64,000 nt of DNA from Parabacteroides faecalis (lineage in GTDB: Bacteria > Bacteroidota > Bacteroidia > Bacteroidales > Tannerellaceae): NCBI RefSeq assembly GCF_022809355.1, contig NZ_JAKZMM010000001.1:62001-126000 (forward strand). The letters are read 5' to 3'. Shown piece after piece: positions 1 through 64,000 of this stretch. Within the stretch, counting starts at the first letter, position 1; each line of letters begins with the position of its first letter. The notes under the pieces were generated by a model. That model ran no database searches and was not told where the DNA came from. It saw nothing but the letters and a program-made list of their open reading frames with translations. Both the position numbers and the translations under genes were made by a program.

Positions 1-1
1 A

Positions 2-1453
2 CAGGAAATTTCAGCACCGGCTGAAACTCCGGCAAGTACAACTTCAGAAACTCCTGCTTCAGAAGCAGAACCAAAACGACTGGTATTTCGTCATCGGGAT
101 GCGAAATCTGTTTTGGATCAAGTATTTCCTTTCCCTTCTTCTCCAAAGAACGAAAGCAAACCTGCTCAGCAACAATCTGCATCTAATAATGAACAACAGA
201 ATGCTCAGCAGAATGCAAATCGGAATAAAAACAACCGGCAAAATAATAACAATAACAACAATACAAATAACAATAATAATCCGAATGCCAATAATAATGC
301 TCAACAGGAAAAACCTTTTGAGTTTGATGGTATCTTAACGGGTACAGGTGTATTGGAAATTATGCAGGATGGATATGGCTTCCTGCGTTCTTCGGATTAT
401 AATTATCTGACTTCTCCTGATGATATTTATGTTTCTCAGTCACAAATCAAACTCTTTGGTCTGAAGACAGGTGATGTTGTAGAAGGAGCAATTCGTCCGC
501 CGAAGGAAGGCGAAAAGTATTTCCCGCTGGTAAAAGTAGATCGAATAAACGGACGTACACCTGAAGAAGTTCGCGACCGTGTTCCTTTTGATCATCTGAC
601 ACCGTTGTTCCCGGATGAGAAGTTCATGTTGACTCGTCGTCGTTCTTCTAAAGTATATGATCATACAGCTGTACGAGTGGTTGATTTGTTCTCTCCGATT
701 GGAAAAGGACAACGTGGTTTGATTGTAGCTCCTCCCAAGACAGGTAAGACTGTGTTGCTGAAAGATATTGCTAATGCAATCGCTGCTAATCATCCGGAAG
801 TTTATATGATCATCTTATTAATAGATGAACGTCCTGAGGAAGTTACAGATATGGCTCGTAGCGTTGATGCGGAAGTCATTGCTTCTACTTTCGATGAACC
901 GGCAGAACGCCATGTGAAGATTGCAGAGATCGTATTAAACAAGGCAAAACGTTTGGTAGAATGTGGTCATGATGTTGTGATCTTGTTAGATTCTATTACA
1001 CGTCTGGCACGTGCTTATAATACTGTTCAGCCGGCTTCTGGTAAAGTTCTTTCCGGAGGTGTGGATGCTAACGCTTTGCAGAAACCGAAACGTTTCTTCG
1101 GTGCTGCCCGTAATATTGAGAATGGCGGTAGTTTGACAATTCTGGCAACTGCGTTGATTGAAACAGGTTCAAAGATGGATGAAGTGATCTTTGAAGAGTT
1201 CAAGGGAACAGGTAATATGGAACTTCAGTTGGATCGTAAGTTATCTAACAAGCGTATTTATCCGGCTGTTGATATTACTGCTTCAAGTACGCGTCGTGAT
1301 GATTTATTGCAGAACGAGACAACTCTAAATCGTATGTGGATTCTTCGGAAATATCTGGCCGACATGAATTCAATTGAAGCGATGGAATTTGTTAAGCAAA
1401 GAATGGAACAGACTTTGGATAACCAGGAATTCCTGGCTTCTATGAATGGATAA
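2..1453 (+). CDS. rho: Transcription termination factor Rho, 5' end outside the window
   Basis: Rho is a hexameric RNA helicase that ends transcription by pulling on nascent RNA. The frame is open to the left edge, so the first residues are missing; 483 residues are visible. The segment at about nt 150-310 is low complexity with long Asn and Gln runs. It is followed by the cold-shock-like RNA-binding domain ([13 protein letters not shown], nt 373-411), Walker A (PPKTGKT, from nt 731), Walker B (VVILLD, about nt 974-991) and the R-loop region ([16 protein letters not shown]). The Asn-rich segment matches the insertion known in Bacteroides Rho proteins, which is disordered and has been linked to phase separation in B. 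thetaiotaomicron. The C-terminus is intact and a strong hairpin follows. The TTG at 113 is internal, not the start. Confidence 0.97.
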
Positions 1454-1474
1454 TCTATTTTAGTAAATAGCGAA

Positions 1475-1520
1475 ACGCCTGCTGTTTGTATTTCTCAAAC
1501 AGCAGGCGTCTCTGTTTATG
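1475..1520. terminator. Bidirectional terminator between rho and the TonB receptor
   Basis: A perfect 14-bp inverted repeat (ACGCCTGCTGTTTG at 1475-1488 and its complement at 1496-1509) with a 7-nt loop lies between two converging genes. The flank is moderately T-rich, so it probably serves both strands. Confidence 0.85.
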
Positions 1521-1539
1521 GACTATTCGTAAATTCCTT

Positions 1540-3918
1540 TTAGAACTCAAATGTAACACCTAAGGTTGGTAATAACGTTCCACTTTCCTGTTTGATTGAT
1601 TTCATTACATATCGTTGCGCTTCTATGGGCGCTTCCGGGTTTTCAATAACGCCTGTACTCATCAGGATGTCTTGTTGCTTAAGCTTACTCATAGTTACAT
1701 TCTGCAAGTCCAGATAAATACCTAACATATATCGTTTGAAGTAAAACATTTTATCAATACGAATGTCTAACTGAGCATAACCAGCTAGTCTTTCACTATT
1801 GTAACGACTATAATCATAATAAGGACGACCTTGTGCATTCCAAGCTTGTACCAATGATGACTTGTCTGCATCGTATGGAGTATAAGGAGCGCCTCCAATA
1901 CAGCTTAGTTTAGCACCAAAGCTCCAGTTTTTGGGGAAGTTGTATGTTCCACTTGTATTAAAGATGAAGCGATTGTCCCAAGCTGACGGAATATACTCGC
2001 TTTCCTTGTTATTCAGGTATTCACTTCTGTACAAGGTAAAGGAAGAAACCAGGTTCAATCGATTTAAGATCTGCCATTTTCCCATCAGTTCCAATCCGTA
2101 TGATTGTCCTTCTGCTGTCGAAACCAAAGGTTCGTTCCCGATAACACCGTAATCGTTTCCTTTACATAACAAAGGTATTTGATCGTTGACGGACAGAGGA
2201 ACATGAAAATACTTCTTATAGAAACCTTCCAATGAAATGCTCAACTGATTACGAGTTTTCCAATTCAGGCCGATGTTTCCTTGAGCAACTTGCATGTACT
2301 TCAGGTTCTCGTTGATCAGTACATTTTCATCTTTGAAGCCTAATGCTGTATAAGGAGGTAATTGATTATATAATCCACTGCTTCCGCTCAGACTCCAGCT
2401 GTCGGTGAAGGCGTACGATAAAGATAATCGCGGAGAAATATTCTTCCATATTTGTTTCATCTCTTTGGAAAAGTTGTTTCCATCCAGTCTAACGCCCAAT
2501 GCCGACTTAAACCGGTTATCAGGTGTTGTATATTCAGCAGTAGCAAATGCACCCCAACTCCATAATCCAAGATCCGTATCGTAGTTCGACATATATAACT
2601 GGTCGCCATACATTCGCTGGAATGATGTATTTTGGTATTGGATATAGTTGATTTCTGCTCCTTCTTTAACAGTCCATGCACCCAAATACGATTTATTTTC
2701 TCCTTTGATCACTGTTTTCTGTTCCGTTGAACGCAGGCGGAGCATCAGGTTATCTTCACTTGATTCATCATTATTCAAATATTTGGTATTCTTGTTGCGC
2801 AAGAAGTTATGACTGACGGACAAGGATTGCGTATGTTTTCCTGCATAATGCCGATACATAGCTCCCAGTGTAAATGTTTCCTGCTCGATAACGGGTAAAT
2901 AACTTAAGATATATTCCGCATCTTCGCCAGTTAAATCCAAGTTTAGTTTCATACGGTCAATACCTGTTAATCCTAATACAGTCAACTCGTCAGTTGGAGA
3001 GAAACGAGCCTTGATTTTGAATTGTCCGTCAATGTAGTTCGGGAGAAGTGGTAATCCTAATACATTAAATAAGAGTTGTAAATAGGATTGACGGACAGAC
3101 ACCAGATATGACACTTTATCATTGAAATGTCCATTTCCACTTAAGGAAACTTCCGATGCTCCCAAAGTTGCCTTAAATCGATTGTTTTCCATGTTTCCAT
3201 CGCGTAACCGGAAATCGAGAACAGAGCTTAACGCATTCCCTTTATCTGAAGGAAAAGCTCCGGTATAAAAGTTTATCTCCCGGATCAAATCGGCATTGAT
3301 AATACCCACCGGACCGCCTGACGCCCCTTGTGTGCTGAAGTGATTAATATTCGGTATCTCAATCCCATCTAAGTAGAATCGGTTTTCGGAAGGTGAACCA
3401 CCACGTACAATTAAATCATTCCGATAACCGGCAGGAGAGAAGGCAACTCCCGGATATGCTTGTACGATACGGGAGATATCACGATTGGCTCCCGGGCTTT
3501 TCTCGATTTCCTGCAGCCCGATTACTTGCAGACTTACCGGACTTTCTGCCAATTTCTGGAATAAAACCGGACGAACTGTTACTTCATCCAGTTGGGTTTG
3601 TTCAGCTTCCATTTCAATTTCCACAAAAGGCGTGTTGGCCGATACGATATATTCGGGAGTAACACAATTCTTGTATCCGATACAAGAGGCTACTAAACGA
3701 TAAATACCGGGTTTGACTTCTGTAATGGAGAAATCTCCTTTTTCATCGGTTGCCGAACCTTTCGTCGGATCGGTTTCCAGAATCACATTTGCAAATGAAA
3801 CCGGTTCGCGTGTCTGTTTATCAATGATGCGACCGCGTATTTGGAATAAATGTTCTGCTGCACTGAGGAGATTCAGAGACAAGCAAAGAAATAAAAAGAA
3901 TAGTAAAATCCGCTTCAT
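1540..3918 (-). CDS. TonB-dependent outer-membrane receptor with CarboxypepD_reg-like domain
   Basis: This 792-residue protein is predicted to be an outer-membrane, TonB-gated importer; the ligand cannot be read from the sequence. It has an N-terminal signal peptide (about residues 1-20), a carboxypeptidase-regulatory-like beta-sandwich (about 27-110, starting FQIRGRIIDKQTREPVSFA), a plug domain (about 118-240, with NDLIVRGGSPSENRFYLDGI) and a long beta-barrel ending in Phe, as usual for outer-membrane barrels. No SusD-like partner lies beside it, so it is not a classic Sus pair and may take up a metal complex, vitamin or peptide. It stands alone and converges on rho. The upstream sequence holds only a near match to the -7 element (TTAATTTG on the minus strand, about 3945-3952). 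Confidence 0.92.
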   Translation of the reverse strand: MKRILLFFLFLCLSLNLLSAAEHLFQIRGRIIDKQTREPVSFANVILETDPTKGSATDEKGDFSITEVKPGIYRLVASCIGYKNCVTPEYIVSANTPFVEIEMEAEQTQLDEVTVRPVLFQKLAESPVSLQVIGLQEIEKSPGANRDISRIVQAYPGVAFSPAGYRNDLIVRGGSPSENRFYLDGIEIPNINHFSTQGASGGPVGIINADLIREINFYTGAFPSDKGNALSSVLDFRLRDGNMENNRFKATLGASEVSLSGNGHFNDKVSYLVSVRQSYLQLLFNVLGLPLLPNYIDGQFKIKARFSPTDELTVLGLTGIDRMKLNLDLTGEDAEYILSYLPVIEQETFTLGAMYRHYAGKHTQSLSVSHNFLRNKNTKYLNNDESSEDNLMLRLRSTEQKTVIKGENKSYLGAWTVKEGAEINYIQYQNTSFQRMYGDQLYMSNYDTDLGLWSWGAFATAEYTTPDNRFKSALGVRLDGNNFSKEMKQIWKNISPRLSLSYAFTDSWSLSGSSGLYNQLPPYTALGFKDENVLINENLKYMQVAQGNIGLNWKTRNQLSISLEGFYKKYFHVPLSVNDQIPLLCKGNDYGVIGNEPLVSTAEGQSYGLELMGKWQILNRLNLVSSFTLYRSEYLNNKESEYIPSAWDNRFIFNTSGTYNFPKNWSFGAKLSCIGGAPYTPYDADKSSLVQAWNAQGRPYYDYSRYNSERLAGYAQLDIRIDKMFYFKRYMLGIYLDLQNVTMSKLKQQDILMSTGVIENPEAPIEAQRYVMKSIKQESGTLLPTLGVTFEF

Positions 3919-4112
3919 AAATACCCATTTATATATTTACGTACAAATTAACGATGAAAATAACAGAAATCCATACGCATGATGGAAAATATTTTCCAGG
4001 AAGAAATCACATTCGTTCAGAAAGTCCTTCATTGAAGGCGGGAAAAGCCGGAAGAAAACATACATTTGTTACTTTTATAATAGGAAGAAGGTGTTTGAAA
4101 CAGGTTTTTCTG

Positions 4113-4120
4113 TACATTTG
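4113..4120 (+). promoter_or_regulatory. Bacteroidota -7 element for the desulfidase-like gene
   Basis: TACATTTG matches TAnnTTTG exactly and lies 29 nt before the start codon at 4150. A TTTG at 4094-4097 is only 15 nt upstream, shorter than the usual spacing of about 20, so the -33 element is uncertain. Confidence 0.55.
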
Positions 4121-4149
4121 CCACCTGAATAATCAAAGAATCTGAAGAA

Positions 4150-5445
4150 ATGAATGATACAACCAAAAATCAAATCTTAAAACTGGTTCACCAGGAAGTG
4201 ATTCCGGCAATCGGTTGTACAGAACCAATAGCTGTTGCCTTGGCTGCAGCAAAGGCTGCTGAATTGTTAGGTACAAAACCGGAAAAGATAGATGTTTATT
4301 TGAGTGCCAATATCTTGAAGAACGCTATGGGCGTTGGTATTCCAGGAACAGGAATGGTTGGTTTGCCTATTGCCATTGCGTTGGGAGTATTGATTGGTAA
4401 ATCGTCATACGAATTGGAGGTCTTGAAAGACGTTACGCCTGAAGCTTTGGAAGCAGGTAAACAATTAATACACGATCAAGTTATCCATATCGCTCTGAAA
4501 GAAAATGTAGATAAGCTTTATATAGAAGTGGTTTGTCAGGCTGGAGACTCCAAATCAGTAGCTGTCATTGCTCATGAACATACCCGCTTTGTCTATTGTG
4601 CAAAAGATGATCAAGTATTACTAGATGAGAGAAAAAGCCTGGAGCATACCGATGAAGGTGAAGATGATGAACTGAAACTTTCATTTGATCTTGTCTATGA
4701 TTTTGCCATTCATACACCGTTGGATGAAATCCGTTTCATTTTGGATACAGCTCGTTTGAATAAGAAAGCTGCCGAAGAATCGGTCAAAGGACAATTCGGA
4801 CATGCAGTAAGTAAAACTATTTCCGGTCCGATTGGGAAAAAGTATCTGGGTGATTCTTCTTATACACACATGTTAAGACTGACGGCTGCTGCTTGTGATG
4901 CCCGAATGGACGGCGCTATGATTCCGGTGATGAGTAACTCGGGAAGTGGAAATCAGGGAATAGCAGCGACTCTTCCGGTCGTTTCGTTTGCCGAAGATAT
5001 GAAGTGCTCTGAAGAACAGCTGATCCGTGCTTTGATGTTAAGCCATTTAATGGTTATTTATATGAAGCAGAGTTTAGGTAGACTGTCTGCTTTATGCGGA
5101 TGTGTCGTTGCAGCCACAGGTGCCAGTTGTGGTATTACTTGGTTAATGGGAGGAACAGCTACACAGATTACGTATGCTATCAAGAATATGATTGGAAATA
5201 TCACTGGTATGATTTGTGATGGAGCGAAACCCAGTTGTGCGATGAAAGTAACAAGTGGTGTTTCTACGGCCATGCTTTCTGCCATGATGGCGATGGAAAA
5301 CAAGGTTGTTACTTCTGTTGAAGGTATTATTGATGAAGATGTGGATCGTTCTATTCGTAATCTGACATCAATTGGTTCAAAAGGAATGGAAGAGACCGAT
5401 CATTTAGTGTTGGACATTATGACACATAAGCCCAATTGTTGGTAA
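4150..5445 (+). CDS. UPF0597 / L-cysteine desulfidase-like (CyuA/YhaM family) protein
   Basis: This 431-residue cytoplasmic protein belongs to the UPF0597 family. Characterised relatives (archaeal L-cysteine desulfidase, E. coli CyuA/YhaM) break L-cysteine into pyruvate, ammonia and sulfide with an iron-sulfur cluster, and the fold resembles the L-serine dehydratase alpha chain. The hallmark IGCTEP is near the N-terminus (Cys23). Further Cys residues that could bind a cluster are Cys316, Cys318, Cys327, Cys356 and Cys363, in the segments LCGCVVAATGASCG and CDGAKPSC. The Ser/Gly motif SNSGSGNQG is also present. Length is normal for the family. It is probably a single-gene transcript. The family is clear; cysteine as the substrate is inferred by homology. 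Confidence 0.85.
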   Translation: MNDTTKNQILKLVHQEVIPAIGCTEPIAVALAAAKAAELLGTKPEKIDVYLSANILKNAMGVGIPGTGMVGLPIAIALGVLIGKSSYELEVLKDVTPEALEAGKQLIHDQVIHIALKENVDKLYIEVVCQAGDSKSVAVIAHEHTRFVYCAKDDQVLLDERKSLEHTDEGEDDELKLSFDLVYDFAIHTPLDEIRFILDTARLNKKAAEESVKGQFGHAVSKTISGPIGKKYLGDSSYTHMLRLTAAACDARMDGAMIPVMSNSGSGNQGIAATLPVVSFAEDMKCSEEQLIRALMLSHLMVIYMKQSLGRLSALCGCVVAATGASCGITWLMGGTATQITYAIKNMIGNITGMICDGAKPSCAMKVTSGVSTAMLSAMMAMENKVVTSVEGIIDEDVDRSIRNLTSIGSKGMEETDHLVLDIMTHKPNCW

Positions 5446-5492
5446 ATACTTATATTCTATAAATGTTTAATTATTACTTAAAGATTTGTTTT

Positions 5493-6497
5493 ATGAAAAA
5501 GAGTTTGATTTATTTGTTTTCATTGCTGTGTATGTTGACATTGGTGACTTCGTGTAGCGATGATGAAAAGGGTGGAACAGATGATGCATGGAAAGAAATT
5601 TCTAAAGACTATACATCTGATAAACTTTCTATCGGAACTGTTTCAACATCAGGAACGATCTCAGTCAATGCTGCTTCTGCAGATAAAGCAACAATCATTT
5701 TAAATAATGTGGTAGCAGGCGAAAGTTCCGTTTCTGTAGATGCTACATTGACAAAAACGGATGCAGGTTATGCTTTCGAAGGAGAATCGACTGCTACAAC
5801 TTGTAATGTGAAAGTTTCAGGAACAATTGAAAACGGTAAACTGACTGCTGCTATTTCTCGTACATTAACATCTGCTTTGGCTGGTACATTAAATCTGAAT
5901 TATGTACCTTATGTGAATGATATGCAAATAGCTCAGGCACATGCATACTTCGATACGGGAGATGCTCAGATGGATGCTATGTTAAATGGTATGGCTGCTC
6001 CGGTTGTAGGCCAATTAATTGCTAAGGAAGTAGAATCTGTTACAGTGAATTTGGGAGAAGAAGGAACATTTTCTTTCTCTTTTAAAAAGGTAGGTGCTTC
6101 TGAAGAAACTGTTATGCCGCCTGCAAAATTGCAAGAAATGATCAAGTCTTATTTAACTTGGTATGAAAAGGAGAATGTTCTTTATTTAGCTGTGCATAAA
6201 GACGCATTAACCATTTTGAGTGGATTAAATATCTTACCGGAGAATATTGATCTGGAAACAATCTTAGGATTATTGACAGTTGAAGGAGACTATTATACCA
6301 TACCTCTTCAAGTAAAAGAAGAAGATGGTTTGACTACTATTTATTTGAACAAAGATATTTTGGTAAAGGCTTGGGAAGTAGCAAAACCTTTAGTTGGAAA
6401 TATTCAAGATGAAACTATCCAATCTATATTAGCTATGGTTGATCAGGTTATGGCTAAGGCTAAAGAAATAGAATTTGGATTAGTCTTTAAAAAGTAA
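5493..6497 (+). CDS. Lipoprotein of unknown function, paralogue of the one at 8696-9751
   Basis: The start at 5493 gives a proper lipoprotein signal peptide with lipobox LVTSC (Cys21); an in-frame ATG 30 nt upstream would add an implausible leader. The acidic stretch SDDEKGGTDD right after the Cys is Asp-rich, as in many surface-directed Bacteroidota lipoproteins. The body (334 residues) is beta-rich, with Ser/Thr-rich repeats in the first half. Its second half aligns by eye with the lipoprotein at 8696-9751: both have an E/Q-S-V-T segment followed by a K-K-x-G-x-S motif, and both end in a short hydrophobic strand plus KK. It may belong to a Bacteroidales-specific DUF such as DUF4925, but that is from memory and unverified. 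Confidence 0.75.
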   Translation: MKKSLIYLFSLLCMLTLVTSCSDDEKGGTDDAWKEISKDYTSDKLSIGTVSTSGTISVNAASADKATIILNNVVAGESSVSVDATLTKTDAGYAFEGESTATTCNVKVSGTIENGKLTAAISRTLTSALAGTLNLNYVPYVNDMQIAQAHAYFDTGDAQMDAMLNGMAAPVVGQLIAKEVESVTVNLGEEGTFSFSFKKVGASEETVMPPAKLQEMIKSYLTWYEKENVLYLAVHKDALTILSGLNILPENIDLETILGLLTVEGDYYTIPLQVKEEDGLTTIYLNKDILVKAWEVAKPLVGNIQDETIQSILAMVDQVMAKAKEIEFGLVFKK

Positions 6498-6526
6498 TCG
6501 AAGACATTCATATAAAATTAAGTTAG

Positions 6527-6559
6527 GGGAAGACCAAAGTTATGGTTTTCCCTTTTTTA
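6527..6559 (+). terminator. Rho-independent terminator after the first lipoprotein
   Basis: The arms GGGAAGACC (6527-6535) and GGTTTTCCC (6544-6552) pair with one G-T wobble and are followed by six T residues. Confidence 0.85.
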
Positions 6560-6680
6560 TTGTTCTTTTGTTTAGATTTGCTGGTATATATTTCAACAAA
6601 TAGATTTTTTAAGTATTCAATTGAAAACGATTTGGATTTAAATAGTACTTTAGCAGTATAGTTATTAAAAAAATAAGCGT

Positions 6681-8282
6681 ATGAAAAACTTTTTTACATC
6701 TGTAATGGCAGCTTTATTTATGGCTGCACCGGTAGGAAATCTTTCTGCCCAAACTTCTCAACAGCTGACGAAGTCTCAAGAAGAAGCGATTAAAAAAGAA
6801 CTTCTGCCCGTAGTATTTGAACAAATCAAAGAACAAGCTGGTATTGATATCTTAGGTTGGGCAACACCGAAGTTGAATGCAAATACATTAAGTGGTATTC
6901 CTGTTTTGGAATCAAGTAATTTGCTGCGAGCTGGAGAAACTGAAGTTCGGGTGACACCTGATAGTATCATTTCAACTCTTCAAGGACAGAAACTGAAAAT
7001 TGTTTTTAAAGATCAAGATGCAAAATATTTACCTATCAAAGTATTAGGTGATAAACAGTTAGTAATAGACCTTCCTGCCGAAATTAATGTCTTTGTAGGA
7101 GAAGCTAATTTCATGAATTTATATTTTAATTCAGAATTGGTTGAAGGTGGAATTTTGGGAATGCTACCTTCTTTCTCTTTAGATGCTAAATTTACAATTG
7201 CAGACTCAGATAAGATGGATTTGTTATCCGCTTCTCTTATTCAAGGAAAAACCAGTATCGATGCTAATTTCGCTTTATCGGATCAGGTTAAAGGATTGTT
7301 AGGCTTAGCTTCAGATATGTTGCCTGAATCTATTGTTTCAGCACTGAAGATGGATTATTTAGTTCAAATAGATTTATCAAAGTTATCTATGAATCCATTA
7401 GGTATTCCATTATCTTTATATGGATTTTTAGGTGAACAGAAAATTCCAATGGGTGATGCCTTTGTTAATGTAGATTTGGCTGCAATGCCTATGCCTATTA
7501 AATCGGCAGATATCACTTCCTATGAAAATGGTACTGCCAATGAATGGGATAGATATACTTTTGCTTTGGATCAGATAACTGAACAAGATTTAGTTTTGGG
7601 AATTGATAAATATGAGTGCGAAAAGGATTTCTCTGATGCCGGTAAATATAGTGAATCCACTATTATTACAATGAGTGACTATACAAAGAATATTACTGCA
7701 GATACAAAATCGGCGATTAGTGGTATTGTAACTCGTGTAGTAAATGAATTGGCAAATGAAGGACAGGCTAGCATGTATAAGATGACTATTGAACAAGGAA
7801 ATAAGCATGTAGAAAATGGCCTGAAAACAGAATTGGAAGTAGAAGTTGCTCCTTATATGTCGGAAGATAAGAAATCTGCTATTGCAGAAATCCGTATTAA
7901 TACATACGAAGATGGCACTGCTATACCTATGTTAATTAAGGCTACTGCCGATTTAACCGGAAGCAAGAAGATCGCAGTTGATGTAATCCAAGGAGAAACA
8001 AGTTTTGCAACGGCTTACTTCACTTCTAATATTGCCGGTGTTATCACAAGCAATGAAAGTGTTCAGGTTTCTGACGTGAAAGTAATTCCGACAGCAAATG
8101 CTATTCGAGTATTGAATGCTGATAAGGCTAGCTATCAGATTTATAGTATCACAGGTGCTATGATGGCTAATGGAACAATTGCCGGTGATGCTTATATCTC
8201 AACCGCTAATTTGGCAAAAGGTATCTACATTGTTGTTGTTGAAGCTAATGGTGTTAAGCAATCTGTTAAGTTTATCCGTTAA
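6681..8282 (+). CDS. Secreted protein with type IX secretion (type A) sorting domain
   Basis: This 533-residue protein has a signal peptide ending in NLSAQ (about residues 1-24). The middle is beta-rich and unrecognised. The last 70 or so residues carry the features of a T9SS type A sorting domain: a turn-rich strand YQIYSITGAMMANG, then ANLAKGIYIVVVEANG and the terminal basic strand SVKFIR. In the known system such domains send cargo through the outer membrane and are removed or attached to A-LPS. No T9SS machinery gene is visible here. The gene sits between two related lipoproteins, with its own upstream terminator (6527-6559) and downstream terminator (8315-8346), so it is probably transcribed alone. 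The sorting-domain call is by pattern, not by HMM. Confidence 0.78.
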   Translation: MKNFFTSVMAALFMAAPVGNLSAQTSQQLTKSQEEAIKKELLPVVFEQIKEQAGIDILGWATPKLNANTLSGIPVLESSNLLRAGETEVRVTPDSIISTLQGQKLKIVFKDQDAKYLPIKVLGDKQLVIDLPAEINVFVGEANFMNLYFNSELVEGGILGMLPSFSLDAKFTIADSDKMDLLSASLIQGKTSIDANFALSDQVKGLLGLASDMLPESIVSALKMDYLVQIDLSKLSMNPLGIPLSLYGFLGEQKIPMGDAFVNVDLAAMPMPIKSADITSYENGTANEWDRYTFALDQITEQDLVLGIDKYECEKDFSDAGKYSESTIITMSDYTKNITADTKSAISGIVTRVVNELANEGQASMYKMTIEQGNKHVENGLKTELEVEVAPYMSEDKKSAIAEIRINTYEDGTAIPMLIKATADLTGSKKIAVDVIQGETSFATAYFTSNIAGVITSNESVQVSDVKVIPTANAIRVLNADKASYQIYSITGAMMANGTIAGDAYISTANLAKGIYIVVVEANGVKQSVKFIR

Positions 8283-8314
8283 TCTTCTTTGAAGAGACGT
8301 TGATTTATAGAAGG

Positions 8315-8346
8315 CCTGCTTCCGGACTGACGGGAGCAGGTTTTTT
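8315..8346 (+). terminator. Rho-independent terminator after the T9SS cargo gene
   Basis: CCTGCTTCCG (8315-8324) pairs with CGGGAGCAGG (8331-8340), with one wobble pair, and is followed by six T residues. Confidence 0.88.
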
Positions 8347-8430
8347 ATGCCTTTTTCTTTCTTTTATGGTTGCGGATTCATTCTTTGAATTCTTACGGAT
8401 CAAACAGATAAATCCGGTATTCAATTCTTT

Positions 8431-8514
8431 AATCCACGTCGTGGATTACTTAGTTCTCGGTGTGGATTACTTAGTTCACGCCGTGGATTAAGTAGTTCAC
8501 GTCGTGAACTAATG
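8431..8514 (+). repeat. Four-unit tandem palindromic element (copy A)
   Basis: Four contiguous 21-bp units start at 8431, 8452, 8473 and 8494. The core is close to AGTTCACGNCGTGGATT followed by a 4-nt linker: ACTT in units 1 and 2, AAGT in unit 3. Unit 1 (AATCCACGTCGTGGATT) and unit 4 (AGTTCACGTCGTGAACT) are perfect palindromes around one central base. In unit 3 the two departures from pairing are G-T wobbles when read as plus-strand RNA; unit 2 has an additional mismatch (GTTCTCGG). It is homologous to the element at 61458-61541, including the flanking ATTCTTTA on the left. Confidence 0.9.
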
Positions 8515-8632
8515 TTTTGGATTAGGGAAAAGAAAAAATAGGAGAGTGGACTGGAATTTTTTTACCCCTTATTTTATAAGAATAAAGGCTAAAAAAACGT
8601 GCCTTTCTGATTTACTTATTCAAACAAATCCT

Positions 8633-8640
8633 TACATTTG
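8633..8640 (+). promoter_or_regulatory. -7 element for the second lipoprotein gene
   Basis: TACATTTG followed by C is an exact TAnnTTTG match. A TTTA at 8611-8614 could serve as a weak -33 element with an 18-nt spacer. The predicted leader is about 50 nt. Confidence 0.65.
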
Positions 8641-8695
8641 CTATTCAACGTTTCTGATTACAATAAATGAAATACGAATAATAAAAATTGGAATT

Positions 8696-9751
8696 ATGAT
8701 GAAGAGAGTATGGTATTTATGTATGGCGCTTTTGGTCATAGGCTTATGTTCATCTTGTAAAGATGATTTACCAGGTTTAGGAAAAGAGGCGAACCGGTTC
8801 TTTATGGATGACGATTTGATTTTAACATATAGTGGAGAACCGATGGTGGGTAAGCAGGTACACTTCCTGACATACGACGGTAAAAGAGCAACAATTACGT
8901 TAGATGGCTTGTTGGATTCGAATACTCTTTTCCCTTCTGAGGATTTGCATGATATGGCCTTTGGTGCTCCTGGTGTGGTTCCGGGAGAAGTTCCGACGAC
9001 TTTGCCGAATGTCCCTTTGACTTTGAATGCGGAAGGAACGGCTTATACGTTTGAAGGGACTGACAATCAGAATAACCGTCAGCTTACTTACAAAGGGGAA
9101 GTGTCGAAAGATAAGATGACGTTGGCTATCCAGGTGAAGATGCCTGCCAATAATTTTGTAGGAACCTGGAATGTTGGTAGCGAAAATGCAATTTCCATGA
9201 CTTGGGAATCAGGGAAAAAGATCAATGTCGGCGGACAGGAATTACCGACAAGTGCAGTAGGAGCTATGGCGAGTGCTTTATTGTCTCCAATGGTGGCAGA
9301 AGCATTGCAGTCGGTTACTTTTCTGGAAGACGGAAATATCGTAGCTTCTTATAAGAAGAAAGGAACTAGCGATTGGCAGACTTCGCCGATCAACTTGGCT
9401 CATTATTATATCAAAGACAATAAAATCTATGTGCAGTTGCATATCACACAGATATTGAGTACACGTGCCAATATCTCGGATATGCTTAGTTTGCTGAAAG
9501 ATATGCAAATGTATCTGATGGAAGGAATACCGATGACCTATTCGCTGACAGCCGATGCCGTTCAGATTGGCTTGGCGACCGACGAAGCAAAGGCTATTCT
9601 TTCATTATTGACTTCAGATTTCCTGCGGGATAAGGTAATTGGTATTCTGCCCGAAGATATTTCGCCTGTAGTGAAACCGATACTGGAACAGATGCCGGAT
9701 GTCTTGAAAGAGACTACCAAACTGGAAATACAGTTGAGTTTGAAGAAGTGA
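8696..9751 (+). CDS. Lipoprotein of unknown function, paralogue of the one at 5493-6497
   Basis: The start at 8696 (or the next codon, also ATG) gives a lipoprotein signal with lipobox GLCSSC (Cys21), followed by KDD. The longer open frame upstream would place about 50 residues before the signal and is rejected. The mature part (about 330 residues) has a beta-rich first half (ILTYSGEPMVGKQVHFLTYDG) and a second half that matches the protein at 5493-6497: QSVTFLEDGNIVASYKKKG lines up with ESVTVNLGEEGTFSFSFKK. No enzyme motif is seen. It is probably an envelope protein, and its role is unknown. Codon use looks richer in G and C than in the 6681-8282 gene. Confidence 0.75.
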   Translation: MMKRVWYLCMALLVIGLCSSCKDDLPGLGKEANRFFMDDDLILTYSGEPMVGKQVHFLTYDGKRATITLDGLLDSNTLFPSEDLHDMAFGAPGVVPGEVPTTLPNVPLTLNAEGTAYTFEGTDNQNNRQLTYKGEVSKDKMTLAIQVKMPANNFVGTWNVGSENAISMTWESGKKINVGGQELPTSAVGAMASALLSPMVAEALQSVTFLEDGNIVASYKKKGTSDWQTSPINLAHYYIKDNKIYVQLHITQILSTRANISDMLSLLKDMQMYLMEGIPMTYSLTADAVQIGLATDEAKAILSLLTSDFLRDKVIGILPEDISPVVKPILEQMPDVLKETTKLEIQLSLKK

Positions 9752-9774
9752 TCATTCATCTTGTTATAGACGAG

Positions 9775-9816
9775 CAGCCGGACATCCGACAAAAGGAAGT
9801 CCGGCTGTTATTCTTT
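9775..9816 (+). terminator. Terminator after the second lipoprotein
   Basis: CAGCCGGAC (9775-9783) pairs perfectly with GTCCGGCTG (9799-9807) and is followed by a T-rich tail. Confidence 0.85.
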
Positions 9817-9873
9817 GGGCGAATCTGAAACTAAATAGGCAATAGGTTTGTTTTTATAGAAAAAGGAGGAAAG

Positions 9874-10578
9874 ATGTGGGATAGTCTGAATGCTATTTTG
9901 AGCAGTACGGAGATTACTTCATCGACAGCTTTGGTTCGTTTGCTCATCAGTTTCGTATTAGGAGCTTCGATAGGATTGGAGCGTCAGTACCGGCGTCGGG
10001 AAGCAGGACTGCGTACTTTTACGTTGATATGTTTGGGTTCTACTGCAGCAATGCTGATTTCTATCTGGATTCCGCAAAGCTATCCGAACTTTCTGAACGG
10101 AGATCCGGGACGGATTGCCGCACAAGTGCTTTCGGGCATTGGTTTTCTGGGCGCAGGAGCCATTATTCAAAGCAAAGGAAGTGTGTACGGACTGACTACG
10201 GCCGCTTGTATTTGGGTAGTAGCCGTCATCGGTTTGGCTGTCGGAGCCGGAATGTTTGTCCCGGCTTTGATTACTACGCTGGTAACTTTGTTTGTACTTC
10301 TGAGTGTAGAGCAGTGGGAACGGAAAATGTTCCTGAATGGAGTCAACAAGATTTTGTCTATTCATTGTACAACGGCAACGCCGGACTTGAAAGCGATTCG
10401 GCGATTGTTGGAAAAGAACGGTGTTTTTATTGTGAACGTTTCGTTCGAGAGTTTGTATGACGAGGATCAGTCTGTCATTACCTATAAAGTGAATGTAAAA
10501 GCGATTTCTTCCTATACAAATTTATTCGAAGAAATACGGAAATTAGGAATTGTTTCACAAATCAAGTTGGTAGAATAA
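9874..10578 (+). CDS. MgtC/SapB-family inner-membrane protein
   Basis: This 234-residue protein has the MgtC/SapB signature: RLLISFVLGASIGLERQ then RREAGLRTFTLICLGS, followed by GFLGAGAIIQ and GLTTAACIWVVAVIGLAVG. Four to five transmembrane segments fill residues 20-150, and the C-terminal 80 residues form a soluble ACT-like domain. MgtC proteins modulate F1Fo ATPase and Mg/phosphate homeostasis in Salmonella; in gut commensals the role is not defined. A strong AAGGAGGA site at 9863-9870 sits very close to the ATG, which is unusual for this phylum, where ribosome sites are normally weak. The stop codon lies inside the terminator hairpin that follows. Confidence 0.88.
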   Translation: MWDSLNAILSSTEITSSTALVRLLISFVLGASIGLERQYRRREAGLRTFTLICLGSTAAMLISIWIPQSYPNFLNGDPGRIAAQVLSGIGFLGAGAIIQSKGSVYGLTTAACIWVVAVIGLAVGAGMFVPALITTLVTLFVLLSVEQWERKMFLNGVNKILSIHCTTATPDLKAIRRLLEKNGVFIVNVSFESLYDEDQSVITYKVNVKAISSYTNLFEEIRKLGIVSQIKLVE

Positions 10579-10594
10579 TTCTTTTTCTACCAAC
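10566..10594. terminator. Bidirectional terminator after the MgtC-like gene
   Basis: GTTGGTAGAA (10566-10575) and TTCTACCAAC (10585-10594) form a perfect 10-bp stem between converging genes. The MgtC-like stop codon (10576-10578) is in the loop. Confidence 0.8.
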
Positions 10595-10611
10595 CTGATC
10601 CTCTATGGAGT

Positions 10612-11085
10612 TTATTCCAGTTCGCCTTTCAGCATTTTCCCAGCAATTTCGGCCGCTTTGGCTACATAATGTCCGCAAGGACGGCTGGAATAATAAGCTG
10701 CGTTTCGGATAGACGGAGTCGGACTTGTCTGCGAAGCTTCTGTAGGTGGCAATAACTCACGGCAGATAATAGTGCCGAATTCTTCTTTAAACAAGCTACC
10801 CATCTTCTGAACAATTGCATAGTTGCGTGTACGAGCTTCCTGGTCTAGCGTATCAACGACTGGATATCTAAAACCGGCAAGCATTGACATGGCACTGACG
10901 GTACCACATACTTCGCGCATTCGTCCCATACCGCCACCAAATGAAACCGACATGCTCTTGGCCATTTCCAAATCCAATTCGAAGACATCCGCGTATGCCA
11001 GGAAAACCGATTGGGCACAGTTATAACCCGATTCGAAGTTTTCAACGGCCTTTTTTACCCGCTCTTCTATATTGAAATCTTTCAT
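10612..11085 (-). CDS. C_GCAxxG_C_C family protein (putative redox protein)
   Basis: This 157-residue protein carries the scattered Cys/Gly pattern of the C_GCAxxG_C_C family: YNCAQ (Cys23), GGGMGRMREVCGTVS (Cys60), IICRELL (Cys108) and RPCGHY (Cys137). The family is assumed to be redox-active or metal-binding because of the conserved cysteines, but no activity is established here. It is the last of three closely spaced minus-strand genes after serB and the Dabb gene (gaps of 11 and 22 nt), so it is probably co-transcribed with them. Confidence 0.85.
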   Translation of the reverse strand: MKDFNIEERVKKAVENFESGYNCAQSVFLAYADVFELDLEMAKSMSVSFGGGMGRMREVCGTVSAMSMLAGFRYPVVDTLDQEARTRNYAIVQKMGSLFKEEFGTIICRELLPPTEASQTSPTPSIRNAAYYSSRPCGHYVAKAAEIAGKMLKGELE

Positions 11086-11107
11086 GATAAAACCCGTTTA
11101 CTACGCA

Positions 11108-11410
11108 TTATAACTCATAATCCACGCAAGCCCGGTCTGCCTTCACCGGACCAATGATTCCTTTAGCTACGGCTACATGTTCCGGATGATTGGCATATGT
11201 ATTCACATCAGCCAGCGAATCCAGTTCAGTAATCAGGATCAAATCCCAAGTTTCTGCCGGATTGCAATTGAACTTAACTTCTATGCTGCGCAGTACGTCA
11301 ATTTTATCGATCAAGGCTTCCAACTTTGTCTTGATTTCGTCTAATTTAGCCTGTTTTTCGGCAGGAGAGGCGAACTCCTTCAACTTAAACATTACAATGT
11401 GTCTAACCAT
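11108..11410 (-). CDS. Dabb (stress-responsive A/B barrel) domain protein
   Basis: This 100-residue protein starts MVRHIVMFKLKEFAS, the typical first strand of a Dabb domain, and carries the central helix and the NTYANHPEHVAVA motif near the end. Dabb proteins are small dimeric alpha/beta barrels of generally unknown activity, some of them stress-induced. It lies 11 nt after serB and 22 nt before the C_GCAxxG gene. Confidence 0.88.
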   Translation of the reverse strand: MVRHIVMFKLKEFASPAEKQAKLDEIKTKLEALIDKIDVLRSIEVKFNCNPAETWDLILITELDSLADVNTYANHPEHVAVAKGIIGPVKADRACVDYEL

Positions 11411-11421
11411 ATCGCGTTTAT

Positions 11422-12648
11422 TTAAATATGTTCGTTCAAATAAGAGTCTTTATAACCCAGAAAATATAAGATTCCATCGAGTCCGATTGTCGAAATAGAC
11501 TGTTCGGCCGTTGCTTTGACTTTAGGCTTGGCATGGAAGGCAATACCTAATCCCGCAATACTGATCATGGGCAAGTCATTGGCTCCGTCGCCAACGGCAA
11601 CGGTCTGACGAATATCTACATTCTCTACTTGTGCAATCAGCCGCAGCAATTCTGCCTTTCGTTTGCCATCTACTACTTCTCCTAAGTAACGTCCTGTCAG
11701 TTTTCCGTCGATTACTTCTAGCTCATTGGCATAGACATAATCTATACCGAACTTCTGTTTCAGGTAATTTCCGAAGTAAGTAAATCCACCGGAAAGGATA
11801 GCTATCTTGAAACCGACTTTTTTCAGTACACGCATCAGTCGGTCGGCTCCTTCTGTGATCGGCAAGTTCTCGGCTATTTCCTGCATGACCGAAACATCCA
11901 GACCTTTTAACAAGGCACAACGGCGGCGGAAACTTTCGGTGAAATCAATTTCTCCCCGCATGGCTGATTCAGTAATTGCCTTGACTTCGTCGCCCACACC
12001 TGCGCGGATTGCCAACTCATCAATTACTTCCGTCTCGATCAGTGTTGAATCCATATCAAAACAAATCAGGCGGCGCATCCGTCGGTACATACTGTCTTCC
12101 TGGAAAGAAATATCCACTTGCAGTTCTGTAGCCAGCTTCAGGAAGTCCGCTTTCATCTTCTCTTTGTCTTTAGGCGTACCACGAACGGAAAACTCTACGC
12201 TGGCTTTGGGTGTACGTTCATTCTCATCCAGCGGAATACGTCCGGTTAATCGCTTAATGTCATCAATATTCATATCTTGTTCCGCAATAATCCGGCTGAC
12301 ACCTGCAATTTGTTTGGCTGTCAGCTTTCGTCCCAAGATAGTAACAATATATCGGTTGCGTCCTTGCATACTGACCCATTTGCTGTAGTCTTCCGGTGAA
12401 ATCGGTTTAAAGCGAATATTCACACCCAATTCATAACTCTTGAACAATAGTTCTTTCAGTATCTCTCCGGAAGTCGAAGCATCGCACTGGATGAGAATAC
12501 CTAACGACAGATTGTTATGAATATCTGCCTGACCAATATCCAGGATATTGGCATTATTCTGCGCCAAGATTTCTGTCAGCTTGGCCGTTACACCCAGGCG
12601 ATCCGTGCCATTGATGTTTAGTAGTATTAGTTCTTCGTTTGTTGCCAT
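11422..12648 (-). CDS. serB: Phosphoserine phosphatase SerB with two N-terminal ACT domains
   Basis: SerB removes phosphate from O-phosphoserine in the last step of serine synthesis. The 408-residue protein has two ACT-type regulatory domains (about residues 5-80 and 98-180) and a C-terminal HAD phosphatase domain. HAD motif 1 is FDMDSTLIETE (Asp198 nucleophile and Asp200), motif 2 is ILSGGF, and motif 4 is VGDGANDLPM. Tandem ACT domains suggest feedback by serine or another amino acid. It starts 41 nt after the end of thiE and seems to head its own operon with the Dabb and C_GCAxxG genes. Confidence 0.95.
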   Translation of the reverse strand: MATNEELILLNINGTDRLGVTAKLTEILAQNNANILDIGQADIHNNLSLGILIQCDASTSGEILKELLFKSYELGVNIRFKPISPEDYSKWVSMQGRNRYIVTILGRKLTAKQIAGVSRIIAEQDMNIDDIKRLTGRIPLDENERTPKASVEFSVRGTPKDKEKMKADFLKLATELQVDISFQEDSMYRRMRRLICFDMDSTLIETEVIDELAIRAGVGDEVKAITESAMRGEIDFTESFRRRCALLKGLDVSVMQEIAENLPITEGADRLMRVLKKVGFKIAILSGGFTYFGNYLKQKFGIDYVYANELEVIDGKLTGRYLGEVVDGKRKAELLRLIAQVENVDIRQTVAVGDGANDLPMISIAGLGIAFHAKPKVKATAEQSISTIGLDGILYFLGYKDSYLNEHI

Positions 12649-12689
12649 AATAGTCTGTTTGGGGAAAATGTATATATTTTTCTTGTTTA

Positions 12690-13343
12690 TCAGAGCGAAC
12701 TCAAGATAGTTTCAATCAGATTTCTAGTTTCCTGTACGGGATCTTTAGCACGAATGATGGTACCGGAAATAGCAATTCCGGTTATTCCGGTTTTCATCAA
12801 GGCAGGAATGTCTTCTATCTCAATTCCGCCGATGGCATAAACCGGCAATGTAATGCCCGCTTCCCGGCATTGTTCAAGGATTCGTTTATATCCATCCAAT
12901 CCCAAAATCGGACTTAGTTTCTTCTTGGTTTGCGTGAAACGGAACGGACCTAATCCGATATATGATGCACCCAGCCGGGCGGCGTGACAAATATCTTCAA
13001 ACGTATTGGCCGTAGCGCCGATCAGAAAATCTGTTTTACCCGATTGATGAACCAACTCACAAGCTTGATCAACCGGCATGTCGTTCTTTCCTAAATGGAC
13101 GGCCGTAGCACCTGACTCTAATGCCATTTGTACATCATCGTCAATACAAAGCCGAGCCTGATAAGGCGCACACAGTTTGACCAGTTCACGGGCTGTTTCC
13201 AAAGATGGATTATCTTTCATCCGAAGCTGAATCCATCGGCATCCGCCTTCCAATACCCATTGCGTTTCTTGTTGTTCAGTATATTGATCTGTCCGGTTAG
13301 TAATAAACATCAACCGGTTACTTCCTTCGTAGGTTGTATTCAT
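12690..13343 (-). CDS. thiE: Thiamine phosphate synthase ThiE
   Basis: ThiE joins HMP-pyrophosphate and thiazole phosphate to make thiamine phosphate. The start at 13343 overlaps the stop of the upstream paralogue by 4 nt (ATGA), giving 217 residues; a longer frame to 13559 would read through the neighbouring gene out of frame. Visible motifs are IQLRMKDN, the phosphate-binding CIDDDVQMALESGATAVHLG, GLGPFRFTQTKK and the C-terminal AIGGI and GIAISG loops. All match a functional TIM-barrel ThiE. It is the last gene of the cluster thiD, thiE paralogue, thiE. Confidence 0.9.
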   Translation of the reverse strand: MNTTYEGSNRLMFITNRTDQYTEQQETQWVLEGGCRWIQLRMKDNPSLETARELVKLCAPYQARLCIDDDVQMALESGATAVHLGKNDMPVDQACELVHQSGKTDFLIGATANTFEDICHAARLGASYIGLGPFRFTQTKKKLSPILGLDGYKRILEQCREAGITLPVYAIGGIEIEDIPALMKTGITGIAISGTIIRAKDPVQETRNLIETILSSL

Positions 13344-13948
13344 GATTCTTTTATAGCTGTTATTAATTGATTGAATCGTTCCATGATTTCCCGACTGTCG
13401 CTTTCGCCGGGTTGTTTTCCCCATAAGGCACCTAATACAACAGCACCACCAAATCCTAATCCTTTTAACTGCCGGATATGTGAAGCATCTATTCCTCCTA
13501 ACGCAAATACTTTTGGGTTGATAAATCCTCTTTCCGTTGCTTCTTCCAGTTCGTGCCACGGGAAACCATTTCCATAACCTTCTTTGGATATACTCTGAAA
13601 GATCGGACTTAAGAACAGATAATCCAGCGATTTCCAGGTATCCAGTTCTTGAATGGAATGACAGGAACGACTGATACTGCCTGTAAAGTGATCGGGAGCA
13701 TTCGGATTTCTTCGATTAAGATGAACGCCGCCTAAGGCATATTCGCTAGCCAAACTGAAATGATCGTGGATCACTATTCGGGAATAAAACTGATCCGGAA
13801 TCTGATGAATCAGCGCAGCGATTATTTCTTTTCCGGCATCCGGTTTACGGAGATGCAATCTTTCCAACCCGGCTTCGAATAGGGAAGTGATAATCTTTCC
13901 TTCACCCGGAAAGCAGGTTGGAGTTGTAATGGCAATCAGTTGTTTCAT
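13340..13948 (-). CDS. Second ThiE/TenI-type protein
   Basis: This 202-residue TIM-barrel protein belongs to the thiamine phosphate synthase/TenI superfamily. It has HLRKPD, RIVIHDHFSLASEYALGGVHL and FLSPIFQSISKEGYG, followed by FALGGID and GGAVVLGALWG. Compared with the ThiE downstream it has His in place of the usual Asn of the substrate loop (IHDH against IDDD) and a SPIFxSISK loop. Paired ThiE-like genes are common in Bacteroidota; this copy may be a TenI-like salvage protein or a specialised synthase. It overlaps both thiD and thiE by 4 nt, so translation of the three genes is probably coupled. Confidence 0.82.
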   Translation of the reverse strand: MKQLIAITTPTCFPGEGKIITSLFEAGLERLHLRKPDAGKEIIAALIHQIPDQFYSRIVIHDHFSLASEYALGGVHLNRRNPNAPDHFTGSISRSCHSIQELDTWKSLDYLFLSPIFQSISKEGYGNGFPWHELEEATERGFINPKVFALGGIDASHIRQLKGLGFGGAVVLGALWGKQPGESDSREIMERFNQLITAIKES

Positions 13949-14793
13949 GATTCAATAACTCTTTTCTGTAAAGGCTTCGGATCAAACAGATGATTCATCG
14001 GTCCGTGACCATGGCCGGCGGTTACATCGGCTCCTGCCAGTAAGCCTTTCTGGACATATTCTTTTGCCAGCCGAACAGATTCCGTCAGAGAATGTCCCAA
14101 AGCTAATGATGCCGCGATGGCTGATGATAACGTACAACCCGTTCCATGCGTATTGACGGTCTGAACGGTTTCCGCCTGAAAAGTCACAGCTGGTTGATTG
14201 AGCTGGTATAAACGGTCAATCCTTTGTTCTCCTTCCAGGTGTCCGCCTTTAATCAATACAGCTTGACATCCTTTAGCAAATAATAATTGTGCTGCCTCAT
14301 CCATATCTTTTATCGAATGAATCTGAATGCCTGTCAGGAATTCTGCCTCCGGAATGTTGGGTGTAATCAGTGTAGTCCGGGGAAACAATAAATCAACCAT
14401 CGCTTCAATGGCATCGTCTTGCAACAGCCTGCTACCGCTGGTTGAAATCATAACCGGATCAACAATAATCCATTTCGGGCGATATTGATCAAGAGCAGCA
14501 GCCACAACTTGAATGGCTGCTTTGTTATATAGCATTCCTGTCTTGACGGCATCAATGGTGAAGTCTTCGAAGACGGCATCTATTTGTCCTTTCAATATTT
14601 CTGGAAGAATCGGTTGAATGCCTCTTACACCCAATGTATTCTGTGCGGTTATGGATGTAATGGCCGACATACCATAAACACCCAGTGCGGAAAAGGTTTT
14701 CAAGTCTGCTTGAATTCCCGCACCTCCGCAACTGTCCGAACCGGCAATTGTAAGTGCCGTCGGATATCTGTATTGTTCTTTTGTTCTCATCAT
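13945..14793 (-). CDS. thiD: Hydroxymethylpyrimidine (phosphate) kinase ThiD
   Basis: ThiD phosphorylates HMP and then HMP-phosphate for thiamine synthesis. The 282-residue protein has the ribokinase-fold signatures ALTIAGSDSCGGAGIQAD (substrate site), WIIVDPVMISTSG, LITPNIPEAE and the anion-hole/catalytic motif NTHGTGCTLSSAIAA. Two Met codons stand in a row at the start (14793 and 14790). A perfect -7 promoter element ends only 4 nt before the first ATG, so the message may be leaderless. The operon with the two ThiE-type genes is tightly overlapped. No TPP riboswitch fits, because only 37 nt separate the gene from yaaA upstream. Confidence 0.93.
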   Translation of the reverse strand: MMRTKEQYRYPTALTIAGSDSCGGAGIQADLKTFSALGVYGMSAITSITAQNTLGVRGIQPILPEILKGQIDAVFEDFTIDAVKTGMLYNKAAIQVVAAALDQYRPKWIIVDPVMISTSGSRLLQDDAIEAMVDLLFPRTTLITPNIPEAEFLTGIQIHSIKDMDEAAQLLFAKGCQAVLIKGGHLEGEQRIDRLYQLNQPAVTFQAETVQTVNTHGTGCTLSSAIAASLALGHSLTESVRLAKEYVQKGLLAGADVTAGHGHGPMNHLFDPKPLQKRVIES

Positions 14794-14797
14794 AGAA

Positions 14798-14805
14798 CAA
14801 AGGTA
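14798..14805 (-). promoter_or_regulatory. -7 element abutting the thiD start
   Basis: On the minus strand TACCTTTG is followed by TTCT and then the ATG of thiD. With the usual distance from the -7 element to the transcription start, the first base of the mRNA would fall at or within about 3 nt of the start codon. The -33 region is weak. Confidence 0.6.
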
Positions 14806-14830
14806 CTTAATAATTCACTTTCTGGAAGAC

Positions 14831-15595
14831 TTACTCCTGTAAAAATACCCAATTATTTTCGGTGGAAAGATCTTCTCTGTACAAGAAACCTTCCCATTCA
14901 AAGGCTTTAATCGCTTCCGGATCTTGAATTTGCTGACGGATAATTTGCCGGCACATCTCTCCGCGAGCCATCTTGGCATAAATAACAATGGTTTTCAGTT
15001 TCCCGTCTTTCCGAATCTTGAATTCAGGAGTAATCACGCGAACTTCCTTTTCTATTTGTTTCCAGAAGAAAGCAGGTTGGATATCCTGACTTGCCAGATT
15101 CAGTAAGATTCCATCATCGGACCGAACTGCATCAATTAATGGTTGGGTTTGCTTTCCTTGCCAAAATTGATACATATTACCTTCCGTTAATTCCGGAATC
15201 TTAATATCGTATTCCATCCGATAAGGTTTGATCAAGTCTGAAGCTGAAAGCAATCCGTAACAGATCGAGACAATCTTCAGATGTTGTTGCGCAAAGCTGA
15301 AATCAGCTGCCGTAAAGTCTTCCGGATGAATGTGCTTAAAGACAACTCCTGTATAAGCCAGTAAGGCTTGTAAGCCGGGAACATCGGTCGCATGAAAGTC
15401 CTGAAAGCGCTTATAGCTTTCGAGTGCCAGCTTCGGACTTAACTTGAGGCTACGTTTCAACTCTTCTGTAGATAAATGCGTCATATGCCAAGCAATTTCT
15501 TCGGCTTCATGTTGGAAAAGAGGCTTAGTCGCAGCTTCCATCTGAACCGGACTTTTATCCGTCATCGTTTTTGCGGGAGAAATGATCAGTTGCAT
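14831..15595 (-). CDS. yaaA: Peroxide stress protein YaaA (DUF328/UPF0246)
   Basis: YaaA limits intracellular iron and oxidative DNA damage in E. coli during peroxide stress. The 254-residue protein begins MQLIISPAKTM, the family signature, and contains CYGLLSASDLIKPYRMEY and the basic C-terminal FEWEGFLY motif. The start at 15595 is chosen because the family begins exactly with this strand; the open frame extending to 15736 adds 47 residues unlike the family. Length is normal. It lies 37 nt upstream of thiD and downstream of the maeB terminator. Confidence 0.93.
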   Translation of the reverse strand: MQLIISPAKTMTDKSPVQMEAATKPLFQHEAEEIAWHMTHLSTEELKRSLKLSPKLALESYKRFQDFHATDVPGLQALLAYTGVVFKHIHPEDFTAADFSFAQQHLKIVSICYGLLSASDLIKPYRMEYDIKIPELTEGNMYQFWQGKQTQPLIDAVRSDDGILLNLASQDIQPAFFWKQIEKEVRVITPEFKIRKDGKLKTIVIYAKMARGEMCRQIIRQQIQDPEAIKAFEWEGFLYREDLSTENNWVFLQE

Positions 15596-15620
15596 AACGT
15601 GAATGTAATAAGATAAAGAA

Positions 15621-15655
15621 GGAGCCATGCAGTGACTATTGGTCCACATGACTCC
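15621..15655 (-). terminator. Terminator after maeB
   Basis: On the minus strand GGAGTCATG pairs with CATGGCTCC (one U-G wobble) and is followed by CTTCTTTATC, a modest T-rich tail. Confidence 0.65.
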
Positions 15656-15692
15656 TCTAGAAATGAATTTTTGGTCCCTAGTATATACAGAA

Positions 15693-17981
15693 TTATTTAT
15701 TCCCTTTGTCGATCTGCTCCTGAACGATCGCATCAACTACGGCAACTGTTGTCAGGTTCAGAATATCGCGTGTTGAACTTTCCACATCCGTGAAGTGGAT
15801 CGGTTTGTTCAATCCCATTTGGATCGGACCGATAGATTCAACATTTCCCATCTCGAGCATCAATTTATAAGCGCTGTTTGCTGAACTCAAGTTCGGGAAT
15901 ACCAAAGTATTGACTTCTTTATCCTTCAGTTTGTTGAACGGATACATTTCATCCCGTAACCGTTTGTTGAGAGCAAAGTTGACTTGCATTTCTCCGTCGA
16001 TTGTGATTTCCGGATAATTGGTATGCAGATAATCGATGGCATCGTGTACTTTCAGCGGACTTCCTTGTTTGTCAGCGCCGAAGTTTGAGTAAGAAAGCAT
16101 AGCCATCACCGGCTCATGGGCAAAGAATTTGACTGCATCATGCGTCAGACGGGCAATGTCGATCAATACTTCTGTAGAAGGATGACGGTTGATCAAGGTA
16201 TCAGCCATGAAGTAAGTTCCTTTCTTGCCAGAAATGATATGCATGGCACCAAAGTGTTTGTAAGTCGGACGAATACCGATAATCTGTTCCGCCAGTTTCG
16301 TAACTTCTGAATAACGGCTGTAAACACCTGTCATGAAAGCATCTGCATCACCTGTTTCAACCATCATCATACCAAACGCATTCCGGTTAAACATGATTTC
16401 ACAAGCTTCTGAATAGGTTACACCTTCCCGTTCGCGCTTCTTGGCAAGGATGGAGGCATATCGATGACGGCGGTCAGTTTCACTGTCTGAACGCATATTA
16501 ATGATTTCTATACCTTCCAGGCTAATGTTTTCTTCTCCTGCCAGTTTATGCAGATAATCCCAGTTGCCTAATAAGATAGGTTGGCAGATTCCTTCTGCTT
16601 TAGCTTCAGCTGCTGCTTTCAGCATATTGATATGGTTTGCTTCAGCAAAGACAACACGCTTCGGATTGGCTTTGGCCATATCTGTAAACGAGCGAAGCAA
16701 CTTGTTGTCATAGCCCATCATTTCACGCAAATGGTTGGCATATTCATCCCAATCTGTAATTTCCCGACGGGCAACTCCCGAATCCATCGCTGCTTTTGCT
16801 ACTGCACAAGATACACGAGTCAGCAATCTGGGATCAAGAGCTTTCGGCAGGATATAATCCCGACCAAAAGTAGTACGTTTCAACTTATAAGCCGCATTGA
16901 CAACGTCGGGTACCGGTTCTTTAGCCAGTTGTGCAATCGCTTTCACAGCAGCCAGTTTCATCTCTTCATTGATGGCACGTGCACTGGTGTCAAGTGCGCC
17001 ACGGAAGATGTACGGGAATCCTAATACGTTATTAATCTGGTTCGGATAATCCGAACGTCCGGTAGCAAAGATGATATCTTCTCTCGATTCCATTGCATCG
17101 GCATACGAGATCTCCGGATTTGGATTGGCTAAGGCAAAGACAATCGGATTCGCATTCATTGAGCGAACCATTTCTTTAGTCAATACGTCAGCTACTGACA
17201 AGCCCAAGAATACGTCTGCACCAGCAACCGCTTCTTCCAGTGTTTTTACCGGACAATCTGTTGCAAACTCTCGCTTCTGTTCGTTTAGATCCGTACGCTG
17301 TGTCGAGATAACTCCTTTACTGTCGCACATGATGATGTTCTCTTTGCGGGCACCCAGCATCACATATAATTTAGTACATGAAATGGATGCTGCTCCAGCT
17401 CCGTTGACAACGATCTTAACGTCTTCAATCTTCTTGCCAGCTACTTCAAGAGCATTGATGAGTCCGGCTCCCGAGATAATCGCTGTTCCGTGCTGATCGT
17501 CGTGCATAACCGGAATATCCAATTCATTTTTCAACCGAGTCTCAATCTCAAAACATTCCGGAGCCTTGATATCTTCCAGGTTGATACCACCGAAGGTCGG
17601 TGCAATTGCTTTGACTGTCTCGATGAATTTCTGCGGATCTTTTTCATCCACTTCAATATCGAACACATCTATTCCGGCAAAGATCTTAAATAACAGACCT
17701 TTTCCTTCCATTACAGGCTTACCGGCCATTGCTCCGATATTACCAAGACCCAATACGGCTGTACCGTTAGATATAACGGCTACCAAATTTCCTTTGGCTG
17801 TATATTTATATGCATCCAGCGGATTCTTCTGTATTTCCAGACAAGGTTCAGCAACACCCGGTGAATAAGCCAATGACAAATCAGCCTGTGTGCTGTAAGG
17901 CTTTGTAGGAATAACCTCAATTTTTCCTGGTTTGCCCTCGGCATGGTAACGCAGGGCATCCTCTTTTGTAACTTTTGCCAT
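15693..17981 (-). CDS. maeB: NADP-dependent malic enzyme with phosphotransacetylase-like domain
   Basis: This enzyme converts malate to pyruvate and CO2 with reduction of NAD(P). The 762-residue protein has the usual MaeB layout: malic N-terminal domain (about residues 15-155, with SLAYSPGVAEPC), nucleotide-binding domain (about 160-400, with VVNGAGAASISC) and a C-terminal phosphate acetyl/butyryltransferase-like domain (about 430-755). In studied MaeB proteins that domain is regulatory and binds acetyl-CoA. Metal and substrate residues are seen in MHDDQHGTAI. It has its own -7 element at 18044-18051 and a terminator at 15621-15655, so it is probably monocistronic. Confidence 0.95.
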   Translation of the reverse strand: MAKVTKEDALRYHAEGKPGKIEVIPTKPYSTQADLSLAYSPGVAEPCLEIQKNPLDAYKYTAKGNLVAVISNGTAVLGLGNIGAMAGKPVMEGKGLLFKIFAGIDVFDIEVDEKDPQKFIETVKAIAPTFGGINLEDIKAPECFEIETRLKNELDIPVMHDDQHGTAIISGAGLINALEVAGKKIEDVKIVVNGAGAASISCTKLYVMLGARKENIIMCDSKGVISTQRTDLNEQKREFATDCPVKTLEEAVAGADVFLGLSVADVLTKEMVRSMNANPIVFALANPNPEISYADAMESREDIIFATGRSDYPNQINNVLGFPYIFRGALDTSARAINEEMKLAAVKAIAQLAKEPVPDVVNAAYKLKRTTFGRDYILPKALDPRLLTRVSCAVAKAAMDSGVARREITDWDEYANHLREMMGYDNKLLRSFTDMAKANPKRVVFAEANHINMLKAAAEAKAEGICQPILLGNWDYLHKLAGEENISLEGIEIINMRSDSETDRRHRYASILAKKREREGVTYSEACEIMFNRNAFGMMMVETGDADAFMTGVYSRYSEVTKLAEQIIGIRPTYKHFGAMHIISGKKGTYFMADTLINRHPSTEVLIDIARLTHDAVKFFAHEPVMAMLSYSNFGADKQGSPLKVHDAIDYLHTNYPEITIDGEMQVNFALNKRLRDEMYPFNKLKDKEVNTLVFPNLSSANSAYKLMLEMGNVESIGPIQMGLNKPIHFTDVESSTRDILNLTTVAVVDAIVQEQIDKGNK

Positions 17982-18043
17982 GTTTCTTATAGAATGTAAG
18001 TTTGTTTAATCAAAATGCTTATCAATGTCGTTTATTCGACGCG

Positions 18044-18051
18044 CAAAGGTA
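18044..18051 (-). promoter_or_regulatory. -7 element for maeB
   Basis: TACCTTTG followed by C on the minus strand, 62 nt upstream of the maeB start, is an exact match to TAnnTTTG. No clear -33 TTTG is seen. Confidence 0.55.
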
Positions 18052-18107
18052 ATAATTTATCAAGATAATTCCGCCATTTATTCATTCGATTATTCATATG
18101 CTTCCAA

Positions 18108-18165
18108 AATAAACGAGAATCAAATTCAAAACCAACTTATTTTGAATTTGATTCTCGTTTATTTG
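18108..18165 (-). terminator. Perfect 25-bp AT-rich inverted repeat after the LptF/G-type gene
   Basis: The arms 18108-18132 and 18141-18165 are perfectly complementary over 25 bp around an 8-nt loop. The arm includes TTTGATTCTCGTTTATTT. It lies just downstream of the permease gene on the minus strand, so it could be its terminator, but the long AT-rich arms and lack of a separate T-tract are unusual. A related GATTCTCGT motif recurs at 37626-37663. Confidence 0.6.
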
Positions 18166-18207
18166 AAAGACTAATTTCTCTGATCTTAAAAAGAGAATAG
18201 TTTATTT

Positions 18208-19293
18208 TTACCTCGGAGCTTTCCGATATAGATAAATGGCGATGAAAGTATATAAAATATTAGGTATCCAGGCAGCCACCATCGGACTTACATATCCGCT
18301 AATGGCAAAGGTGGATGTGATCGTCATAAACAAGATGTATGAGAAGCTAAGAGCCAAACCGATACCGATATTCAAACCCATTCCTCCTTTAACCTTTCTG
18401 GAAGAAAGAGAAGCTCCAATAGCTGTTAGGATAAAAGCCGCCATGATTGTGGCATATCGCTTGTGATATTCGATCTCGAATGTCTGGATGTTTCCAATTC
18501 CTCGTTTCTGCTGACGGCTGATATACGTATGCAATTCCGGAGAAGTCATGGTTTCACAGTCATTGACCGAGATGAGAAAGTCCGACGGAACAATAGTCAG
18601 TGTCGTATCCAAGCGAGAACCTTGTGTAATGTATTCGCGCATGCCGTCGAAATCCCGTATCGTATAGTCTATGACTTGCCAATGATATAAGGTATCATAT
18701 TTAATGGAATTGGCCGTCAGACGTGATACCAGTCGTTTCCCTTCAAAGTGTTCCAGAGAAAAGCGATAACCCATATTCGAACGAGCTTCATAACGGTCGA
18801 AGTAGGCAATAATACCGGGTTCTACTTCCAATTGTACATTTCGGGCATACGTTGTCGCTTTGTTCTTGATGTATTTATTCTGGAAATCAATACGAGTCTT
18901 GTTGGATGGCGGAATGATGAAGGCATTTAATATAAATGTTACCGTAGCAATGATCGCTGCAGATATACCATATGGCAACATCAATCGCCTGAAGCTCATA
19001 CCACTTGCCAGCATCGCAATGATTTCAGAGTTGTCTGCCAGTCGGGAAGTAAAGAAGATAACGGCAATGAATGTAAATAGCGGACTGAACAGATTGGCAA
19101 AATACGGAATGAAATTCAAGTAATAATCAAAGACAATCGCTTTCAGTGGCACTTCCGGACGAAGGAATTTATCAATCTTTTCATTGATATCGAAAACCAC
19201 TGAAATCGAAATAATCAGTAAGATGGCAAAGACATAGGTGCCAAGGAACTGTTTGATGATATACCAATCTATTCTTTTTAGCTTCAAGTTCAT
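18208..19293 (-). CDS. LptF/LptG (YjgP/YjgQ) family permease
   Basis: This 361-residue inner-membrane protein is predicted to be a subunit of the LptB2FG exporter that extracts lipopolysaccharide from the inner membrane. It has the family layout: two N-terminal transmembrane helices (about residues 15-35 and 57-85, with NLFSPLFTFIAVIFFTSRLADNSEI split between helix and loop), a third near 95-118, a periplasmic beta-jellyroll (about 120-255) and three C-terminal helices. The start at 19293 is used because 21 extra residues of the longer frame overlap the end of tgt and do not resemble the family. It follows tgt by 7 nt and is probably co-transcribed with it. Whether it is LptF or LptG cannot be decided by eye. 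Confidence 0.88.
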   Translation of the reverse strand: MNLKLKRIDWYIIKQFLGTYVFAILLIISISVVFDINEKIDKFLRPEVPLKAIVFDYYLNFIPYFANLFSPLFTFIAVIFFTSRLADNSEIIAMLASGMSFRRLMLPYGISAAIIATVTFILNAFIIPPSNKTRIDFQNKYIKNKATTYARNVQLEVEPGIIAYFDRYEARSNMGYRFSLEHFEGKRLVSRLTANSIKYDTLYHWQVIDYTIRDFDGMREYITQGSRLDTTLTIVPSDFLISVNDCETMTSPELHTYISRQQKRGIGNIQTFEIEYHKRYATIMAAFILTAIGASLSSRKVKGGMGLNIGIGLALSFSYILFMTITSTFAISGYVSPMVAAWIPNILYTFIAIYLYRKAPR

Positions 19294-19300
19294 ATTGCTA

Positions 19301-20431
19301 TTATAATCGGTTGTCCATCTGACGAACCATTTGGGATTTCCAAGTTGAGAAATCACCTGCTATGATATGTTTACGCGCTTCTTTTACCAGCCAGAGATAA
19401 AAGGCCAGATTGTGTATGGAAGCTATTTGCAAACCTAATATTTCATTGACTTTGATCAGGTGATGCAAATAGGCTTTCGTATAAATCCGATCAACAAAGG
19501 AAGGACCTTCCGGATCAATCGGAGAGAAATCGTATTCCCATTTCTTGTTACGCATATTCATCGTTCCAAAAGGAGTAAAGATCTGTCCGTTTCGTCCATT
19601 ACGGGTTGGCATGATACAATCAAACATATCAACGCCTCGTTCTATCGCTTCCAGAATATTGATCGGTGTTCCGACACCCATTAAATAACGAGGTTTGTCT
19701 TTGGGTAAAATACCATTGACCAACTCAATCATTTCATACATCTTTTCTGTTGGCTCACCAACGGCCAGACCTCCGATAGCGTTTCCATCAGCTTCCTTGG
19801 CCGCTACATTTTCGGCTGCACGGATTCGCAGTTCAGGATATACACATCCTTGTACAATAGGAAAGAGGCTTTGCTGATATCCATATTTAGGTTCCGTTTC
19901 ATTGAAACGCTTGAAACAGCGATCCAGCCAACGTTCGGTTAGACCTAACGACTGTTTGGCATAATCAAACTCCGCGTCGCCCGGGCAACATTCGTCGAAT
20001 GCCATGATGATATCAGCACCAATGGTTCGCTCGATGTCCATTACTTTTTCCGGAGTAAACAGATGTTTGGAGCCATCGATGTGAGAACGGAATTCAGCTC
20101 CTTCTTCGCGCAATTTCCGATTTTCTGATAATGAGAAAACCTGAAAGCCTCCACTGTCGGTCAAGATAGGGCGATCCCAGCCGTTAAACTTATGCAGTCC
20201 GCCTGCTTTCTCTAAAATATCCAGTCCCGGACGAAGATATAAATGATAAGTATTACCCAGAATGATTTGGGCTTTAATATCATCTTTCAACTCAGGCATG
20301 TGAACAGCCTTTACGGCTCCTTGCGTACCTACGGGCATAAATATAGGCGTCTCGATTACTCCGTGGTCGGTAGTAATCAAGCCCGCCCTTGCATTTGTTT
20401 TTGTATCGTTATATTGTAATTCGAATTTCAT
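19301..20431 (-). CDS. tgt: tRNA-guanine transglycosylase (Tgt), zinc cysteines absent
   Basis: Tgt swaps guanine 34 in Tyr, His, Asn and Asp tRNAs for a queuosine precursor. The 376-residue protein has LTDSGGFQVFSL (catalytic Asp region) and the nucleophile segment VDMFDCIMPTRNGRNGQ. The family's zinc site, normally a CxCxxC motif after DPE, reads here DPEGPSFVDRIYTKAYLHH: the three cysteines are Gly, Ser and Asp, while the following His-rich helix is kept. I recall similar replacements in other Bacteroides Tgt sequences, so this is probably a clade feature and not decay. The start at 20431 fits the family; a longer frame to 20482 runs into the promoter. It forms a pair with the LptF/G gene. 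Confidence 0.93.
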   Translation of the reverse strand: MKFELQYNDTKTNARAGLITTDHGVIETPIFMPVGTQGAVKAVHMPELKDDIKAQIILGNTYHLYLRPGLDILEKAGGLHKFNGWDRPILTDSGGFQVFSLSENRKLREEGAEFRSHIDGSKHLFTPEKVMDIERTIGADIIMAFDECCPGDAEFDYAKQSLGLTERWLDRCFKRFNETEPKYGYQQSLFPIVQGCVYPELRIRAAENVAAKEADGNAIGGLAVGEPTEKMYEMIELVNGILPKDKPRYLMGVGTPINILEAIERGVDMFDCIMPTRNGRNGQIFTPFGTMNMRNKKWEYDFSPIDPEGPSFVDRIYTKAYLHHLIKVNEILGLQIASIHNLAFYLWLVKEARKHIIAGDFSTWKSQMVRQMDNRL

Positions 20432-20436
20432 GACCG

Positions 20437-20466
20437 CAAAGGTATGAAATAATACGGAATTGACAA
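20437..20466 (-). promoter_or_regulatory. tgt promoter with near-leaderless start
   Basis: On the minus strand a TTG (20464-20466) is followed after 19 nt by TACCTTTG (20437-20444), the full Bacteroidota promoter spacing. Only 5 nt (CGGTC) separate the -7 element from the tgt ATG, so the mRNA should have almost no 5' leader. Confidence 0.7.
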
Positions 20467-20471
20467 CAGAC

Positions 20472-22109
20472 TTAGAAACCAAAATCGGTTACTTCGATCT
20501 CTTTCACTTCTTCCTGTTTTGGCTTTTCTACCTGTTTGTGGACATCGTTTGCCTTGATGATAATGGCTCGCATCGGACGAACCGGACAAATGGATTCACA
20601 ACCACCGCAACCGATACAAAGATCGGGGTTTACTTGTGGAATGGTGAGTGTACCTTTGTAAGGCATCATTTGTACAGCCTGTGTCGGACAGTGCTCAGAG
20701 CAGGCTCCGCAATCGGTGTTTTCCGTATGAACGATGCAACGATTAATAAAGAAATGTGCCACACCTACTTGTGTAGTTGCTTTCTCTTCCTTTGTGATCG
20801 GACGAATGGCATGAGTAGGACATACTTCCGAACATACCGTACATTCGTAATTGCAATAACTGTTCAGGTAAGACATGTGGGGTTTCAACAGATAATCAAA
20901 ACCATATTCCATTCCTGCCGGACGTAAAACCTGGCTGGGGCATTGTGTTACACAAAGGTGACAACCTGTACACAAGTCTTTAAAGCGTTCGATACTCAAG
21001 GAACCCGGAGGTGTAATCGGAAGCCATTTCTTCCGATTCTTGTGGCCTTGTCTGTTTCCTGCTCCGTGTTTGTGCGAACAGTTGGCATGATCGCAATCGT
21101 CACCACACTGGCATTCTTCCTGATGTAAGGCTTGTGCCAGGGCAGAAACAGCCGGAAGAGTAGAAACAACTGTCGCTCCTGTAGCCAAAAAGGTACGGCG
21201 GCTATTGGTGGTTGTGCTCATTTCCTGACGAACGGGCTGAACAGATGCTTCAACTTTCTTGGTTTGTTTGGCTGTAAATGAAATACTTCCTTTGGCGCAA
21301 ACAGATATGCAGTTGAAACAGTCTACACAACGCGACATATCAACCGTCTTGTCCTTACTGTTGATTGCTTCTGCTTTACAAGTATGTTCACAAAGGCCAC
21401 AGCCTACGCAACTTTCCGGATCGATGGCAATATGAAAAACTGCTTTCCGAGAAAACAGACTCAACAGGGAACCGACTGGGCAGATTGTATTGCAGAACAA
21501 ACGACCTCTCCACACAGTTAATCCGATGAATAGGAGCAGGGCTATAATACCACTGATAAAACCGGCGGTAGTAACGGTCGAAACCGTCACCTGATAAAGA
21601 CTGTAATTATCCATGGCCATGAGCGCTTCTGCTAATCCGTTGTTGGTCCAGATCACCAACGGGCGGAAAAGATTTGAAGCAATTCGTCCGAAGTTACTGT
21701 ACGGGTCCAACCAAAGAGCAACACTCGCTATACCCGAAAAAGCACTTACCAGTGTGAAAAACAGCAAGACATAGCGCAACACGTTCATGGGCTTGTGATA
21801 AGAAAAACGGCGGATGCCATTCTTTTTTGTCCGGCATTTCCCATAAATCCAATTAATCAGGTCTTGCAACACACCGGCCGGACAAACGGTTGAACAATAT
21901 AAACGGCCTATGACTACCGACAGCAGTAATTGAACGATTAAAGCAATCCACATCGAACCCAGCAAAGCCGGCATGATTTGTACTTGCAACCAGACATGGG
22001 TCTGATCAGGTAACAAATCAGCAAAGTCTACAAAAAATAAAAGAATAGGTATAAAGAAAAGGAGAGCGAGCAGTACTCGCACTCCCTTAAGGTAATTTTT
22101 CTTCTTCAT
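20472..22109 (-). CDS. Membrane polyferredoxin (NapH-like domain fused to multi-[4Fe-4S] domain)
   Basis: This 545-residue protein is a predicted electron carrier at the inner membrane. The first 225 residues hold about five transmembrane helices with two CxxxCP pairs (CSTVCP at 72-77, CNTICP at 206-211), as in NapH/MauN/CcoG proteins. Two classic 4Fe-4S sites follow (Cys234/237/240/244 and Cys261/264/267/271). Next is a twin-arginine-like stretch SRRTFLATGATVV (303-315) with a hydrophobic run and a Cys/His-rich segment. The C-terminal half then carries further ferredoxin motifs near 380-390, 419-430, 467-474 and 498-508. It looks like a fusion of a NapH-type membrane protein with a Tat-exported NapG/HybA-type ferredoxin. 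It is 6 nt downstream of the DUF362 gene. Confidence 0.85.
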   Translation of the reverse strand: MKKKNYLKGVRVLLALLFFIPILLFFVDFADLLPDQTHVWLQVQIMPALLGSMWIALIVQLLLSVVIGRLYCSTVCPAGVLQDLINWIYGKCRTKKNGIRRFSYHKPMNVLRYVLLFFTLVSAFSGIASVALWLDPYSNFGRIASNLFRPLVIWTNNGLAEALMAMDNYSLYQVTVSTVTTAGFISGIIALLLFIGLTVWRGRLFCNTICPVGSLLSLFSRKAVFHIAIDPESCVGCGLCEHTCKAEAINSKDKTVDMSRCVDCFNCISVCAKGSISFTAKQTKKVEASVQPVRQEMSTTTNSRRTFLATGATVVSTLPAVSALAQALHQEECQCGDDCDHANCSHKHGAGNRQGHKNRKKWLPITPPGSLSIERFKDLCTGCHLCVTQCPSQVLRPAGMEYGFDYLLKPHMSYLNSYCNYECTVCSEVCPTHAIRPITKEEKATTQVGVAHFFINRCIVHTENTDCGACSEHCPTQAVQMMPYKGTLTIPQVNPDLCIGCGGCESICPVRPMRAIIIKANDVHKQVEKPKQEEVKEIEVTDFGF

Positions 22110-22115
22110 CAGTGA

Positions 22116-23048
22116 TCAAAGTTTGATACGTTTGATATTTAGTGATTTCAAATTGGTCGTACCTAAATGATTAGCTTCTCCACGGCCAATATGGGCAACT
22201 GCTTCAAGATCGAGTTTCTTGACTTGATTAAACAGGTTAAGAGCTGCCATATCAATGGCTACGATGTTGGGAGAAACAATCAGCGTCTTCAGCGTAGCTA
22301 CGTCGGCCAGTGTTTTACCTTGCGGGCCGTTCTGGTGCATGATGCGATAAGCATCAACGATATTCAAGACAGGTTTCTTTTCCCAGGTACAGATGTCAGC
22401 AATACATTGTTGCAAATCATTCTGGTGAAAATAACGTCTGTCCCATACAATACCCATATAATTCTTCATGGCGCAAGTCATTTTAGCTCCACCATGATTC
22501 TTTAATACAGGAACATTGATCCAAACATCCGCTTCAATCAAGGCTTCATGTATCTTGGCTGATTTCAGTTTTACGCCATTCGGTATTTGTACCTCTTTAT
22601 AATATTTCTCATCGTTCCCTGGCATGATGATACCTCCTGCTTCTTTTACCGCCTTTTCAATACCACTTGTTTCATAACACTTTTGCCAATTATCACAAGT
22701 ATGATCGAAAACGGTTACTTTTTCTGCTCCGGCATCCAGGCATTTCTTGACAAGAGCTTTTACTAACTTCGGGTTAGTATTGCCAGCCATCTCCGGACTT
22801 CGGTCCCAACCGATATTGGGTTTGATAACGACTTTTTGCCCCTTTTTAATATAATTACCGATTCCACCCAGTTCGTTCAGCGCTTTGTCCAGCATGACTT
22901 CCGGTTCTCCACCCATAATGGCTACCATATCAGGAACTTGTTCTACAGCCATTGAATTGGAAGATAAGGCAGCTCCTAATTTGTCAAAGTTCAGCGTCAG
23001 TGCGGCTCCTGCCATCACACTGGTCTTAATAAAATCACGACGTTTCAT
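22116..23048 (-). CDS. DUF362 protein with twin-arginine-like signal
   Basis: This 310-residue protein begins MKRRDFIKTSVMAGAALTL, a twin-arginine-like export signal, followed by the DUF362 domain (KVVIKPNIGWDRSPE, VFDHTCDNW, DVWINVPVLKNHGGAKMT, CAMKNYMGIVWDRRYFH). DUF362 proteins are often linked to iron-sulfur proteins; their reaction is unknown. It is the first gene of a two-gene operon with the membrane polyferredoxin, which suggests that it delivers or receives electrons outside the cytoplasm. A good -7 element is at 23089-23096. Confidence 0.88.
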   Translation of the reverse strand: MKRRDFIKTSVMAGAALTLNFDKLGAALSSNSMAVEQVPDMVAIMGGEPEVMLDKALNELGGIGNYIKKGQKVVIKPNIGWDRSPEMAGNTNPKLVKALVKKCLDAGAEKVTVFDHTCDNWQKCYETSGIEKAVKEAGGIIMPGNDEKYYKEVQIPNGVKLKSAKIHEALIEADVWINVPVLKNHGGAKMTCAMKNYMGIVWDRRYFHQNDLQQCIADICTWEKKPVLNIVDAYRIMHQNGPQGKTLADVATLKTLIVSPNIVAIDMAALNLFNQVKKLDLEAVAHIGRGEANHLGTTNLKSLNIKRIKL

Positions 23049-23088
23049 AAGAGATGTATTTTTGTATATTGGTTTATATTCCTACGCA

Positions 23089-23096
23089 CAAATTTA
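23089..23096 (-). promoter_or_regulatory. -7 element for the DUF362/polyferredoxin operon
   Basis: TAAATTTG on the minus strand, 40 nt before the DUF362 start, matches TAnnTTTG exactly. It is back to back with the divergent element at 23119-23126. Confidence 0.55.
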
Positions 23097-23118
23097 TATG
23101 ATTTTGGAAATATTCTAC

Positions 23119-23126
23119 TATCTTTG
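23119..23126 (+). promoter_or_regulatory. -7 element for the unknown gene at 23146
   Basis: TATCTTTG matches TAnnTTTG and lies 19 nt before the ATG, which predicts a leader of only about 13 nt. Confidence 0.55.
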
Positions 23127-23145
23127 AAACAAAATAAGAAAATTT

Positions 23146-23931
23146 ATGATTTTAAAGTATCCCATATCGATTCCGGATTTCCTTTCTACTTGTCAGGAGA
23201 TAGAACATAAGCCTTGCTTTGAACTCGTATTGAGTGATTTACTGTACGAACATGGCGTTTTGCAGCCAGAGCCTTTTGGTTTGCAAGGTATTCGGAAAGT
23301 CATTGAAGTGTACGAGCAAAGTTTATCCCTCGGAAAGTCATCCAGTAAAAAAGAAATGCCTTTCTTCCGCGAGCATCAATTACGGCTGATTGGTCCGGAA
23401 CTGGTTCCTTTTTCCTGTTCTTTATATGAAGAATCAACTTCCTTTACACCTGCCCAAAATGATTTATGGATAAGTCTTGATTCAGAAGATCTGATTGACT
23501 TGTGTCTGGGCGAGAACTTGTCGCTGGTTTGTTGCAAGTATGACGAGAACGAAATGCAGGAAACTTTCGAACCTTTATTAAAACAGGAATACGAGAAGAT
23601 CCTTTTTGATGAAGAAAACACCGGATTTCTGCCGGGCTCTCGTTTCGTTTCCTTATTATATAAAACCTTGTTTGAATGGAGACCGGCTGTTGAACAACCT
23701 TGTAAAGAATGGCGGATCACGTCTCTTAATACGCCAGAAGAAGCTGATTACCGATGGAATGGAACGACTTTAAAGCCAATGAAAGCCATACAAGTTCCGG
23801 CTTCTTACATCCGTCAGATAGAAATCTATCCGGATTATCAGCAAGAGCCCGCTCTTTATACGGCTCTTATTGGAGCGTTGAAGAAAGTTGGCTTGGTGCC
23901 GGAACTATTGCTTACGGGCTTAGTGGAATAA
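23146..23931 (+). CDS. Unrecognised cytoplasmic protein, weakly DUF2971-like
   Basis: I do not recognise this 261-residue protein with confidence. It has no signal peptide or transmembrane segment. The middle portion (FSCSLYEES, then NDLWISLDSEDLIDLCLGE, then LVCCKYDE) and the later EQPCKEWRI recall DUF2971 proteins, where a tryptophan-containing helix is followed by a strand and an E-W-R-I motif. It starts a plus-strand run with the aldose-epimerase-like gene (40 nt gap) and nhaA. Confidence 0.7.
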   Translation: MILKYPISIPDFLSTCQEIEHKPCFELVLSDLLYEHGVLQPEPFGLQGIRKVIEVYEQSLSLGKSSSKKEMPFFREHQLRLIGPELVPFSCSLYEESTSFTPAQNDLWISLDSEDLIDLCLGENLSLVCCKYDENEMQETFEPLLKQEYEKILFDEENTGFLPGSRFVSLLYKTLFEWRPAVEQPCKEWRITSLNTPEEADYRWNGTTLKPMKAIQVPASYIRQIEIYPDYQQEPALYTALIGALKKVGLVPELLLTGLVE

Positions 23932-23971
23932 AAGAAACAGATCGTAAAACACATAGCAAGTTTATAGGAAT

Positions 23972-24853
23972 ATGGTTACATTATCGAATCAACAATTGAC
24001 AGTTCAGGTTTCGCCCGAAGGAGCGGAACTTTGTAGTATCCGAGGGAACCGATCCCAAACGGAGTATTTATGGCAGGCTGATCCGGCGTATTGGAAACGG
24101 CATTCACCGGTTTTGTTTCCTATCGTTGGTAGCGTTTGGGAAAATACATACCGGCAAAACGGACAAACTTATTCGTTGTCGCAGCATGGTTTTGCACGGG
24201 ATATGACGTTTTCCCTAATCTCACAAACGGAAACCGAAGTCTGGTTTCGTCTGGAAAGTAACGAAGAGACCTTGAAAAAGTATCCTTTTCCGTTTGTTCT
24301 GGAAATAGGTTATCGCCTGGAGCAACAATCTGTTCGGGTGATGTGGCGAGTGATAAATCCGGCTTCGCAGGAAATGTTTTTCCAGATAGGAGCGCATCCG
24401 GCATTTTATTATCCGGATTTCTGTCCGGATACAGCTGAACGTGGTTTCTTCTCGTTTGATAAAAAAGACGGTTTGTCTTGTATCCTGATTGCAGAAAAAG
24501 GTTGTGTAGCCTTGGATAAACATCCTGTTTCATTGCAAGACGGCTTACTTCCGCTGGACATTCATACATTTGATCGGGATGCGTTGGTACTTGAGGACCG
24601 ACAGATAAGCCAGGTGACGTTGCTCGACAAGCAAAAACAGCCGCACCTTTCCTTGGAATTTACAGCTCCGGTTGTCGGACTTTGGTCGCCTCCTGCCAAG
24701 AATGCGCCGTTTGTCTGCATTGAACCGTGGTACGGACGTTGTGATCGTGTCCATTATGCCGGCGAATACAAGGACAAAGACTGGATACAACAGCTGAACG
24801 GAGGCGAGACTTTCGAAGCGGATTATACCATTACCTTATATAAAGAATGCTGA
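23972..24853 (+). CDS. Aldose 1-epimerase family protein (galactose mutarotase-like)
   Basis: This 293-residue cytoplasmic protein belongs to the mutarotase superfamily, which interconverts sugar anomers. Visible hallmarks are the N-terminal strand VQVSPEGAELCSIRG, YLWQADPAYWKRHSPVLFPIVG, the His-containing QHGFARDM, QIGAHPAFYYP (probable second catalytic His) and FVCIEPWYGRCD with the catalytic Glu near the C-terminus. The pattern is nearest to the YeaD/LacX subgroup of hexose-6-phosphate or aldose epimerases. It precedes nhaA by one base, so the two are probably co-transcribed, although no functional link is evident. Confidence 0.88.
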   Translation: MVTLSNQQLTVQVSPEGAELCSIRGNRSQTEYLWQADPAYWKRHSPVLFPIVGSVWENTYRQNGQTYSLSQHGFARDMTFSLISQTETEVWFRLESNEETLKKYPFPFVLEIGYRLEQQSVRVMWRVINPASQEMFFQIGAHPAFYYPDFCPDTAERGFFSFDKKDGLSCILIAEKGCVALDKHPVSLQDGLLPLDIHTFDRDALVLEDRQISQVTLLDKQKQPHLSLEFTAPVVGLWSPPAKNAPFVCIEPWYGRCDRVHYAGEYKDKDWIQQLNGGETFEADYTITLYKEC

Positions 24854-24854
24854 T

Positions 24855-26207
24855 ATGGAAAGAACATTTAAAGTTATCTTGAAACCGTTGCAGCGTTTTG
24901 CCATTCAGAAGCCCAACGCCAGCGTTTTGCTGTTTCTGGCTACTATCTTGGCCATGATCTTGGCAAACAGTCCGTTGCAAGACCGGTATCATCATTTTCT
25001 GCAATTCCCTGTAAAGCTGGTATTCGGCGACTTCAGTATCTTTTCTCATCACGGAGAACCGCTTTCGATGTTGGCTTTTGTCAACGATGCTTTGATGGCT
25101 GTTTTCTTCTTTACGATTGGTCTGGAGATCAAACAGGAAGTTCTGGTAGGAGAGTTACAGTCTTTCCGGAAAGCTTTGTTGCCGATTGTGGCGGCTATTG
25201 GCGGAATGGTTGTGCCGGTGCTGTTTTATTTCCTGGTTTGTCATGAAGGTCCGGAAGCGAATGGTGCTGCTATTCCAATGGCTACCGATATTGCCTTTGC
25301 GCTGGCTGTATTGGGATTACTGGGGAAACGTGTACCACTGACGATGCGTATCTTCCTGACTGCCTTGGCCGTGGTAGATGATATTGGTGGAATCATCATC
25401 ATCGCCTTGTTTTATAGTGGACATGTTTCGTTACAGCCGTTGTTGATTTCGGCTTTCTTGCTCTTGGTTTTGTATTTGGGTGGAAAGATGAAGATCTACA
25501 ACCGTCTGTTCTATTATGCTTTAGGCTTTTGTGTTTGGATGTTGTTTATGGAATCCGGTATTCACCCAACTATCGCGGGTGTTTTGGTTGCCTTTACAGT
25601 TCCCGCCAAACCTAAAATTGATTTGGAACGCTTTACCGGTGATATGACTGAATATCTTTCGATGCTCGATTCGAATGATGTGAAGAGTTGCGACCGCGCT
25701 TCGGTTTTGACTTCCCATCAAATCCAGGTACTGAACAATATTCACATGTGTACAGATCATTCCATCAGTCCGCTGCAATCCATTGCTCACCGCCTGCATC
25801 CGTGGGTAAATAATCTGATATTGCCGCTGTTTGCCTTTGTGAATACCGGTGTAACGTTTGGTGATATCCGTCCGGAATCATTGATACATGTACCGTTGGC
25901 CATTGTATTGGGATTGATAGCCGGTAAGTCGCTGGGTATTTTCAGCTTCTCTTATCTGTTTATCCGTAGTGGTATTATTCCGAAGCCGCAGGGACTTAGC
26001 AAACGGACCTTGTTTGCCGTGTCGATGCTCGGAGGTATCGGTTTTACAGTAGCATTGTTTATCGCGAATCTGTCGTTTGATTCGACTACCGAACAGGGGA
26101 TAGATCTGCTGAATCAGGCGAAGTTGGGTGTTTTTGTCGGTTCTTTCCTTTCTGGTCTGACCGGCTACTTGCTGCTTCGCATGGTACTTCCGAAAGAGAA
26201 TAGCTAA
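24855..26207 (+). CDS. nhaA: Na+/H+ antiporter NhaA
   Basis: NhaA exports sodium in exchange for protons and helps with pH and salt balance. The 450-residue protein has about 12 transmembrane helices. It shows the conserved NDALMAVFFFTIGLEIKQE segment, PMATDIAFALAVLGLLG and the double-aspartate motif LAVVDDIGGI, which forms the cation-binding site. The hydrophilic insertion at about residues 255-320 and the length (E. coli NhaA has 388 residues) fit the longer Bacteroidota forms. A terminator follows. Confidence 0.95.
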   Translation: MERTFKVILKPLQRFAIQKPNASVLLFLATILAMILANSPLQDRYHHFLQFPVKLVFGDFSIFSHHGEPLSMLAFVNDALMAVFFFTIGLEIKQEVLVGELQSFRKALLPIVAAIGGMVVPVLFYFLVCHEGPEANGAAIPMATDIAFALAVLGLLGKRVPLTMRIFLTALAVVDDIGGIIIIALFYSGHVSLQPLLISAFLLLVLYLGGKMKIYNRLFYYALGFCVWMLFMESGIHPTIAGVLVAFTVPAKPKIDLERFTGDMTEYLSMLDSNDVKSCDRASVLTSHQIQVLNNIHMCTDHSISPLQSIAHRLHPWVNNLILPLFAFVNTGVTFGDIRPESLIHVPLAIVLGLIAGKSLGIFSFSYLFIRSGIIPKPQGLSKRTLFAVSMLGGIGFTVALFIANLSFDSTTEQGIDLLNQAKLGVFVGSFLSGLTGYLLLRMVLPKENS

Positions 26208-26230
26208 CAGAAATAAAAAACAATAGGCTA

Positions 26231-26270
26231 GGGCGAGTCTTTGGTGTCAGACCAAAGGCCCGCCTTTTTC
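26231..26270 (+). terminator. Terminator after nhaA
   Basis: CTTTGGT and ACCAAAG form the upper stem around GTCAG, GGCG and CGCC form a lower stem with a small internal loop, and a run of five T follows. Confidence 0.75.
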
Positions 26271-26370
26271 TTTACCTTGAAGTCTTATCTGATTGGTTTC
26301 TAACCTACAGCATCCATCGTATTAATCCGATTCTGCCGAAGAATTAATCCAAAAGTAACGAAACATTAGG

Positions 26371-26458
26371 TTTCCTCCGGCCGAAGGATGTGTTTCCCCC
26401 GATCGAAGGATGCATGTCCTCCGACCGAAGGAAACCTTTCCTCCGATCGGAGGAAGAT
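26371..26458. repeat. Four-unit tandem palindromic element (copy B)
   Basis: Four contiguous 22-bp units start at 26371, 26393, 26415 and 26437. The left arm is close to TTTCCTCCG and the right arm close to CGAAGGATG. The last unit contains a perfect 18-bp palindrome, TTCCTCCGATCGGAGGAA. The layout matches the elements at 8431, 53428 and 61458 although the sequence differs. Confidence 0.88.
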
Positions 26459-26685
26459 TAGTGTCCTATTGTATTTGACTTAATATCCAGGCGGAAATAA
26501 AATAAGGATCCGGCAGTTTGCAAAGAATAGCCTGTACCCGCAATGGATGAAAATCGATACATTTTTCGGCCTGATAGCTATCAAAAAGAACTATTCATAA
26601 CTTTAAACACTGTAAAAAAAGCGCTGCCAGCGTGTGGTTTAGTATTATTTAACTGCAAAAGTTCAGCATACGGATTTAACATTTC

Positions 26686-26693
26686 TAATTTTG
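26686..26693 (+). promoter_or_regulatory. -7 element for the bat operon
   Basis: TAATTTTG matches TAnnTTTG and lies 45 nt before the moxR-like start. The -33 position reads TTCA, a weak match. Confidence 0.55.
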
Positions 26694-26738
26694 TGCAGCT
26701 TAAAAAAGAGAATAATATAACACTATAAATTTTTATTT

Positions 26739-27734
26739 ATGAGTCAGACTGTGGATATTCGCGAGTTAAATGAGCGAATTGAGAGTAAGAGTTCCTTCGT
26801 AAATATGATTACGATGGGTATGGACCAGGTTATCGTAGGTCAGAAACATTTGGTTGAATCATTGTTGATCGGTTTGCTTTCTGATGGACATATCTTGTTG
26901 GAAGGTGTTCCTGGTTTGGCAAAGACTTTAGCCATCAAAACATTGTCATCTTTGATTGACGCGCAATACAGCCGAATACAGTTCACCCCGGACTTGCTGC
27001 CGGCCGACGTTATCGGTACCATGATTTATAGTCAGAAAAGCGAAGAATTCCAAGTTAAACAAGGTCCCGTCTTCGCTAATTTTGTATTAGCCGATGAAAT
27101 TAACCGTGCTCCGGCCAAGGTACAGAGTGCTTTGCTCGAAGCGATGCAGGAACGTCAGGTAACTATTGGTGAACGGACATACAAGCTGCCGGAACCTTTC
27201 CTGGTAATGGCTACACAAAACCCAATTGAACAGGAAGGTACTTATCCGCTACCGGAAGCTCAGGTGGACCGTTTCATGCTGAAGGTTATTATCAGCTATC
27301 CGAAGAAAGAAGAAGAAAAACTGATTATCCGTCAGAATATCTCAGGTATCAAACCGGAAATCAAGCCGATCTTGAAGAAAGAAGAAATCATGGAAGCCCG
27401 CAAGGTGGTTCGTGAAGTCTATCTGGATGAGAAGATTGAGCGTTACATTGTCGATATTGTCTTTGCCACTCGTTTCCCGCAAGAACACGGATTGGCTAAT
27501 TTGGCAAATATGATTTCGTTCGGAGCTTCTCCGCGTGCTTCTATCAGTCTGGCATCAGCCGCTCGTGCTTATGCCTTCATCAAGCGTAGAGGCTATGTAA
27601 TTCCGGAAGACATCCGTGCCGTTTGTCACGATGTATTGCGTCATCGTATTGGTTTGAGCTACGAAGCTGAAGCGAATAATCTGACAACAGAAGAAGTAAT
27701 CAGTGAAATTCTGAATAAGGTAGAAGTACCTTGA
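26739..27734 (+). CDS. MoxR-family AAA+ ATPase of the bat operon
   Basis: MoxR ATPases act as chaperone-like motors that work with VWA-domain proteins. The 331-residue protein has Walker A GVPGLAKT (Gly56-Thr63), Walker B FVLADEINRAPAKVQ, sensor MATQNPIEQEGTYPLPEAQ and arginine-finger region VDRFM, all standard for the MRP subfamily. It is the first gene of the operon and is followed 87 nt later by the DUF58 gene, an arrangement conserved in Bacteroidales aerotolerance (bat) clusters. Confidence 0.95.
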   Translation: MSQTVDIRELNERIESKSSFVNMITMGMDQVIVGQKHLVESLLIGLLSDGHILLEGVPGLAKTLAIKTLSSLIDAQYSRIQFTPDLLPADVIGTMIYSQKSEEFQVKQGPVFANFVLADEINRAPAKVQSALLEAMQERQVTIGERTYKLPEPFLVMATQNPIEQEGTYPLPEAQVDRFMLKVIISYPKKEEEKLIIRQNISGIKPEIKPILKKEEIMEARKVVREVYLDEKIERYIVDIVFATRFPQEHGLANLANMISFGASPRASISLASAARAYAFIKRRGYVIPEDIRAVCHDVLRHRIGLSYEAEANNLTTEEVISEILNKVEVP

Positions 27735-27821
27735 TAATAAACCCTAGCAACGGAGAATGGGTGATCCGGACAGGAAACGCCTCATTCTCCCAAGTCAATT
27801 TTCAATGATTAAGTTGATACA

Positions 27822-28691
27822 ATGGAAACAAGTGAACTGTTAAAGAAAGTCCGTCGGATCGAAATCAAGACCCGTGGCCTTTCACGTAATATCTTTGCCG
27901 GGCAATACCATTCAGCATTCAAGGGACGTGGTATGGCTTTCAGTGAAGTACGTGAATACCAGTACGGGGACGATATTCGAGACATAGACTGGAATGTGAC
28001 TGCGCGCTATATCCGTCCGTATGTAAAAGTCTTTGAAGAAGAGCGAGAATTGACCGTGATGTTGCTGATTGACGTATCCGGCAGCCGCGATTTCGGTTCC
28101 GTGAATGTGATGAAGAAAGAAATCATGACGGAGATAGCTGCCACATTGGCCTTTTCGGCTATACAGAATAATGATAAGATCGGGGTGATTTTCTTCTCGG
28201 ATAAGGTCGAAAAATTCATTCCGCCGCAGAAAGGAAGAAAGCATATTCTGTATGTGATCCGCGAGTTGATCGATTTTCAGCCGGAAGACCGGCAAACCGA
28301 TATAAGCCAGGTATTGAAATACCTGACGAATGCTATCAAAAAGCGTTGTACAGCTTTTCTGATCTCTGATTTTATCAATAAGGACAGCTTCAAGGATGCT
28401 TTGACGGTGGCTAACCGCAAGCATGACATGGTTGCCATTCAGGTATATGATCAGCGCGAGACAGAATTGCCGTCGGTCGGTCTGATGAAGATCAAGGATG
28501 CCGAAACAGGAAAAGAACAATGGATTGATACTTCATCGTCGCGTGTCCGCCAGGCGTACAAGGAATGGTGGGAGAAACGCCAGGAAGCAATGGATACAAC
28601 ATTCAAGAAATGCCGTGTTGATTCAGTCTCCATTCGTACGGAAGATGATTATGTGAAGTCGTTAATGGCTCTTTTCGAAAAACGAAATTAA
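27822..28691 (+). CDS. DUF58 (VWA-like) protein
   Basis: This 289-residue cytoplasmic protein has the DUF58 signature RGMAFSEVREYQYGDDIRDI followed by DWNVTARY, and a VWA-like MIDAS region (LLIDVSGSRDFG, DVSGS). DUF58 proteins pair with MoxR ATPases. It follows the moxR-like gene and precedes the membrane protein gene by 8 nt, so it is in the bat operon. Its biochemical role is not established. Confidence 0.92.
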   Translation: METSELLKKVRRIEIKTRGLSRNIFAGQYHSAFKGRGMAFSEVREYQYGDDIRDIDWNVTARYIRPYVKVFEEERELTVMLLIDVSGSRDFGSVNVMKKEIMTEIAATLAFSAIQNNDKIGVIFFSDKVEKFIPPQKGRKHILYVIRELIDFQPEDRQTDISQVLKYLTNAIKKRCTAFLISDFINKDSFKDALTVANRKHDMVAIQVYDQRETELPSVGLMKIKDAETGKEQWIDTSSSRVRQAYKEWWEKRQEAMDTTFKKCRVDSVSIRTEDDYVKSLMALFEKRN

Positions 28692-28699
28692 AGAGAATC

Positions 28700-29716
28700 A
28701 TGAATGTATTGAATAAAACTATATTGGTATTTTCGATGGCTGCCGGTTTGGTGGGCGGAAAGATCCAGGCACAACAGTCGCTGATTGATGTCAAGATTGA
28801 TTCGGCTGCTATCCTGATCGGCGAGCAGACCAAGCTGCATTTGTCGGTTACTGCCGATAAGGATCGCCCGGTACAGATTGTTATTCCTGCAGATACCTTG
28901 ATGCGTGGAGTAGAAGTACTGGAAATTTCCAAACCTGATTCGTCGGTTATAGAAAACAACAGGTTACTGATCAAGCAGGATCTGTTGATTACTTCCTTCG
29001 ACTCGGCCTTGTATTTGCTTCCTCCGTTGAAAGTCATCGACGGGGCAGATACGGTTTATTCCAATCAGGTAGCTTTGAAGGTATCGACAGTTCCCGTAAA
29101 TGTAGATAAGCCGGAAGAGTTTTATGACATTAAGGATGTGTGGAAACCTCCTTTCGTGTGGGCAGATTATTATCCGATTATTTACGGTGTGCTGCTGGGA
29201 TTACTGTTGCTCTGTATTATTATATATGTAATCAAGCGACTGAAGAACCGGAAGTCTATTTTGCCGTTCTCAGAACCTGCCGAACCGAAATTGCCTCCTT
29301 TCGAGCAAGCCATGAAAGAACTGGATGCGTTGAAGGAAAAGAAACTGTGGCAACAAGGTTTGAACAAGGAGTATTATACCGCATTAACCGAAACCCTTCG
29401 TCGGTATATTGTAGATCGTTTCGGTGTCAATGCAATGGAGATGACATCCGGGGAAATATTGGATATCCTTCGGGGTGTGAAGGAAGCAGCGCCGGTTTAT
29501 GATAAGTTACAGCAGATTCTTGGCTTGGCAGACTTCGTTAAGTTCGCCAAACTTCATCCGCTGCCCGACGAAAATGACCGGAGTATGACAAACGCTTATC
29601 TGTTTGTGACCGAAACGAAACCCGAAGAAGTAATTCCGGAGAAAGAAACTTCTGAAGCGACAGGAGGGGAAGAAGAAAAACAGAGTGAAACAAATGATTC
29701 TAAAATAAAGGAATAA
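28700..29716 (+). CDS. Membrane protein of the bat operon (BatD/DUF4381-like)
   Basis: This 338-residue protein has a signal peptide (to about residue 24, GGKIQAQ), a periplasmic beta-rich domain (about 25-145), one transmembrane helix (IIYGVLLGLLLLCIIIYVI, about 159-177) and a cytoplasmic helical tail (about 190-310) with LNKEYYTALTETLRRYIVDRF, ending in an acidic low-complexity segment. The tail resembles the cytoplasmic tail of BatD (FYEEVLRALWGYLSDKL), so the two may be related. It sits between DUF58 and batA, where many Bacteroidales encode a protein of this type. Function unknown. Confidence 0.85.
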   Translation: MNVLNKTILVFSMAAGLVGGKIQAQQSLIDVKIDSAAILIGEQTKLHLSVTADKDRPVQIVIPADTLMRGVEVLEISKPDSSVIENNRLLIKQDLLITSFDSALYLLPPLKVIDGADTVYSNQVALKVSTVPVNVDKPEEFYDIKDVWKPPFVWADYYPIIYGVLLGLLLLCIIIYVIKRLKNRKSILPFSEPAEPKLPPFEQAMKELDALKEKKLWQQGLNKEYYTALTETLRRYIVDRFGVNAMEMTSGEILDILRGVKEAAPVYDKLQQILGLADFVKFAKLHPLPDENDRSMTNAYLFVTETKPEEVIPEKETSEATGGEEEKQSETNDSKIKE

Positions 29717-29717
29717 G

Positions 29718-30704
29718 ATGGTATTTGCAAATCCTACATATTTATATTTGTTGTTGCTATTAGTCCCGTTGATTGGCTGGTACATCTACAAGTTACATAA
29801 GAGTCAGGCTAGTTTGCAGGTCTCTTCGTCTGAAGCTTTCCAATTGCCGGGAACGTCATCCTGGAAAGTTTATATGCGACATCTGCCATTTGTTTTGCGT
29901 ATGTTGGCCATAGCCTTGTTGATAGTCGTACTGGCTCGTCCGCAATCAACCAACAGCTGGCAGAATTCTTCTACGGAAGGTATTGATATTGTGATGGCAA
30001 TGGATATTTCAACCAGTATGTTGGCAGAAGATTTGAAGCCGAATCGTCTGGAAGCGGCTAAGGATGTAGCGGCATCGTTCATCAACGGACGCCAGAATGA
30101 TAATATTGGTCTGGTTGTTTTTGCTGCGGAAAGTTTTACACAATGCCCGTTAACCATTGATCACGGAGTTTTGTTGAATCTGTTTAAAGATATACAACCG
30201 GGCATTATCCAGGATGGTACAGCCATCGGATTAGGCTTGGCGAATGCCGTAAGTCGTATCAAAGACAGTCAGGCAAAGTCAAAAGTGATCATCCTGCTGA
30301 CGGATGGTGTAAACAATACCGGTGAGATTGCTCCGGTAACGGCGGCAGAGATTGCCAAAACATTCGGTATCCGTGTTTATACCATTGGTGTAGGTACGCA
30401 AGGAGAAGCTCCTTATCCGATTCCGACAGCCTTTGGTGTACAATATCAGAATGTACCGGTTGAGATCGATGAGCAAGTATTAAAACAAATCGCATCTACG
30501 ACAGGCGGACAATATTTCCGTGCAACGGACAATTCAAGCCTGAAGGAAATCTATTCGGAGATCGATCAGTTGGAAAAGACGAAAATCAGTGTTCAGGAAT
30601 TCAGCAAGAAACAGGAAGAATACAAGAACTGGGCTTTGCTGGTATTTGCCTTGTTGCTGATTGAAGTTTTGTTGAGAAATACAGTGTTAAGAAATATTCC
30701 ATAA
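29718..30704 (+). CDS. batA: BatA, membrane-anchored VWA protein
   Basis: This 328-residue protein has two N-terminal transmembrane helices (about residues 7-25 and 57-73), a VWA domain with an intact metal site (Asp96, Ser98, Ser100 in MAMDISTSM, plus DGTAIG and LLTDGVNN) and a C-terminal helix (about 302-320). In B. fragilis the bat (Bacteroides aerotolerance) genes affect survival in oxygen, but the molecular role remains unclear; the VWA domain probably mediates protein contacts in the periplasm. It overlaps no gene and follows the previous one directly. Confidence 0.93.
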   Translation: MVFANPTYLYLLLLLVPLIGWYIYKLHKSQASLQVSSSEAFQLPGTSSWKVYMRHLPFVLRMLAIALLIVVLARPQSTNSWQNSSTEGIDIVMAMDISTSMLAEDLKPNRLEAAKDVAASFINGRQNDNIGLVVFAAESFTQCPLTIDHGVLLNLFKDIQPGIIQDGTAIGLGLANAVSRIKDSQAKSKVIILLTDGVNNTGEIAPVTAAEIAKTFGIRVYTIGVGTQGEAPYPIPTAFGVQYQNVPVEIDEQVLKQIASTTGGQYFRATDNSSLKEIYSEIDQLEKTKISVQEFSKKQEEYKNWALLVFALLLIEVLLRNTVLRNIP

Positions 30705-30716
30705 AAACAGAAAGAT

Positions 30717-31736
30717 ATGTTTCGTTTTGCAAATCCGGAATTTTTATATCTGCTGCTGATATTACCGGCGTTGATAGTATTCTATATCTATGCCGTTATT
30801 CAAAAGCGGAGAGCAGTAAAGCGATATGGTAATCCGGCGTTATTGGTAGAACTTATGCCGGATGTATCGCCCAAACGCCAACATTTGAAGTTTTGGCTTT
30901 CGTTTGCAGCTATTGCCTTGATGATATTTGTTATTGCGGGTCCGCAGTTTGGTTCCAAGCTGGAAACCGTCAAACGTCAGGGAGTCGAAATCATGGTCTG
31001 TCTGGACGTTTCGAACTCCATGTTATCAGAAGATGTAGCTCCCAGCCGATTGGCAAAGGCTAAACAAATGTTGGCTAAGTTGACTGACGGACTTTCTAAT
31101 GACAAAGTAGGTATGATTGTCTTTGCAGGTGACGCCTTTACACAGTTGCCTATTACATCCGACTACATATCGGCTAAAATGTTCTTGTCGTCTATCAGTC
31201 CGGAAATGATTTCAACACAAGGAACGGCGATTGGTGCCGCCATTAATCTGGCTGCCCGTTCATTTACACCGAATGAAACATCCGATAAGGCGATCATCGT
31301 GATTACCGATGGTGAGAACCACGAAGATGATGCCGTTGGTGCGGCCAAGATGGCTTCCGACAAAGGTATTCATGTAAATATCGTTGGTATTGGTGATCCG
31401 AAAGGTGCTCCGATTCCTATGGGAAGTGCAAACAATTACATGAAAGACAATGCAGGAAATGTAGTCATCACGAAGTTGAATGAACAGATGTGTCAGGAGA
31501 TTGCTGCTGCCGGTAATGGAATGTATGTGCGGGCTGATAATACCAATTCGGCATTACGTGCCTTAGAGAAAGAGATAGAGAAGATGAATAAAACGGAAAT
31601 GGACAGCAAAGTCTATTCCGAATACGACGAGCAATTTCAGATTCTGGCATGGATCGCTTTGATTCTTCTGATCGGTGACGTATTGACACTCGACAGAAAG
31701 AACCGGATCTTCAAGAAAATAAAGTTGTTCTCTTAA
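30717..31736 (+). CDS. batB: BatB, membrane-anchored VWA protein
   Basis: This 339-residue paralogue of BatA has the same layout: transmembrane helices near residues 8-26 and 58-74, a VWA domain with intact MIDAS (Asp97, Ser99, Ser101 in VCLDVSNSM, QGTAIGAA and VITDGENHED) and a C-terminal transmembrane helix (ILAWIALILLIGDVL). It is 12 nt downstream of batA and 12 nt upstream of batC. BatA and BatB probably form a complex that cooperates with the MoxR ATPase; this is inferred from the conserved neighbourhood. Confidence 0.93.
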   Translation: MFRFANPEFLYLLLILPALIVFYIYAVIQKRRAVKRYGNPALLVELMPDVSPKRQHLKFWLSFAAIALMIFVIAGPQFGSKLETVKRQGVEIMVCLDVSNSMLSEDVAPSRLAKAKQMLAKLTDGLSNDKVGMIVFAGDAFTQLPITSDYISAKMFLSSISPEMISTQGTAIGAAINLAARSFTPNETSDKAIIVITDGENHEDDAVGAAKMASDKGIHVNIVGIGDPKGAPIPMGSANNYMKDNAGNVVITKLNEQMCQEIAAAGNGMYVRADNTNSALRALEKEIEKMNKTEMDSKVYSEYDEQFQILAWIALILLIGDVLTLDRKNRIFKKIKLFS

Positions 31737-31748
31737 ATCTTTAGTGAA

Positions 31749-32492
31749 ATGAAATTGATACGGAAATCCATAGTATGTGTTGCGGTGCTGCTTTCGGGAA
31801 ATATGTTGTCTTCAGCATTTGCCCAGAAAGCAGAGCGGAAACATGTACGCGAAGGCAATGAGTTGTATAAGACAGAAAAGTACACGGAGGCGGAAGTCGC
31901 TTATCGAAAAAGCTTGGATGTGAATCCTCGTTCTATCGAAGGAACTTACAACTTGGGTAATTCACTATACAAGCAGGATAAACTGAAAGAGGCAGCCGAA
32001 CAATATCAGTTATTGGCCGGACAGGAAGCCAAGATGAAGGAAACTCCGGAAGGGAAGGCCCGTCTGGCTGAGATTTATCACAACATGGGTAACATCAGCA
32101 TGAAAGGAAAAGATTATGCCCAGAGTGTGGAAGCCTATAAGCAGTCGTTGCGTTTGAATCCGAAAGATGATGAAACCCGTTATAATTTGGCTTTGGCCCA
32201 AAAGCTACTAAGCGACCAGCAGAATGAGGATCAAAGTCAAGACCAGAAAAACGAGGAAAAACAAGAAGATAAAGAAAACAAGGATCAGCAGCAACAGCAA
32301 CAACAGCAGAAGCCTGATGATCAGAAGCAGAACAAGACTCAGGAAGAACAACAACAGAACGAACAGATGAGTCAGGACAATGCACAACAGATGTTGGATG
32401 CTTTCTTGCAGGATGAAAAAGATACGCAGGAGAAAGTAAAGAAAGCCCAGCAGCAGCAACAGCAACGTCGTAAAACGGAAAAACAATGGTAA
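31749..32492 (+). CDS. batC: BatC, periplasmic TPR protein with Gln-rich tail
   Basis: This 247-residue protein has a signal peptide (SSAFAQ, about residues 1-26), three TPR repeats (about 27-155, including NELYKTEKYTEAEVAYRKSL and YNLGNSLYKQDKLKEAAEQY) and a strongly Gln/Glu/Lys-rich tail (about 157-247) with several poly-Gln runs. TPRs imply binding to other Bat proteins, and the charged tail is probably disordered. Its stop codon overlaps the predicted batD start (TAATG). Confidence 0.9.
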   Translation: MKLIRKSIVCVAVLLSGNMLSSAFAQKAERKHVREGNELYKTEKYTEAEVAYRKSLDVNPRSIEGTYNLGNSLYKQDKLKEAAEQYQLLAGQEAKMKETPEGKARLAEIYHNMGNISMKGKDYAQSVEAYKQSLRLNPKDDETRYNLALAQKLLSDQQNEDQSQDQKNEEKQEDKENKDQQQQQQQQKPDDQKQNKTQEEQQQNEQMSQDNAQQMLDAFLQDEKDTQEKVKKAQQQQQQRRKTEKQW

Positions 32493-34330
32493 TGAAGCTA
32501 AATAATAAAACTACAGGAATAATGAGAAAGTGTTTTTTCTTGTTCTTTCTGCTGACGACACTTGGTTGGACGATCAAGGCGGATGATCAGGTATCATTCA
32601 AGGCTTCTGCTCCTCAGTCGGTAGTGATGGGAGAGCAGTTTCGTCTGACGTTTGTGGTAAATGCGGAAGGAAAAGATTTGAGAGTACAGGAAATGCCGGA
32701 CTTCGAAGTATTGATGGGACCTTCGCAATCGACATCTTATAGCAATAGTTGGATAAATGGAAAAAGCTCCAGTCAGACAACTGTTAGTTATACCTATATA
32801 TTGATGCCGAAAAAGGAAGGTACTTTCACGATCGCTCCGGCTACAATTAAGGTGAAGAATGCTACCTATACTTCCAATGGTTTGACCATTAAGGTTCTTC
32901 CTCCCGACAAATCAGGAAAGTCGAACGCGGCAGCCAATGCATCTTCAACGACAATCAGTAATGATGATTTCTTTGTCCGCATGATTGTTTCGGATCGGGA
33001 TGTATATGAACAGGAAGGATTCTTGGTAACCTTCAAGTTATATGCAGCTCGTCCATGTACACTGAATGGTGCAAAATTCCCGGAATTTGAAGGATTTCTG
33101 GCACAAGAAATAGATTTGCCAAATAAACAGTGGGTACAAGATCGATATAAAGACCGGAATTACTTTACGGTTGATTTGCGTCAGGTCGTATTATATCCCC
33201 AGCGTTCGGGACAGTTAACGATTGGGAAAGGTACATACGATGCTGTGATTCGTATTTCTACGCCTCAGAAGGCTCGTAGTATCTTTGATGATTTCTTTGA
33301 TACCTATCGGGATGTCAATAAAGAATTGGTTTCTCAGCCCGCTACGATCAATGTCAAGCCATTACCTTCTGGCAAGCCTGCATCATTCTCGGGAGCAGTA
33401 GGTGATTTTACTATGACTGCAGATATCAATACAGATCATGTGAAAGCCAACGAAGCTGTGACTATAAAAGTCAAGATTTCAGGAAACGGAAACTTGAAAT
33501 TGGTCAAGAATCCGGAAGTAGCATTCCCGAATGACTTTGATATCTATGATTCGAAAGTCGAATCGGATACGAAAACAACAACGGCCGGTGTTTCTGGAAG
33601 TAAGACGATTGAATATATGGCTATTCCGCGGTATAGTGGAGATTTTGAGATTCCGGCCATTCAGTTCTCGTATTTTGATACGAAGTCGAATACCTACAAA
33701 ACACTTGCTTCAAATGCTTTCAAGCTTCATGTAGAAAAAGGAGAAGAAGGTTCTTCAACAGCTCCGGCTGTTTCCAACTTCGCAAACAAAGAGTCTGTCA
33801 AATATTTAGGACAAGACATTCGCTTCCTGAAAACAAAAGGAATACATTTCATCAATAATCGGGATGATTTGTTCTTGGGTTCTTTCTTGTACTTCATGGC
33901 CTATGTCGTTCCGTTGATTCTGTTTATTGTCTTCTTTATTGTTTACAGAAAACAAATCAAGGAAAACTCAGATCTGGCACGTGTACGAACCAAGAAAGCA
34001 AACAAGATTGCCGTGAAACGTTTGAAGAATGCCGGAAAATTACTTCAGGAAAACAAGAAAGAAGAATTCTACGAAGAAGTATTACGTGCATTATGGGGAT
34101 ATCTGAGTGACAAGCTGAATATACCGCAAGCAGAACTGACGAAAGATAATGTCGAGGTGGAATTGTCGAAATACGGTGTTGACGAAACATTGACGAAAGA
34201 ATTCATGGACATTCTGAATACTTGCGAATTTGCCCGTTACGCTCCGTCACAAGGATCTGAGGCAATGGACAAATTATATGCCCAGACAGTTGATGCAATT
34301 GGTAAGATGGAAAATACCATTAAAAAGTAA
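32492..34330 (+). CDS. batD: BatD, envelope protein with oxygen-tolerance domain
   Basis: This 612-residue protein has a signal peptide, a long periplasmic region of repeated beta-sandwich domains (about residues 35-450, starting VSFKASAPQSVVMGEQF), one transmembrane helix (SFLYFMAYVVPLILFIVFF) and a cytoplasmic helical tail. The start at 32492 overlaps the batC stop as TAATG, the same coupling seen between batD and batE; ATG at 32486 and at 32522 are alternatives, and the last would also give a clean signal peptide. BatD is a family defined by the aerotolerance operon and probably presents the VWA partners at the membrane. Confidence 0.92.
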   Translation: MKLNNKTTGIMRKCFFLFFLLTTLGWTIKADDQVSFKASAPQSVVMGEQFRLTFVVNAEGKDLRVQEMPDFEVLMGPSQSTSYSNSWINGKSSSQTTVSYTYILMPKKEGTFTIAPATIKVKNATYTSNGLTIKVLPPDKSGKSNAAANASSTTISNDDFFVRMIVSDRDVYEQEGFLVTFKLYAARPCTLNGAKFPEFEGFLAQEIDLPNKQWVQDRYKDRNYFTVDLRQVVLYPQRSGQLTIGKGTYDAVIRISTPQKARSIFDDFFDTYRDVNKELVSQPATINVKPLPSGKPASFSGAVGDFTMTADINTDHVKANEAVTIKVKISGNGNLKLVKNPEVAFPNDFDIYDSKVESDTKTTTAGVSGSKTIEYMAIPRYSGDFEIPAIQFSYFDTKSNTYKTLASNAFKLHVEKGEEGSSTAPAVSNFANKESVKYLGQDIRFLKTKGIHFINNRDDLFLGSFLYFMAYVVPLILFIVFFIVYRKQIKENSDLARVRTKKANKIAVKRLKNAGKLLQENKKEEFYEEVLRALWGYLSDKLNIPQAELTKDNVEVELSKYGVDETLTKEFMDILNTCEFARYAPSQGSEAMDKLYAQTVDAIGKMENTIKK

Positions 34331-35103
34331 TGAAGATGAGAACAAGATCATATATTAAAACATTATGGCTGGTTATTCTGATCCAGTGTTTGGTTTGGCC
34401 GGTATTTGCACAAGATGCTTCCATCAAAGAAGCCGAAGTAGCATATACCAAAGAAGATTATGCAACGGCAATTCAGCTGTACGAAGGTCTGTTGAAGAAT
34501 AACGGTGAGTCGGCTGCCATCTACTATAATTTAGGAAATGCCTATTATAAGAATGGACAAATAGCGCCGGCAATTCTGAATTATGAACGCGCTTTGCTTC
34601 TGCAGCCGGGAGACAAGGACATTCGTTTTAACTTGCAAATGGCCAAAGGCAGAGCTGTTGATAAGATAGAGCCTATTGGACACTTCTTCTTGACAGATTG
34701 GTTTAATGCCATTCGAGATCTCGCAAGTGCCGATACATGGGGAACGGTAGGTATTATCTGTTTTCTGCTGTTCATCATCTGTTTGGTTGTCTTTTTCTTC
34801 TCAAAGATCAGACGTTTCAAACAATTAGGCTTTTATGCAGCCTTAGTCCTGTTACTGATCGTTGTCTTTTCCAATATTTTTGGATTCAGCCAGAAAAATG
34901 AATTGGAAAATCGCCAGGAAGCAATTGTCTTTGCGGCCAGTACAACAGTGAAAAGCTCACCAGATGTGAGTGGTACGGATTTAGTAGTCTTGCATGAAGG
35001 AACTAAAGTTGCCGTCAAGAGTACTTTAGGAGAATGGAGTGAAGTCGAACTGGAAGATGGAAATGTTGGCTGGATGCCAAGCAAAGACATCGAAAAGATT
35101 TAA
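34330..35103 (+). CDS. batE: BatE, TPR and SH3-like membrane protein
   Basis: This 257-residue protein has a signal peptide (VWPVFAQ, about residues 1-28), a TPR domain (about 30-110, with YYNLGNAYYKNGQIAPAILN), two transmembrane helices (about 133-160 and 164-185) and a C-terminal bacterial SH3-like domain (about 195-257, with GTKVAVKSTLGEWSEVEL and DGNVGWMPSKDIEKI). The start overlaps the batD stop (TAATG). SH3b domains commonly bind peptidoglycan peptides, which suggests a link from the Bat complex to the cell wall. Confidence 0.9.
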   Translation: MKMRTRSYIKTLWLVILIQCLVWPVFAQDASIKEAEVAYTKEDYATAIQLYEGLLKNNGESAAIYYNLGNAYYKNGQIAPAILNYERALLLQPGDKDIRFNLQMAKGRAVDKIEPIGHFFLTDWFNAIRDLASADTWGTVGIICFLLFIICLVVFFFSKIRRFKQLGFYAALVLLLIVVFSNIFGFSQKNELENRQEAIVFAASTTVKSSPDVSGTDLVVLHEGTKVAVKSTLGEWSEVELEDGNVGWMPSKDIEKI

Positions 35104-35106
35104 AAC

Positions 35107-35808
35107 ATGTTAGAACAAATCTTAGTATGGGAACGAGATCTGTTCCTGACGCTTAACGGCTGTCATACGCCTTATTGGGACGAAGTCATGTGGCTTTATT
35201 CGGGTAAGGCAGTTTGGCTGCCGTTAGCCGTTTTTATTATACTTGTCTTGGCTTACAAGAAAAACTGGAAAGAGGTACTTTTTATTCTCTTGGGAATTGC
35301 CTTGACAATCACTTTGTGTGACCAATTTGCATCCGGTATTTGCAAACCGTTGTTCCATCGTTTTCGCCCGACTCACCATCCGGATTTTATGGATGCTGTA
35401 AAGACTGTCTTTGATTATCGGGGAGGAAGATATGGCTTTATTTCCAGTCATGCAGCCAATGCTTTCGGTTTTGCCATGTTCATGACATTACTTCTTCGGA
35501 ACAAACTACTGGGCATAACACTGTTTATCTGGGCAACAATCAATGCCTATACCCGAATTTATTTAGGAGTACACTTTATTTCGGATATTATTCCGGGGAT
35601 GTTGTCGGGACTTCTTTTCGGATTTGTAGCTTACCATATATATATGTGGGCGCGTTATCATTTCCTGAGTGCATCCGTTTGTCCGTTCCTTTCTGATCCG
35701 TCATATATGTATCAAGGGAAAAGAGTACAGGCCATCACAATCGCAGTATGGTTGATGTTTGTATTCTTATTGTGTTTTTCGGGTGTATTAATTTCCTTTA
35801 TCCGCTAA
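35107..35808 (+). CDS. PAP2-family membrane phosphatase
   Basis: This 233-residue protein has five to six transmembrane helices and the three PAP2 motifs: KPLFHRFRPTHHP, FISSHAANAFG (with Ser-His in place of Ser-Gly-His) and TRIYLGVHFISDI with the catalytic His. PAP2 enzymes dephosphorylate lipids such as undecaprenyl pyrophosphate, phosphatidate or lipid A. It begins 3 nt after batE, so it belongs to the bat transcript, which may link the operon to envelope lipid recycling. The substrate is unknown. Confidence 0.9.
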   Translation: MLEQILVWERDLFLTLNGCHTPYWDEVMWLYSGKAVWLPLAVFIILVLAYKKNWKEVLFILLGIALTITLCDQFASGICKPLFHRFRPTHHPDFMDAVKTVFDYRGGRYGFISSHAANAFGFAMFMTLLLRNKLLGITLFIWATINAYTRIYLGVHFISDIIPGMLSGLLFGFVAYHIYMWARYHFLSASVCPFLSDPSYMYQGKRVQAITIAVWLMFVFLLCFSGVLISFIR

Positions 35809-35852
35809 ATGATAATAGGTATTGTTTAATGGCTACATTCTATTTGTTTGAT

Positions 35853-35885
35853 ATGTAATACCATAAGAAAGATATTACATTTTTA
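35853..35885 (+). terminator. AT-rich hairpin after the bat/PAP2 operon
   Basis: ATGTAATA (35853-35860) pairs perfectly with TATTACAT (35873-35880) and is followed by five T. The stem has few G-C pairs, so it is a weak candidate. Confidence 0.45.
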
Positions 35886-35920
35886 TGTCGTTAAACATAC
35901 ATTTTTATTACCAAGTTTTC

Positions 35921-35961
35921 GCCAAATAATTTGGCTTTTACAAGCAAAATGTATAAGTTAG
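35921..35961 (+). promoter_or_regulatory. Promoter and palindrome upstream of the small HTH gene
   Basis: TTTG (35930-35933) is followed after exactly 20 nt by TAAGTTAG (35954-35961), one base from TAnnTTTG. The TTTG lies inside a palindrome, GCCAAATAATTTGGC (35921-35935), which could be an operator covering the -33 element. Confidence 0.6.
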
Positions 35962-36005
35962 CGGTATAATAATTAACCAAAGTGTAACTTTTAAAACTAA
36001 TAATC

Positions 36006-36278
36006 ATGCCTAAGACAATCACATTTAACGAACTTCGTAAGATTAAAGATAGCTTACCTGATGGTTCAACACATCGTATTGCAGACGAACTGGGTCTTTC
36101 TGTAGAAACAGTACGTAATTACTTTGGTGGACAGAATTTCCAAGATGGAAAAAGCTGTGGTGTTCATATTGAACCAGGACCAGACGGTGGTTTGGTAGTA
36201 CTTGATGATACAACAATTTTTGATCGTGCCATGCAGATTTTGGCAGAAAGCCATGAGGCTGCGGCACCAGAAGCGTAA
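36006..36278 (+). CDS. Small helix-turn-helix protein, conserved Bacteroidales type
   Basis: This 90-residue protein begins MPKTITFNELRKIKDSLPDG and has a predicted DNA-binding helix-turn-helix at about residues 22-38 (HRIADELGLSVETVRNYFGG), similar in pattern to the LacI/DeoR recognition region (ADELGLSVETVRNY). The C-terminal half (EPGPDGGLVVLDDTTIFDRA) is acidic and may form a dimerisation strand and helix. I recall close relatives across Bacteroidales annotated only as DNA-binding or hypothetical. It is a single-gene unit bounded by its own promoter and a strong terminator. Autoregulation through the palindrome at 35921-35935 is possible. Confidence 0.8.
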   Translation: MPKTITFNELRKIKDSLPDGSTHRIADELGLSVETVRNYFGGQNFQDGKSCGVHIEPGPDGGLVVLDDTTIFDRAMQILAESHEAAAPEA

Positions 36279-36304
36279 CTAAACGCTTTCTTCTTATTGG
36301 CACA

Positions 36305-36348
36305 AATCCCAAGGTAATAAACTGTTATAAGAAACTTACCTTGGGATT
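36305..36348 (+). terminator. Strong terminator after the HTH gene
   Basis: AATCCCAAGGTAA (36305-36317) and TTACCTTGGGATT (36336-36348) form a perfect 13-bp stem with an 18-nt loop. Confidence 0.8.
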
Positions 36349-36475
36349 CGTAGTTTTCAAACAGACCGATTGAATGAACCCGTATCTGAGATCAAGTTGC
36401 TATTTATTGGGAAAATAAGCGGAAAAGCAGAGATGGAAGCGTTCAATTATTTATTAGTAATCACTTTTAATAACT

Positions 36476-37594
36476 ATGAGTATGGAAGATAAATTAGTAA
36501 CATTGGCTATTCATACTTTTGAAAAGGCCCAAATGCTCAAGATGATTCTTGAGTCGGAAGGTATAGAGGTGTATATTCATAATGTGAATCAAATACAACC
36601 CGTTATATCGGCAGGTGTGCGAGTGAGAATTAAAGAAAGTGATTTACCTCATGCTTTGCGTATCATTGAAGACAGTAAATGGCTTGAATCACCGGCTGAA
36701 GCAGAAAAGGAAATAACGAATACGGGAAAAAGAATCTTGGTTCCGGTTGATTTCTCGGACTATTCGCTGAAGGCGTGCGAAATAGCCATTCACTATGCAG
36801 CGAAAGCTGATGCTGAAGTTATGATTATGCATGCTTATTTCAGCCCTTATTTCCCGTCAGCTATTCCTTTGGGCGACACGATGGCTTATCAGGCTAACGA
36901 AGAAAGTACCCGGCAGATGTTGGAGAGGGTACAACAGGATATGGGAACAATTTGTACAACCATCGACGAAATGATGAAGGAAGGCAAGCTGCCATCCGTT
37001 AAATATGATTATACGTTACGTGAAGGTCTGCCAGAAGAGGAAATCATCGCTTATGGAAAAGAATATCGTCCGGATCTGATCGTAATGGGAACTCGCGGAA
37101 AGGATCAGAAAGATATTGATCTGATTGGTAGTGTTACGGGAGAAGTGATCGAAATGAATAAGGCTCCGGTATTGGCTATCCCGGAAAATGTTCCTTTCAC
37201 GGATTTGAGTAATGTAAAAAACATCGCCTTTGCCACATCTTTCAGTCAACGGGATTTGGTTGCCTTCGATCGCTTTATGGAAGTAATAAAAGGATACGAT
37301 GTGCATATACATCTGTTTAATATCTCAACCAGTCGGGATGAATGGAACGAAATTCGCTTGACGGGAGTTCATGAGTATTTCAAACGTCAATACAAAGATG
37401 CCAATATTACGCATACCGTTCTTGATGACGGAGATTTACTCTTGGCTATTGAAAAGTTTGTACGCGACAAACAGATCGATTTAATCGCATTGACAACATA
37501 TAAACGGAATATATTGTCCCGTATTTTGAATCCAAGTATAGCGAAACGTATGTTATTCCATACAGATACACCTCTGTTGGTAATGCATGCATAA
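36476..37594 (+). CDS. Universal stress protein with N-terminal DUF2007 domain
   Basis: This 372-residue cytoplasmic protein joins a DUF2007 signal-transducing domain (about residues 5-70, with TFEKAQMLKMILESEGIEVY) to two universal-stress-protein domains (about 85-235 and 245-372). The first Usp domain has RILVPVDFSDYSLKA and the ATP-binding-type loop VMGTRGKDQ, although the G-x9-GS/T tail is altered (LIGSVTGEVI). The second ends NPSIAKRMLFHTDTPLLVMHA. Such proteins bind nucleotides and support survival under stress. The start at 36476 is used; an in-frame ATG at 36482 is also possible. It appears monocistronic, with a terminator at 37604-37625. Confidence 0.88.
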   Translation: MSMEDKLVTLAIHTFEKAQMLKMILESEGIEVYIHNVNQIQPVISAGVRVRIKESDLPHALRIIEDSKWLESPAEAEKEITNTGKRILVPVDFSDYSLKACEIAIHYAAKADAEVMIMHAYFSPYFPSAIPLGDTMAYQANEESTRQMLERVQQDMGTICTTIDEMMKEGKLPSVKYDYTLREGLPEEEIIAYGKEYRPDLIVMGTRGKDQKDIDLIGSVTGEVIEMNKAPVLAIPENVPFTDLSNVKNIAFATSFSQRDLVAFDRFMEVIKGYDVHIHLFNISTSRDEWNEIRLTGVHEYFKRQYKDANITHTVLDDGDLLLAIEKFVRDKQIDLIALTTYKRNILSRILNPSIAKRMLFHTDTPLLVMHA

Positions 37595-37603
37595 AACCGA
37601 TCT

Positions 37604-37625
37604 AAAACTCGGGAGTTTTGTTTTT
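37604..37625 (+). terminator. Terminator after the universal stress gene
   Basis: AAAACTC (37604-37610) pairs with GAGTTTT (37613-37619) around GG, followed by a G and five T. The loop of only two bases means that the inner pair probably opens. Confidence 0.6.
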
Positions 37626-37663
37626 GATTCTCGTATATTTTGAAATCGATTCTCGTATGTTTG
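37626..37663. repeat. Direct repeat of GATTCTCGTAT
   Basis: GATTCTCGTAT occurs at 37626 and again 22 nt later at 37648, each followed by a T-rich tract. The same GATTCTCGT core forms part of the 25-bp inverted repeat at 18108-18165. Confidence 0.6.
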
Positions 37664-37688
37664 GATTTTGAAATATCCTATAAAAAAG

Positions 37689-37729
37689 AAACATCTGTAT
37701 CTGGTTGTTCCGGTACAGATGTTTTTATT
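37689..37729 (+). terminator. Hairpin with T-tail upstream of the LytTR gene
   Basis: AAACATCTGTA (37689-37699) pairs perfectly with TACAGATGTTT (37714-37724), and further T residues follow. It insulates the LytTR/FHA pair from upstream transcription. Confidence 0.7.
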
Positions 37730-37791
37730 GAAAGAAAAGTCAGGACCAAAATAGATTTATCAAGAAAAGACGTTAATTTAAAAATAATTCG

Positions 37792-37799
37792 TACATTTG
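37792..37799 (+). promoter_or_regulatory. -7 element for the LytTR/FHA operon
   Basis: TACATTTG matches TAnnTTTG and lies 31 nt before the LytTR ATG. No clear -33 element is seen. Confidence 0.6.
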
Positions 37800-37830
37800 T
37801 TTTACATAAACCGAAAAAGAGTAAGAAGCA

Positions 37831-38229
37831 ATGGATCGATATTTAATGATAAAGACGAGAGATGAGCTGCTTCGTATTAAAATTGGCCAAATCTTGTATT
37901 TTGAAGCGGATAGAAACTATACGAAATTATTGTTATCAAATGGTATCCAATTTACATTTGCTATCAATATCGGAAAGATAGAAGAACTCTTGGAAAAACA
38001 GGTTTCAGGTAGTAATGATATGCTGGTGAGAGTAGGTAAAAGTCATATTATAAATAAAACACATATTTTACAGATTAATCTACCGAAGCAGAAGTTGTTA
38101 TTATTGACACAAGAAGGAAAACCAAGAGAATTAGTTATTTCTAAAGATCCGCTGAAGCAGCTTAAAGAGGCGCTGGAAAAAGAAGTGGAGAAAGGATTGG
38201 AAGAAACTAAAGGAGATGTATTGTCATGA
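37831..38229 (+). CDS. Stand-alone LytTR DNA-binding protein
   Basis: This 132-residue protein is almost entirely a LytTR domain (about residues 5-105). It has the typical IGQILYFEADRNYTKLLLSNG start, the MLVRVGKSHIINKTHILQI core and a C-terminal VISKDPLKQLKEAL helix. LytTR domains bind direct repeats in promoters and normally sit behind a response-regulator receiver domain; here no receiver is present, so control must come from elsewhere. Its stop overlaps the next gene's ATG (ATGA), an FHA protein, which suggests coupled production and a link to Ser/Thr phosphorylation. Confidence 0.9.
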   Translation: MDRYLMIKTRDELLRIKIGQILYFEADRNYTKLLLSNGIQFTFAINIGKIEELLEKQVSGSNDMLVRVGKSHIINKTHILQINLPKQKLLLLTQEGKPRELVISKDPLKQLKEALEKEVEKGLEETKGDVLS

Positions 38230-38882
38230 CGGTGATTACAATCGGGAAAGCACAAGATAATGATTACATCATTGATCATCCTCAGGTGAGTCGGCATCAT
38301 GCACGACTGGTTTCAGGCGAACAGGATTGCTGGTTCTTGGAAGATCTGGAATCGTCGAACGGAACATTCGTTAACGGGGCACAAATTGCCAGAAAACGAG
38401 TGACTCCAACGGATGATATCCGGCTTGGTAAAGAATATCAACTGGATTTTCTGGCAGTACTGAAGAGTAAGAATGATTATAGTACTGAATTTAAAGCCCT
38501 GAAAAAAGTATATGACGATTATACACGTGAGAAAGTCAGAATACAATCATCCAATCAGTTCAAGACTCGATTGTTTCAGTCGTTGCCATTTGCATTGCCG
38601 GGAATCATTGGTTTAATAATAAGTGTGACGGGCGATAGTAACCAGGGCTGGGTAATCGGGAGTTTATTGCTAACGGTCTTGGCTCCTGTTGGAGGAATTT
38701 ATTTGGGCGCACGTCAGTCCGCTAAAATACCCCAGCAATTACAAGATCTGACCAACCAGTTTAAGATTGATTATGTTTGTCCGAAATGCGGAACCTTTTT
38801 GGGTGATATTCCATGGGAATCCCTTCGGAATAAGAAACATTGTCTGGTTTCTTCCTGCCAGGCAAAATGGGTAGAAGAGTAG
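38226..38882 (+). CDS. FHA-domain membrane protein with C-terminal zinc ribbon
   Basis: This 218-residue protein has an N-terminal FHA domain (about residues 3-78) with the full phosphothreonine-binding signature: GKAQDNDYII, VSRHHARL and SSNGTFVNG. A short helical linker is followed by two transmembrane helices (about 117-136 and 142-162) and a C-terminal four-cysteine zinc ribbon (Cys185, 188, 206, 211). FHA domains bind phosphothreonine on partner proteins. Both ends should face the cytoplasm, and the protein could tether a phosphorylated partner to the membrane. It is translationally coupled to the LytTR gene and lies just upstream of the phosphatase/kinase operon. Confidence 0.9.
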   Translation: MTVITIGKAQDNDYIIDHPQVSRHHARLVSGEQDCWFLEDLESSNGTFVNGAQIARKRVTPTDDIRLGKEYQLDFLAVLKSKNDYSTEFKALKKVYDDYTREKVRIQSSNQFKTRLFQSLPFALPGIIGLIISVTGDSNQGWVIGSLLLTVLAPVGGIYLGARQSAKIPQQLQDLTNQFKIDYVCPKCGTFLGDIPWESLRNKKHCLVSSCQAKWVEE

Positions 38883-38935
38883 TTGGATAAGGAAACTATG
38901 CCTTTCGTACATAAAACCTGAACGTTAGATTATAT

Positions 38936-38979
38936 GGGATAATTATTAATCAGAATAATTATCCCTTTTATTATTTTTG
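38936..38979 (+). terminator. Terminator merging into the next promoter
   Basis: GGGATAATTATT (38936-38947) pairs perfectly with AATAATTATCCC (38954-38965) and is followed by a T-rich tail. The tail also contains TATTTTTG (38972-38979), an exact -7 element for the operon starting at 39023, so the end of one unit and the promoter of the next share the same bases. Confidence 0.7.
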
Positions 38980-39022
38980 CGTTGGGATAAAATAATAAAT
39001 TTAATGAGGAAGGGATAGTATT

Positions 39023-39274
39023 ATGCATGAGAATGATTATACATTCGTTACCATTGACAATGAAGAGGATGCTCCGTTGCTCTCTGATGCCGTGGTAGTG
39101 GATGTAGATGGAAACGATGGCATCCTGGATGCAGTGATGCTTGATGATGTACCGGTAGATGGTACAGACTTTATCACATTATCAGATGATTCTGTGGTAA
39201 TGCCTGATTCAGACGATGTGTCTGATTTTATATCGATTGATGTAGATGGTTCTGATATATCATTTATCTTATGA
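39023..39274 (+). CDS. Extremely acidic 83-residue protein, unknown function
   Basis: This small protein has no Lys or Arg at all and about 21 Asp plus 3 Glu in 83 residues. It carries two DVDGxD motifs (residues 27-32 and 73-78), similar to the calcium-binding DxDGxD loop, and repeated D-F-I-[ST] segments (DFITLSDD at 49-56 and DFISIDVD at 68-75). Thr52 fits the TxxD pattern favoured by many FHA domains. It is the first gene of the FHA/PP2C/kinase operon, and its stop overlaps the FHA gene start (ATGA). The overlap, the promoter at 38972-38979 and the ordered motifs argue for a real gene. Possible roles are a kinase substrate, a calcium-responsive regulator or a scaffold; none is proven. Confidence 0.72.
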   Translation: MHENDYTFVTIDNEEDAPLLSDAVVVDVDGNDGILDAVMLDDVPVDGTDFITLSDDSVVMPDSDDVSDFISIDVDGSDISFIL

Positions 39275-39783
39275 TTTCGATTAAATGCCCACATTGTCAG
39301 GTAGGTTTGAAAGTAGACGAGGGGAAACTTCCCCTCGGTATTACTTCTTTCAAATGTCCTAATTGCAAGAAAGCTATACCCGTATCCTTAGTTACGTCCG
39401 GACAAAGTAATGCTGAAGATGCCGAAACGATACTTGTTCACCCGGTCATTCAGCATGTCGGACGATTAACGGTATTACCCGATGCAAACACGCCGGAACA
39501 ACATTTTCCTTTAGTGGAAGGAGAATATATTATAGGCCGTAAATCTTCTGCATCCGGGGCAAATATCAAGATAGAAACAGCCGATAGATCCATGAGTCGC
39601 GAGCATATCCGGATAGAAGTAAAAAAAGATGAACATGGAGGCTATAAACATTACCTTTCAGATAATAATAGCAAGAATCATACGTTATATAATAGCAATT
39701 ATCTAGAGACTGGCGAAAAAGTAGTGTTGAATGACGATGATGAAATCATAATAGGCCATACGATACTGCGTTTTAACTATTAA
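39271..39783 (+). CDS. Cytoplasmic FHA protein with N-terminal zinc ribbon
   Basis: This 170-residue protein begins with an MJ0042-type zinc ribbon (Cys6, Cys9, Cys29, Cys32), then a linker with the motif AEDAETILV (Thr53), then an FHA domain (about residues 62-170) with YIIGRKS, SMSREHIRI and DNNSKNHT. The order is like GarA/OdhI of actinobacteria, where an ETT motif before the FHA domain is phosphorylated by a Ser/Thr kinase and then bound by the FHA domain itself, switching the protein off. The kinase in this operon has similar E-T-x-L sites. It overlaps the acidic protein gene by 4 nt and precedes the PP2C gene by 12 nt. Confidence 0.9.
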   Translation: MISIKCPHCQVGLKVDEGKLPLGITSFKCPNCKKAIPVSLVTSGQSNAEDAETILVHPVIQHVGRLTVLPDANTPEQHFPLVEGEYIIGRKSSASGANIKIETADRSMSREHIRIEVKKDEHGGYKHYLSDNNSKNHTLYNSNYLETGEKVVLNDDDEIIIGHTILRFNY

Positions 39784-39795
39784 TTCTGGAAGGCT

Positions 39796-40599
39796 ATGAA
39801 TATAACATTGGGAAAACCTTTGGCTGTAAGTGATAAAGGGAGACGTGGTAATAATGAAGATTCAATTTTTCCGTTATCTGAAATTGTTTCTTCTGCTGAT
39901 CGTTTGTATATGGTATGTGACGGAGTGGGAGGAGCTAGTCGGGGAGAGGTGGCTAGTTCAATGGCTTGCGACGTTATAAATTCTTTTTTCTGTACTTTCC
40001 TGAAAGGTGATCCTGATGTTGATTTTGTAAATAAAGCTGTACAGTATGTTGAAACCTGCTTTGATACTTATACAAGCGATTATCCGGAAGCCATTGGCAT
40101 GGCAACGACATTGGCTTTGGCTTATATAATGCCTTCTGCAGTATTAATAGCACATATCGGAGATAGCAGAATCTATCATTTGCGCAAAGGTAAAATACTA
40201 TATCGGACAGAAGATCATTCTTTGGTCAATTCCTGGCTTAAATTAGGTCTAATAACGCAAGAAGAAGCGATCAATCATCCTAAGAAAAATGTAATTCTAC
40301 GGGCTATTCAAGGGAAAAAACGTCCAACAGAAGCTGAAGTCTCCATAATAACAGACGTACAAGCCGGAGACATATTCTTACTTTGTTCGGATGGCGTTGT
40401 GGAAAGTTTTACAGATGAAGAATTAGAATCTCTTTTCTCGACTCGTTGTCCTTTAGAGAATTACAAAGAAATATTAGTGGAAAAATGTTTGCAGAAAAGT
40501 CGAGACAATTTTTCCTTCTATCTATTACCCGTCGAATCTGTAGTGAAAACAGAAAGTTTAAAGCAAAATTTTCTCTCTTTCCTTTATTCTTTTATGTAA
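39796..40599 (+). CDS. PP2C-family protein phosphatase
   Basis: This 267-residue cytoplasmic enzyme is predicted to remove phosphate from Ser/Thr residues. It has the PP2C motifs: VSDKGRRGNNEDS (metal-binding Glu21/Asp22), MVCDGVGGASRGE (Asp42), GMATTLALAY, IAHIGDSRIY, EDHSLV, KNVILRAIQG and FLLCSDGV. No transmembrane segment or extra domain is present. It lies 12 nt after the FHA gene and 46 nt before the kinase gene, the usual pairing of phosphatase with kinase in bacterial Hanks-type systems. Confidence 0.93.
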   Translation: MNITLGKPLAVSDKGRRGNNEDSIFPLSEIVSSADRLYMVCDGVGGASRGEVASSMACDVINSFFCTFLKGDPDVDFVNKAVQYVETCFDTYTSDYPEAIGMATTLALAYIMPSAVLIAHIGDSRIYHLRKGKILYRTEDHSLVNSWLKLGLITQEEAINHPKKNVILRAIQGKKRPTEAEVSIITDVQAGDIFLLCSDGVVESFTDEELESLFSTRCPLENYKEILVEKCLQKSRDNFSFYLLPVESVVKTESLKQNFLSFLYSFM

Positions 40600-40645
40600 A
40601 TGTTTTAATTTTGGCAATTAAAACAAATGTTTTGAATGTTGTTTT

Positions 40646-42517
40646 ATGAATTTGCCAAACGGATATTTACTTCAAAAAGGGAAATATAAGCTCAAGCAAG
40701 TTATAGGTCAAGGCGGCTTTGGGATAACATATAAAGGAATATGGCATACAGAGGTAAAAGGTTCTTTAGGTGCAATGAGAACAGAGGTACCTGTATGTAT
40801 CAAGGAATATTTCTTTAAGGATTATTGTGTCCGTGATGCTTATTCTTTTCGAGTAAAAGTCCATTCAGATACAGGAAAGCTTTTATTTGATAAATTCAAG
40901 GAGAAGCTGATCAAGGAAGCGAAGATTCTCTCGGAAGTACACCATCCATATATTGTAAATGTTCTGGAAGTCTTTGAGGAAAATAATACGGCTTACATTG
41001 CGATGGAGTATATTGCCGGTAATTCTCTGAAAGATAAATTGGCTAAGGAAGGAATGTTGCCTGAGGCTGAAGTACTTCGATACATTCATCAAATTGGAGA
41101 AGCCTTGCAATTTGTGCATCAAAAGAATATACTTCACCTAGATATTAAGCCGAGCAATATTTTAATAGACAAGGATAATAATGCCCGTTTGATTGATTTT
41201 GGGGTAAGTAAACGATACGATGTAGGAGAACAGGAAACCAGTACAACCATGTTGACACTATCGAAGGGATTTGCTTCAATAGAGCAATATGATAATGAGG
41301 GAATCCAGTCTTTTTCTCCTTGCCCGGATATTTATTCTCTTGGTGCTACCATGTATAATTTACTGACAGGTAAAATTCCGACTGAATCAATTTTAAGGGC
41401 CACGCGTCCGTTAGCTAGACCTCGGGAATTGAATCCGGCTATATCAGAGCAAACCGAGCAAGTCATTTTGAAAGCTATGGAAATTATTCCGGCTAACAGA
41501 TATCAGTCTGTTGAAGAAATGATGAATGCATTAGGTGGATCTGATTATAAAAAACTAGATGTATCAACTCCACAGGATCTCTTGGCCAGCGAAGGGGATG
41601 AAGAAACAACTTTGCTATATTCTTCTTCTCCGAAGGATGACCAGGAAGAAACTTTACTGAACGCAACAGATGAAGAGCTAGTTCAGAAAGTAAAAGAAAA
41701 AAAATCATCTCATAGCATGGTTGCTGTGACGACAAGTGTTCTCTTGCTGGTTGCAGGAAGTGCTGCTGGATTATATTATTATGAAGAGAAAAAGAATCCG
41801 CCCAAACAAATCGTGGATCAGTCGCTCATTAAGGGAAATGAAGAAGAAGTCGTGGCAAATGTATCTTTAGTTGATTCTATAAAGAAACAAAATGAAACAT
41901 CTCAAACATCAGTTCCTAAAAAGAATGTTGAGACAACCACAGTAAAAGTAGAGAAGCAAGAACCTGTTCAAAAGCCTGTAAGTACACCTAAGAAGTCAAC
42001 TGGTACCGAACAAGTATCCTCTTCTCCTAAAACAGAAAATGACAAACCAGCTATCGATAAGAAGACAACGGAAGATCAAAATATTACGATATCTCCACCT
42101 TCTAAAGAGCAGGTTCAGTCTTTTTACAATCGGTTGCTTGCATCCGGAAAAGAAAAGATGAATGCAAAAGACTATACTGGTGCGAAGAATGACTTTACTC
42201 TTGCAAAAGATCAGATGATCACAGAAGAAGTTATGCGTTTACTTATTGCTTGTGATGAAAAGATAGAAGAACAGCATATTACAGAAAGAAAAGCTCAGTA
42301 TGAAGAGAAAATGCCATTTGGACGTTATACGATTGTAAGAAAAAAATCAAACAATCGATATGGTGCAATTGACAATGATGGGCAAGAACGTATTCCCTGT
42401 AAATACCTGAGCGTAGGAAAAGCTGATAAAGGTAGAGCTTTTGAACGTGAAGACAATTTGTATGACATATATGCTTCTGATGGTTCAATAATTACTAAAG
42501 GTGCAACTTATTATTGA
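40646..42517 (+). CDS. Membrane Hanks-type Ser/Thr protein kinase with WG-like C-terminal domain
   Basis: The 623-residue protein has an N-terminal kinase domain (about residues 14-297): glycine loop GQGGFG (21-26), Lys53 in CIKEY, catalytic HLDIKPSN (Asp166), DFG (184-186) and CPDIYSLGATMYNLLTG. HLD replaces HRD, common in bacterial kinases of this group. The juxtamembrane part (about 305-350) has two similar motifs, DEETTLL (318-324) and QEETLL. One transmembrane helix (about 358-376) leads to a periplasmic part: a Lys/Thr/Pro-rich linker (about 383-490), a helical segment, and a WG-repeat-like end (YGAIDNDGQERIPCKYLSV). PASTA domains are absent. It probably senses an envelope signal and phosphorylates the FHA partners. 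Confidence 0.93.
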   Translation: MNLPNGYLLQKGKYKLKQVIGQGGFGITYKGIWHTEVKGSLGAMRTEVPVCIKEYFFKDYCVRDAYSFRVKVHSDTGKLLFDKFKEKLIKEAKILSEVHHPYIVNVLEVFEENNTAYIAMEYIAGNSLKDKLAKEGMLPEAEVLRYIHQIGEALQFVHQKNILHLDIKPSNILIDKDNNARLIDFGVSKRYDVGEQETSTTMLTLSKGFASIEQYDNEGIQSFSPCPDIYSLGATMYNLLTGKIPTESILRATRPLARPRELNPAISEQTEQVILKAMEIIPANRYQSVEEMMNALGGSDYKKLDVSTPQDLLASEGDEETTLLYSSSPKDDQEETLLNATDEELVQKVKEKKSSHSMVAVTTSVLLLVAGSAAGLYYYEEKKNPPKQIVDQSLIKGNEEEVVANVSLVDSIKKQNETSQTSVPKKNVETTTVKVEKQEPVQKPVSTPKKSTGTEQVSSSPKTENDKPAIDKKTTEDQNITISPPSKEQVQSFYNRLLASGKEKMNAKDYTGAKNDFTLAKDQMITEEVMRLLIACDEKIEEQHITERKAQYEEKMPFGRYTIVRKKSNNRYGAIDNDGQERIPCKYLSVGKADKGRAFEREDNLYDIYASDGSIITKGATYY

Positions 42518-42535
42518 TAATAGGATTTTAATTAT

Positions 42536-43480
42536 ATGAAATTAATAAGAGTCTTGATAGTATTTATTTTGTTTCCCTTGTCTGCTTTGGCTCAACAGCA
42601 GACAGAATATAATCGAAAGGGAGACGAAGCCTTGAAAAGAAAAGATTATCGGGATGCAAAAATGTGGTTTGAAGAAGGTGTATCCTATTGTGATGCTTAT
42701 AGTATTGACAAACTAACGGAAATATGGTTAATCAATGAGCGAATGAGACCATCAATGCGTAGTTTGATGAATAAGTGTCTGAACTGTTTAAATGTACGGG
42801 GAACAGAACAAGATACAACCGCAATGCATCAGTTAATTCTATATTATGAAAAAGGTATTGGAGCTCCGGCTAATGAAGAATTAGCACGTTATTGGACGGA
42901 GAAACTGGCTGAAGCTAGAAGACCTGTTGAATATATTCCTTATACTGCAGAACAGCTAGAAAAAGACAAACAGCCTATGAGCCTGTTCGTTGGTTATCAT
43001 TATTCAATAGAAGCACCTTATGGTTTAACAATAGGAGGAATGAAAAAACATGTGGGTTGGTATGCCCGGTTTAAGACCAATATGGGATTTGACAAATATA
43101 CCACAAAATGTTCCGATAGAAATGGAGGAGAAATTATAGATTTTTCGTCTGATCAGAGTTATTATTTTACCGGGAATAAGAAAAAGAACAGTTATGCGAT
43201 AACTGCCGGTATAGTAATTAAATGCACAGACTGGCTCTATACGTCTGTGGGTCTAGGCTATGGATCTCGATCTTTATTATATGAATACCGAGTAGTAGAT
43301 TATCAGACAGCAAAAGAAGAAGATGCTGCATGGGCAAAACATTTAGACGCATCGAAAGCTGGTGTTGCTGCCGATTGGGATATGATGCTAAAGTTTGGTA
43401 GAATTTTTATTAGTGCAGGCTGTAGTACAATCAACTTTAAATATGTTGACTTAAATGCTGGCGCGGGAGTTTTCTTTTAA
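42536..43480 (+). CDS. Envelope protein with TPR/Sel1-like and beta-barrel-like parts
   Basis: This 314-residue protein has a signal peptide (LSALAQ, about residues 1-19), a helical first half that begins like a TPR (YNRKGDEALKRKDYRDAKMW) and includes a Sel1-like LILYYEKGIGAPANEELARYW segment, and a C-terminal half of alternating strands (MSLFVGYHYSIEAPYGLTIG, ITAGIVIKCTDWLYTSVGLG) ending in aromatic GAGVFF. The end resembles an outer-membrane barrel. It follows the kinase by 18 nt and precedes the FN3/Kelch lipoprotein by 18 nt. No enzyme motif is seen; it may be an outer-membrane partner or target of the kinase system. Confidence 0.78.
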   Translation: MKLIRVLIVFILFPLSALAQQQTEYNRKGDEALKRKDYRDAKMWFEEGVSYCDAYSIDKLTEIWLINERMRPSMRSLMNKCLNCLNVRGTEQDTTAMHQLILYYEKGIGAPANEELARYWTEKLAEARRPVEYIPYTAEQLEKDKQPMSLFVGYHYSIEAPYGLTIGGMKKHVGWYARFKTNMGFDKYTTKCSDRNGGEIIDFSSDQSYYFTGNKKKNSYAITAGIVIKCTDWLYTSVGLGYGSRSLLYEYRVVDYQTAKEEDAAWAKHLDASKAGVAADWDMMLKFGRIFISAGCSTINFKYVDLNAGAGVFF

Positions 43481-43498
43481 GATAAGAAAGGATGAGAT

Positions 43499-45697
43499 AT
43501 GAATAAATATTTACGCTATATTTTATTACTCATAGGCACGAGCAGTCTTATCGTTACAAGCTGTGTTGAAGATCCAGAAATGTCAACAGACATCCGAAAT
43601 GCTTCTGCTCCTGAAGTTATTTTGCTAACGGGAGTTGAAGAAGGATATGACATACAAAAAACTGCGACAACAATAACTATAGAAGGAGAAGTTTTAAGTG
43701 CAAACGGTGCTCCTGTTGAGAGTTATGGCGTTTGTTGGGGAACAGAATCCAATCCGACAATAGAAGCTGGCGATACAGTAATTTCTGGTAGAGGCCTCGG
43801 GAAGTTTTCAGCCACTGCCATTTCTTTAGAGAGTGATCAAGAATATTACATTCGTCCGTATGCTACGAATATAAAGGGTACTAGTTATGGAGATGAGTTA
43901 TTAGTCTCTACAACAAATGGACTTGGAGTGGTCCGAACATTACTCCCAATCGAGAAAGACATAAAGGCTACCAGCATCATCTGTGGTGGAAAGATTGTAG
44001 ATGCAGGAGAAGGTGATATTGAAGAAAGAGGAGTTCTCTTAACTACCCAAAAAGAGGATGAGAATGCTCATGAATATCCTTGTACGATGGAAACGGATTC
44101 TTTCTATTTGGAAATTACAGATCTGAAACCTCTTACAACATATTATATCCGGGCATACGTTAAAAACACATTCGGTCGTTTTGTAGGAGATTGGCAAACA
44201 GTAAAGACAACTGATGGGAAGCCAGTATTTTCATCCTTTAGAATGTTGTCTAAGGATTATACTTCAGCAGACTTTACAGCTATCCTGAAATCGCAAGGAG
44301 ATTCAGATGTTAAAGCTTGTGGGTTCTGTTACAGCGATGTGAATGAGATTCCATCATTAGATGATAATAAAGTAGCTTGTGAGTTACAGAAAGATTCAGT
44401 AATCACAGGAAAGCTGGAAGGTTTAAAACAGCAGACACGGTATTATGTTCGTGCATTTGCAGAAAATTCTTTTGGAATTTCTTATAGTGCAGGCGATCCT
44501 ATTGTATTAATTGTGAAAAGTCAAGCGCCAACAGTAACTACTACTGATATTAAAGAGACTGATTTATCTGCAGGTTCGGTTTCTGTGAGCGGTATTATCC
44601 AGGATAAAGGAGAAAGTGATATTATTGATGCAGGATTCTGTTGGTCTACTAAAACAGAACCTACAATTGCAGATAATAAACTATCAGTTTATCAAGGAGA
44701 CAGTTTGATCTCTGGAGTAATAACGGGACTGAAGGGCGGAAATACCTATTATGTTCGTGCTTATGCTACGAATGCAGCCGTCACTTCCTATGGAGAAACA
44801 AGAGAGGTCAAAACACCCAATATCATTGAAACATTAGCAAAATACGCTGGAGAAAATGTAACAGAAGCATCTTCTTGTGTTAGTAACGGAGTTGGTTATG
44901 TTTTTGGTGGAGATTTGGGTGGAACCCGTTCGAAGGAATTATATGCATATAATTGGGAAACGGATACATGGCAAAATAAAGCCTCTGCAAAGGTTGGTGT
45001 GAAAGGCTCAGCCTTTTTCCCTCTAAATAGTTTTTCTATTTTAAGTTTGGGAGGAAAGGATGATCAGGATGCGGTGTCTAATGCTTTTTATTATTATTCG
45101 GTTCAACGTAATGAATGGAAAATATTAGGACAGAATGACTCTCCAATTTATCTTTATGATGCTGCCGGAATTTCCATAGATAATGATGCCTACTATTTTG
45201 GAGGAAGTGCCAATGATACGATTAATTCTAAGATTTTGAAGTTTAGTGGTTGGACAGAATCTTGGACCGAAGTAGGTACATTCCCCGAAAAACAATTGGG
45301 AAGCGTCGTTGAAGAAATCAATGAAACAGTGTATGTTGGTTTAGGAATGACAGGAACCGGACTTTCTGGAGTATCTTATAGTAAACGCTTATGGTCTTCT
45401 GCATCATCTGATATGTTGTCATGGAAAGAAAAAGCTTCTTGTCCGACGGAAGCTCAAGGTATTATTTGTGGAACAAATGTTGGAGGCAAATTATATGCTT
45501 TGGATACAAATTTAAGTATGTGGGTCTATGATCCAACAAATGATGCGTGGACAAAGAAGAATACATCGTTTGTTTCAACATTTTCTACGGATAATCTGAA
45601 CAGTCTGTTTATGTTCTCTATGAACTCCTATATTTATATAGGTATAACAACAGGTTCTAAAACATTCATTAAATATGATCCGCAATGGGATAATTGA
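43499..45697 (+). CDS. Lipoprotein with four FN3-like repeats and a Kelch propeller
   Basis: The 732-residue protein has a lipoprotein signal with lipobox IVTSC (Cys22), followed by VEDPEMSTD. Four FN3-like repeats fill about residues 40-440; each has a YGVCWGT/ACGFCYS/DAGFCWS strand followed by a L-x-x-x-T-x-Y-Y-[IV]-R-[AP]-[YF] strand. A Kelch-type beta-propeller follows (about 445-732), with repeats such as VGYVFGGDLGG, DAYYFGGSANDT and GGKLYALDTNLSMWVYDP. This is a surface or periplasmic binding protein by architecture; its ligand is unknown. It ends the likely signalling part of the operon. The cysE start lies 5 nt beyond its stop. Confidence 0.85.
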   Translation: MNKYLRYILLLIGTSSLIVTSCVEDPEMSTDIRNASAPEVILLTGVEEGYDIQKTATTITIEGEVLSANGAPVESYGVCWGTESNPTIEAGDTVISGRGLGKFSATAISLESDQEYYIRPYATNIKGTSYGDELLVSTTNGLGVVRTLLPIEKDIKATSIICGGKIVDAGEGDIEERGVLLTTQKEDENAHEYPCTMETDSFYLEITDLKPLTTYYIRAYVKNTFGRFVGDWQTVKTTDGKPVFSSFRMLSKDYTSADFTAILKSQGDSDVKACGFCYSDVNEIPSLDDNKVACELQKDSVITGKLEGLKQQTRYYVRAFAENSFGISYSAGDPIVLIVKSQAPTVTTTDIKETDLSAGSVSVSGIIQDKGESDIIDAGFCWSTKTEPTIADNKLSVYQGDSLISGVITGLKGGNTYYVRAYATNAAVTSYGETREVKTPNIIETLAKYAGENVTEASSCVSNGVGYVFGGDLGGTRSKELYAYNWETDTWQNKASAKVGVKGSAFFPLNSFSILSLGGKDDQDAVSNAFYYYSVQRNEWKILGQNDSPIYLYDAAGISIDNDAYYFGGSANDTINSKILKFSGWTESWTEVGTFPEKQLGSVVEEINETVYVGLGMTGTGLSGVSYSKRLWSSASSDMLSWKEKASCPTEAQGIICGTNVGGKLYALDTNLSMWVYDPTNDAWTKKNTSFVSTFSTDNLNSLFMFSMNSYIYIGITTGSKTFIKYDPQWDN

Positions 45698-45702
45698 TTA
45701 TT

Positions 45703-46605
45703 ATGGATAGAACAGAAGTATTAAAGGAAATACAAAACAATGTTGCGTTATTATCTAGGGTAGATGCTCCAGAGTATAAATACATCCCTTTACATCAGAA
45801 ACCTTCGCCTTCGGTCGTACGAATACAATCCTTGATGAATTTACTTCGTTCTGTCATTTTCCCTGGTTTCTTTGATGATGTTCAAGAGATCCGTAAGGAA
45901 TCTTTACCTTATTATTTAGGGGTCTACTTAGAACAGATATATGATCTGCTTCATGAACAGATCTATTATGGCTTATGCTTTGAGAAAGATGATTGTGCTT
46001 GTTCGATGAAGCAAAAAGCATCTGATATGGCTATGGCTTTTATCAATCGGATTCCTCATGTGAAGTATCTGTTATCGACAGATGTGAAGGCAATCTTAGA
46101 CGGTGATCCGGCTGCTAAAAGTGTTAGTGAGATTATCTTTTGTTATCCGGCTATTTTAGCCATGTTGCACCAACGGGTAGCGCACGAATTGTATGTACAA
46201 GGAATTCCCGTATTGCCTCGTATTATAACTGAAATGGCTCACTCCAAGACTGGCATTGATATTCATCCGGGAGCTTGTATTGGAGAGTATTTCAGTATGG
46301 ACCATGGAACAGGTATTGTGATCGGTCAGACTGCCATTATCGGGAATCATGTTCGTCTATATCAAGGTGTGACCTTAGGAGCCAAGAGCTTTACTTTGGA
46401 TGATGAAGGTCTGCCAATGGACGTACCACGACATCCGATTATTGAGGATGATGTGACAATCTATTCGAATGCCTCCGTTTTAGGAAGGATTACTATTGGT
46501 AAAGGATCTATTATTGGAGGTAATATTTGGTTAACACACAGTGTTCCTCCTGGATCAAAGATTGTACAATCTCGGGTAGTTGAAGATAATTTCCATGCTT
46601 TATAA
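45703..46605 (+). CDS. cysE: Serine O-acetyltransferase CysE
   Basis: CysE makes O-acetylserine for cysteine synthesis. The 300-residue protein has the N-terminal helical domain (about residues 1-140) and the left-handed beta-helix with hexapeptide repeats: MAHSKTGIDIHPGACIGEYF, MDHGTGIVIGQTAIIGNHVR, YQGVTLGAK and the Asp/His catalytic motifs seen in this family. The start at 45703 (ATG) is preferred to the in-frame TTG at 45694 inside the previous stop region. It overlaps pbpC by 11 nt and follows the lipoprotein gene by 5 nt, an odd neighbourhood for a cysteine gene. Confidence 0.92.
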   Translation: MDRTEVLKEIQNNVALLSRVDAPEYKYIPLHQKPSPSVVRIQSLMNLLRSVIFPGFFDDVQEIRKESLPYYLGVYLEQIYDLLHEQIYYGLCFEKDDCACSMKQKASDMAMAFINRIPHVKYLLSTDVKAILDGDPAAKSVSEIIFCYPAILAMLHQRVAHELYVQGIPVLPRIITEMAHSKTGIDIHPGACIGEYFSMDHGTGIVIGQTAIIGNHVRLYQGVTLGAKSFTLDDEGLPMDVPRHPIIEDDVTIYSNASVLGRITIGKGSIIGGNIWLTHSVPPGSKIVQSRVVEDNFHAL

Positions 46606-49003
46606 AGTTCGTTGTCTGAAGTGGTATACAAAGAATAAGTATTCCTTGCAACTTGTTTTTTGTGCACTCATTCTTTGGATTTGTTTGATGCACTTGTGGA
46701 TACCAAAACCACTTATCTCTAAACCTTATTCCACGCTTTTATATACGACAGAGACTTCAGGAAGAGAAGTATTATTGGGCGCACGAATTGCTTCTGATGG
46801 GCAATGGCGTTTTCCTTCAGGTTCGGAAGTCCCAGAAAAGTTTGCCGTTTGCCTGACACAATATGAAGACAAACGGTTCTGGCATCATCCGGGAGTTGAT
46901 CCTTTTGCTTTGATGCGGGCTGTGCAGTTAAATCTGACACAAAGCCGAGTAGTGAGTGGTGGTAGTACGCTTACAATGCAGTTGGCCAGGATTGCCCGAG
47001 GCAATCAATCGCGTACAGTTGGACAAAAAGTCATAGAAATGCTGTGGGCTCTTTATCTGGAGTGTTCCTACAGTAAGGCGGAGATCTTACGGATGTACGC
47101 ATCAAATGCGCCATTCGGAGGAAATGTTGTGGGAATCGAAGCAGCTGCCTGGCGCTATTTCGGCCGTGAGGCGAAAGATTTGTCATGGGCCGAACAGGCA
47201 ACATTGGCAGTACTTCCGAATTCTCCTGCACTGATTCATCCCGGACGGAATCGGGCGGAACTGAAACAGAAACGTGACAAGTTGCTCTTGCGTCTTTATG
47301 AGAAGCATATTCTGGATAAAACAGAGTACGAATTGGCTTGTATGGAAACTTTGCCTGAAAAGCCATTACCTTTACCAAACGAGGCTCCGCATTTATTGGA
47401 AAGGCTTGCTATAGAAAAGCAAGAGAACCGAATTCATACGACGGTTGATCCTACATTACAACAGCAAGTGCAACGGCTGGTAAATCGATATGTAGCCGAC
47501 TATCGTTCTAATCATATTTATAATGCTGCCGCTTTAGTCGCCGATGTCGAGTCTGGCAAGATCTTAGCCTATGTAGGAAATGTGACAGACCAGAATATGA
47601 CAATCGGTCATGGTTACCAAGTGGATGTTATTACTTCTCCACGCAGTACGGGTAGTGTATTGAAGCCTTTCCTTTATGCGGCCATGCTGAACGATGGACT
47701 TATCTTACCGGGCACCTTGATTGCCGACACACCTTTGAATATTAATGGTTTCACGCCTCAGAACTTTAATAAGACATTTTATGGGGCAGTGCCAGCTCAT
47801 GTAGCGATTGAGCGTTCGCTAAATGTACCGCTGGTCCGGATGCTTTCACAATATAATACCGGAAGGTTCATGTCGCTGCTGAAACGATTGGGTATGACAA
47901 CCTTGCGTTTTTCGGAAGATCATTACGGGGCATCGCTCATCTTGGGTGGAGCAGAAGGTTCTTTATGGGATTTATCAGGTATGTACGCTTCGTTAGCCCG
48001 TATGTTGAGTCATTATCGTTCATACAACGGACGATATGATCGTTCAGATATTCATCCGTTGACAGCATATCCTGTGGAGGAAAAGAAACCGATTCGTTCT
48101 GTAACGGATACTCGACTGGCTGACGAATCTCTTTTATCATACGCCTCTTTGTGGTTTATGTTCGAAGCGATGTCGGGGCTGAATCGTCCGGAAGAAGAGG
48201 CCGACTGGCAACAATTCTCATCGATGAAACAGGTGGCTTGGAAGACAGGAACAAGCTATGGTGGGCGTGATGCCTGGGCCATCGGCGTGACTCCTCGTTA
48301 TGTCGTAGGTGTTTGGGTTGGCAATGCAACTGGTGAAGGGCGCAGTGGTTTAACGGGAGTAGGATATGCCGCACCTATTTTATTTGATATTTATTCCTTA
48401 TTGCCAGATGTTCCTTGGTTTGACCAGCCGTATGATGAATTGGAAGAGATAGCTGTTTGTCGGCAAAGCGGACATAAAGCATCTGCTATTTGTGACGAAG
48501 TGGATACGGTTTATATTCCACGTACAGGCATAGCCACAGCGGTGTGTCCTTATCATCGTATCGTTCATCTTTCTCAAGACGGCCAATACCGTGTGAACAG
48601 CTCCTGCGAATCAGTAAGCCGGATGCAAGAACGTTCGTGGTTTGTGTTGCCACCGGCACAGGCTTATTATTATAAGAATTACCACGTCGAATATCAAGCG
48701 TTACCACCATTGAAACCGGGATGTGAAGAAGATCAATCCCGGCAAATTGCTATCCTTTATCCTGAACACCAGGCAGTACTCTACCTGCCAAAAGGATTTT
48801 CGGGAGAGCGGGAGAAAGTTGTCATGAGAGCAACCCATGCCCGGTCCGACGCCACTTTGTATTGGCACTTAGATGATGTATATCTGGGTGAAACACGTCA
48901 GATACATCAGATGGCTTGCCTTATCGAACCCGGAAATCATATACTGACTTTGCTGGACGAAGACGGGAACCGCCGAAGTATCTTGTTTGAGGTACGCAAA
49001 TAG
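46595..49003 (+). CDS. pbpC: Penicillin-binding protein 1C (bifunctional)
   Basis: PbpC is a peptidoglycan glycosyltransferase/transpeptidase of the class A type. The 802-residue protein has an N-terminal membrane anchor (about residues 18-36), a GT51 domain (CLTQYEDKRFWHHPGVDP with the catalytic Glu, and VSGGSTLTMQLARIA), a transpeptidase domain with SxxK in STGSVLKPFLY and KTG in WKTGTSYGGRDAWAIG, and a C-terminal BiPBP_C domain (about 690-802). The start at 46595 overlaps the cysE end; no terminator separates it from the kinase operon upstream. Since Hanks-type kinases often act on cell-wall enzymes, PbpC could be a target, but that is inference. Confidence 0.93.
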   Translation: MLYKVRCLKWYTKNKYSLQLVFCALILWICLMHLWIPKPLISKPYSTLLYTTETSGREVLLGARIASDGQWRFPSGSEVPEKFAVCLTQYEDKRFWHHPGVDPFALMRAVQLNLTQSRVVSGGSTLTMQLARIARGNQSRTVGQKVIEMLWALYLECSYSKAEILRMYASNAPFGGNVVGIEAAAWRYFGREAKDLSWAEQATLAVLPNSPALIHPGRNRAELKQKRDKLLLRLYEKHILDKTEYELACMETLPEKPLPLPNEAPHLLERLAIEKQENRIHTTVDPTLQQQVQRLVNRYVADYRSNHIYNAAALVADVESGKILAYVGNVTDQNMTIGHGYQVDVITSPRSTGSVLKPFLYAAMLNDGLILPGTLIADTPLNINGFTPQNFNKTFYGAVPAHVAIERSLNVPLVRMLSQYNTGRFMSLLKRLGMTTLRFSEDHYGASLILGGAEGSLWDLSGMYASLARMLSHYRSYNGRYDRSDIHPLTAYPVEEKKPIRSVTDTRLADESLLSYASLWFMFEAMSGLNRPEEEADWQQFSSMKQVAWKTGTSYGGRDAWAIGVTPRYVVGVWVGNATGEGRSGLTGVGYAAPILFDIYSLLPDVPWFDQPYDELEEIAVCRQSGHKASAICDEVDTVYIPRTGIATAVCPYHRIVHLSQDGQYRVNSSCESVSRMQERSWFVLPPAQAYYYKNYHVEYQALPPLKPGCEEDQSRQIAILYPEHQAVLYLPKGFSGEREKVVMRATHARSDATLYWHLDDVYLGETRQIHQMACLIEPGNHILTLLDEDGNRRSILFEVRK

Positions 49004-49053
49004 GCATCTTATCAGAGACACTATATCGAGATATGAAAGGTTAACATAGATAA

Positions 49054-49087
49054 GAAGTCCAACCCTGAACAAGCAGGATTGGACTTC
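49054..49087. terminator. Bidirectional terminator between pbpC and the GNAT gene
   Basis: GAAGTCCAA (49054-49062) pairs with TTGGACTTC (49079-49087), and an inner CCTG/CAGG stem extends it after one mismatch. Confidence 0.85.
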
Positions 49088-49113
49088 GTTAATAGGATAT
49101 GGTTGGAAAAGTG

Positions 49114-49698
49114 TTATAAACAACTTTTCTCCAGTATTTCATCAATCAGTTGTGGAGCGATCCGACTAATAGGCAGGAAAGGTGCAGGCTCATTCGTATA
49201 AGGTGCTATATTCTTCCGAAACCAGGCGATAGTTTGCCATTTTCCGCATTTGTAACCGGCCTGCTGAAAGATTCCTTCCGTCGAGAATTCCATACTTTGA
49301 TGCAAATGAACACTCCGCTCATTCGGGATCGTCACGCAACTGAATACATTCCGGATACCTTGCAAACGAAGCAATTCAATCAATGTCTGGCACATTTTCT
49401 TTCCTAAACCTTTTCCGGTGAATCCTTGCCGGATGTAAATGGATATTTCAGCATTCCACTGGTAAGCTGCCCGTTCCATGTGACGGTGTGCATAAGCGTA
49501 ACCGATGATCTGACCATTCATTTCACAGACAAAATAAGGATACTCGGCAGCTATACTTCGAATCCGTTGTTTGAAGTCTTCTTCACTCGGAACTTCATAT
49601 TCAAAGGAAATAGCACTGTCCACCACATAGGGCGCATAAATTGTCAGGAGCTGGGCAGCATCGTCTTCTGTCGCTCTTCTAAACCGGAAAGCGTTCAT
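49114..49698 (-). CDS. GNAT N-acetyltransferase, phosphinothricin-acetyltransferase type
   Basis: This 194-residue protein resembles the PAT/Bar group of GNAT enzymes. It begins with FRRATEDDAAQLLTIYAPYV, then SISFEYEVPSEEDF, AYAHRHMERAAYQWNAEISIYI, the acetyl-CoA loop RQGFTGKGLGKKMCQTLIE and the C-terminal IPNERSVHLHQSMEF. Such enzymes acetylate small amines such as methionine sulfone; the natural substrate is unknown. The start overlaps the yhcH-type stop by 4 nt, so the two genes are coupled. Confidence 0.88.
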   Translation of the reverse strand: MNAFRFRRATEDDAAQLLTIYAPYVVDSAISFEYEVPSEEDFKQRIRSIAAEYPYFVCEMNGQIIGYAYAHRHMERAAYQWNAEISIYIRQGFTGKGLGKKMCQTLIELLRLQGIRNVFSCVTIPNERSVHLHQSMEFSTEGIFQQAGYKCGKWQTIAWFRKNIAPYTNEPAPFLPISRIAPQLIDEILEKSCL

Positions 49699-50141
49699 AT
49701 CTTTACCTTCACTACTATTTTACGAATCATGCCTTCACCAATACCGGGTGCATGACCATCTTCCGGGAAGAAGATAACAAATTGTCCCGGATATATACGG
49801 GTTACAGTGGTTGGTTTATCAATGAAGAAAGCAATGTCTTGTTCTTCATTATAAGGCGAAGCTTCTTCCAGCAAGTCGCAAGTTGCTTTCCAGCCAATCT
49901 GTTCTACTCCTAATAACGGGATTTGAATGTCAATGTATTTTTTATGGATCTCAATAGAAGCATCTTGGGCGTTTTTACCATTAAATGTTTGGATGTTGAC
50001 GTACAAATCATCACCTTCAATATCGTGACGTCCGTCTTCCATCTTTGAGAAATCCGTGTTCTTTATATATTCGAATGCTTTGGCAAACAGGGGACTGATG
50101 CCCTCAATCCGTTTGGTATCATTTAATGAAGCTTGAATCAT
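49695..50141 (-). CDS. YhcH/YjgK/YiaL family protein
   Basis: This 148-residue cytoplasmic protein matches the YhcH/YjgK/YiaL family, a cupin-like fold found near sialic acid, galactose and xylulose genes in other bacteria. Motifs are HDIEGDDLYVNIQTFNG, IEIHKKYIDIQIPLLGVEQI, and PGQFVIFFPEDGHAPGI with likely metal-binding His and Glu. The reaction is unproved; a sugar-isomerase or lyase function is suspected. It is followed by, and overlaps, the GNAT gene. Confidence 0.9.
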   Translation of the reverse strand: MIQASLNDTKRIEGISPLFAKAFEYIKNTDFSKMEDGRHDIEGDDLYVNIQTFNGKNAQDASIEIHKKYIDIQIPLLGVEQIGWKATCDLLEEASPYNEEQDIAFFIDKPTTVTRIYPGQFVIFFPEDGHAPGIGEGMIRKIVVKVKI

Positions 50142-50299
50142 AATATAAGTTGATTTGATAATTATTACTCGACAAAAGTCGGACTTTCTATTGTTAAATA
50201 CTATCCGGAAATATGTAAATGAACCTATTTTTTCTCTAAGAATGTTATTCTGAATAATACTCTTTAAAAGCTGGCAAAGTCAAGGTCTAGGGATATAAT

Positions 50300-50341
50300 T
50301 TACCCTCTTCCTGACGCGATAATCGTCGAAGAAGAGGGTAA
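50300..50341 (-). terminator. Terminator after pmbA
   Basis: TTACCCTCTTC (50300-50310) pairs perfectly with GAAGAGGGTAA (50331-50341), with an inner GACG/CGTC pair; an A/T-rich stretch follows on the minus strand. Confidence 0.8.
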
Positions 50342-50363
50342 TTAACTTCGAATCATTTATTCA

Positions 50364-51683
50364 TTAGAGACCACTAAAATCAATTCCTTCGAAATGTAAG
50401 CTTGGTATTCTCCAGCTGGAAGACTGGCGTGGATCATTTCCTACTTCAACCAGTTGATTCCATAACTTCAGCATATTACCCGTTACATTCATTTCTGAAA
50501 TAGGCTGCACCATTTTGCCTCCTTCAATGAGGAATCCTTCAATACCATAAGAGAAGTCTCCTGTAGTACTATTGCAGTTTCCACCATTAAAGCCTGTCAC
50601 CAGAATACCTTTGTTAACTCCGGCAATCAATGCCTCCAAATCTTTATCGCCCATATCAATTGTCAAGATAGAAGCCGAAGAAATCGTCGGATCTATGCCC
50701 ATCTTATTGGCACGATAGGTGTCGATGAAATAAGTCTTTAATACACCGCCTTCAAAGATAGACATTGGTTGAGTAGCCACACCTTCGTTATCGAAATAAC
50801 GGGCACCCGGAGTTTTAATCAGATGCGGTTCGTCTTTCAACGTCACTTTATCGCCTAATACTTTCTGATTCAACTTATCAATCAGGAATGAATTCTTCTG
50901 TTGGATAGAAGCACCATCAATCGCATCCATAATAGGAGAGAGCAAACGAGCTGAATTCATGTTATCGACAATCATATCATAACGACCTGATTTTGTCTTC
51001 TTCTGTCCCAGTTTACGTAATACTCTTTCCAAAGCCTTCGTTCCGATTCCTTCTTTAATCATCTGGTCATAGTAAAGAGCCGAATCATACCAGTAAGATT
51101 CCGGACGGGCTTCACCTTCTCCTTTGATACTTACACTTCCAACCAGACTAAAGGATGAAGCAGAAGTTTCACCTTCAAAACCGTTGCTGGTGATCATATA
51201 CTTAAAGTCCTTTTCATCACCATAGGAAGCTGAAGCAGAAATGACGCGTTCATCTTTTCCCATCATTTCTTCACAAGTCTTCAACGCCAGATTCTTCTTG
51301 TCGTCTGGCTGAATATTGTCAAAATTCGGGTCGATCAACTGCAGATCCGGTTTTCCTCCTTTATAATAGCGGCTTTCATCGGGTAATGTCCGAGCCTTAT
51401 CTTCTGCCAAAAAACGTGTAGCATCAATATTGTCTTTAATAAACTTTTCCAGTTCCTGCTTATCAAGACGATTGGTTGAGAACGAACCGAAACGGCCATC
51501 CACATACAACTGTACAACCAAAGAGTTTTCTGAAGCCTGATGCAAGCGGTCTATTTTCATATCTCTGATTTCGAACGAAGTACTTGAACCGCTGTACAAG
51601 CTTACTTTTGATGCCTGGCAACCATTCTTCAAGGCATACTCCATGGCCCATTGTGCCAGTTTCTTATTTTCATTTGTAATCAT
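50364..51683 (-). CDS. pmbA: PmbA/TldE-type subunit of the TldD/TldE protease
   Basis: This 439-residue protein is the PmbA (TldE) type: it has the family fold and TRFLAEDKARTLPDESRYY, DNMNSARLLSPIMDAI, and the C-terminal GFNGGNCNSTTGDFSYGIEG segment, but no HExxxH metal motif. In E. coli the TldD/TldE pair processes microcin B17 precursor and CcdA. The protein has no signal peptide. It follows tldD by 27 nt and is probably co-transcribed. A terminator follows. Confidence 0.9.
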   Translation of the reverse strand: MITNENKKLAQWAMEYALKNGCQASKVSLYSGSSTSFEIRDMKIDRLHQASENSLVVQLYVDGRFGSFSTNRLDKQELEKFIKDNIDATRFLAEDKARTLPDESRYYKGGKPDLQLIDPNFDNIQPDDKKNLALKTCEEMMGKDERVISASASYGDEKDFKYMITSNGFEGETSASSFSLVGSVSIKGEGEARPESYWYDSALYYDQMIKEGIGTKALERVLRKLGQKKTKSGRYDMIVDNMNSARLLSPIMDAIDGASIQQKNSFLIDKLNQKVLGDKVTLKDEPHLIKTPGARYFDNEGVATQPMSIFEGGVLKTYFIDTYRANKMGIDPTISSASILTIDMGDKDLEALIAGVNKGILVTGFNGGNCNSTTGDFSYGIEGFLIEGGKMVQPISEMNVTGNMLKLWNQLVEVGNDPRQSSSWRIPSLHFEGIDFSGL

Positions 51684-51710
51684 GATGTTCTTCTTTTGAG
51701 TTGTTCTACT

Positions 51711-53246
51711 TTAGTTTTCACCACCCACTGTCAGCTTACTTACCAATGCAGAAGGCATACCACAGGTTACCGGACAAGACTGGCCATCTTTACCGCACGT
51801 CCAAGTTCCATCGTCCATCTTATAGTTGTTTCCAACCATCGTAATATCGGCCAAAGCTTTCGGACCGTTACCAATGATGTTGATGTCTTTGATCGGCTGT
51901 GTCAGTTTTCCGTTCTCAATCAGATAACCGTCTTTAACGAAGAATGTAAAGTCGCCGGCACCGATTTGTACCTGACCATTCGTAAAGCTGCTGGCGTAGA
52001 TACCGTTCTTAACCGATGCAATGATTTCTTCTTCCGTAACATTACCCGCTTCCATATAGGTAGCACGCATACGAGGAATCGGAATCTGACGGAAGTTCTC
52101 ACGACGTCCGTTACCTGTTGACTGGATTCCATAATGCTTAGCACTGATCCGGTCGTGCAGATAACTGGTCAGAATACCTTCATGTACGATATACGTCTTT
52201 TGACCTTCTATTCCTTCATCATCAATGTTTACAGAACCACGGTTGAAAGGAATTGTTCCGTCATCTACTACATTAATATGCTCGTCACATACTTTCTTAT
52301 TCAACAAGTCAGAGAAGATAGACGTCTTTTTCCGGTTAAAATCGGCTTCAAAAGCATGACCGATGGCTTCATGTAACAGAATACCTGAACCTCCGGCACC
52401 CATTACCACCGGCATTTCACCACCTTTAGGCTTGATTGCCTGGAATAGGATAGAAGTCTTTTCTACAGCTTCTTTAGCCAATGTATCCAGCAGTTCATCT
52501 GTCAGGAATTCTGTTCCCATCCGATAAGAACGAGATGCATACGAATTCTCAATCCGTCCGTTGTCTTCCATTATACAAACTGCGGACAAAGAACACATCG
52601 GACGATAGTCATAATACATTTGTCCTTCCGTGTTACAGAAGAATATATGGGATGTTGAATCACTCAGGAAAGCTCTTACTTTATGGACACGTTTGTCGAG
52701 TGCAAAAATCTTGTCGTTCAACTTTTGCAAATACGGCATTTTGTCTTTCACGGTAAAAGATTCCCACGGAGCCTGCACATCGTAGTACGAACCTTTGGGC
52801 TTAACTTCTGTCAATGCAGCAACGTTCTTGTTCGTATTATTACTATCGGCAATGCGGGCTGCTGTGCGCGCCGCTTTCAACATTTCGTCGAGGGTAATGT
52901 TTTCTACATAGGCATATCCGGTTTGGTCGCCTGACAAAACGCGGACACCCATACCAAAATCAATATTCGATTGTGCATTATTCACGGCTCCGTCTTGCAA
53001 CTGAATTCCGTTATTTAATGTGTGTTCGAAAAACAAATCAGCATAATCGCCACCTTTTTCCAAAGCGGCAGCCAAAACTTTCTTTAAATCACTCTCTGAT
53101 ACTTTAAAATGATTCATTCCAAAGGCTATTCCTGCAGCCTTTGTTGCTTCTGGCGATGTACAACTTGCCAAAAACGAGGGGGCAACTAATGATCCTAGCA
53201 CAAGCATTCCTCCTGATTTGATAAAATCTCTACGATTAATATTCAT
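51711..53246 (-). CDS. tldD: TldD-type metalloprotease subunit with exported leader
   Basis: This 511-residue protein carries the TldD catalytic motif HEAIGH (in ILLHEAIGHAFEADF) and the C-terminal DFTFFVKDGYLIENGKLTQP region. It begins MNINRRDFIKSGGMLVLGS, a twin-arginine-like signal followed by a lipobox-like LASC, so it is predicted to be exported, possibly as a lipoprotein. That differs from the cytoplasmic E. coli TldD and from its partner pmbA, which has no signal. The start at 53246 is preferred to the frame start 33 nt upstream, which would bury the signal. Confidence 0.9.
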   Translation of the reverse strand: MNINRRDFIKSGGMLVLGSLVAPSFLASCTSPEATKAAGIAFGMNHFKVSESDLKKVLAAALEKGGDYADLFFEHTLNNGIQLQDGAVNNAQSNIDFGMGVRVLSGDQTGYAYVENITLDEMLKAARTAARIADSNNTNKNVAALTEVKPKGSYYDVQAPWESFTVKDKMPYLQKLNDKIFALDKRVHKVRAFLSDSTSHIFFCNTEGQMYYDYRPMCSLSAVCIMEDNGRIENSYASRSYRMGTEFLTDELLDTLAKEAVEKTSILFQAIKPKGGEMPVVMGAGGSGILLHEAIGHAFEADFNRKKTSIFSDLLNKKVCDEHINVVDDGTIPFNRGSVNIDDEGIEGQKTYIVHEGILTSYLHDRISAKHYGIQSTGNGRRENFRQIPIPRMRATYMEAGNVTEEEIIASVKNGIYASSFTNGQVQIGAGDFTFFVKDGYLIENGKLTQPIKDINIIGNGPKALADITMVGNNYKMDDGTWTCGKDGQSCPVTCGMPSALVSKLTVGGEN

Positions 53247-53427
53247 TACTGTCCATTTTTTGCATATGCAAAGAAACATTTTTATTGGCAGATAAGCAAT
53301 TTAAAATGGAAAAATATTAGGAAGTATAGACAACTTGATGAGATTATTTCGGAATAGGATAATGTCAACACTTCAGTAAATTTTCACCTAAGTATTGTTT
53401 TATGAAAGAACAGATGAATTTTATTTT

Positions 53428-53511
53428 GTTCGCCCGCGCTGATTATATGTTCACCAACGCTGAATATATAATCGCCCATGCTGAATATATGTTCGCCCTG
53501 GGCGAATAAAG
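53428..53511. repeat. Four-unit tandem palindromic element (copy C)
   Basis: Four contiguous 21-bp units start at 53428, 53449, 53470 and 53491. The left arms are close to GTTCGCCC and the right arms to GCTGAATATAT. The last unit is a perfect palindrome, TTCGCCCTGGGCGAA. Same layout as the elements at 8431, 26371 and 61458; the sequence is different. Confidence 0.88.
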
Positions 53512-53560
53512 ATTTCTTCGTTATCAACGAACTATTTTCATGTGGCTTTTAGAAATAAAT

Positions 53561-53611
53561 ACTGGCAAGAGATCATACAATCCTGCTCAGGATATAGATA
53601 CTCTTGCCAGT
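53561..53611 (-). terminator. Two-level hairpin after the second DUF3857 gene
   Basis: ACTGGCAAGAG (53561-53571) and CTCTTGCCAGT (53601-53611) form a perfect 11-bp stem with an inner TCCTG/CAGGA hairpin (53581-53592). It lies just downstream of the DUF3857 gene on the minus strand. Confidence 0.75.
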
Positions 53612-53627
53612 AGATAAAAAGAACAGA

Positions 53628-55382
53628 TTATTTCTGTTTGAACAAGATTGGCGTGTCGTTCATCGTCGCCCAAGCAGCCATTAAAGCATGGAAGGCTGGA
53701 TAATCGGCACGTTTGATAAGATTCGAATTGATTTTCAGGCTACGTGAAACTTCTACCTTATTACCTGTCTGTTTGATAGAAAGGATGCAATTACCGGCTG
53801 CATTCGAGATGTTTTTCTCGGCAGTCGGAGTACTTAATTCCATATTGGCAGGTACTTCGATTGTATATGTATAAGTTTCGTTGGGCGCATACGGTAAAAA
53901 CAGATTGCAGTCGCGTGTGCTGTTGAAAGAAGCATACGGCTGATGAGCAACGCCTGCCGGAGAATCAGGCAAACGAAGCAGATAATACCCCGGAACAGAT
54001 TCGACTTTGCCGGTTGTCTGATAATTGACAGTGATCACATTTTCCTTCTGACTGACGGAAGCATTCTTGTCTCCTGCAGAAAATGCAGTTGCCTTTGAGT
54101 CTGAATAAGCCACAAAAGCAGATGGAATATTTGCTTTGATGCTGGATACTACTTCTTTATCCGACAATTTCATCGTTACATCGTAAGAAAGATTCGGTGA
54201 GCAAGGAGTCAGATCTACCTCTTCGCCTGTCTTCAGATCCCGTATATCACAATAATCGGCAATCCAACCTATTTCACTCATCTTCGAGCTACCGGAAGTC
54301 AATAAATAAGTCTGTCCGTCGGCTTTAGCCTGGATAAAAAGCCGAACGGCTTTCAGAATAGAACATTCCTGAGGATCTTTTACCGGATAGGCAGCACAAA
54401 CCTTTGTTTCTATCTTGGCAGCCGACAAAAGTCCATACAACAGATTGATCAGTTCTGCATCTGTTCCATAGGCACTCCGAATCACATCTTCGGCCGGACG
54501 AATATGATATCCCGTTTCACTTAATGACAAACGGCTATGTGCGAAATCATTGACAATAAAGCTATGAATAGCCTGTAATTTTTCTGTATCGGTATTTTTC
54601 CCTTCCGTCAGTGTTTCTGCCAAAGAAATCAGCGGCATACTTTCCGGACGGTCAAACTGACCAAACAGATAATTCAAGGCTTCTTTATTATTCTCGAATG
54701 TGGAGCAAGCCAGATATTGCATGTCGCCCGACTCGATACGTTGCATAGGAGCCAACGAAGCCGGTTTTACATTCTTCAACTTCCAACTGATTGTCCGCAT
54801 GCCTTCTTCTACATTCACTTTAGCCATTACCTGCGGATTAGCCAAACTGTACGATAAGTCTTTGTCAACCGGGACAGTCACAGAAAGAGAATATTCCTTG
54901 ATAGGACTTGCCTGTTGAATCGGTTCGAAGATATCCAATCCCGGCAGATAACCCGCCTTCGTTGTAATCGTATAATCCAGATAAATCGTAGCTCCCAATT
55001 CCAAACCTGTATGAACAACTACCATTTCTTTTAAGTGATTATAGGCTGGAGCGTCTGCAGCAGAACGGGGAAGAACTTCCACGAAAGCGTTATCTGGAGT
55101 CTTGACAATCGTACCATCCTTTTGCTTGGTAAAAGAAGAATTGATCTTCAGTGTCTGGTATTCCGGATTGTATTGGATAAATGATTCTCCATATAAACTT
55201 CGCATAGCCAGATAAGAATAGATGGTAAGTTCCATGTTATAGTGGAACTCCTGGCTTCCATCCGTATTCAATGTCCATGATTTGATAAGCTTCTTAAATT
55301 CGGCTTCAGGAGCCGCAGAAACAGAGATGGCTGTTCCTAATACAATAAGAAGACATATAATTTTATTGATCAAGTTAGTCAT
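53628..55382 (-). CDS. DUF3857 protein with transglutaminase-like fold lacking the catalytic Cys
   Basis: This 584-residue protein has a signal peptide (AISVSA, about residues 1-23), a DUF3857 domain (about 40-240) and a transglutaminase-like domain (about 255-370). Its neighbour at 55400-57373 has the catalytic segment DRCGVCKDIAGTL; here the matching segment reads RSAYGTDAELINLL, with Thr in place of the catalytic Cys, so it is probably inactive as an enzyme. The C-terminal part is beta-rich (DUF3858-like). It follows the larger DUF3857 gene by 17 nt in the same operon, and the two probably act as partners. Confidence 0.85.
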   Translation of the reverse strand: MTNLINKIICLLIVLGTAISVSAAPEAEFKKLIKSWTLNTDGSQEFHYNMELTIYSYLAMRSLYGESFIQYNPEYQTLKINSSFTKQKDGTIVKTPDNAFVEVLPRSAADAPAYNHLKEMVVVHTGLELGATIYLDYTITTKAGYLPGLDIFEPIQQASPIKEYSLSVTVPVDKDLSYSLANPQVMAKVNVEEGMRTISWKLKNVKPASLAPMQRIESGDMQYLACSTFENNKEALNYLFGQFDRPESMPLISLAETLTEGKNTDTEKLQAIHSFIVNDFAHSRLSLSETGYHIRPAEDVIRSAYGTDAELINLLYGLLSAAKIETKVCAAYPVKDPQECSILKAVRLFIQAKADGQTYLLTSGSSKMSEIGWIADYCDIRDLKTGEEVDLTPCSPNLSYDVTMKLSDKEVVSSIKANIPSAFVAYSDSKATAFSAGDKNASVSQKENVITVNYQTTGKVESVPGYYLLRLPDSPAGVAHQPYASFNSTRDCNLFLPYAPNETYTYTIEVPANMELSTPTAEKNISNAAGNCILSIKQTGNKVEVSRSLKINSNLIKRADYPAFHALMAAWATMNDTPILFKQK

Positions 55383-55399
55383 AGTTGTATTGATTAGAG

Positions 55400-57373
55400 T
55401 TATTTCTTGATTACTAAATAGTCTCCGTATGATTTGAATCCATTAACGGCTTCCCGGAATCCACACCAGTCGGAAGCTTCATATACACGTTTCTTGAGAG
55501 CCAGCTTTTGGTGCAAAACGATTTTATCACCTTCCTGTTTCAGTGAGCCTTCAAAGTCGGCTGCCTGGCTTTGTTTCGCATCACTCTTAGAAACGTTACT
55601 TAATGAATATCCGGCCGGCAACTGAATGGTTTCATCTTGTTCAACCAAACGAGAGCAAGCATCTTTGAAACCGAATTCACGCTTTTCCAGGCTTGTATCA
55701 ATTCGTAAGAAACTCTTAACCGAATTATAAAGGTTATTCATGACCAACGGTTTGATCAATAACGCATCTTCTCCCTTAATGGCATAGTCAGGAATTTCAT
55801 AACGGAAAACCAATCGGATAGGAGCTGCCTGATAATCTGCCGGATCTTTTCCCCAATCTACACTGATTAATTTGGCTTTAGGAGAAACAGCCAGCAACTG
55901 TTTTTCCATGCTGTTCTTCCAATCGCTTTGCCATCCGGTTGTAAATACTCTGCGCACGTTGGAATCAGATTGTCCTTCGGCAGTAACAATCAGTTCTCCA
56001 CGCAACGTTCCGTTAGCATCCAGCTTGTTGTTAGCTTTCATCCGGAAGTAATGATTTTCAGGAGCAGAAACCGGAGTTACACATAAGTCGGAACCTTCCG
56101 GAATACCAGGCAGATAATTCTGTTGTTGTTCGGCACTACTCCATAATTCACGAACGAACGGAACCCAAGTCGGGTCAAGAGGAATATATGTTCCATTCGA
56201 AAGTTTAACGACTGCCACGCAGTGGTTGAAATGGTCTGCCGGAATCTTTTCTACCCGGCTGCCAGCCATTGTCATAGCAGGATAAGCTTCGAAACCCGCC
56301 ATACGTAAGAAAGCAATCAACGTACCGGCAATATCTTTACAAACGCCGCAACGATCGGTATAATTCATCTTCAGGTTATGCAAGGTATAACCTTCGCCTT
56401 TTCCCATTGAGATACCGGAATAACGGATGTTATCAGCAACCCAGTGAGTCAGGACCGCGATCTTTTCCATTTCCGTTTTCTTCCCCTTGATCAGTTCATC
56501 TACTTTCTTCTGGGCTTCCGGTATTGGTTCAAAGCTTCCATAGTCTTCATTCACCTTATTAAACCAAAGAGATTTGTCTTTCCATTCGGGTGTAGAAGAC
56601 AACATGAGCTTAGGAGCCGCATCAAACAAGTCAACCATATTGGGTTCCCGTTTTGTCGGAAGAGCATTCTCGAGAGTAAAGGTATAAGATTTCCGGCCAT
56701 TCTCGTAATGCATGGAAGAAGCACATTCTCCCTGGAAGAATTCAAACTGGATTTCCTTTTCCATCGGAATACTCAGCTTGTAAACTTTACGAACGGTTGG
56801 CTCAGAAACCCAAAACGGAACGATATCATAGAACTGTCCGCGCATAGGAGGAATGAAACGGGACTCATCGTCTTCAGCACCTGTCAGCAAAGCATAGGTA
56901 AATCCTTTCTTGCTGATTTCATATTCAACGACATCTCCTGCTTCCAGACGGCCCAGTTCCAACATAATTTGACGGGCGCCCCAATAAATAGCACGGGCAG
57001 GAGCCGCATAATCACAAGCTTGAGTAATATCAACATTGACTACATCACCATTAGCCCGGTAGATCGTTGCCTGTTTGAATTCGGCAAAGGCTGTCAACGG
57101 ATCATAATCGTATTTGATAACATGGTTGGCCACACCACCGGCTGGTGTTTGTACTTTAAACTTACGATAAACAGCAAATGATCCGGAACCGGTTGGTTGA
57201 ACGGAAACAGCTGTACTGTCCAGCAAAGTAATGCAGTCATAACCTGCAAATGCCGGATTCTCTAATGTCGGATCTTGCGGAGCCTGGCAGCTTTCACCGC
57301 TCTGAGCCAAGGCAACAGAAGCGAATGACAGCATAGAGAGCGTTACAATTGGTAAATATTTCATCTCTTTCAA
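55400..57373 (-). CDS. DUF3857/transglutaminase-core protein with intact Cys-His-Asp
   Basis: This 657-residue protein has a signal peptide (SVALAQ, about residues 1-23), a DUF3857 domain (about 45-255), a transglutaminase core with DRCGVCKDIAGTLIAFLRMA (catalytic Cys), DHFNHCVAVV (His) and IPLDPTWVP (Asp), and a C-terminal DUF3858-like domain. The triad suggests a periplasmic peptidase or transpeptidase. It is the fifth gene of an apparent operon that begins with an exonuclease gene at 61334. Confidence 0.88.
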   Translation of the reverse strand: MKEMKYLPIVTLSMLSFASVALAQSGESCQAPQDPTLENPAFAGYDCITLLDSTAVSVQPTGSGSFAVYRKFKVQTPAGGVANHVIKYDYDPLTAFAEFKQATIYRANGDVVNVDITQACDYAAPARAIYWGARQIMLELGRLEAGDVVEYEISKKGFTYALLTGAEDDESRFIPPMRGQFYDIVPFWVSEPTVRKVYKLSIPMEKEIQFEFFQGECASSMHYENGRKSYTFTLENALPTKREPNMVDLFDAAPKLMLSSTPEWKDKSLWFNKVNEDYGSFEPIPEAQKKVDELIKGKKTEMEKIAVLTHWVADNIRYSGISMGKGEGYTLHNLKMNYTDRCGVCKDIAGTLIAFLRMAGFEAYPAMTMAGSRVEKIPADHFNHCVAVVKLSNGTYIPLDPTWVPFVRELWSSAEQQQNYLPGIPEGSDLCVTPVSAPENHYFRMKANNKLDANGTLRGELIVTAEGQSDSNVRRVFTTGWQSDWKNSMEKQLLAVSPKAKLISVDWGKDPADYQAAPIRLVFRYEIPDYAIKGEDALLIKPLVMNNLYNSVKSFLRIDTSLEKREFGFKDACSRLVEQDETIQLPAGYSLSNVSKSDAKQSQAADFEGSLKQEGDKIVLHQKLALKKRVYEASDWCGFREAVNGFKSYGDYLVIKK

Positions 57374-57387
57374 CTAATAATTAAAAG

Positions 57388-58500
57388 TTAATAATGTACA
57401 AGTTCTGCGGCGAGTTTCCGACATTCCGCCCGACTGATCTTACCTGTCTGTGTCAGGGGAAGAGCTTCTATCCAAAGAATTTGCTTAGGCTGTTGGTATT
57501 TCGGTAGGACAGATTTGACTTGTCCTTCCAATTCTTTGGGATCAATCTTCTTCTCATTGTCTTTTTCTACCAATAAAACCAAAGCTTCCCCAAACTTCGG
57601 ATGCGGAACCGCTGTTAGGGCAAAGTTAACAGAAATAATAGAACGTAGTGTCTTTTCTACACATTCTGTTTGAATTTTTATACCTCCACTATTGATTATG
57701 TTATCTTTCCGACCGATAATCTGGAAAGTTCCGTCTGGAAACAGTTCTACAACGTCGTTGGTGACAAGCGTTTCATCGCAGACTTGTGGAGCATGAATGA
57801 CTAATGTATGATCAGCGGATAACGATATGGATACCAAAGGGAAAGGTGTATAGCGTTCAGATGCCTCTGTTCCGTTCAGTCTTCTCAGTGCAATATGAGA
57901 AAGCGTTTCGGTCATTCCGTAGGTAGAATAAATCGTATTCTTCATTTTCCGCAAGGCTGTTTCCAGTTGCTTGTCGATAGCTCCTCCACCAATAATAAGG
58001 ATATCCGTATCTTCCAGTCGGCTGGCTTCCTGGGGCACCGACAACGAATTAAATACTTGCAATGGAATCATAGCGGCAAACCGGAGATGTTCGTTGACAT
58101 CTGCCAACGGATGACCGGAAGGTTCTCGGACAATGAGTTCCAAACCGGCAACCAAAGCTCTTACGACGACCATCTTGCCGGCAATGTATCGGAGTGGCAT
58201 ACATAGCAACGCTTTGTCTCCCTTTTGAAGATGTAAGGCTTCGCAAGTGATACGTGCACTGTTCATCATCTGTTCTTTCCGGACAAGCAGTTCTTTGGGC
58301 GTTCCGGTAGAACCGGAAGTAAAGACACGCAGCGTAGGAGATTCGTCGAACCATTCATCCAGAAACTGCAACAATTCCTGATAGGGATTATCTGGAAAAG
58401 AGGAAAGACCTTTTCTATAAGTTTCCATAGAAAAGGTCTTTCCTTCCATTATAAATGAACAGGCTTGCCAAGAAGCCTGCTGTTTACTATCTTTCATCAT
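57388..58500 (-). CDS. menE: O-succinylbenzoate-CoA ligase-like AMP-binding enzyme
   Basis: MenE activates o-succinylbenzoate with CoA in menaquinone synthesis. The 370-residue protein is a compact AMP-forming ligase with VFTSGSTGTPKELLVRK (phosphate loop), STYGMTETLSH, GRKDNIINSGGIKIQTE and the C-terminal lysine motif LTQTGKISR. The length is shorter than E. coli MenE (451) but normal for Bacteroidota. It overlaps the radical SAM gene stop by 4 nt. No other men gene is adjacent, so the assignment rests on family likeness; another small acid-CoA ligase is possible. Confidence 0.78.
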   Translation of the reverse strand: MMKDSKQQASWQACSFIMEGKTFSMETYRKGLSSFPDNPYQELLQFLDEWFDESPTLRVFTSGSTGTPKELLVRKEQMMNSARITCEALHLQKGDKALLCMPLRYIAGKMVVVRALVAGLELIVREPSGHPLADVNEHLRFAAMIPLQVFNSLSVPQEASRLEDTDILIIGGGAIDKQLETALRKMKNTIYSTYGMTETLSHIALRRLNGTEASERYTPFPLVSISLSADHTLVIHAPQVCDETLVTNDVVELFPDGTFQIIGRKDNIINSGGIKIQTECVEKTLRSIISVNFALTAVPHPKFGEALVLLVEKDNEKKIDPKELEGQVKSVLPKYQQPKQILWIEALPLTQTGKISRAECRKLAAELVHY

Positions 58501-59744
58501 GCTTTCAGTATTATATTCCCATTCTCCATACGGATATGATCCATGATGTTGGCTGGTGGGCGCTGGGCCTGCAGTTCTTTCTTCATGAAATCCATAAATG
58601 GAGCCACATGGGCAAAATATTTCTTATAACCTTTACATAAGTAATTGAGTCCGGACTCACCGTCGGCAGTATGCAGGAAACGGTTCTTCGGGCATTCTCC
58701 GTTGCAGGCAAACAAAAACTCACATTGTTTGCACACTTGCGGAAGTTTTTCGTACTTATCAGCACCGAATTGCAGCTGTTTCGGACTGTACATCATTTCT
58801 GTCAATGTCTGTGTCCGGATATTTCCGAGTTTGTAGGCAGGAAAAACGAAATGATCGCAGGCATATACGTCGCCATTAAATTCCATCACTCCGGCATGAC
58901 CACAGGTCTTTGCCATCGAACAAACGCCCGGTTGCACACCCACCCAATTGGCTAAAGTCGCATCAAAAATCTGAATGAAGAAATTTCCTACATCTTTTTG
59001 TACCCATTCATCAAACAAGGCACACAAGAAGTCGCCCCATTTGCCGGGATCAACCGAGAAAGGAGCCAACTTAATGCTTGCATCCTGCTGCTCGGGAGAC
59101 GTCAATTTGGTACCGTCGGCATGAAAGCCCAGACGTTCAACAATAGGAGCGAACTGGATATAATGACAATCTATCTCTTTGAAGAAACGATAAAACTCTA
59201 ATGGATAATCTACATTATAATCATTTACGACAGCCATTCCGTTATATTCCACGCCATGTTTCTTGAGAAGCTCTATTCCTTTCATGACTTTATAAAAGGA
59301 AGGCATACCCTGCTGGTTTCTCCGGTATTCATCGTGAAACTCCTGCGGACCGTCAATCGACACACCCACCAGAAAGTTGTTTTCCTTGAAGAAACGGCAC
59401 CATTCGTCGTTCAACAAGGTTCCGTTCGTCTGAATGCAATTGTCAACTCTTCTGCCTTTGGCATATTTCTGTTGCAAAGCCAGTGCTTTCCGGTAGAAAC
59501 TGATCGGACGCATCAATGTTTCTCCGCCATGCCAGGTAAACAGGACTTCCTGCATCGTCTGGCATTCCATATATTGTTGGATGAATTTTTCCAGTAGTTC
59601 GTCTGTCAGAATATGATTCTTGACATCCGGATAAAGTTTGTCCTTCTCCAGATAATAGCAATAGTCGCAAGCCAGGTTACATACCGAACCAACAGGTTTC
59701 AGCATGACATACACAGGTCGTGCGAAAGGTGAAATGTTACTCAT
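58497..59744 (-). CDS. Anaerobic sulfatase-maturating enzyme-type radical SAM protein
   Basis: The 415-residue protein has the radical SAM motif CNLACDYCYYL (CxxxCxxC) in the context FARPVYVMLKPVGSVCNL, typical of anaerobic sulfatase maturases, and a SPASM domain with CGHAGVMEFNGDVYACDHFV and CKQCEFLFACNGECPKNRF. Such enzymes convert a Cys or Ser of sulfatases to formylglycine. The start at 59744 (MSNISPFARP) is preferred to the frame start at 59798. No sulfatase lies nearby. It overlaps menE by 4 nt and follows the amidase by 10 nt. Confidence 0.88.
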   Translation of the reverse strand: MSNISPFARPVYVMLKPVGSVCNLACDYCYYLEKDKLYPDVKNHILTDELLEKFIQQYMECQTMQEVLFTWHGGETLMRPISFYRKALALQQKYAKGRRVDNCIQTNGTLLNDEWCRFFKENNFLVGVSIDGPQEFHDEYRRNQQGMPSFYKVMKGIELLKKHGVEYNGMAVVNDYNVDYPLEFYRFFKEIDCHYIQFAPIVERLGFHADGTKLTSPEQQDASIKLAPFSVDPGKWGDFLCALFDEWVQKDVGNFFIQIFDATLANWVGVQPGVCSMAKTCGHAGVMEFNGDVYACDHFVFPAYKLGNIRTQTLTEMMYSPKQLQFGADKYEKLPQVCKQCEFLFACNGECPKNRFLHTADGESGLNYLCKGYKKYFAHVAPFMDFMKKELQAQRPPANIMDHIRMENGNIILKA

Positions 59745-59754
59745 GATTTCGATT

Positions 59755-60768
59755 TTATTTTTTCTTGTAGTTCTTGTAATCAATAACAAATGCTTCACTG
59801 ATCCAGTTGGCCAAAGCCTGACGGTTATTGCTCAATACAATCCGCTGCTGGTCATATTTGTTCTGGATGTTTCCCAATTCGATAAAGGCAGCCACTGGAG
59901 TTGTATTCCGTAATACAAACAAATCTCGTTTGCTGACTGTTCCACGGAAACCTCTTCCCGGCTGGTGATGAGCATATTTACGTTGGAAGACATTCTTCAT
60001 CGTATTGGTTAAGTTCCGACTGGCTCTCGAACCGGTATTATAGAAATAGACATCGGTCTGTTTGCTCCGACTTCGGCTGTCAACATGAATGAACAATGCT
60101 CTTTTATAACTTTCCTTATCCGATTTATTCAGTTGGTTGATCTTGTCGCAACGTTGTTGCAGGCGACGGACCTGATTGAGAGGAATAGCTTCCCCCATAC
60201 AAGTCTCCCGTTTACTGTTCTTTAAATACATATCATTACGAATACCGTCTTTTGCATCTTGGATAATGATATGTACTTTGGCGCCGCGTATCATCAGGTT
60301 TCGGGCAATGCGGAGGATAATGTCGTAGGCGTATTCATCTTCATGCAGTTCATGATTTCCCATTTTTCCGATAGCTCCCGGATCTGGTCCGCCATGTCCG
60401 CTAACCAGATAAAAGCAAGCTCCTTTCAATTCGTTAGATTCAACGTTGTAGGAAGCTAAGTTTTTTCCAAATAAAGGCTCATATCCTTTGCGCCGTTTCG
60501 AAGTCGATTCCGATTTCACCGGTTGTTCATCCTTCTTCAATGGAGGAATGGTGTATTTGACACCGGTGATCAGCATATTGTTTCTGCCTAACTTTGATTT
60601 GTTAAGCCGGATAAATTCTTTCTGATAATAACTGCCTGTCCGGTTGAATCGTTTCAGAAAGAGTTCGATTCCTTCTCCATTTTTGGGATAGGCTTTTTCT
60701 TGTGCTCCCAAGTTTGCTGGAAGCACAAAGAAAAGTAAGATCAATAATATAATGTATTTGTGTTTCAT
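59755..60768 (-). CDS. N-acetylmuramoyl-L-alanine amidase (Amidase_3)
   Basis: This 337-residue exported protein (signal peptide to about residue 22, NLGAQ) has an Amidase_3 catalytic domain (about 115-330). The zinc ligands are visible as LVSGHGGPDPG (His), ELHEDEYAYD (Glu) and ALFIHVDSR (His), and the catalytic Glu as AAFIELGNIQN. It cleaves the bond between muramic acid and the peptide stem during wall turnover or cell separation. A basic linker (KSESTSKRRKG) precedes the domain. It follows the exonuclease gene by 2 nt. Confidence 0.9.
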   Translation of the reverse strand: MKHKYIILLILLFFVLPANLGAQEKAYPKNGEGIELFLKRFNRTGSYYQKEFIRLNKSKLGRNNMLITGVKYTIPPLKKDEQPVKSESTSKRRKGYEPLFGKNLASYNVESNELKGACFYLVSGHGGPDPGAIGKMGNHELHEDEYAYDIILRIARNLMIRGAKVHIIIQDAKDGIRNDMYLKNSKRETCMGEAIPLNQVRRLQQRCDKINQLNKSDKESYKRALFIHVDSRSRSKQTDVYFYNTGSRASRNLTNTMKNVFQRKYAHHQPGRGFRGTVSKRDLFVLRNTTPVAAFIELGNIQNKYDQQRIVLSNNRQALANWISEAFVIDYKNYKKK

Positions 60769-60770
60769 CT

Positions 60771-61334
60771 TTATTTTATGAGGCGTTTATAAATTTCCCG
60801 GGTTAAATAAATATCATACGAAGCATTATGCAGCTTGTCGGATTCAAGCTCGATTCCTAACGCACGGGCTACTGTTTCTTGTTTGAAGTCGGGCATCTTA
60901 TGGCGTTCTTCCAATAAATGTTGGGTAGCCAAGACCATCACATCAATCGAGTTTACCCAAAACCAGGAATAAAAGTAATTGTCTCCGTTCTGAACGAAAA
61001 ACGCTTTCAGGAAATAGTTGTCGAACGAAGCATTGTTGTAACCGGCCAAAAAGAACTTGTCACTACGGTCATATTTATCGACATATTTGGAAAGCATCTG
61101 CGTGAACTGCTTGTAGACTTCCTCCATCGGAGGATAGGCAAATATCTGTTCTTTGGTTACGTGGCATATTTTCAATGCTTCTTCATCAACATCACACTGA
61201 GGATTCGGACGGACATGGAAATTAAAGGATTCCTTGCATTCTCCATCAATTACAATTTCACCACTGATTTGATGAATCCCGTTTCGCCAATAACGAATCC
61301 CGGTCGTTTCCAGATCAAAAAAGAGTATTTTCAT
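60771..61334 (-). CDS. DnaQ-like 3'-5' exonuclease (DEDDh)
   Basis: This 187-residue protein has the DEDDh exonuclease motifs: FFDLETTG (ExoI), AGYNNASFDNYFLKAFF (ExoII) and HNASYDIYLT (ExoIII, His then Asp). It belongs with the 3'-5' exonuclease/RNase T superfamily; the substrate is unknown. It is the first gene of the operon that includes the amidase, maturase, menE and DUF3857 genes, with a -7 element at 61362-61369. Confidence 0.88.
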   Translation of the reverse strand: MKILFFDLETTGIRYWRNGIHQISGEIVIDGECKESFNFHVRPNPQCDVDEEALKICHVTKEQIFAYPPMEEVYKQFTQMLSKYVDKYDRSDKFFLAGYNNASFDNYFLKAFFVQNGDNYFYSWFWVNSIDVMVLATQHLLEERHKMPDFKQETVARALGIELESDKLHNASYDIYLTREIYKRLIK

Positions 61335-61361
61335 CTTCTATACATTATTATATGTGCGGAA

Positions 61362-61369
61362 CAAAGATA
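61362..61369 (-). promoter_or_regulatory. -7 element for the exonuclease/amidase operon
   Basis: TATCTTTG on the minus strand, 27 nt before the exonuclease start, matches TAnnTTTG. Confidence 0.6.
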
Positions 61370-61457
61370 CAGATATTTTTAGGATAAAGTATTTTTTGTC
61401 CGGCGGAAAAGTATCCGGATCGTACATGAAAGTTGGAAAACCGCCGAGATATTCTTT

Positions 61458-61541
61458 AGTTCACGTCGCGGATTACTTAGTTCACACCGTGGATTACTTA
61501 GTTCACGACGCGGATTAAGTAGTTCACGGCGTGAACTAAAG
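61458..61541 (+). repeat. Four-unit tandem palindromic element (copy D)
   Basis: Four contiguous 21-bp units start at 61458, 61479, 61500 and 61521, with core AGTTCACGNCGCGGATT or AGTTCACACCGTGGATT and linkers ACTT, ACTT, AAGT. The last unit is the perfect palindrome AGTTCACGGCGTGAACT. The whole is bounded by perfect 15-bp inverted ends: ATTCTTTAGTTCACG at 61451-61465 and CGTGAACTAAAGAAT at 61530-61544. It is homologous to the element at 8431-8514. Confidence 0.92.
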
Positions 61542-61657
61542 AATTACCGGTAATTTCTGTATCTTTCCCAGTGAGCCGGAATAGAATTAAAAAGTCTGTT
61601 TCAGATTATCTTGGACGTTTTTTAGTCAAAAAGCGAGGTTATCCCAAGATTAATCAG

Positions 61658-61665
61658 TAAGTTTG
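61658..61665 (+). promoter_or_regulatory. -7 element for the hexosaminidase gene
   Basis: TAAGTTTG followed by C matches TAnnTTTG exactly, 25 nt before the ATG at 61691. Confidence 0.65.
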
Positions 61666-61690
61666 CAAACAACCTAAAACACAAATTAAA

Positions 61691-64000
61691 ATGTATAAAA
61701 GACTTTTCTATGCTTGCACGCTGGCTGGCGCATTATTGGCCAATATGTCGTGTACAAGTACATCGGACACATCGGTATCGGAGATCAACATCATTCCTTT
61801 GCCCAGTTCCATCACCCAGGAATCCGGTTCGTTTCTATTGAAAGACGGAATGACGATTGGTATTTCAGACAAATTATTAATGCCTGCGGCCGAGTACTTA
61901 TCATCGCTGCTAAATCGTTCAACAGGCTATCATTTATCCATCCAGGAAGGAGAGGAAGGAGATATCCAATTGTCGTTGGCCGACAGCTTTTCTCCGAAGG
62001 AAGGTAGCTATTCTCTACACATAGACAAGAAAAAGGTTACGATTTCATCGGGTAATTACGGAGGCTTTATTGCCGGAATCCAGACAATTCGCCAGCTTTT
62101 CCCTGCCGAGATTGAATCAATGACGGAACTGCCGGGTAATACCTGGACTTTACCTGCCGTAACCATTACAGACGAGCCTCGTTTCAGTTGGAGAGGTGTG
62201 ATGCTGGACGTTTCCCGTCATTTCTATTCTCCGGATGAAGTGAAGGAATTGCTCGATTTGATGGCTCTTTACAAACTAAATAAATTTCACTGGCACCTGA
62301 CAGACGACCAGGGATGGCGTATTGAAATCAAGAAATATCCGCTGCTGACTGAAAAAGGAGCGTGGCGTCCGTTTAATTCGCAAGACCGGGAATGTATGCG
62401 TCGGGCCCAAGCTGAAGACAACTCTGATTTTGAGATTCCCGCCGAGAAGCTGCGTATCGTTCAGGGAGACACTTTGTATGGAGGCTTTTATACACAGGAA
62501 GAAATCAAGGAGATCGTCAGATATGCCGGTATTCGCGGAATTGACGTGATACCAGAAATTGATATGCCGGGGCACATGCTGGCAGCAGTCAGTAACTATG
62601 GCGGTGTTTCCTGCTTTGCACAAACGGGCTGGGGAAAGACGTTTTCATCGCCGGTTTGTCCGGGAAAAGAATCGGCTTTAGAGTTCTGTAAAAACGTTTA
62701 CGCCGAGGTCATTCCTCTGTTCCCTTATAAATATATTCACCTGGGAGCGGATGAAGTAGAAAAAACGAATTGGAAGAAATGTCCGGACTGCCAGAAACGG
62801 ATGAAAGAAGAAGGATTAAAGACCGAAGAAGAATTGCAATCGTGGTTTGTTCATTATATGGAACACTTCTTCAACGAACACGGCAAGAATCTGATCGGTT
62901 GGGATGAAATATTGGAAGGTGGACTTTCAGAAACGGCAACTATTATGTGGTGGCGCAATTGGTATCCGCAATCGTTGCCGGAAGCAACGGCCCAGGGAAA
63001 TCAGGCTATTTATTGTCCGAATGCAAATTTCTATCTGGATGTACAACAAGATCGTAAATCCGTCAGAAACCTTTATGAATATGTGCTGGCTCCTGATTCT
63101 TTAAGCGAGGCACAGCGTAGTCTGATCTTAGGCGCTCAAGGAAATATCTGGTGCGAATGGATTCCGTCTCGTGAACGAATGCACTATATGGCTTTCCCAC
63201 GGGTAATGGCACTGGCGGAGAAAACATGGAGCAATCCGGATATGTGTTACTGGGATGATTTCCAAAAACGCATGATCGGTCAATTCGAACGTTTGAATAT
63301 ACTGGATGTAAATTATCGTACTCCGGATTTGGAAGGTTTCCATGCTGTCAATGCCTTCGTTGGAGAAACCAACGTTTGTGTTACATGCGCAGATCCAAGT
63401 GTGGAAATCCATTATACCACAAATGGTACAATACCAACATTGGAATCGCCGGCTTATACAGGACCGATGAAAATAAACGAATCCACCGATTATGTCTTCC
63501 GTACTTTTAAAGCAAACGGAAAGGCAGGAGATATCTTCCGTACCCGTTACATAAAGCAGGAATATGCTCCGGCTGATGCCAATGCCCAGCCACAAAAGAC
63601 CGGACTTCAGGCTACATGGCACGAAGGACGTTTTGACTCGTGTGCTGCCATTCAAAAGATTCCGGCAAAAGAAACATTCGAAATCACAGATGTAACGATT
63701 CCATCGGAAGTGAAAGGAGATATCGGATTAGTAATCAAAGGCTACATTAATATTCCGGCTGAAGGAGTTTATACGTTCTCATTGCTTTCGGACGACGGAA
63801 GTATTCTGAAGATTGACGATGAAATCGTCGTGAACAACGACGGGCCTCATGCTCCGGCCGAAATATCCGGACAAAGAGCACTGGCGAAAGGCTTGCATCC
63901 AATAGAAGTACAATACTTTGATTATAACGGTGGATTGCTGCAACTCAACGTATATGATCCATCCGGAAAGAAGATGGATGTAAATACAGGAATATATGCT
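61691..64000 (+). CDS. GH20 beta-N-acetylhexosaminidase lipoprotein, 3' end outside the window
   Basis: The enzyme removes terminal N-acetylhexosamine residues from glycans. The frame runs off the right edge; 770 residues are visible. It has a lipoprotein signal with lipobox ANMSC (Cys21), a GH20 N-terminal domain (about 28-165) and the GH20 barrel with SWRGVMLDVSRHFY, HWHLTDDQGWRIEI and the catalytic pair LGADEVEK (Asp-Glu). A chitobiase-like C-terminal domain (VEIHYTTNGTIPTLESPAY) and a PA14-like domain (VYTFSLLSDDGSILKIDD) follow. Length and domains match Bacteroidales host-glycan hexosaminidases, so only a few residues are probably missing. Confidence 0.93.
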   Translation, partial: MYKRLFYACTLAGALLANMSCTSTSDTSVSEINIIPLPSSITQESGSFLLKDGMTIGISDKLLMPAAEYLSSLLNRSTGYHLSIQEGEEGDIQLSLADSFSPKEGSYSLHIDKKKVTISSGNYGGFIAGIQTIRQLFPAEIESMTELPGNTWTLPAVTITDEPRFSWRGVMLDVSRHFYSPDEVKELLDLMALYKLNKFHWHLTDDQGWRIEIKKYPLLTEKGAWRPFNSQDRECMRRAQAEDNSDFEIPAEKLRIVQGDTLYGGFYTQEEIKEIVRYAGIRGIDVIPEIDMPGHMLAAVSNYGGVSCFAQTGWGKTFSSPVCPGKESALEFCKNVYAEVIPLFPYKYIHLGADEVEKTNWKKCPDCQKRMKEEGLKTEEELQSWFVHYMEHFFNEHGKNLIGWDEILEGGLSETATIMWWRNWYPQSLPEATAQGNQAIYCPNANFYLDVQQDRKSVRNLYEYVLAPDSLSEAQRSLILGAQGNIWCEWIPSRERMHYMAFPRVMALAEKTWSNPDMCYWDDFQKRMIGQFERLNILDVNYRTPDLEGFHAVNAFVGETNVCVTCADPSVEIHYTTNGTIPTLESPAYTGPMKINESTDYVFRTFKANGKAGDIFRTRYIKQEYAPADANAQPQKTGLQATWHEGRFDSCAAIQKIPAKETFEITDVTIPSEVKGDIGLVIKGYINIPAEGVYTFSLLSDDGSILKIDDEIVVNNDGPHAPAEISGQRALAKGLHPIEVQYFDYNGGLLQLNVYDPSGKKMDVNTGIYA

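Follow-up and report, generated by a model that had tools for sequence, protein, structure and literature searches.

A conserved Ser/Thr phospho-signalling island of the Tannerellaceae with a stand-alone LytTR regulator and a predicted LytTR operator

How might a phosphothreonine signal reach a promoter? The substrates of a bacterial Ser/Thr kinase are usually many and scattered, dedicated transcription factors are few, and we know of little on how receiver-less LytTR regulators are gated. Both matters meet in a Parabacteroides window (the whole stretch of DNA analysed, 64,000 nucleotides), where the initial annotation had described, at 37831-43480, a seven-gene phospho-signalling island and had proposed that it forms a complete circuit with a DNA-binding output. 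All seven open reading frames are present, with their domains assigned by Pfam, and both ATGA overlaps are real (LytTR/FHA1 at 38226, acidic gene/FHA2 at 39271). The island does not end with the seventh gene, however, but continues downstream with an fn3/kelch gene, and its sequence divides it not into one but into three predicted transcription units, each with a predicted promoter: LytTR-FHA1 (P1), acidic-FHA2-PP2C (P2) and kinase-barrel-kelch (P3). The features are as follows.

37792-37799, forward strand: predicted -7 box of P1, TACATTTG, for LytTR-FHA1 (TAnnTTTG conserved in relatives)
37831-38229, forward strand: LytTR, stand-alone, predicted DNA-binding protein of 132 aa (Pfam PF04397, E 8e-11)
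38226-38882, forward strand: FHA1, with an N-terminal FHA domain, two hydrophobic segments and a C-terminal zinc ribbon (Pfam PF00498, 3e-19)
38903-38932, forward strand: predicted LytTR operator, TTCGTACA (38904-38911) and TTAGATTA (38925-38932), 21 bp apart (from conservation in relatives)
38936-38965, forward strand: inverted repeat, GGGATAATTATT...AATAATTATCCC, perfect, then TTTT (from the sequence)
38972-38979, forward strand: predicted -7 box of P2, TATTTTTG, for acidic-FHA2-PP2C (Bacteroidetes -7 box in relatives)
39023-39274, forward strand: acidic protein of 83 aa, without Pfam family, motifs YTFVT and DFITL..DDT conserved
39271-39783, forward strand: FHA2, with a zinc ribbon, a variable linker containing the conserved Thr53, and an FHA domain (Pfam, 3e-12)
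39796-40599, forward strand: PP2C Ser/Thr phosphatase (Pfam 4e-15), Stp1-like by NCBIfam
40606-40613, forward strand: predicted -7 box of P3, TAATTTTG, for kinase-OMP-kelch (TAnnTTTG just 3' of the PP2C stop in relatives)
40646-42517, forward strand: membrane Hanks-type Ser/Thr kinase (Pfam 2e-41), with a hydrophobic segment C-terminal to the kinase domain
41597-41617 and 41642-41662, within the kinase gene: motifs DEETTLL and QEETLLN, between kinase domain and hydrophobic segment
42536-43480, forward strand: secreted protein with signal peptide, a helical TPR/Sel1-like part and a beta domain, probably an outer-membrane barrel
43499-45697, forward strand: fn3 and kelch secreted protein (Pfam), a likely lipoprotein whose gene closes the conserved block

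PF04397 is the sole Pfam family above cut-off in the LytTR protein; the absence of a receiver domain sets it apart from the LytTR response regulators of two-component systems. Its AlphaFold model (pLDDT 91) has LytTR domains as top PDB matches (3d6w, ComE and AgrA). The two hydrophobic segments of FHA1 and its C-terminal CxxC...C..C ribbon were read directly off the sequence, and the model of the putative barrel protein (pLDDT 80) consists of helices followed by about eight long strands. The kinase is the sole Pkinase (Hanks) match in the genome; of the genome's three FHA matches two lie within the island, and its LytTR matches number nine. The catalytic loop of the kinase reads HLD instead of HRD, conserved in orthologues, as in a non-RD kinase. 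The phosphatase ends in a conserved hydrophobic tail of the FLYSF type, with the kinase promoter directly after it (40560-40613 of the window); the tail could serve to anchor the protein in the membrane, or its DNA could be retained for the sake of the promoter. An anti-phage role was considered and dropped, the PADLOC matches being to generic kinase models only.

Synteny was counted over 79 named loci recruited by the LytTR protein, leaving out, for each gene, loci on contigs too short to reach it. FHA1 adjoins LytTR in 78/78 loci within the Tannerellaceae, followed by FHA2 (71/74), PP2C (70/73), the kinase (60/66), the barrel protein (58/65) and the kelch protein (54/60). The small acidic gene was found by tblastn in 52/75 loci, and its apparent loss from the termite Tannerella clade proved to be an artefact of that search, an equivalent ORF being present in all 12 loci that were examined among the remainder. 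LytTR and kinase orthologues also occur together: both are found in 104 of 125 genomes of the family, neither in 16 and one alone in 5 (Fisher 2e-15, from hand counts and inflated by fragmented, incomplete genomes). Since it is conserved across the Tannerellaceae, the arrangement is not due to chance; the functional link would have been weak, according to the initial annotation, were the LytTR/FHA1 pair and the kinase operon found apart in most relatives, and the counts place them together.

The division into three units rests on the promoter sequences. For P1, 75/77 relatives have TAnnTTTG 29-65 nt 5' of LytTR (3.8 in shuffles), and the P2 -7 box is kept in 70/73 (6.2 in shuffles), just beyond the inverted repeat, likely the terminator of the LytTR-FHA1 unit. 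P3 is taken as a separate promoter because the box after PP2C is conserved and because relocated kinase operons bring their own -7 box with them; breaks in synteny coincide with the borders of the predicted units. The two upstream promoters differ in their -33 TTTG, found at P2 in 8/70 and at P1 in 39/75. A P2 that mostly lacks a -33 box fits an activator-dependent promoter.

Taking these observations together with the operator discussed below, we lean towards reading the island as a Ser/Thr phospho-circuit with a dedicated LytTR factor, in which FHA1 would read phosphothreonine and LytTR would activate the P2 genes. The ATGA coupling of a receiver-less LytTR gene to an FHA gene had been called unusual; pairing with a membrane protein is not so in itself, being that of the LRS systems HdrRM and BrsRM: a soluble LytTR-only regulator followed by a membrane-protein gene, direct repeats about 21 bp apart 5' of the activated promoter, and activating signals of which little is known (PMC6193735). 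The island shares with these the receiver-less regulator (132 aa), the adjacent downstream transmembrane partner (FHA1 in every one of the 78 loci) and the direct repeats about 21 bp apart. It differs in that its repeats precede the neighbouring unit, at P2, and not the pair's own promoter P1, in that its membrane partner is an FHA/zinc-ribbon protein (FHA is not mentioned in the text of PMC6193735), and in that the pair is embedded in a kinase/phosphatase module. In front of P1, direct repeats show no excess at any period among 75 relatives, and it is on the promoter that membership of the LRS fails. In an LRS, moreover, the membrane protein acts as inhibitor of the regulator, and the pair activates its own expression. 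Two copies of GATTCTCGTAT, 22 bp apart (37626-37658), follow the universal-stress-protein gene with LytTR-like spacing; as a LytTR site they were dropped, because even among the three closest relatives they are not conserved.

This likeness leaves room for an unlikely, though serious, alternative: that LytTR-FHA1 is an ordinary LRS-like pair whose FHA domain reads another ligand or acts independently of phosphate, so that the link to the kinase is transcriptional only. Conservation of FHA1 peaks in its C-terminal zinc ribbon and not in the FHA domain, as such a pair would allow, and the genome's second stand-alone LytTR gene shares an ATGA overlap with the gene of a membrane protein that has one segment and matches phosphodiester-glycosidase weakly, with no FHA or kinase gene nearby (L155:8151-9361, contig C30). 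It appears to be a further LRS-like pair without FHA, so that pairing of LytTR with a membrane protein does not require phosphothreonine gating. Against this stand the conserved SRxH and NGT positions of FHA1, the single kinase match that the genome offers to serve its FHA domains, and the recurrence of an FHA-type LytTR partner beside a kinase in paralogous islands. The diverged islands in question lie in other Tannerellaceae genomes (L151, L152 and L154) and combine LytTR-FHA1 with a kinase, an FHA2-type protein and PP2C; their LytTR proteins are 37-41% identical. A locus from a different family of the same order, L163, has LytTR-FHA1-FHA2-PP2C.

If the phospho-circuit has a DNA-binding output, its most probable target is a two-part site, TTYGTACA-N13-TTtGATTA, between the LytTR-FHA1 and acidic-FHA2-PP2C units. 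The first half-site, T[TC][CGT]GTACA, is present in 73/73 relatives (1.3 in shuffles); the second begins 21 bp further on, and repeat scores are raised at periods 21 and 22 only. Identity among relatives is 0.83 and 0.70 in the half-sites, 0.45 in the spacer and 0.33 in the DNA beyond. In 55 relatives the first half-site stands 67-70 bp from the P2 -7 box; another 13 have it at 79-80 bp, one turn of the helix further off, and the Tannerella clade places its half-sites at -100/-79/-58 or -68/-47 from the box. Exact direct repeats are found chiefly in that clade; in Parabacteroides the second half-site (TTTGATTA) resembles the first only in part, and in the most diverged case (G171) a single half-site is left, at an odd distance. 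Published LytTR operators consist of direct repeats of 9 bp separated by 10-13 bp (PMC11347149; compare PMC6193735), and judged by its sequence the P2 site has this usual shape.

The site is, in addition, tied to the acidic-FHA2-PP2C unit. It could have been a part of the FHA1 3' end, an explanation that is excluded by its absence 3' of FHA1 where unrelated genes follow (0/4: L246, L247, L249 and L160). In one genome, G167, in which acidic-FHA2-PP2C-kinase lies on another contig, the operator precedes the relocated unit at the usual 69 bp. A tandem repeat array of the TTGACGTCAAGTTGCCG type was also seen 5' of the relocated acidic-FHA2 unit there (L276, about 5690-5910, G167:C55). Relocated kinase operons (L156, L158 and L161) have the promoter with its -7 box, and no operator was found at them; we therefore narrow the claim to the acidic-FHA2-PP2C unit, and the kinase itself may lie outside LytTR control. 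A pattern scan of the genome finds one perfect site, at the island, and in 8/8 genomes of another genus there is likewise one perfect site each, on the island contig and at the island position, with one-mismatch matches in those eight at control level; a wider regulon is thus not indicated in the nine genomes scanned, which hold no site above background beyond the island's.

The shape, the position, the co-segregation with the unit and a site in a paralogous island lead us to infer that LytTR occupies the P2 operator, and the DNA-binding output that had been proposed for the island gains support from this conserved, LytTR-shaped, predicted element. The paralogous site consists of TTTC[AG]TCCATTA repeats, 21 bp apart and 5' of that island's kinase; in L151-L153 no repeat lies clearly in front of a kinase-unit promoter, and at the matching promoters of L163 repeats of 21 bp are absent. 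We consider it improbable that the P2 element instead serves another regulator, or functions in RNA or as a terminator, with LytTR acting elsewhere. The degenerate second half-site of Parabacteroides and the hairpin just 3' of the element would agree with this, whereas helical phasing to the -7 box and steps of 21 bp suit a DNA-bound dimer, the element is unique in each genome and beside LytTR, it is gone where FHA1 is followed by no acidic gene and retained when the unit moves, and related repeats occur in the one paralogous island. Very improbable is a third explanation, in which nothing but shared inheritance keeps the genes together and LytTR regulates a broad, unrelated gene set, as its rank as the best conserved of the block's proteins might suggest for a global regulator: the nine genomes yield no further site above background, the islands recur in diverged form, and synteny breaks at the borders of transcription units.

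Candidate phospho-sites of the circuit are conserved as well. Thr53 of FHA2 (codon 39427-39429) is found in 70/71 orthologues, in a linker otherwise variable in both length and sequence, and is preceded by D or E in 66 of the 71. Motifs of the form [DE][DE]T-hydrophobic occur in the juxtamembrane segment of the kinase in 45/60 orthologues, at a mean of 1.62 per orthologue as against 0.025 when shuffled. The acidic protein has its own conserved stretches, YTFVT and DFITL/DDT-hydrophobic.

The mechanism we propose builds on what can be read from the sequence, that is, the gene set, the LytTR-FHA1 pairing, the operator-like site with its geometry and uniqueness, and the conserved threonines. The membrane kinase would probably take its information from its extracytoplasmic part and from the two co-encoded secreted proteins. 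Its targets would be threonines of acidic [DE][DE]T-hydrophobic motifs, both those of its juxtamembrane segment and Thr53 of FHA2, with the acidic protein probably a further target. PP2C would strip these phosphates, and FHA1 and FHA2 would act as their readers. FHA1, anchored in the membrane, would form an LRS-like pair with LytTR in proposed physical contact, phosphothreonine bound to FHA1 altering its grip on LytTR; the domain content of FHA1 is what suggests such gating. Free LytTR would then bind the two half-sites 21 bp apart 5' of P2 and activate acidic-FHA2-PP2C, the positive sign being our reading of the promoter, and read-through might perhaps reach the kinase and close a feedback loop. 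In its most specific form, in which a membrane FHA protein holds or releases a receiver-less LytTR depending on threonines that a single cognate kinase phosphorylates, and one operator per genome sets the levels of the circuit's own phosphatase and phospho-readers, the proposal is plausible and tentative.

Parts of this circuit have counterparts elsewhere. The closest for kinase and reader are the actinobacterial PknG/PknB with GarA or OdhI, in which the FHA protein docks on kinase autophosphosites and the threonine of an ETT motif is the switch (PMC8546545): here, too, a Hanks kinase goes with an FHA protein that has a threonine in acidic context N-terminal to its FHA domain, and the kinase has a segment with candidate docking threonines. 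The island differs by the zinc ribbon of FHA2 and by having a second FHA protein, in the membrane, and a transcription factor; FHA2 has no PDB sequence match to a solved FHA protein, and the OdhI model is absent from its matches. In Streptococcus pneumoniae the Ser/Thr kinase StkP acts on a LytTR transcription factor, ComE (PMC6010298), but ComE has a receiver domain, on which it is phosphorylated directly, with no FHA adaptor. The kinase-kinase-phosphatase module KKP (PMC11341870) likewise encodes Ser/Thr kinase, PP2C and FHA together, but is prophage-borne, and its two kinases are an FHA fusion and a kinase with a cold-shock domain, in contrast to the island's one kinase with neither. As to the PpkA-PppA-Fha pathway of type VI secretion, the ten genes of 36006-45697 match no T6SS structural family, and the TagH model scores far below its cut-off.

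Beyond the family, the core appears without the LytTR arm. In other orders of the class, three genomes (L259-L263) have FHA1-acidic-FHA2-PP2C-kinase, whole or in part, with no LytTR, and one genome (L258) has it together with a LytTR gene of more canonical type at a distance of one gene. Since LytTR is mostly missing beside the core in other orders of the Bacteroidia, the comparison indicates a core module older or wider than the LytTR arm, and LytTR would be an added output arm and not the original end of the circuit; the circuit as envisaged in the initial annotation is supported in part. In several related islands a caspase-family protease is an extra component, as are kinases that carry formylglycine-enzyme-like or MORN domains. 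Peptidase_C14 genes lie in or beside related FHA/kinase/PP2C islands at L152:13241-13993, L163:6588-7307 and L262:5447-6220, and a caspase-family gene was assigned by resemblance at L261:15667-16458; the Parabacteroides island has none. A larger acidic protein replaces the small one in L154:7336-8262, L152:9062-10036 and L151:11942-12784, with DxDxDG-like repeats, a conserved FSEAFADARAQVGPGG-FEWHG segment and no Pfam family.

No paper in the open-access literature searched links LytTR with the FHA domain, whether in Bacteroides or at large, and the novelty of the LytTR-FHA connection is provisional. One region unites kinase, phosphatase, readers, candidate threonines, regulator and predicted operator, the kinase match and the operator each occurring once per genome, and a route from phosphothreonine to promoter thereby becomes testable in a culturable family of gut commensals. 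If true, this would be a little-known wiring of phosphothreonine signals to gene expression, in an arrangement distinct from two-component systems, the LRS and known kinase-to-regulator pathways, and a phosphothreonine-gated LytTR would be at work across the Tannerellaceae and, in diverged form, elsewhere in the Bacteroidales.
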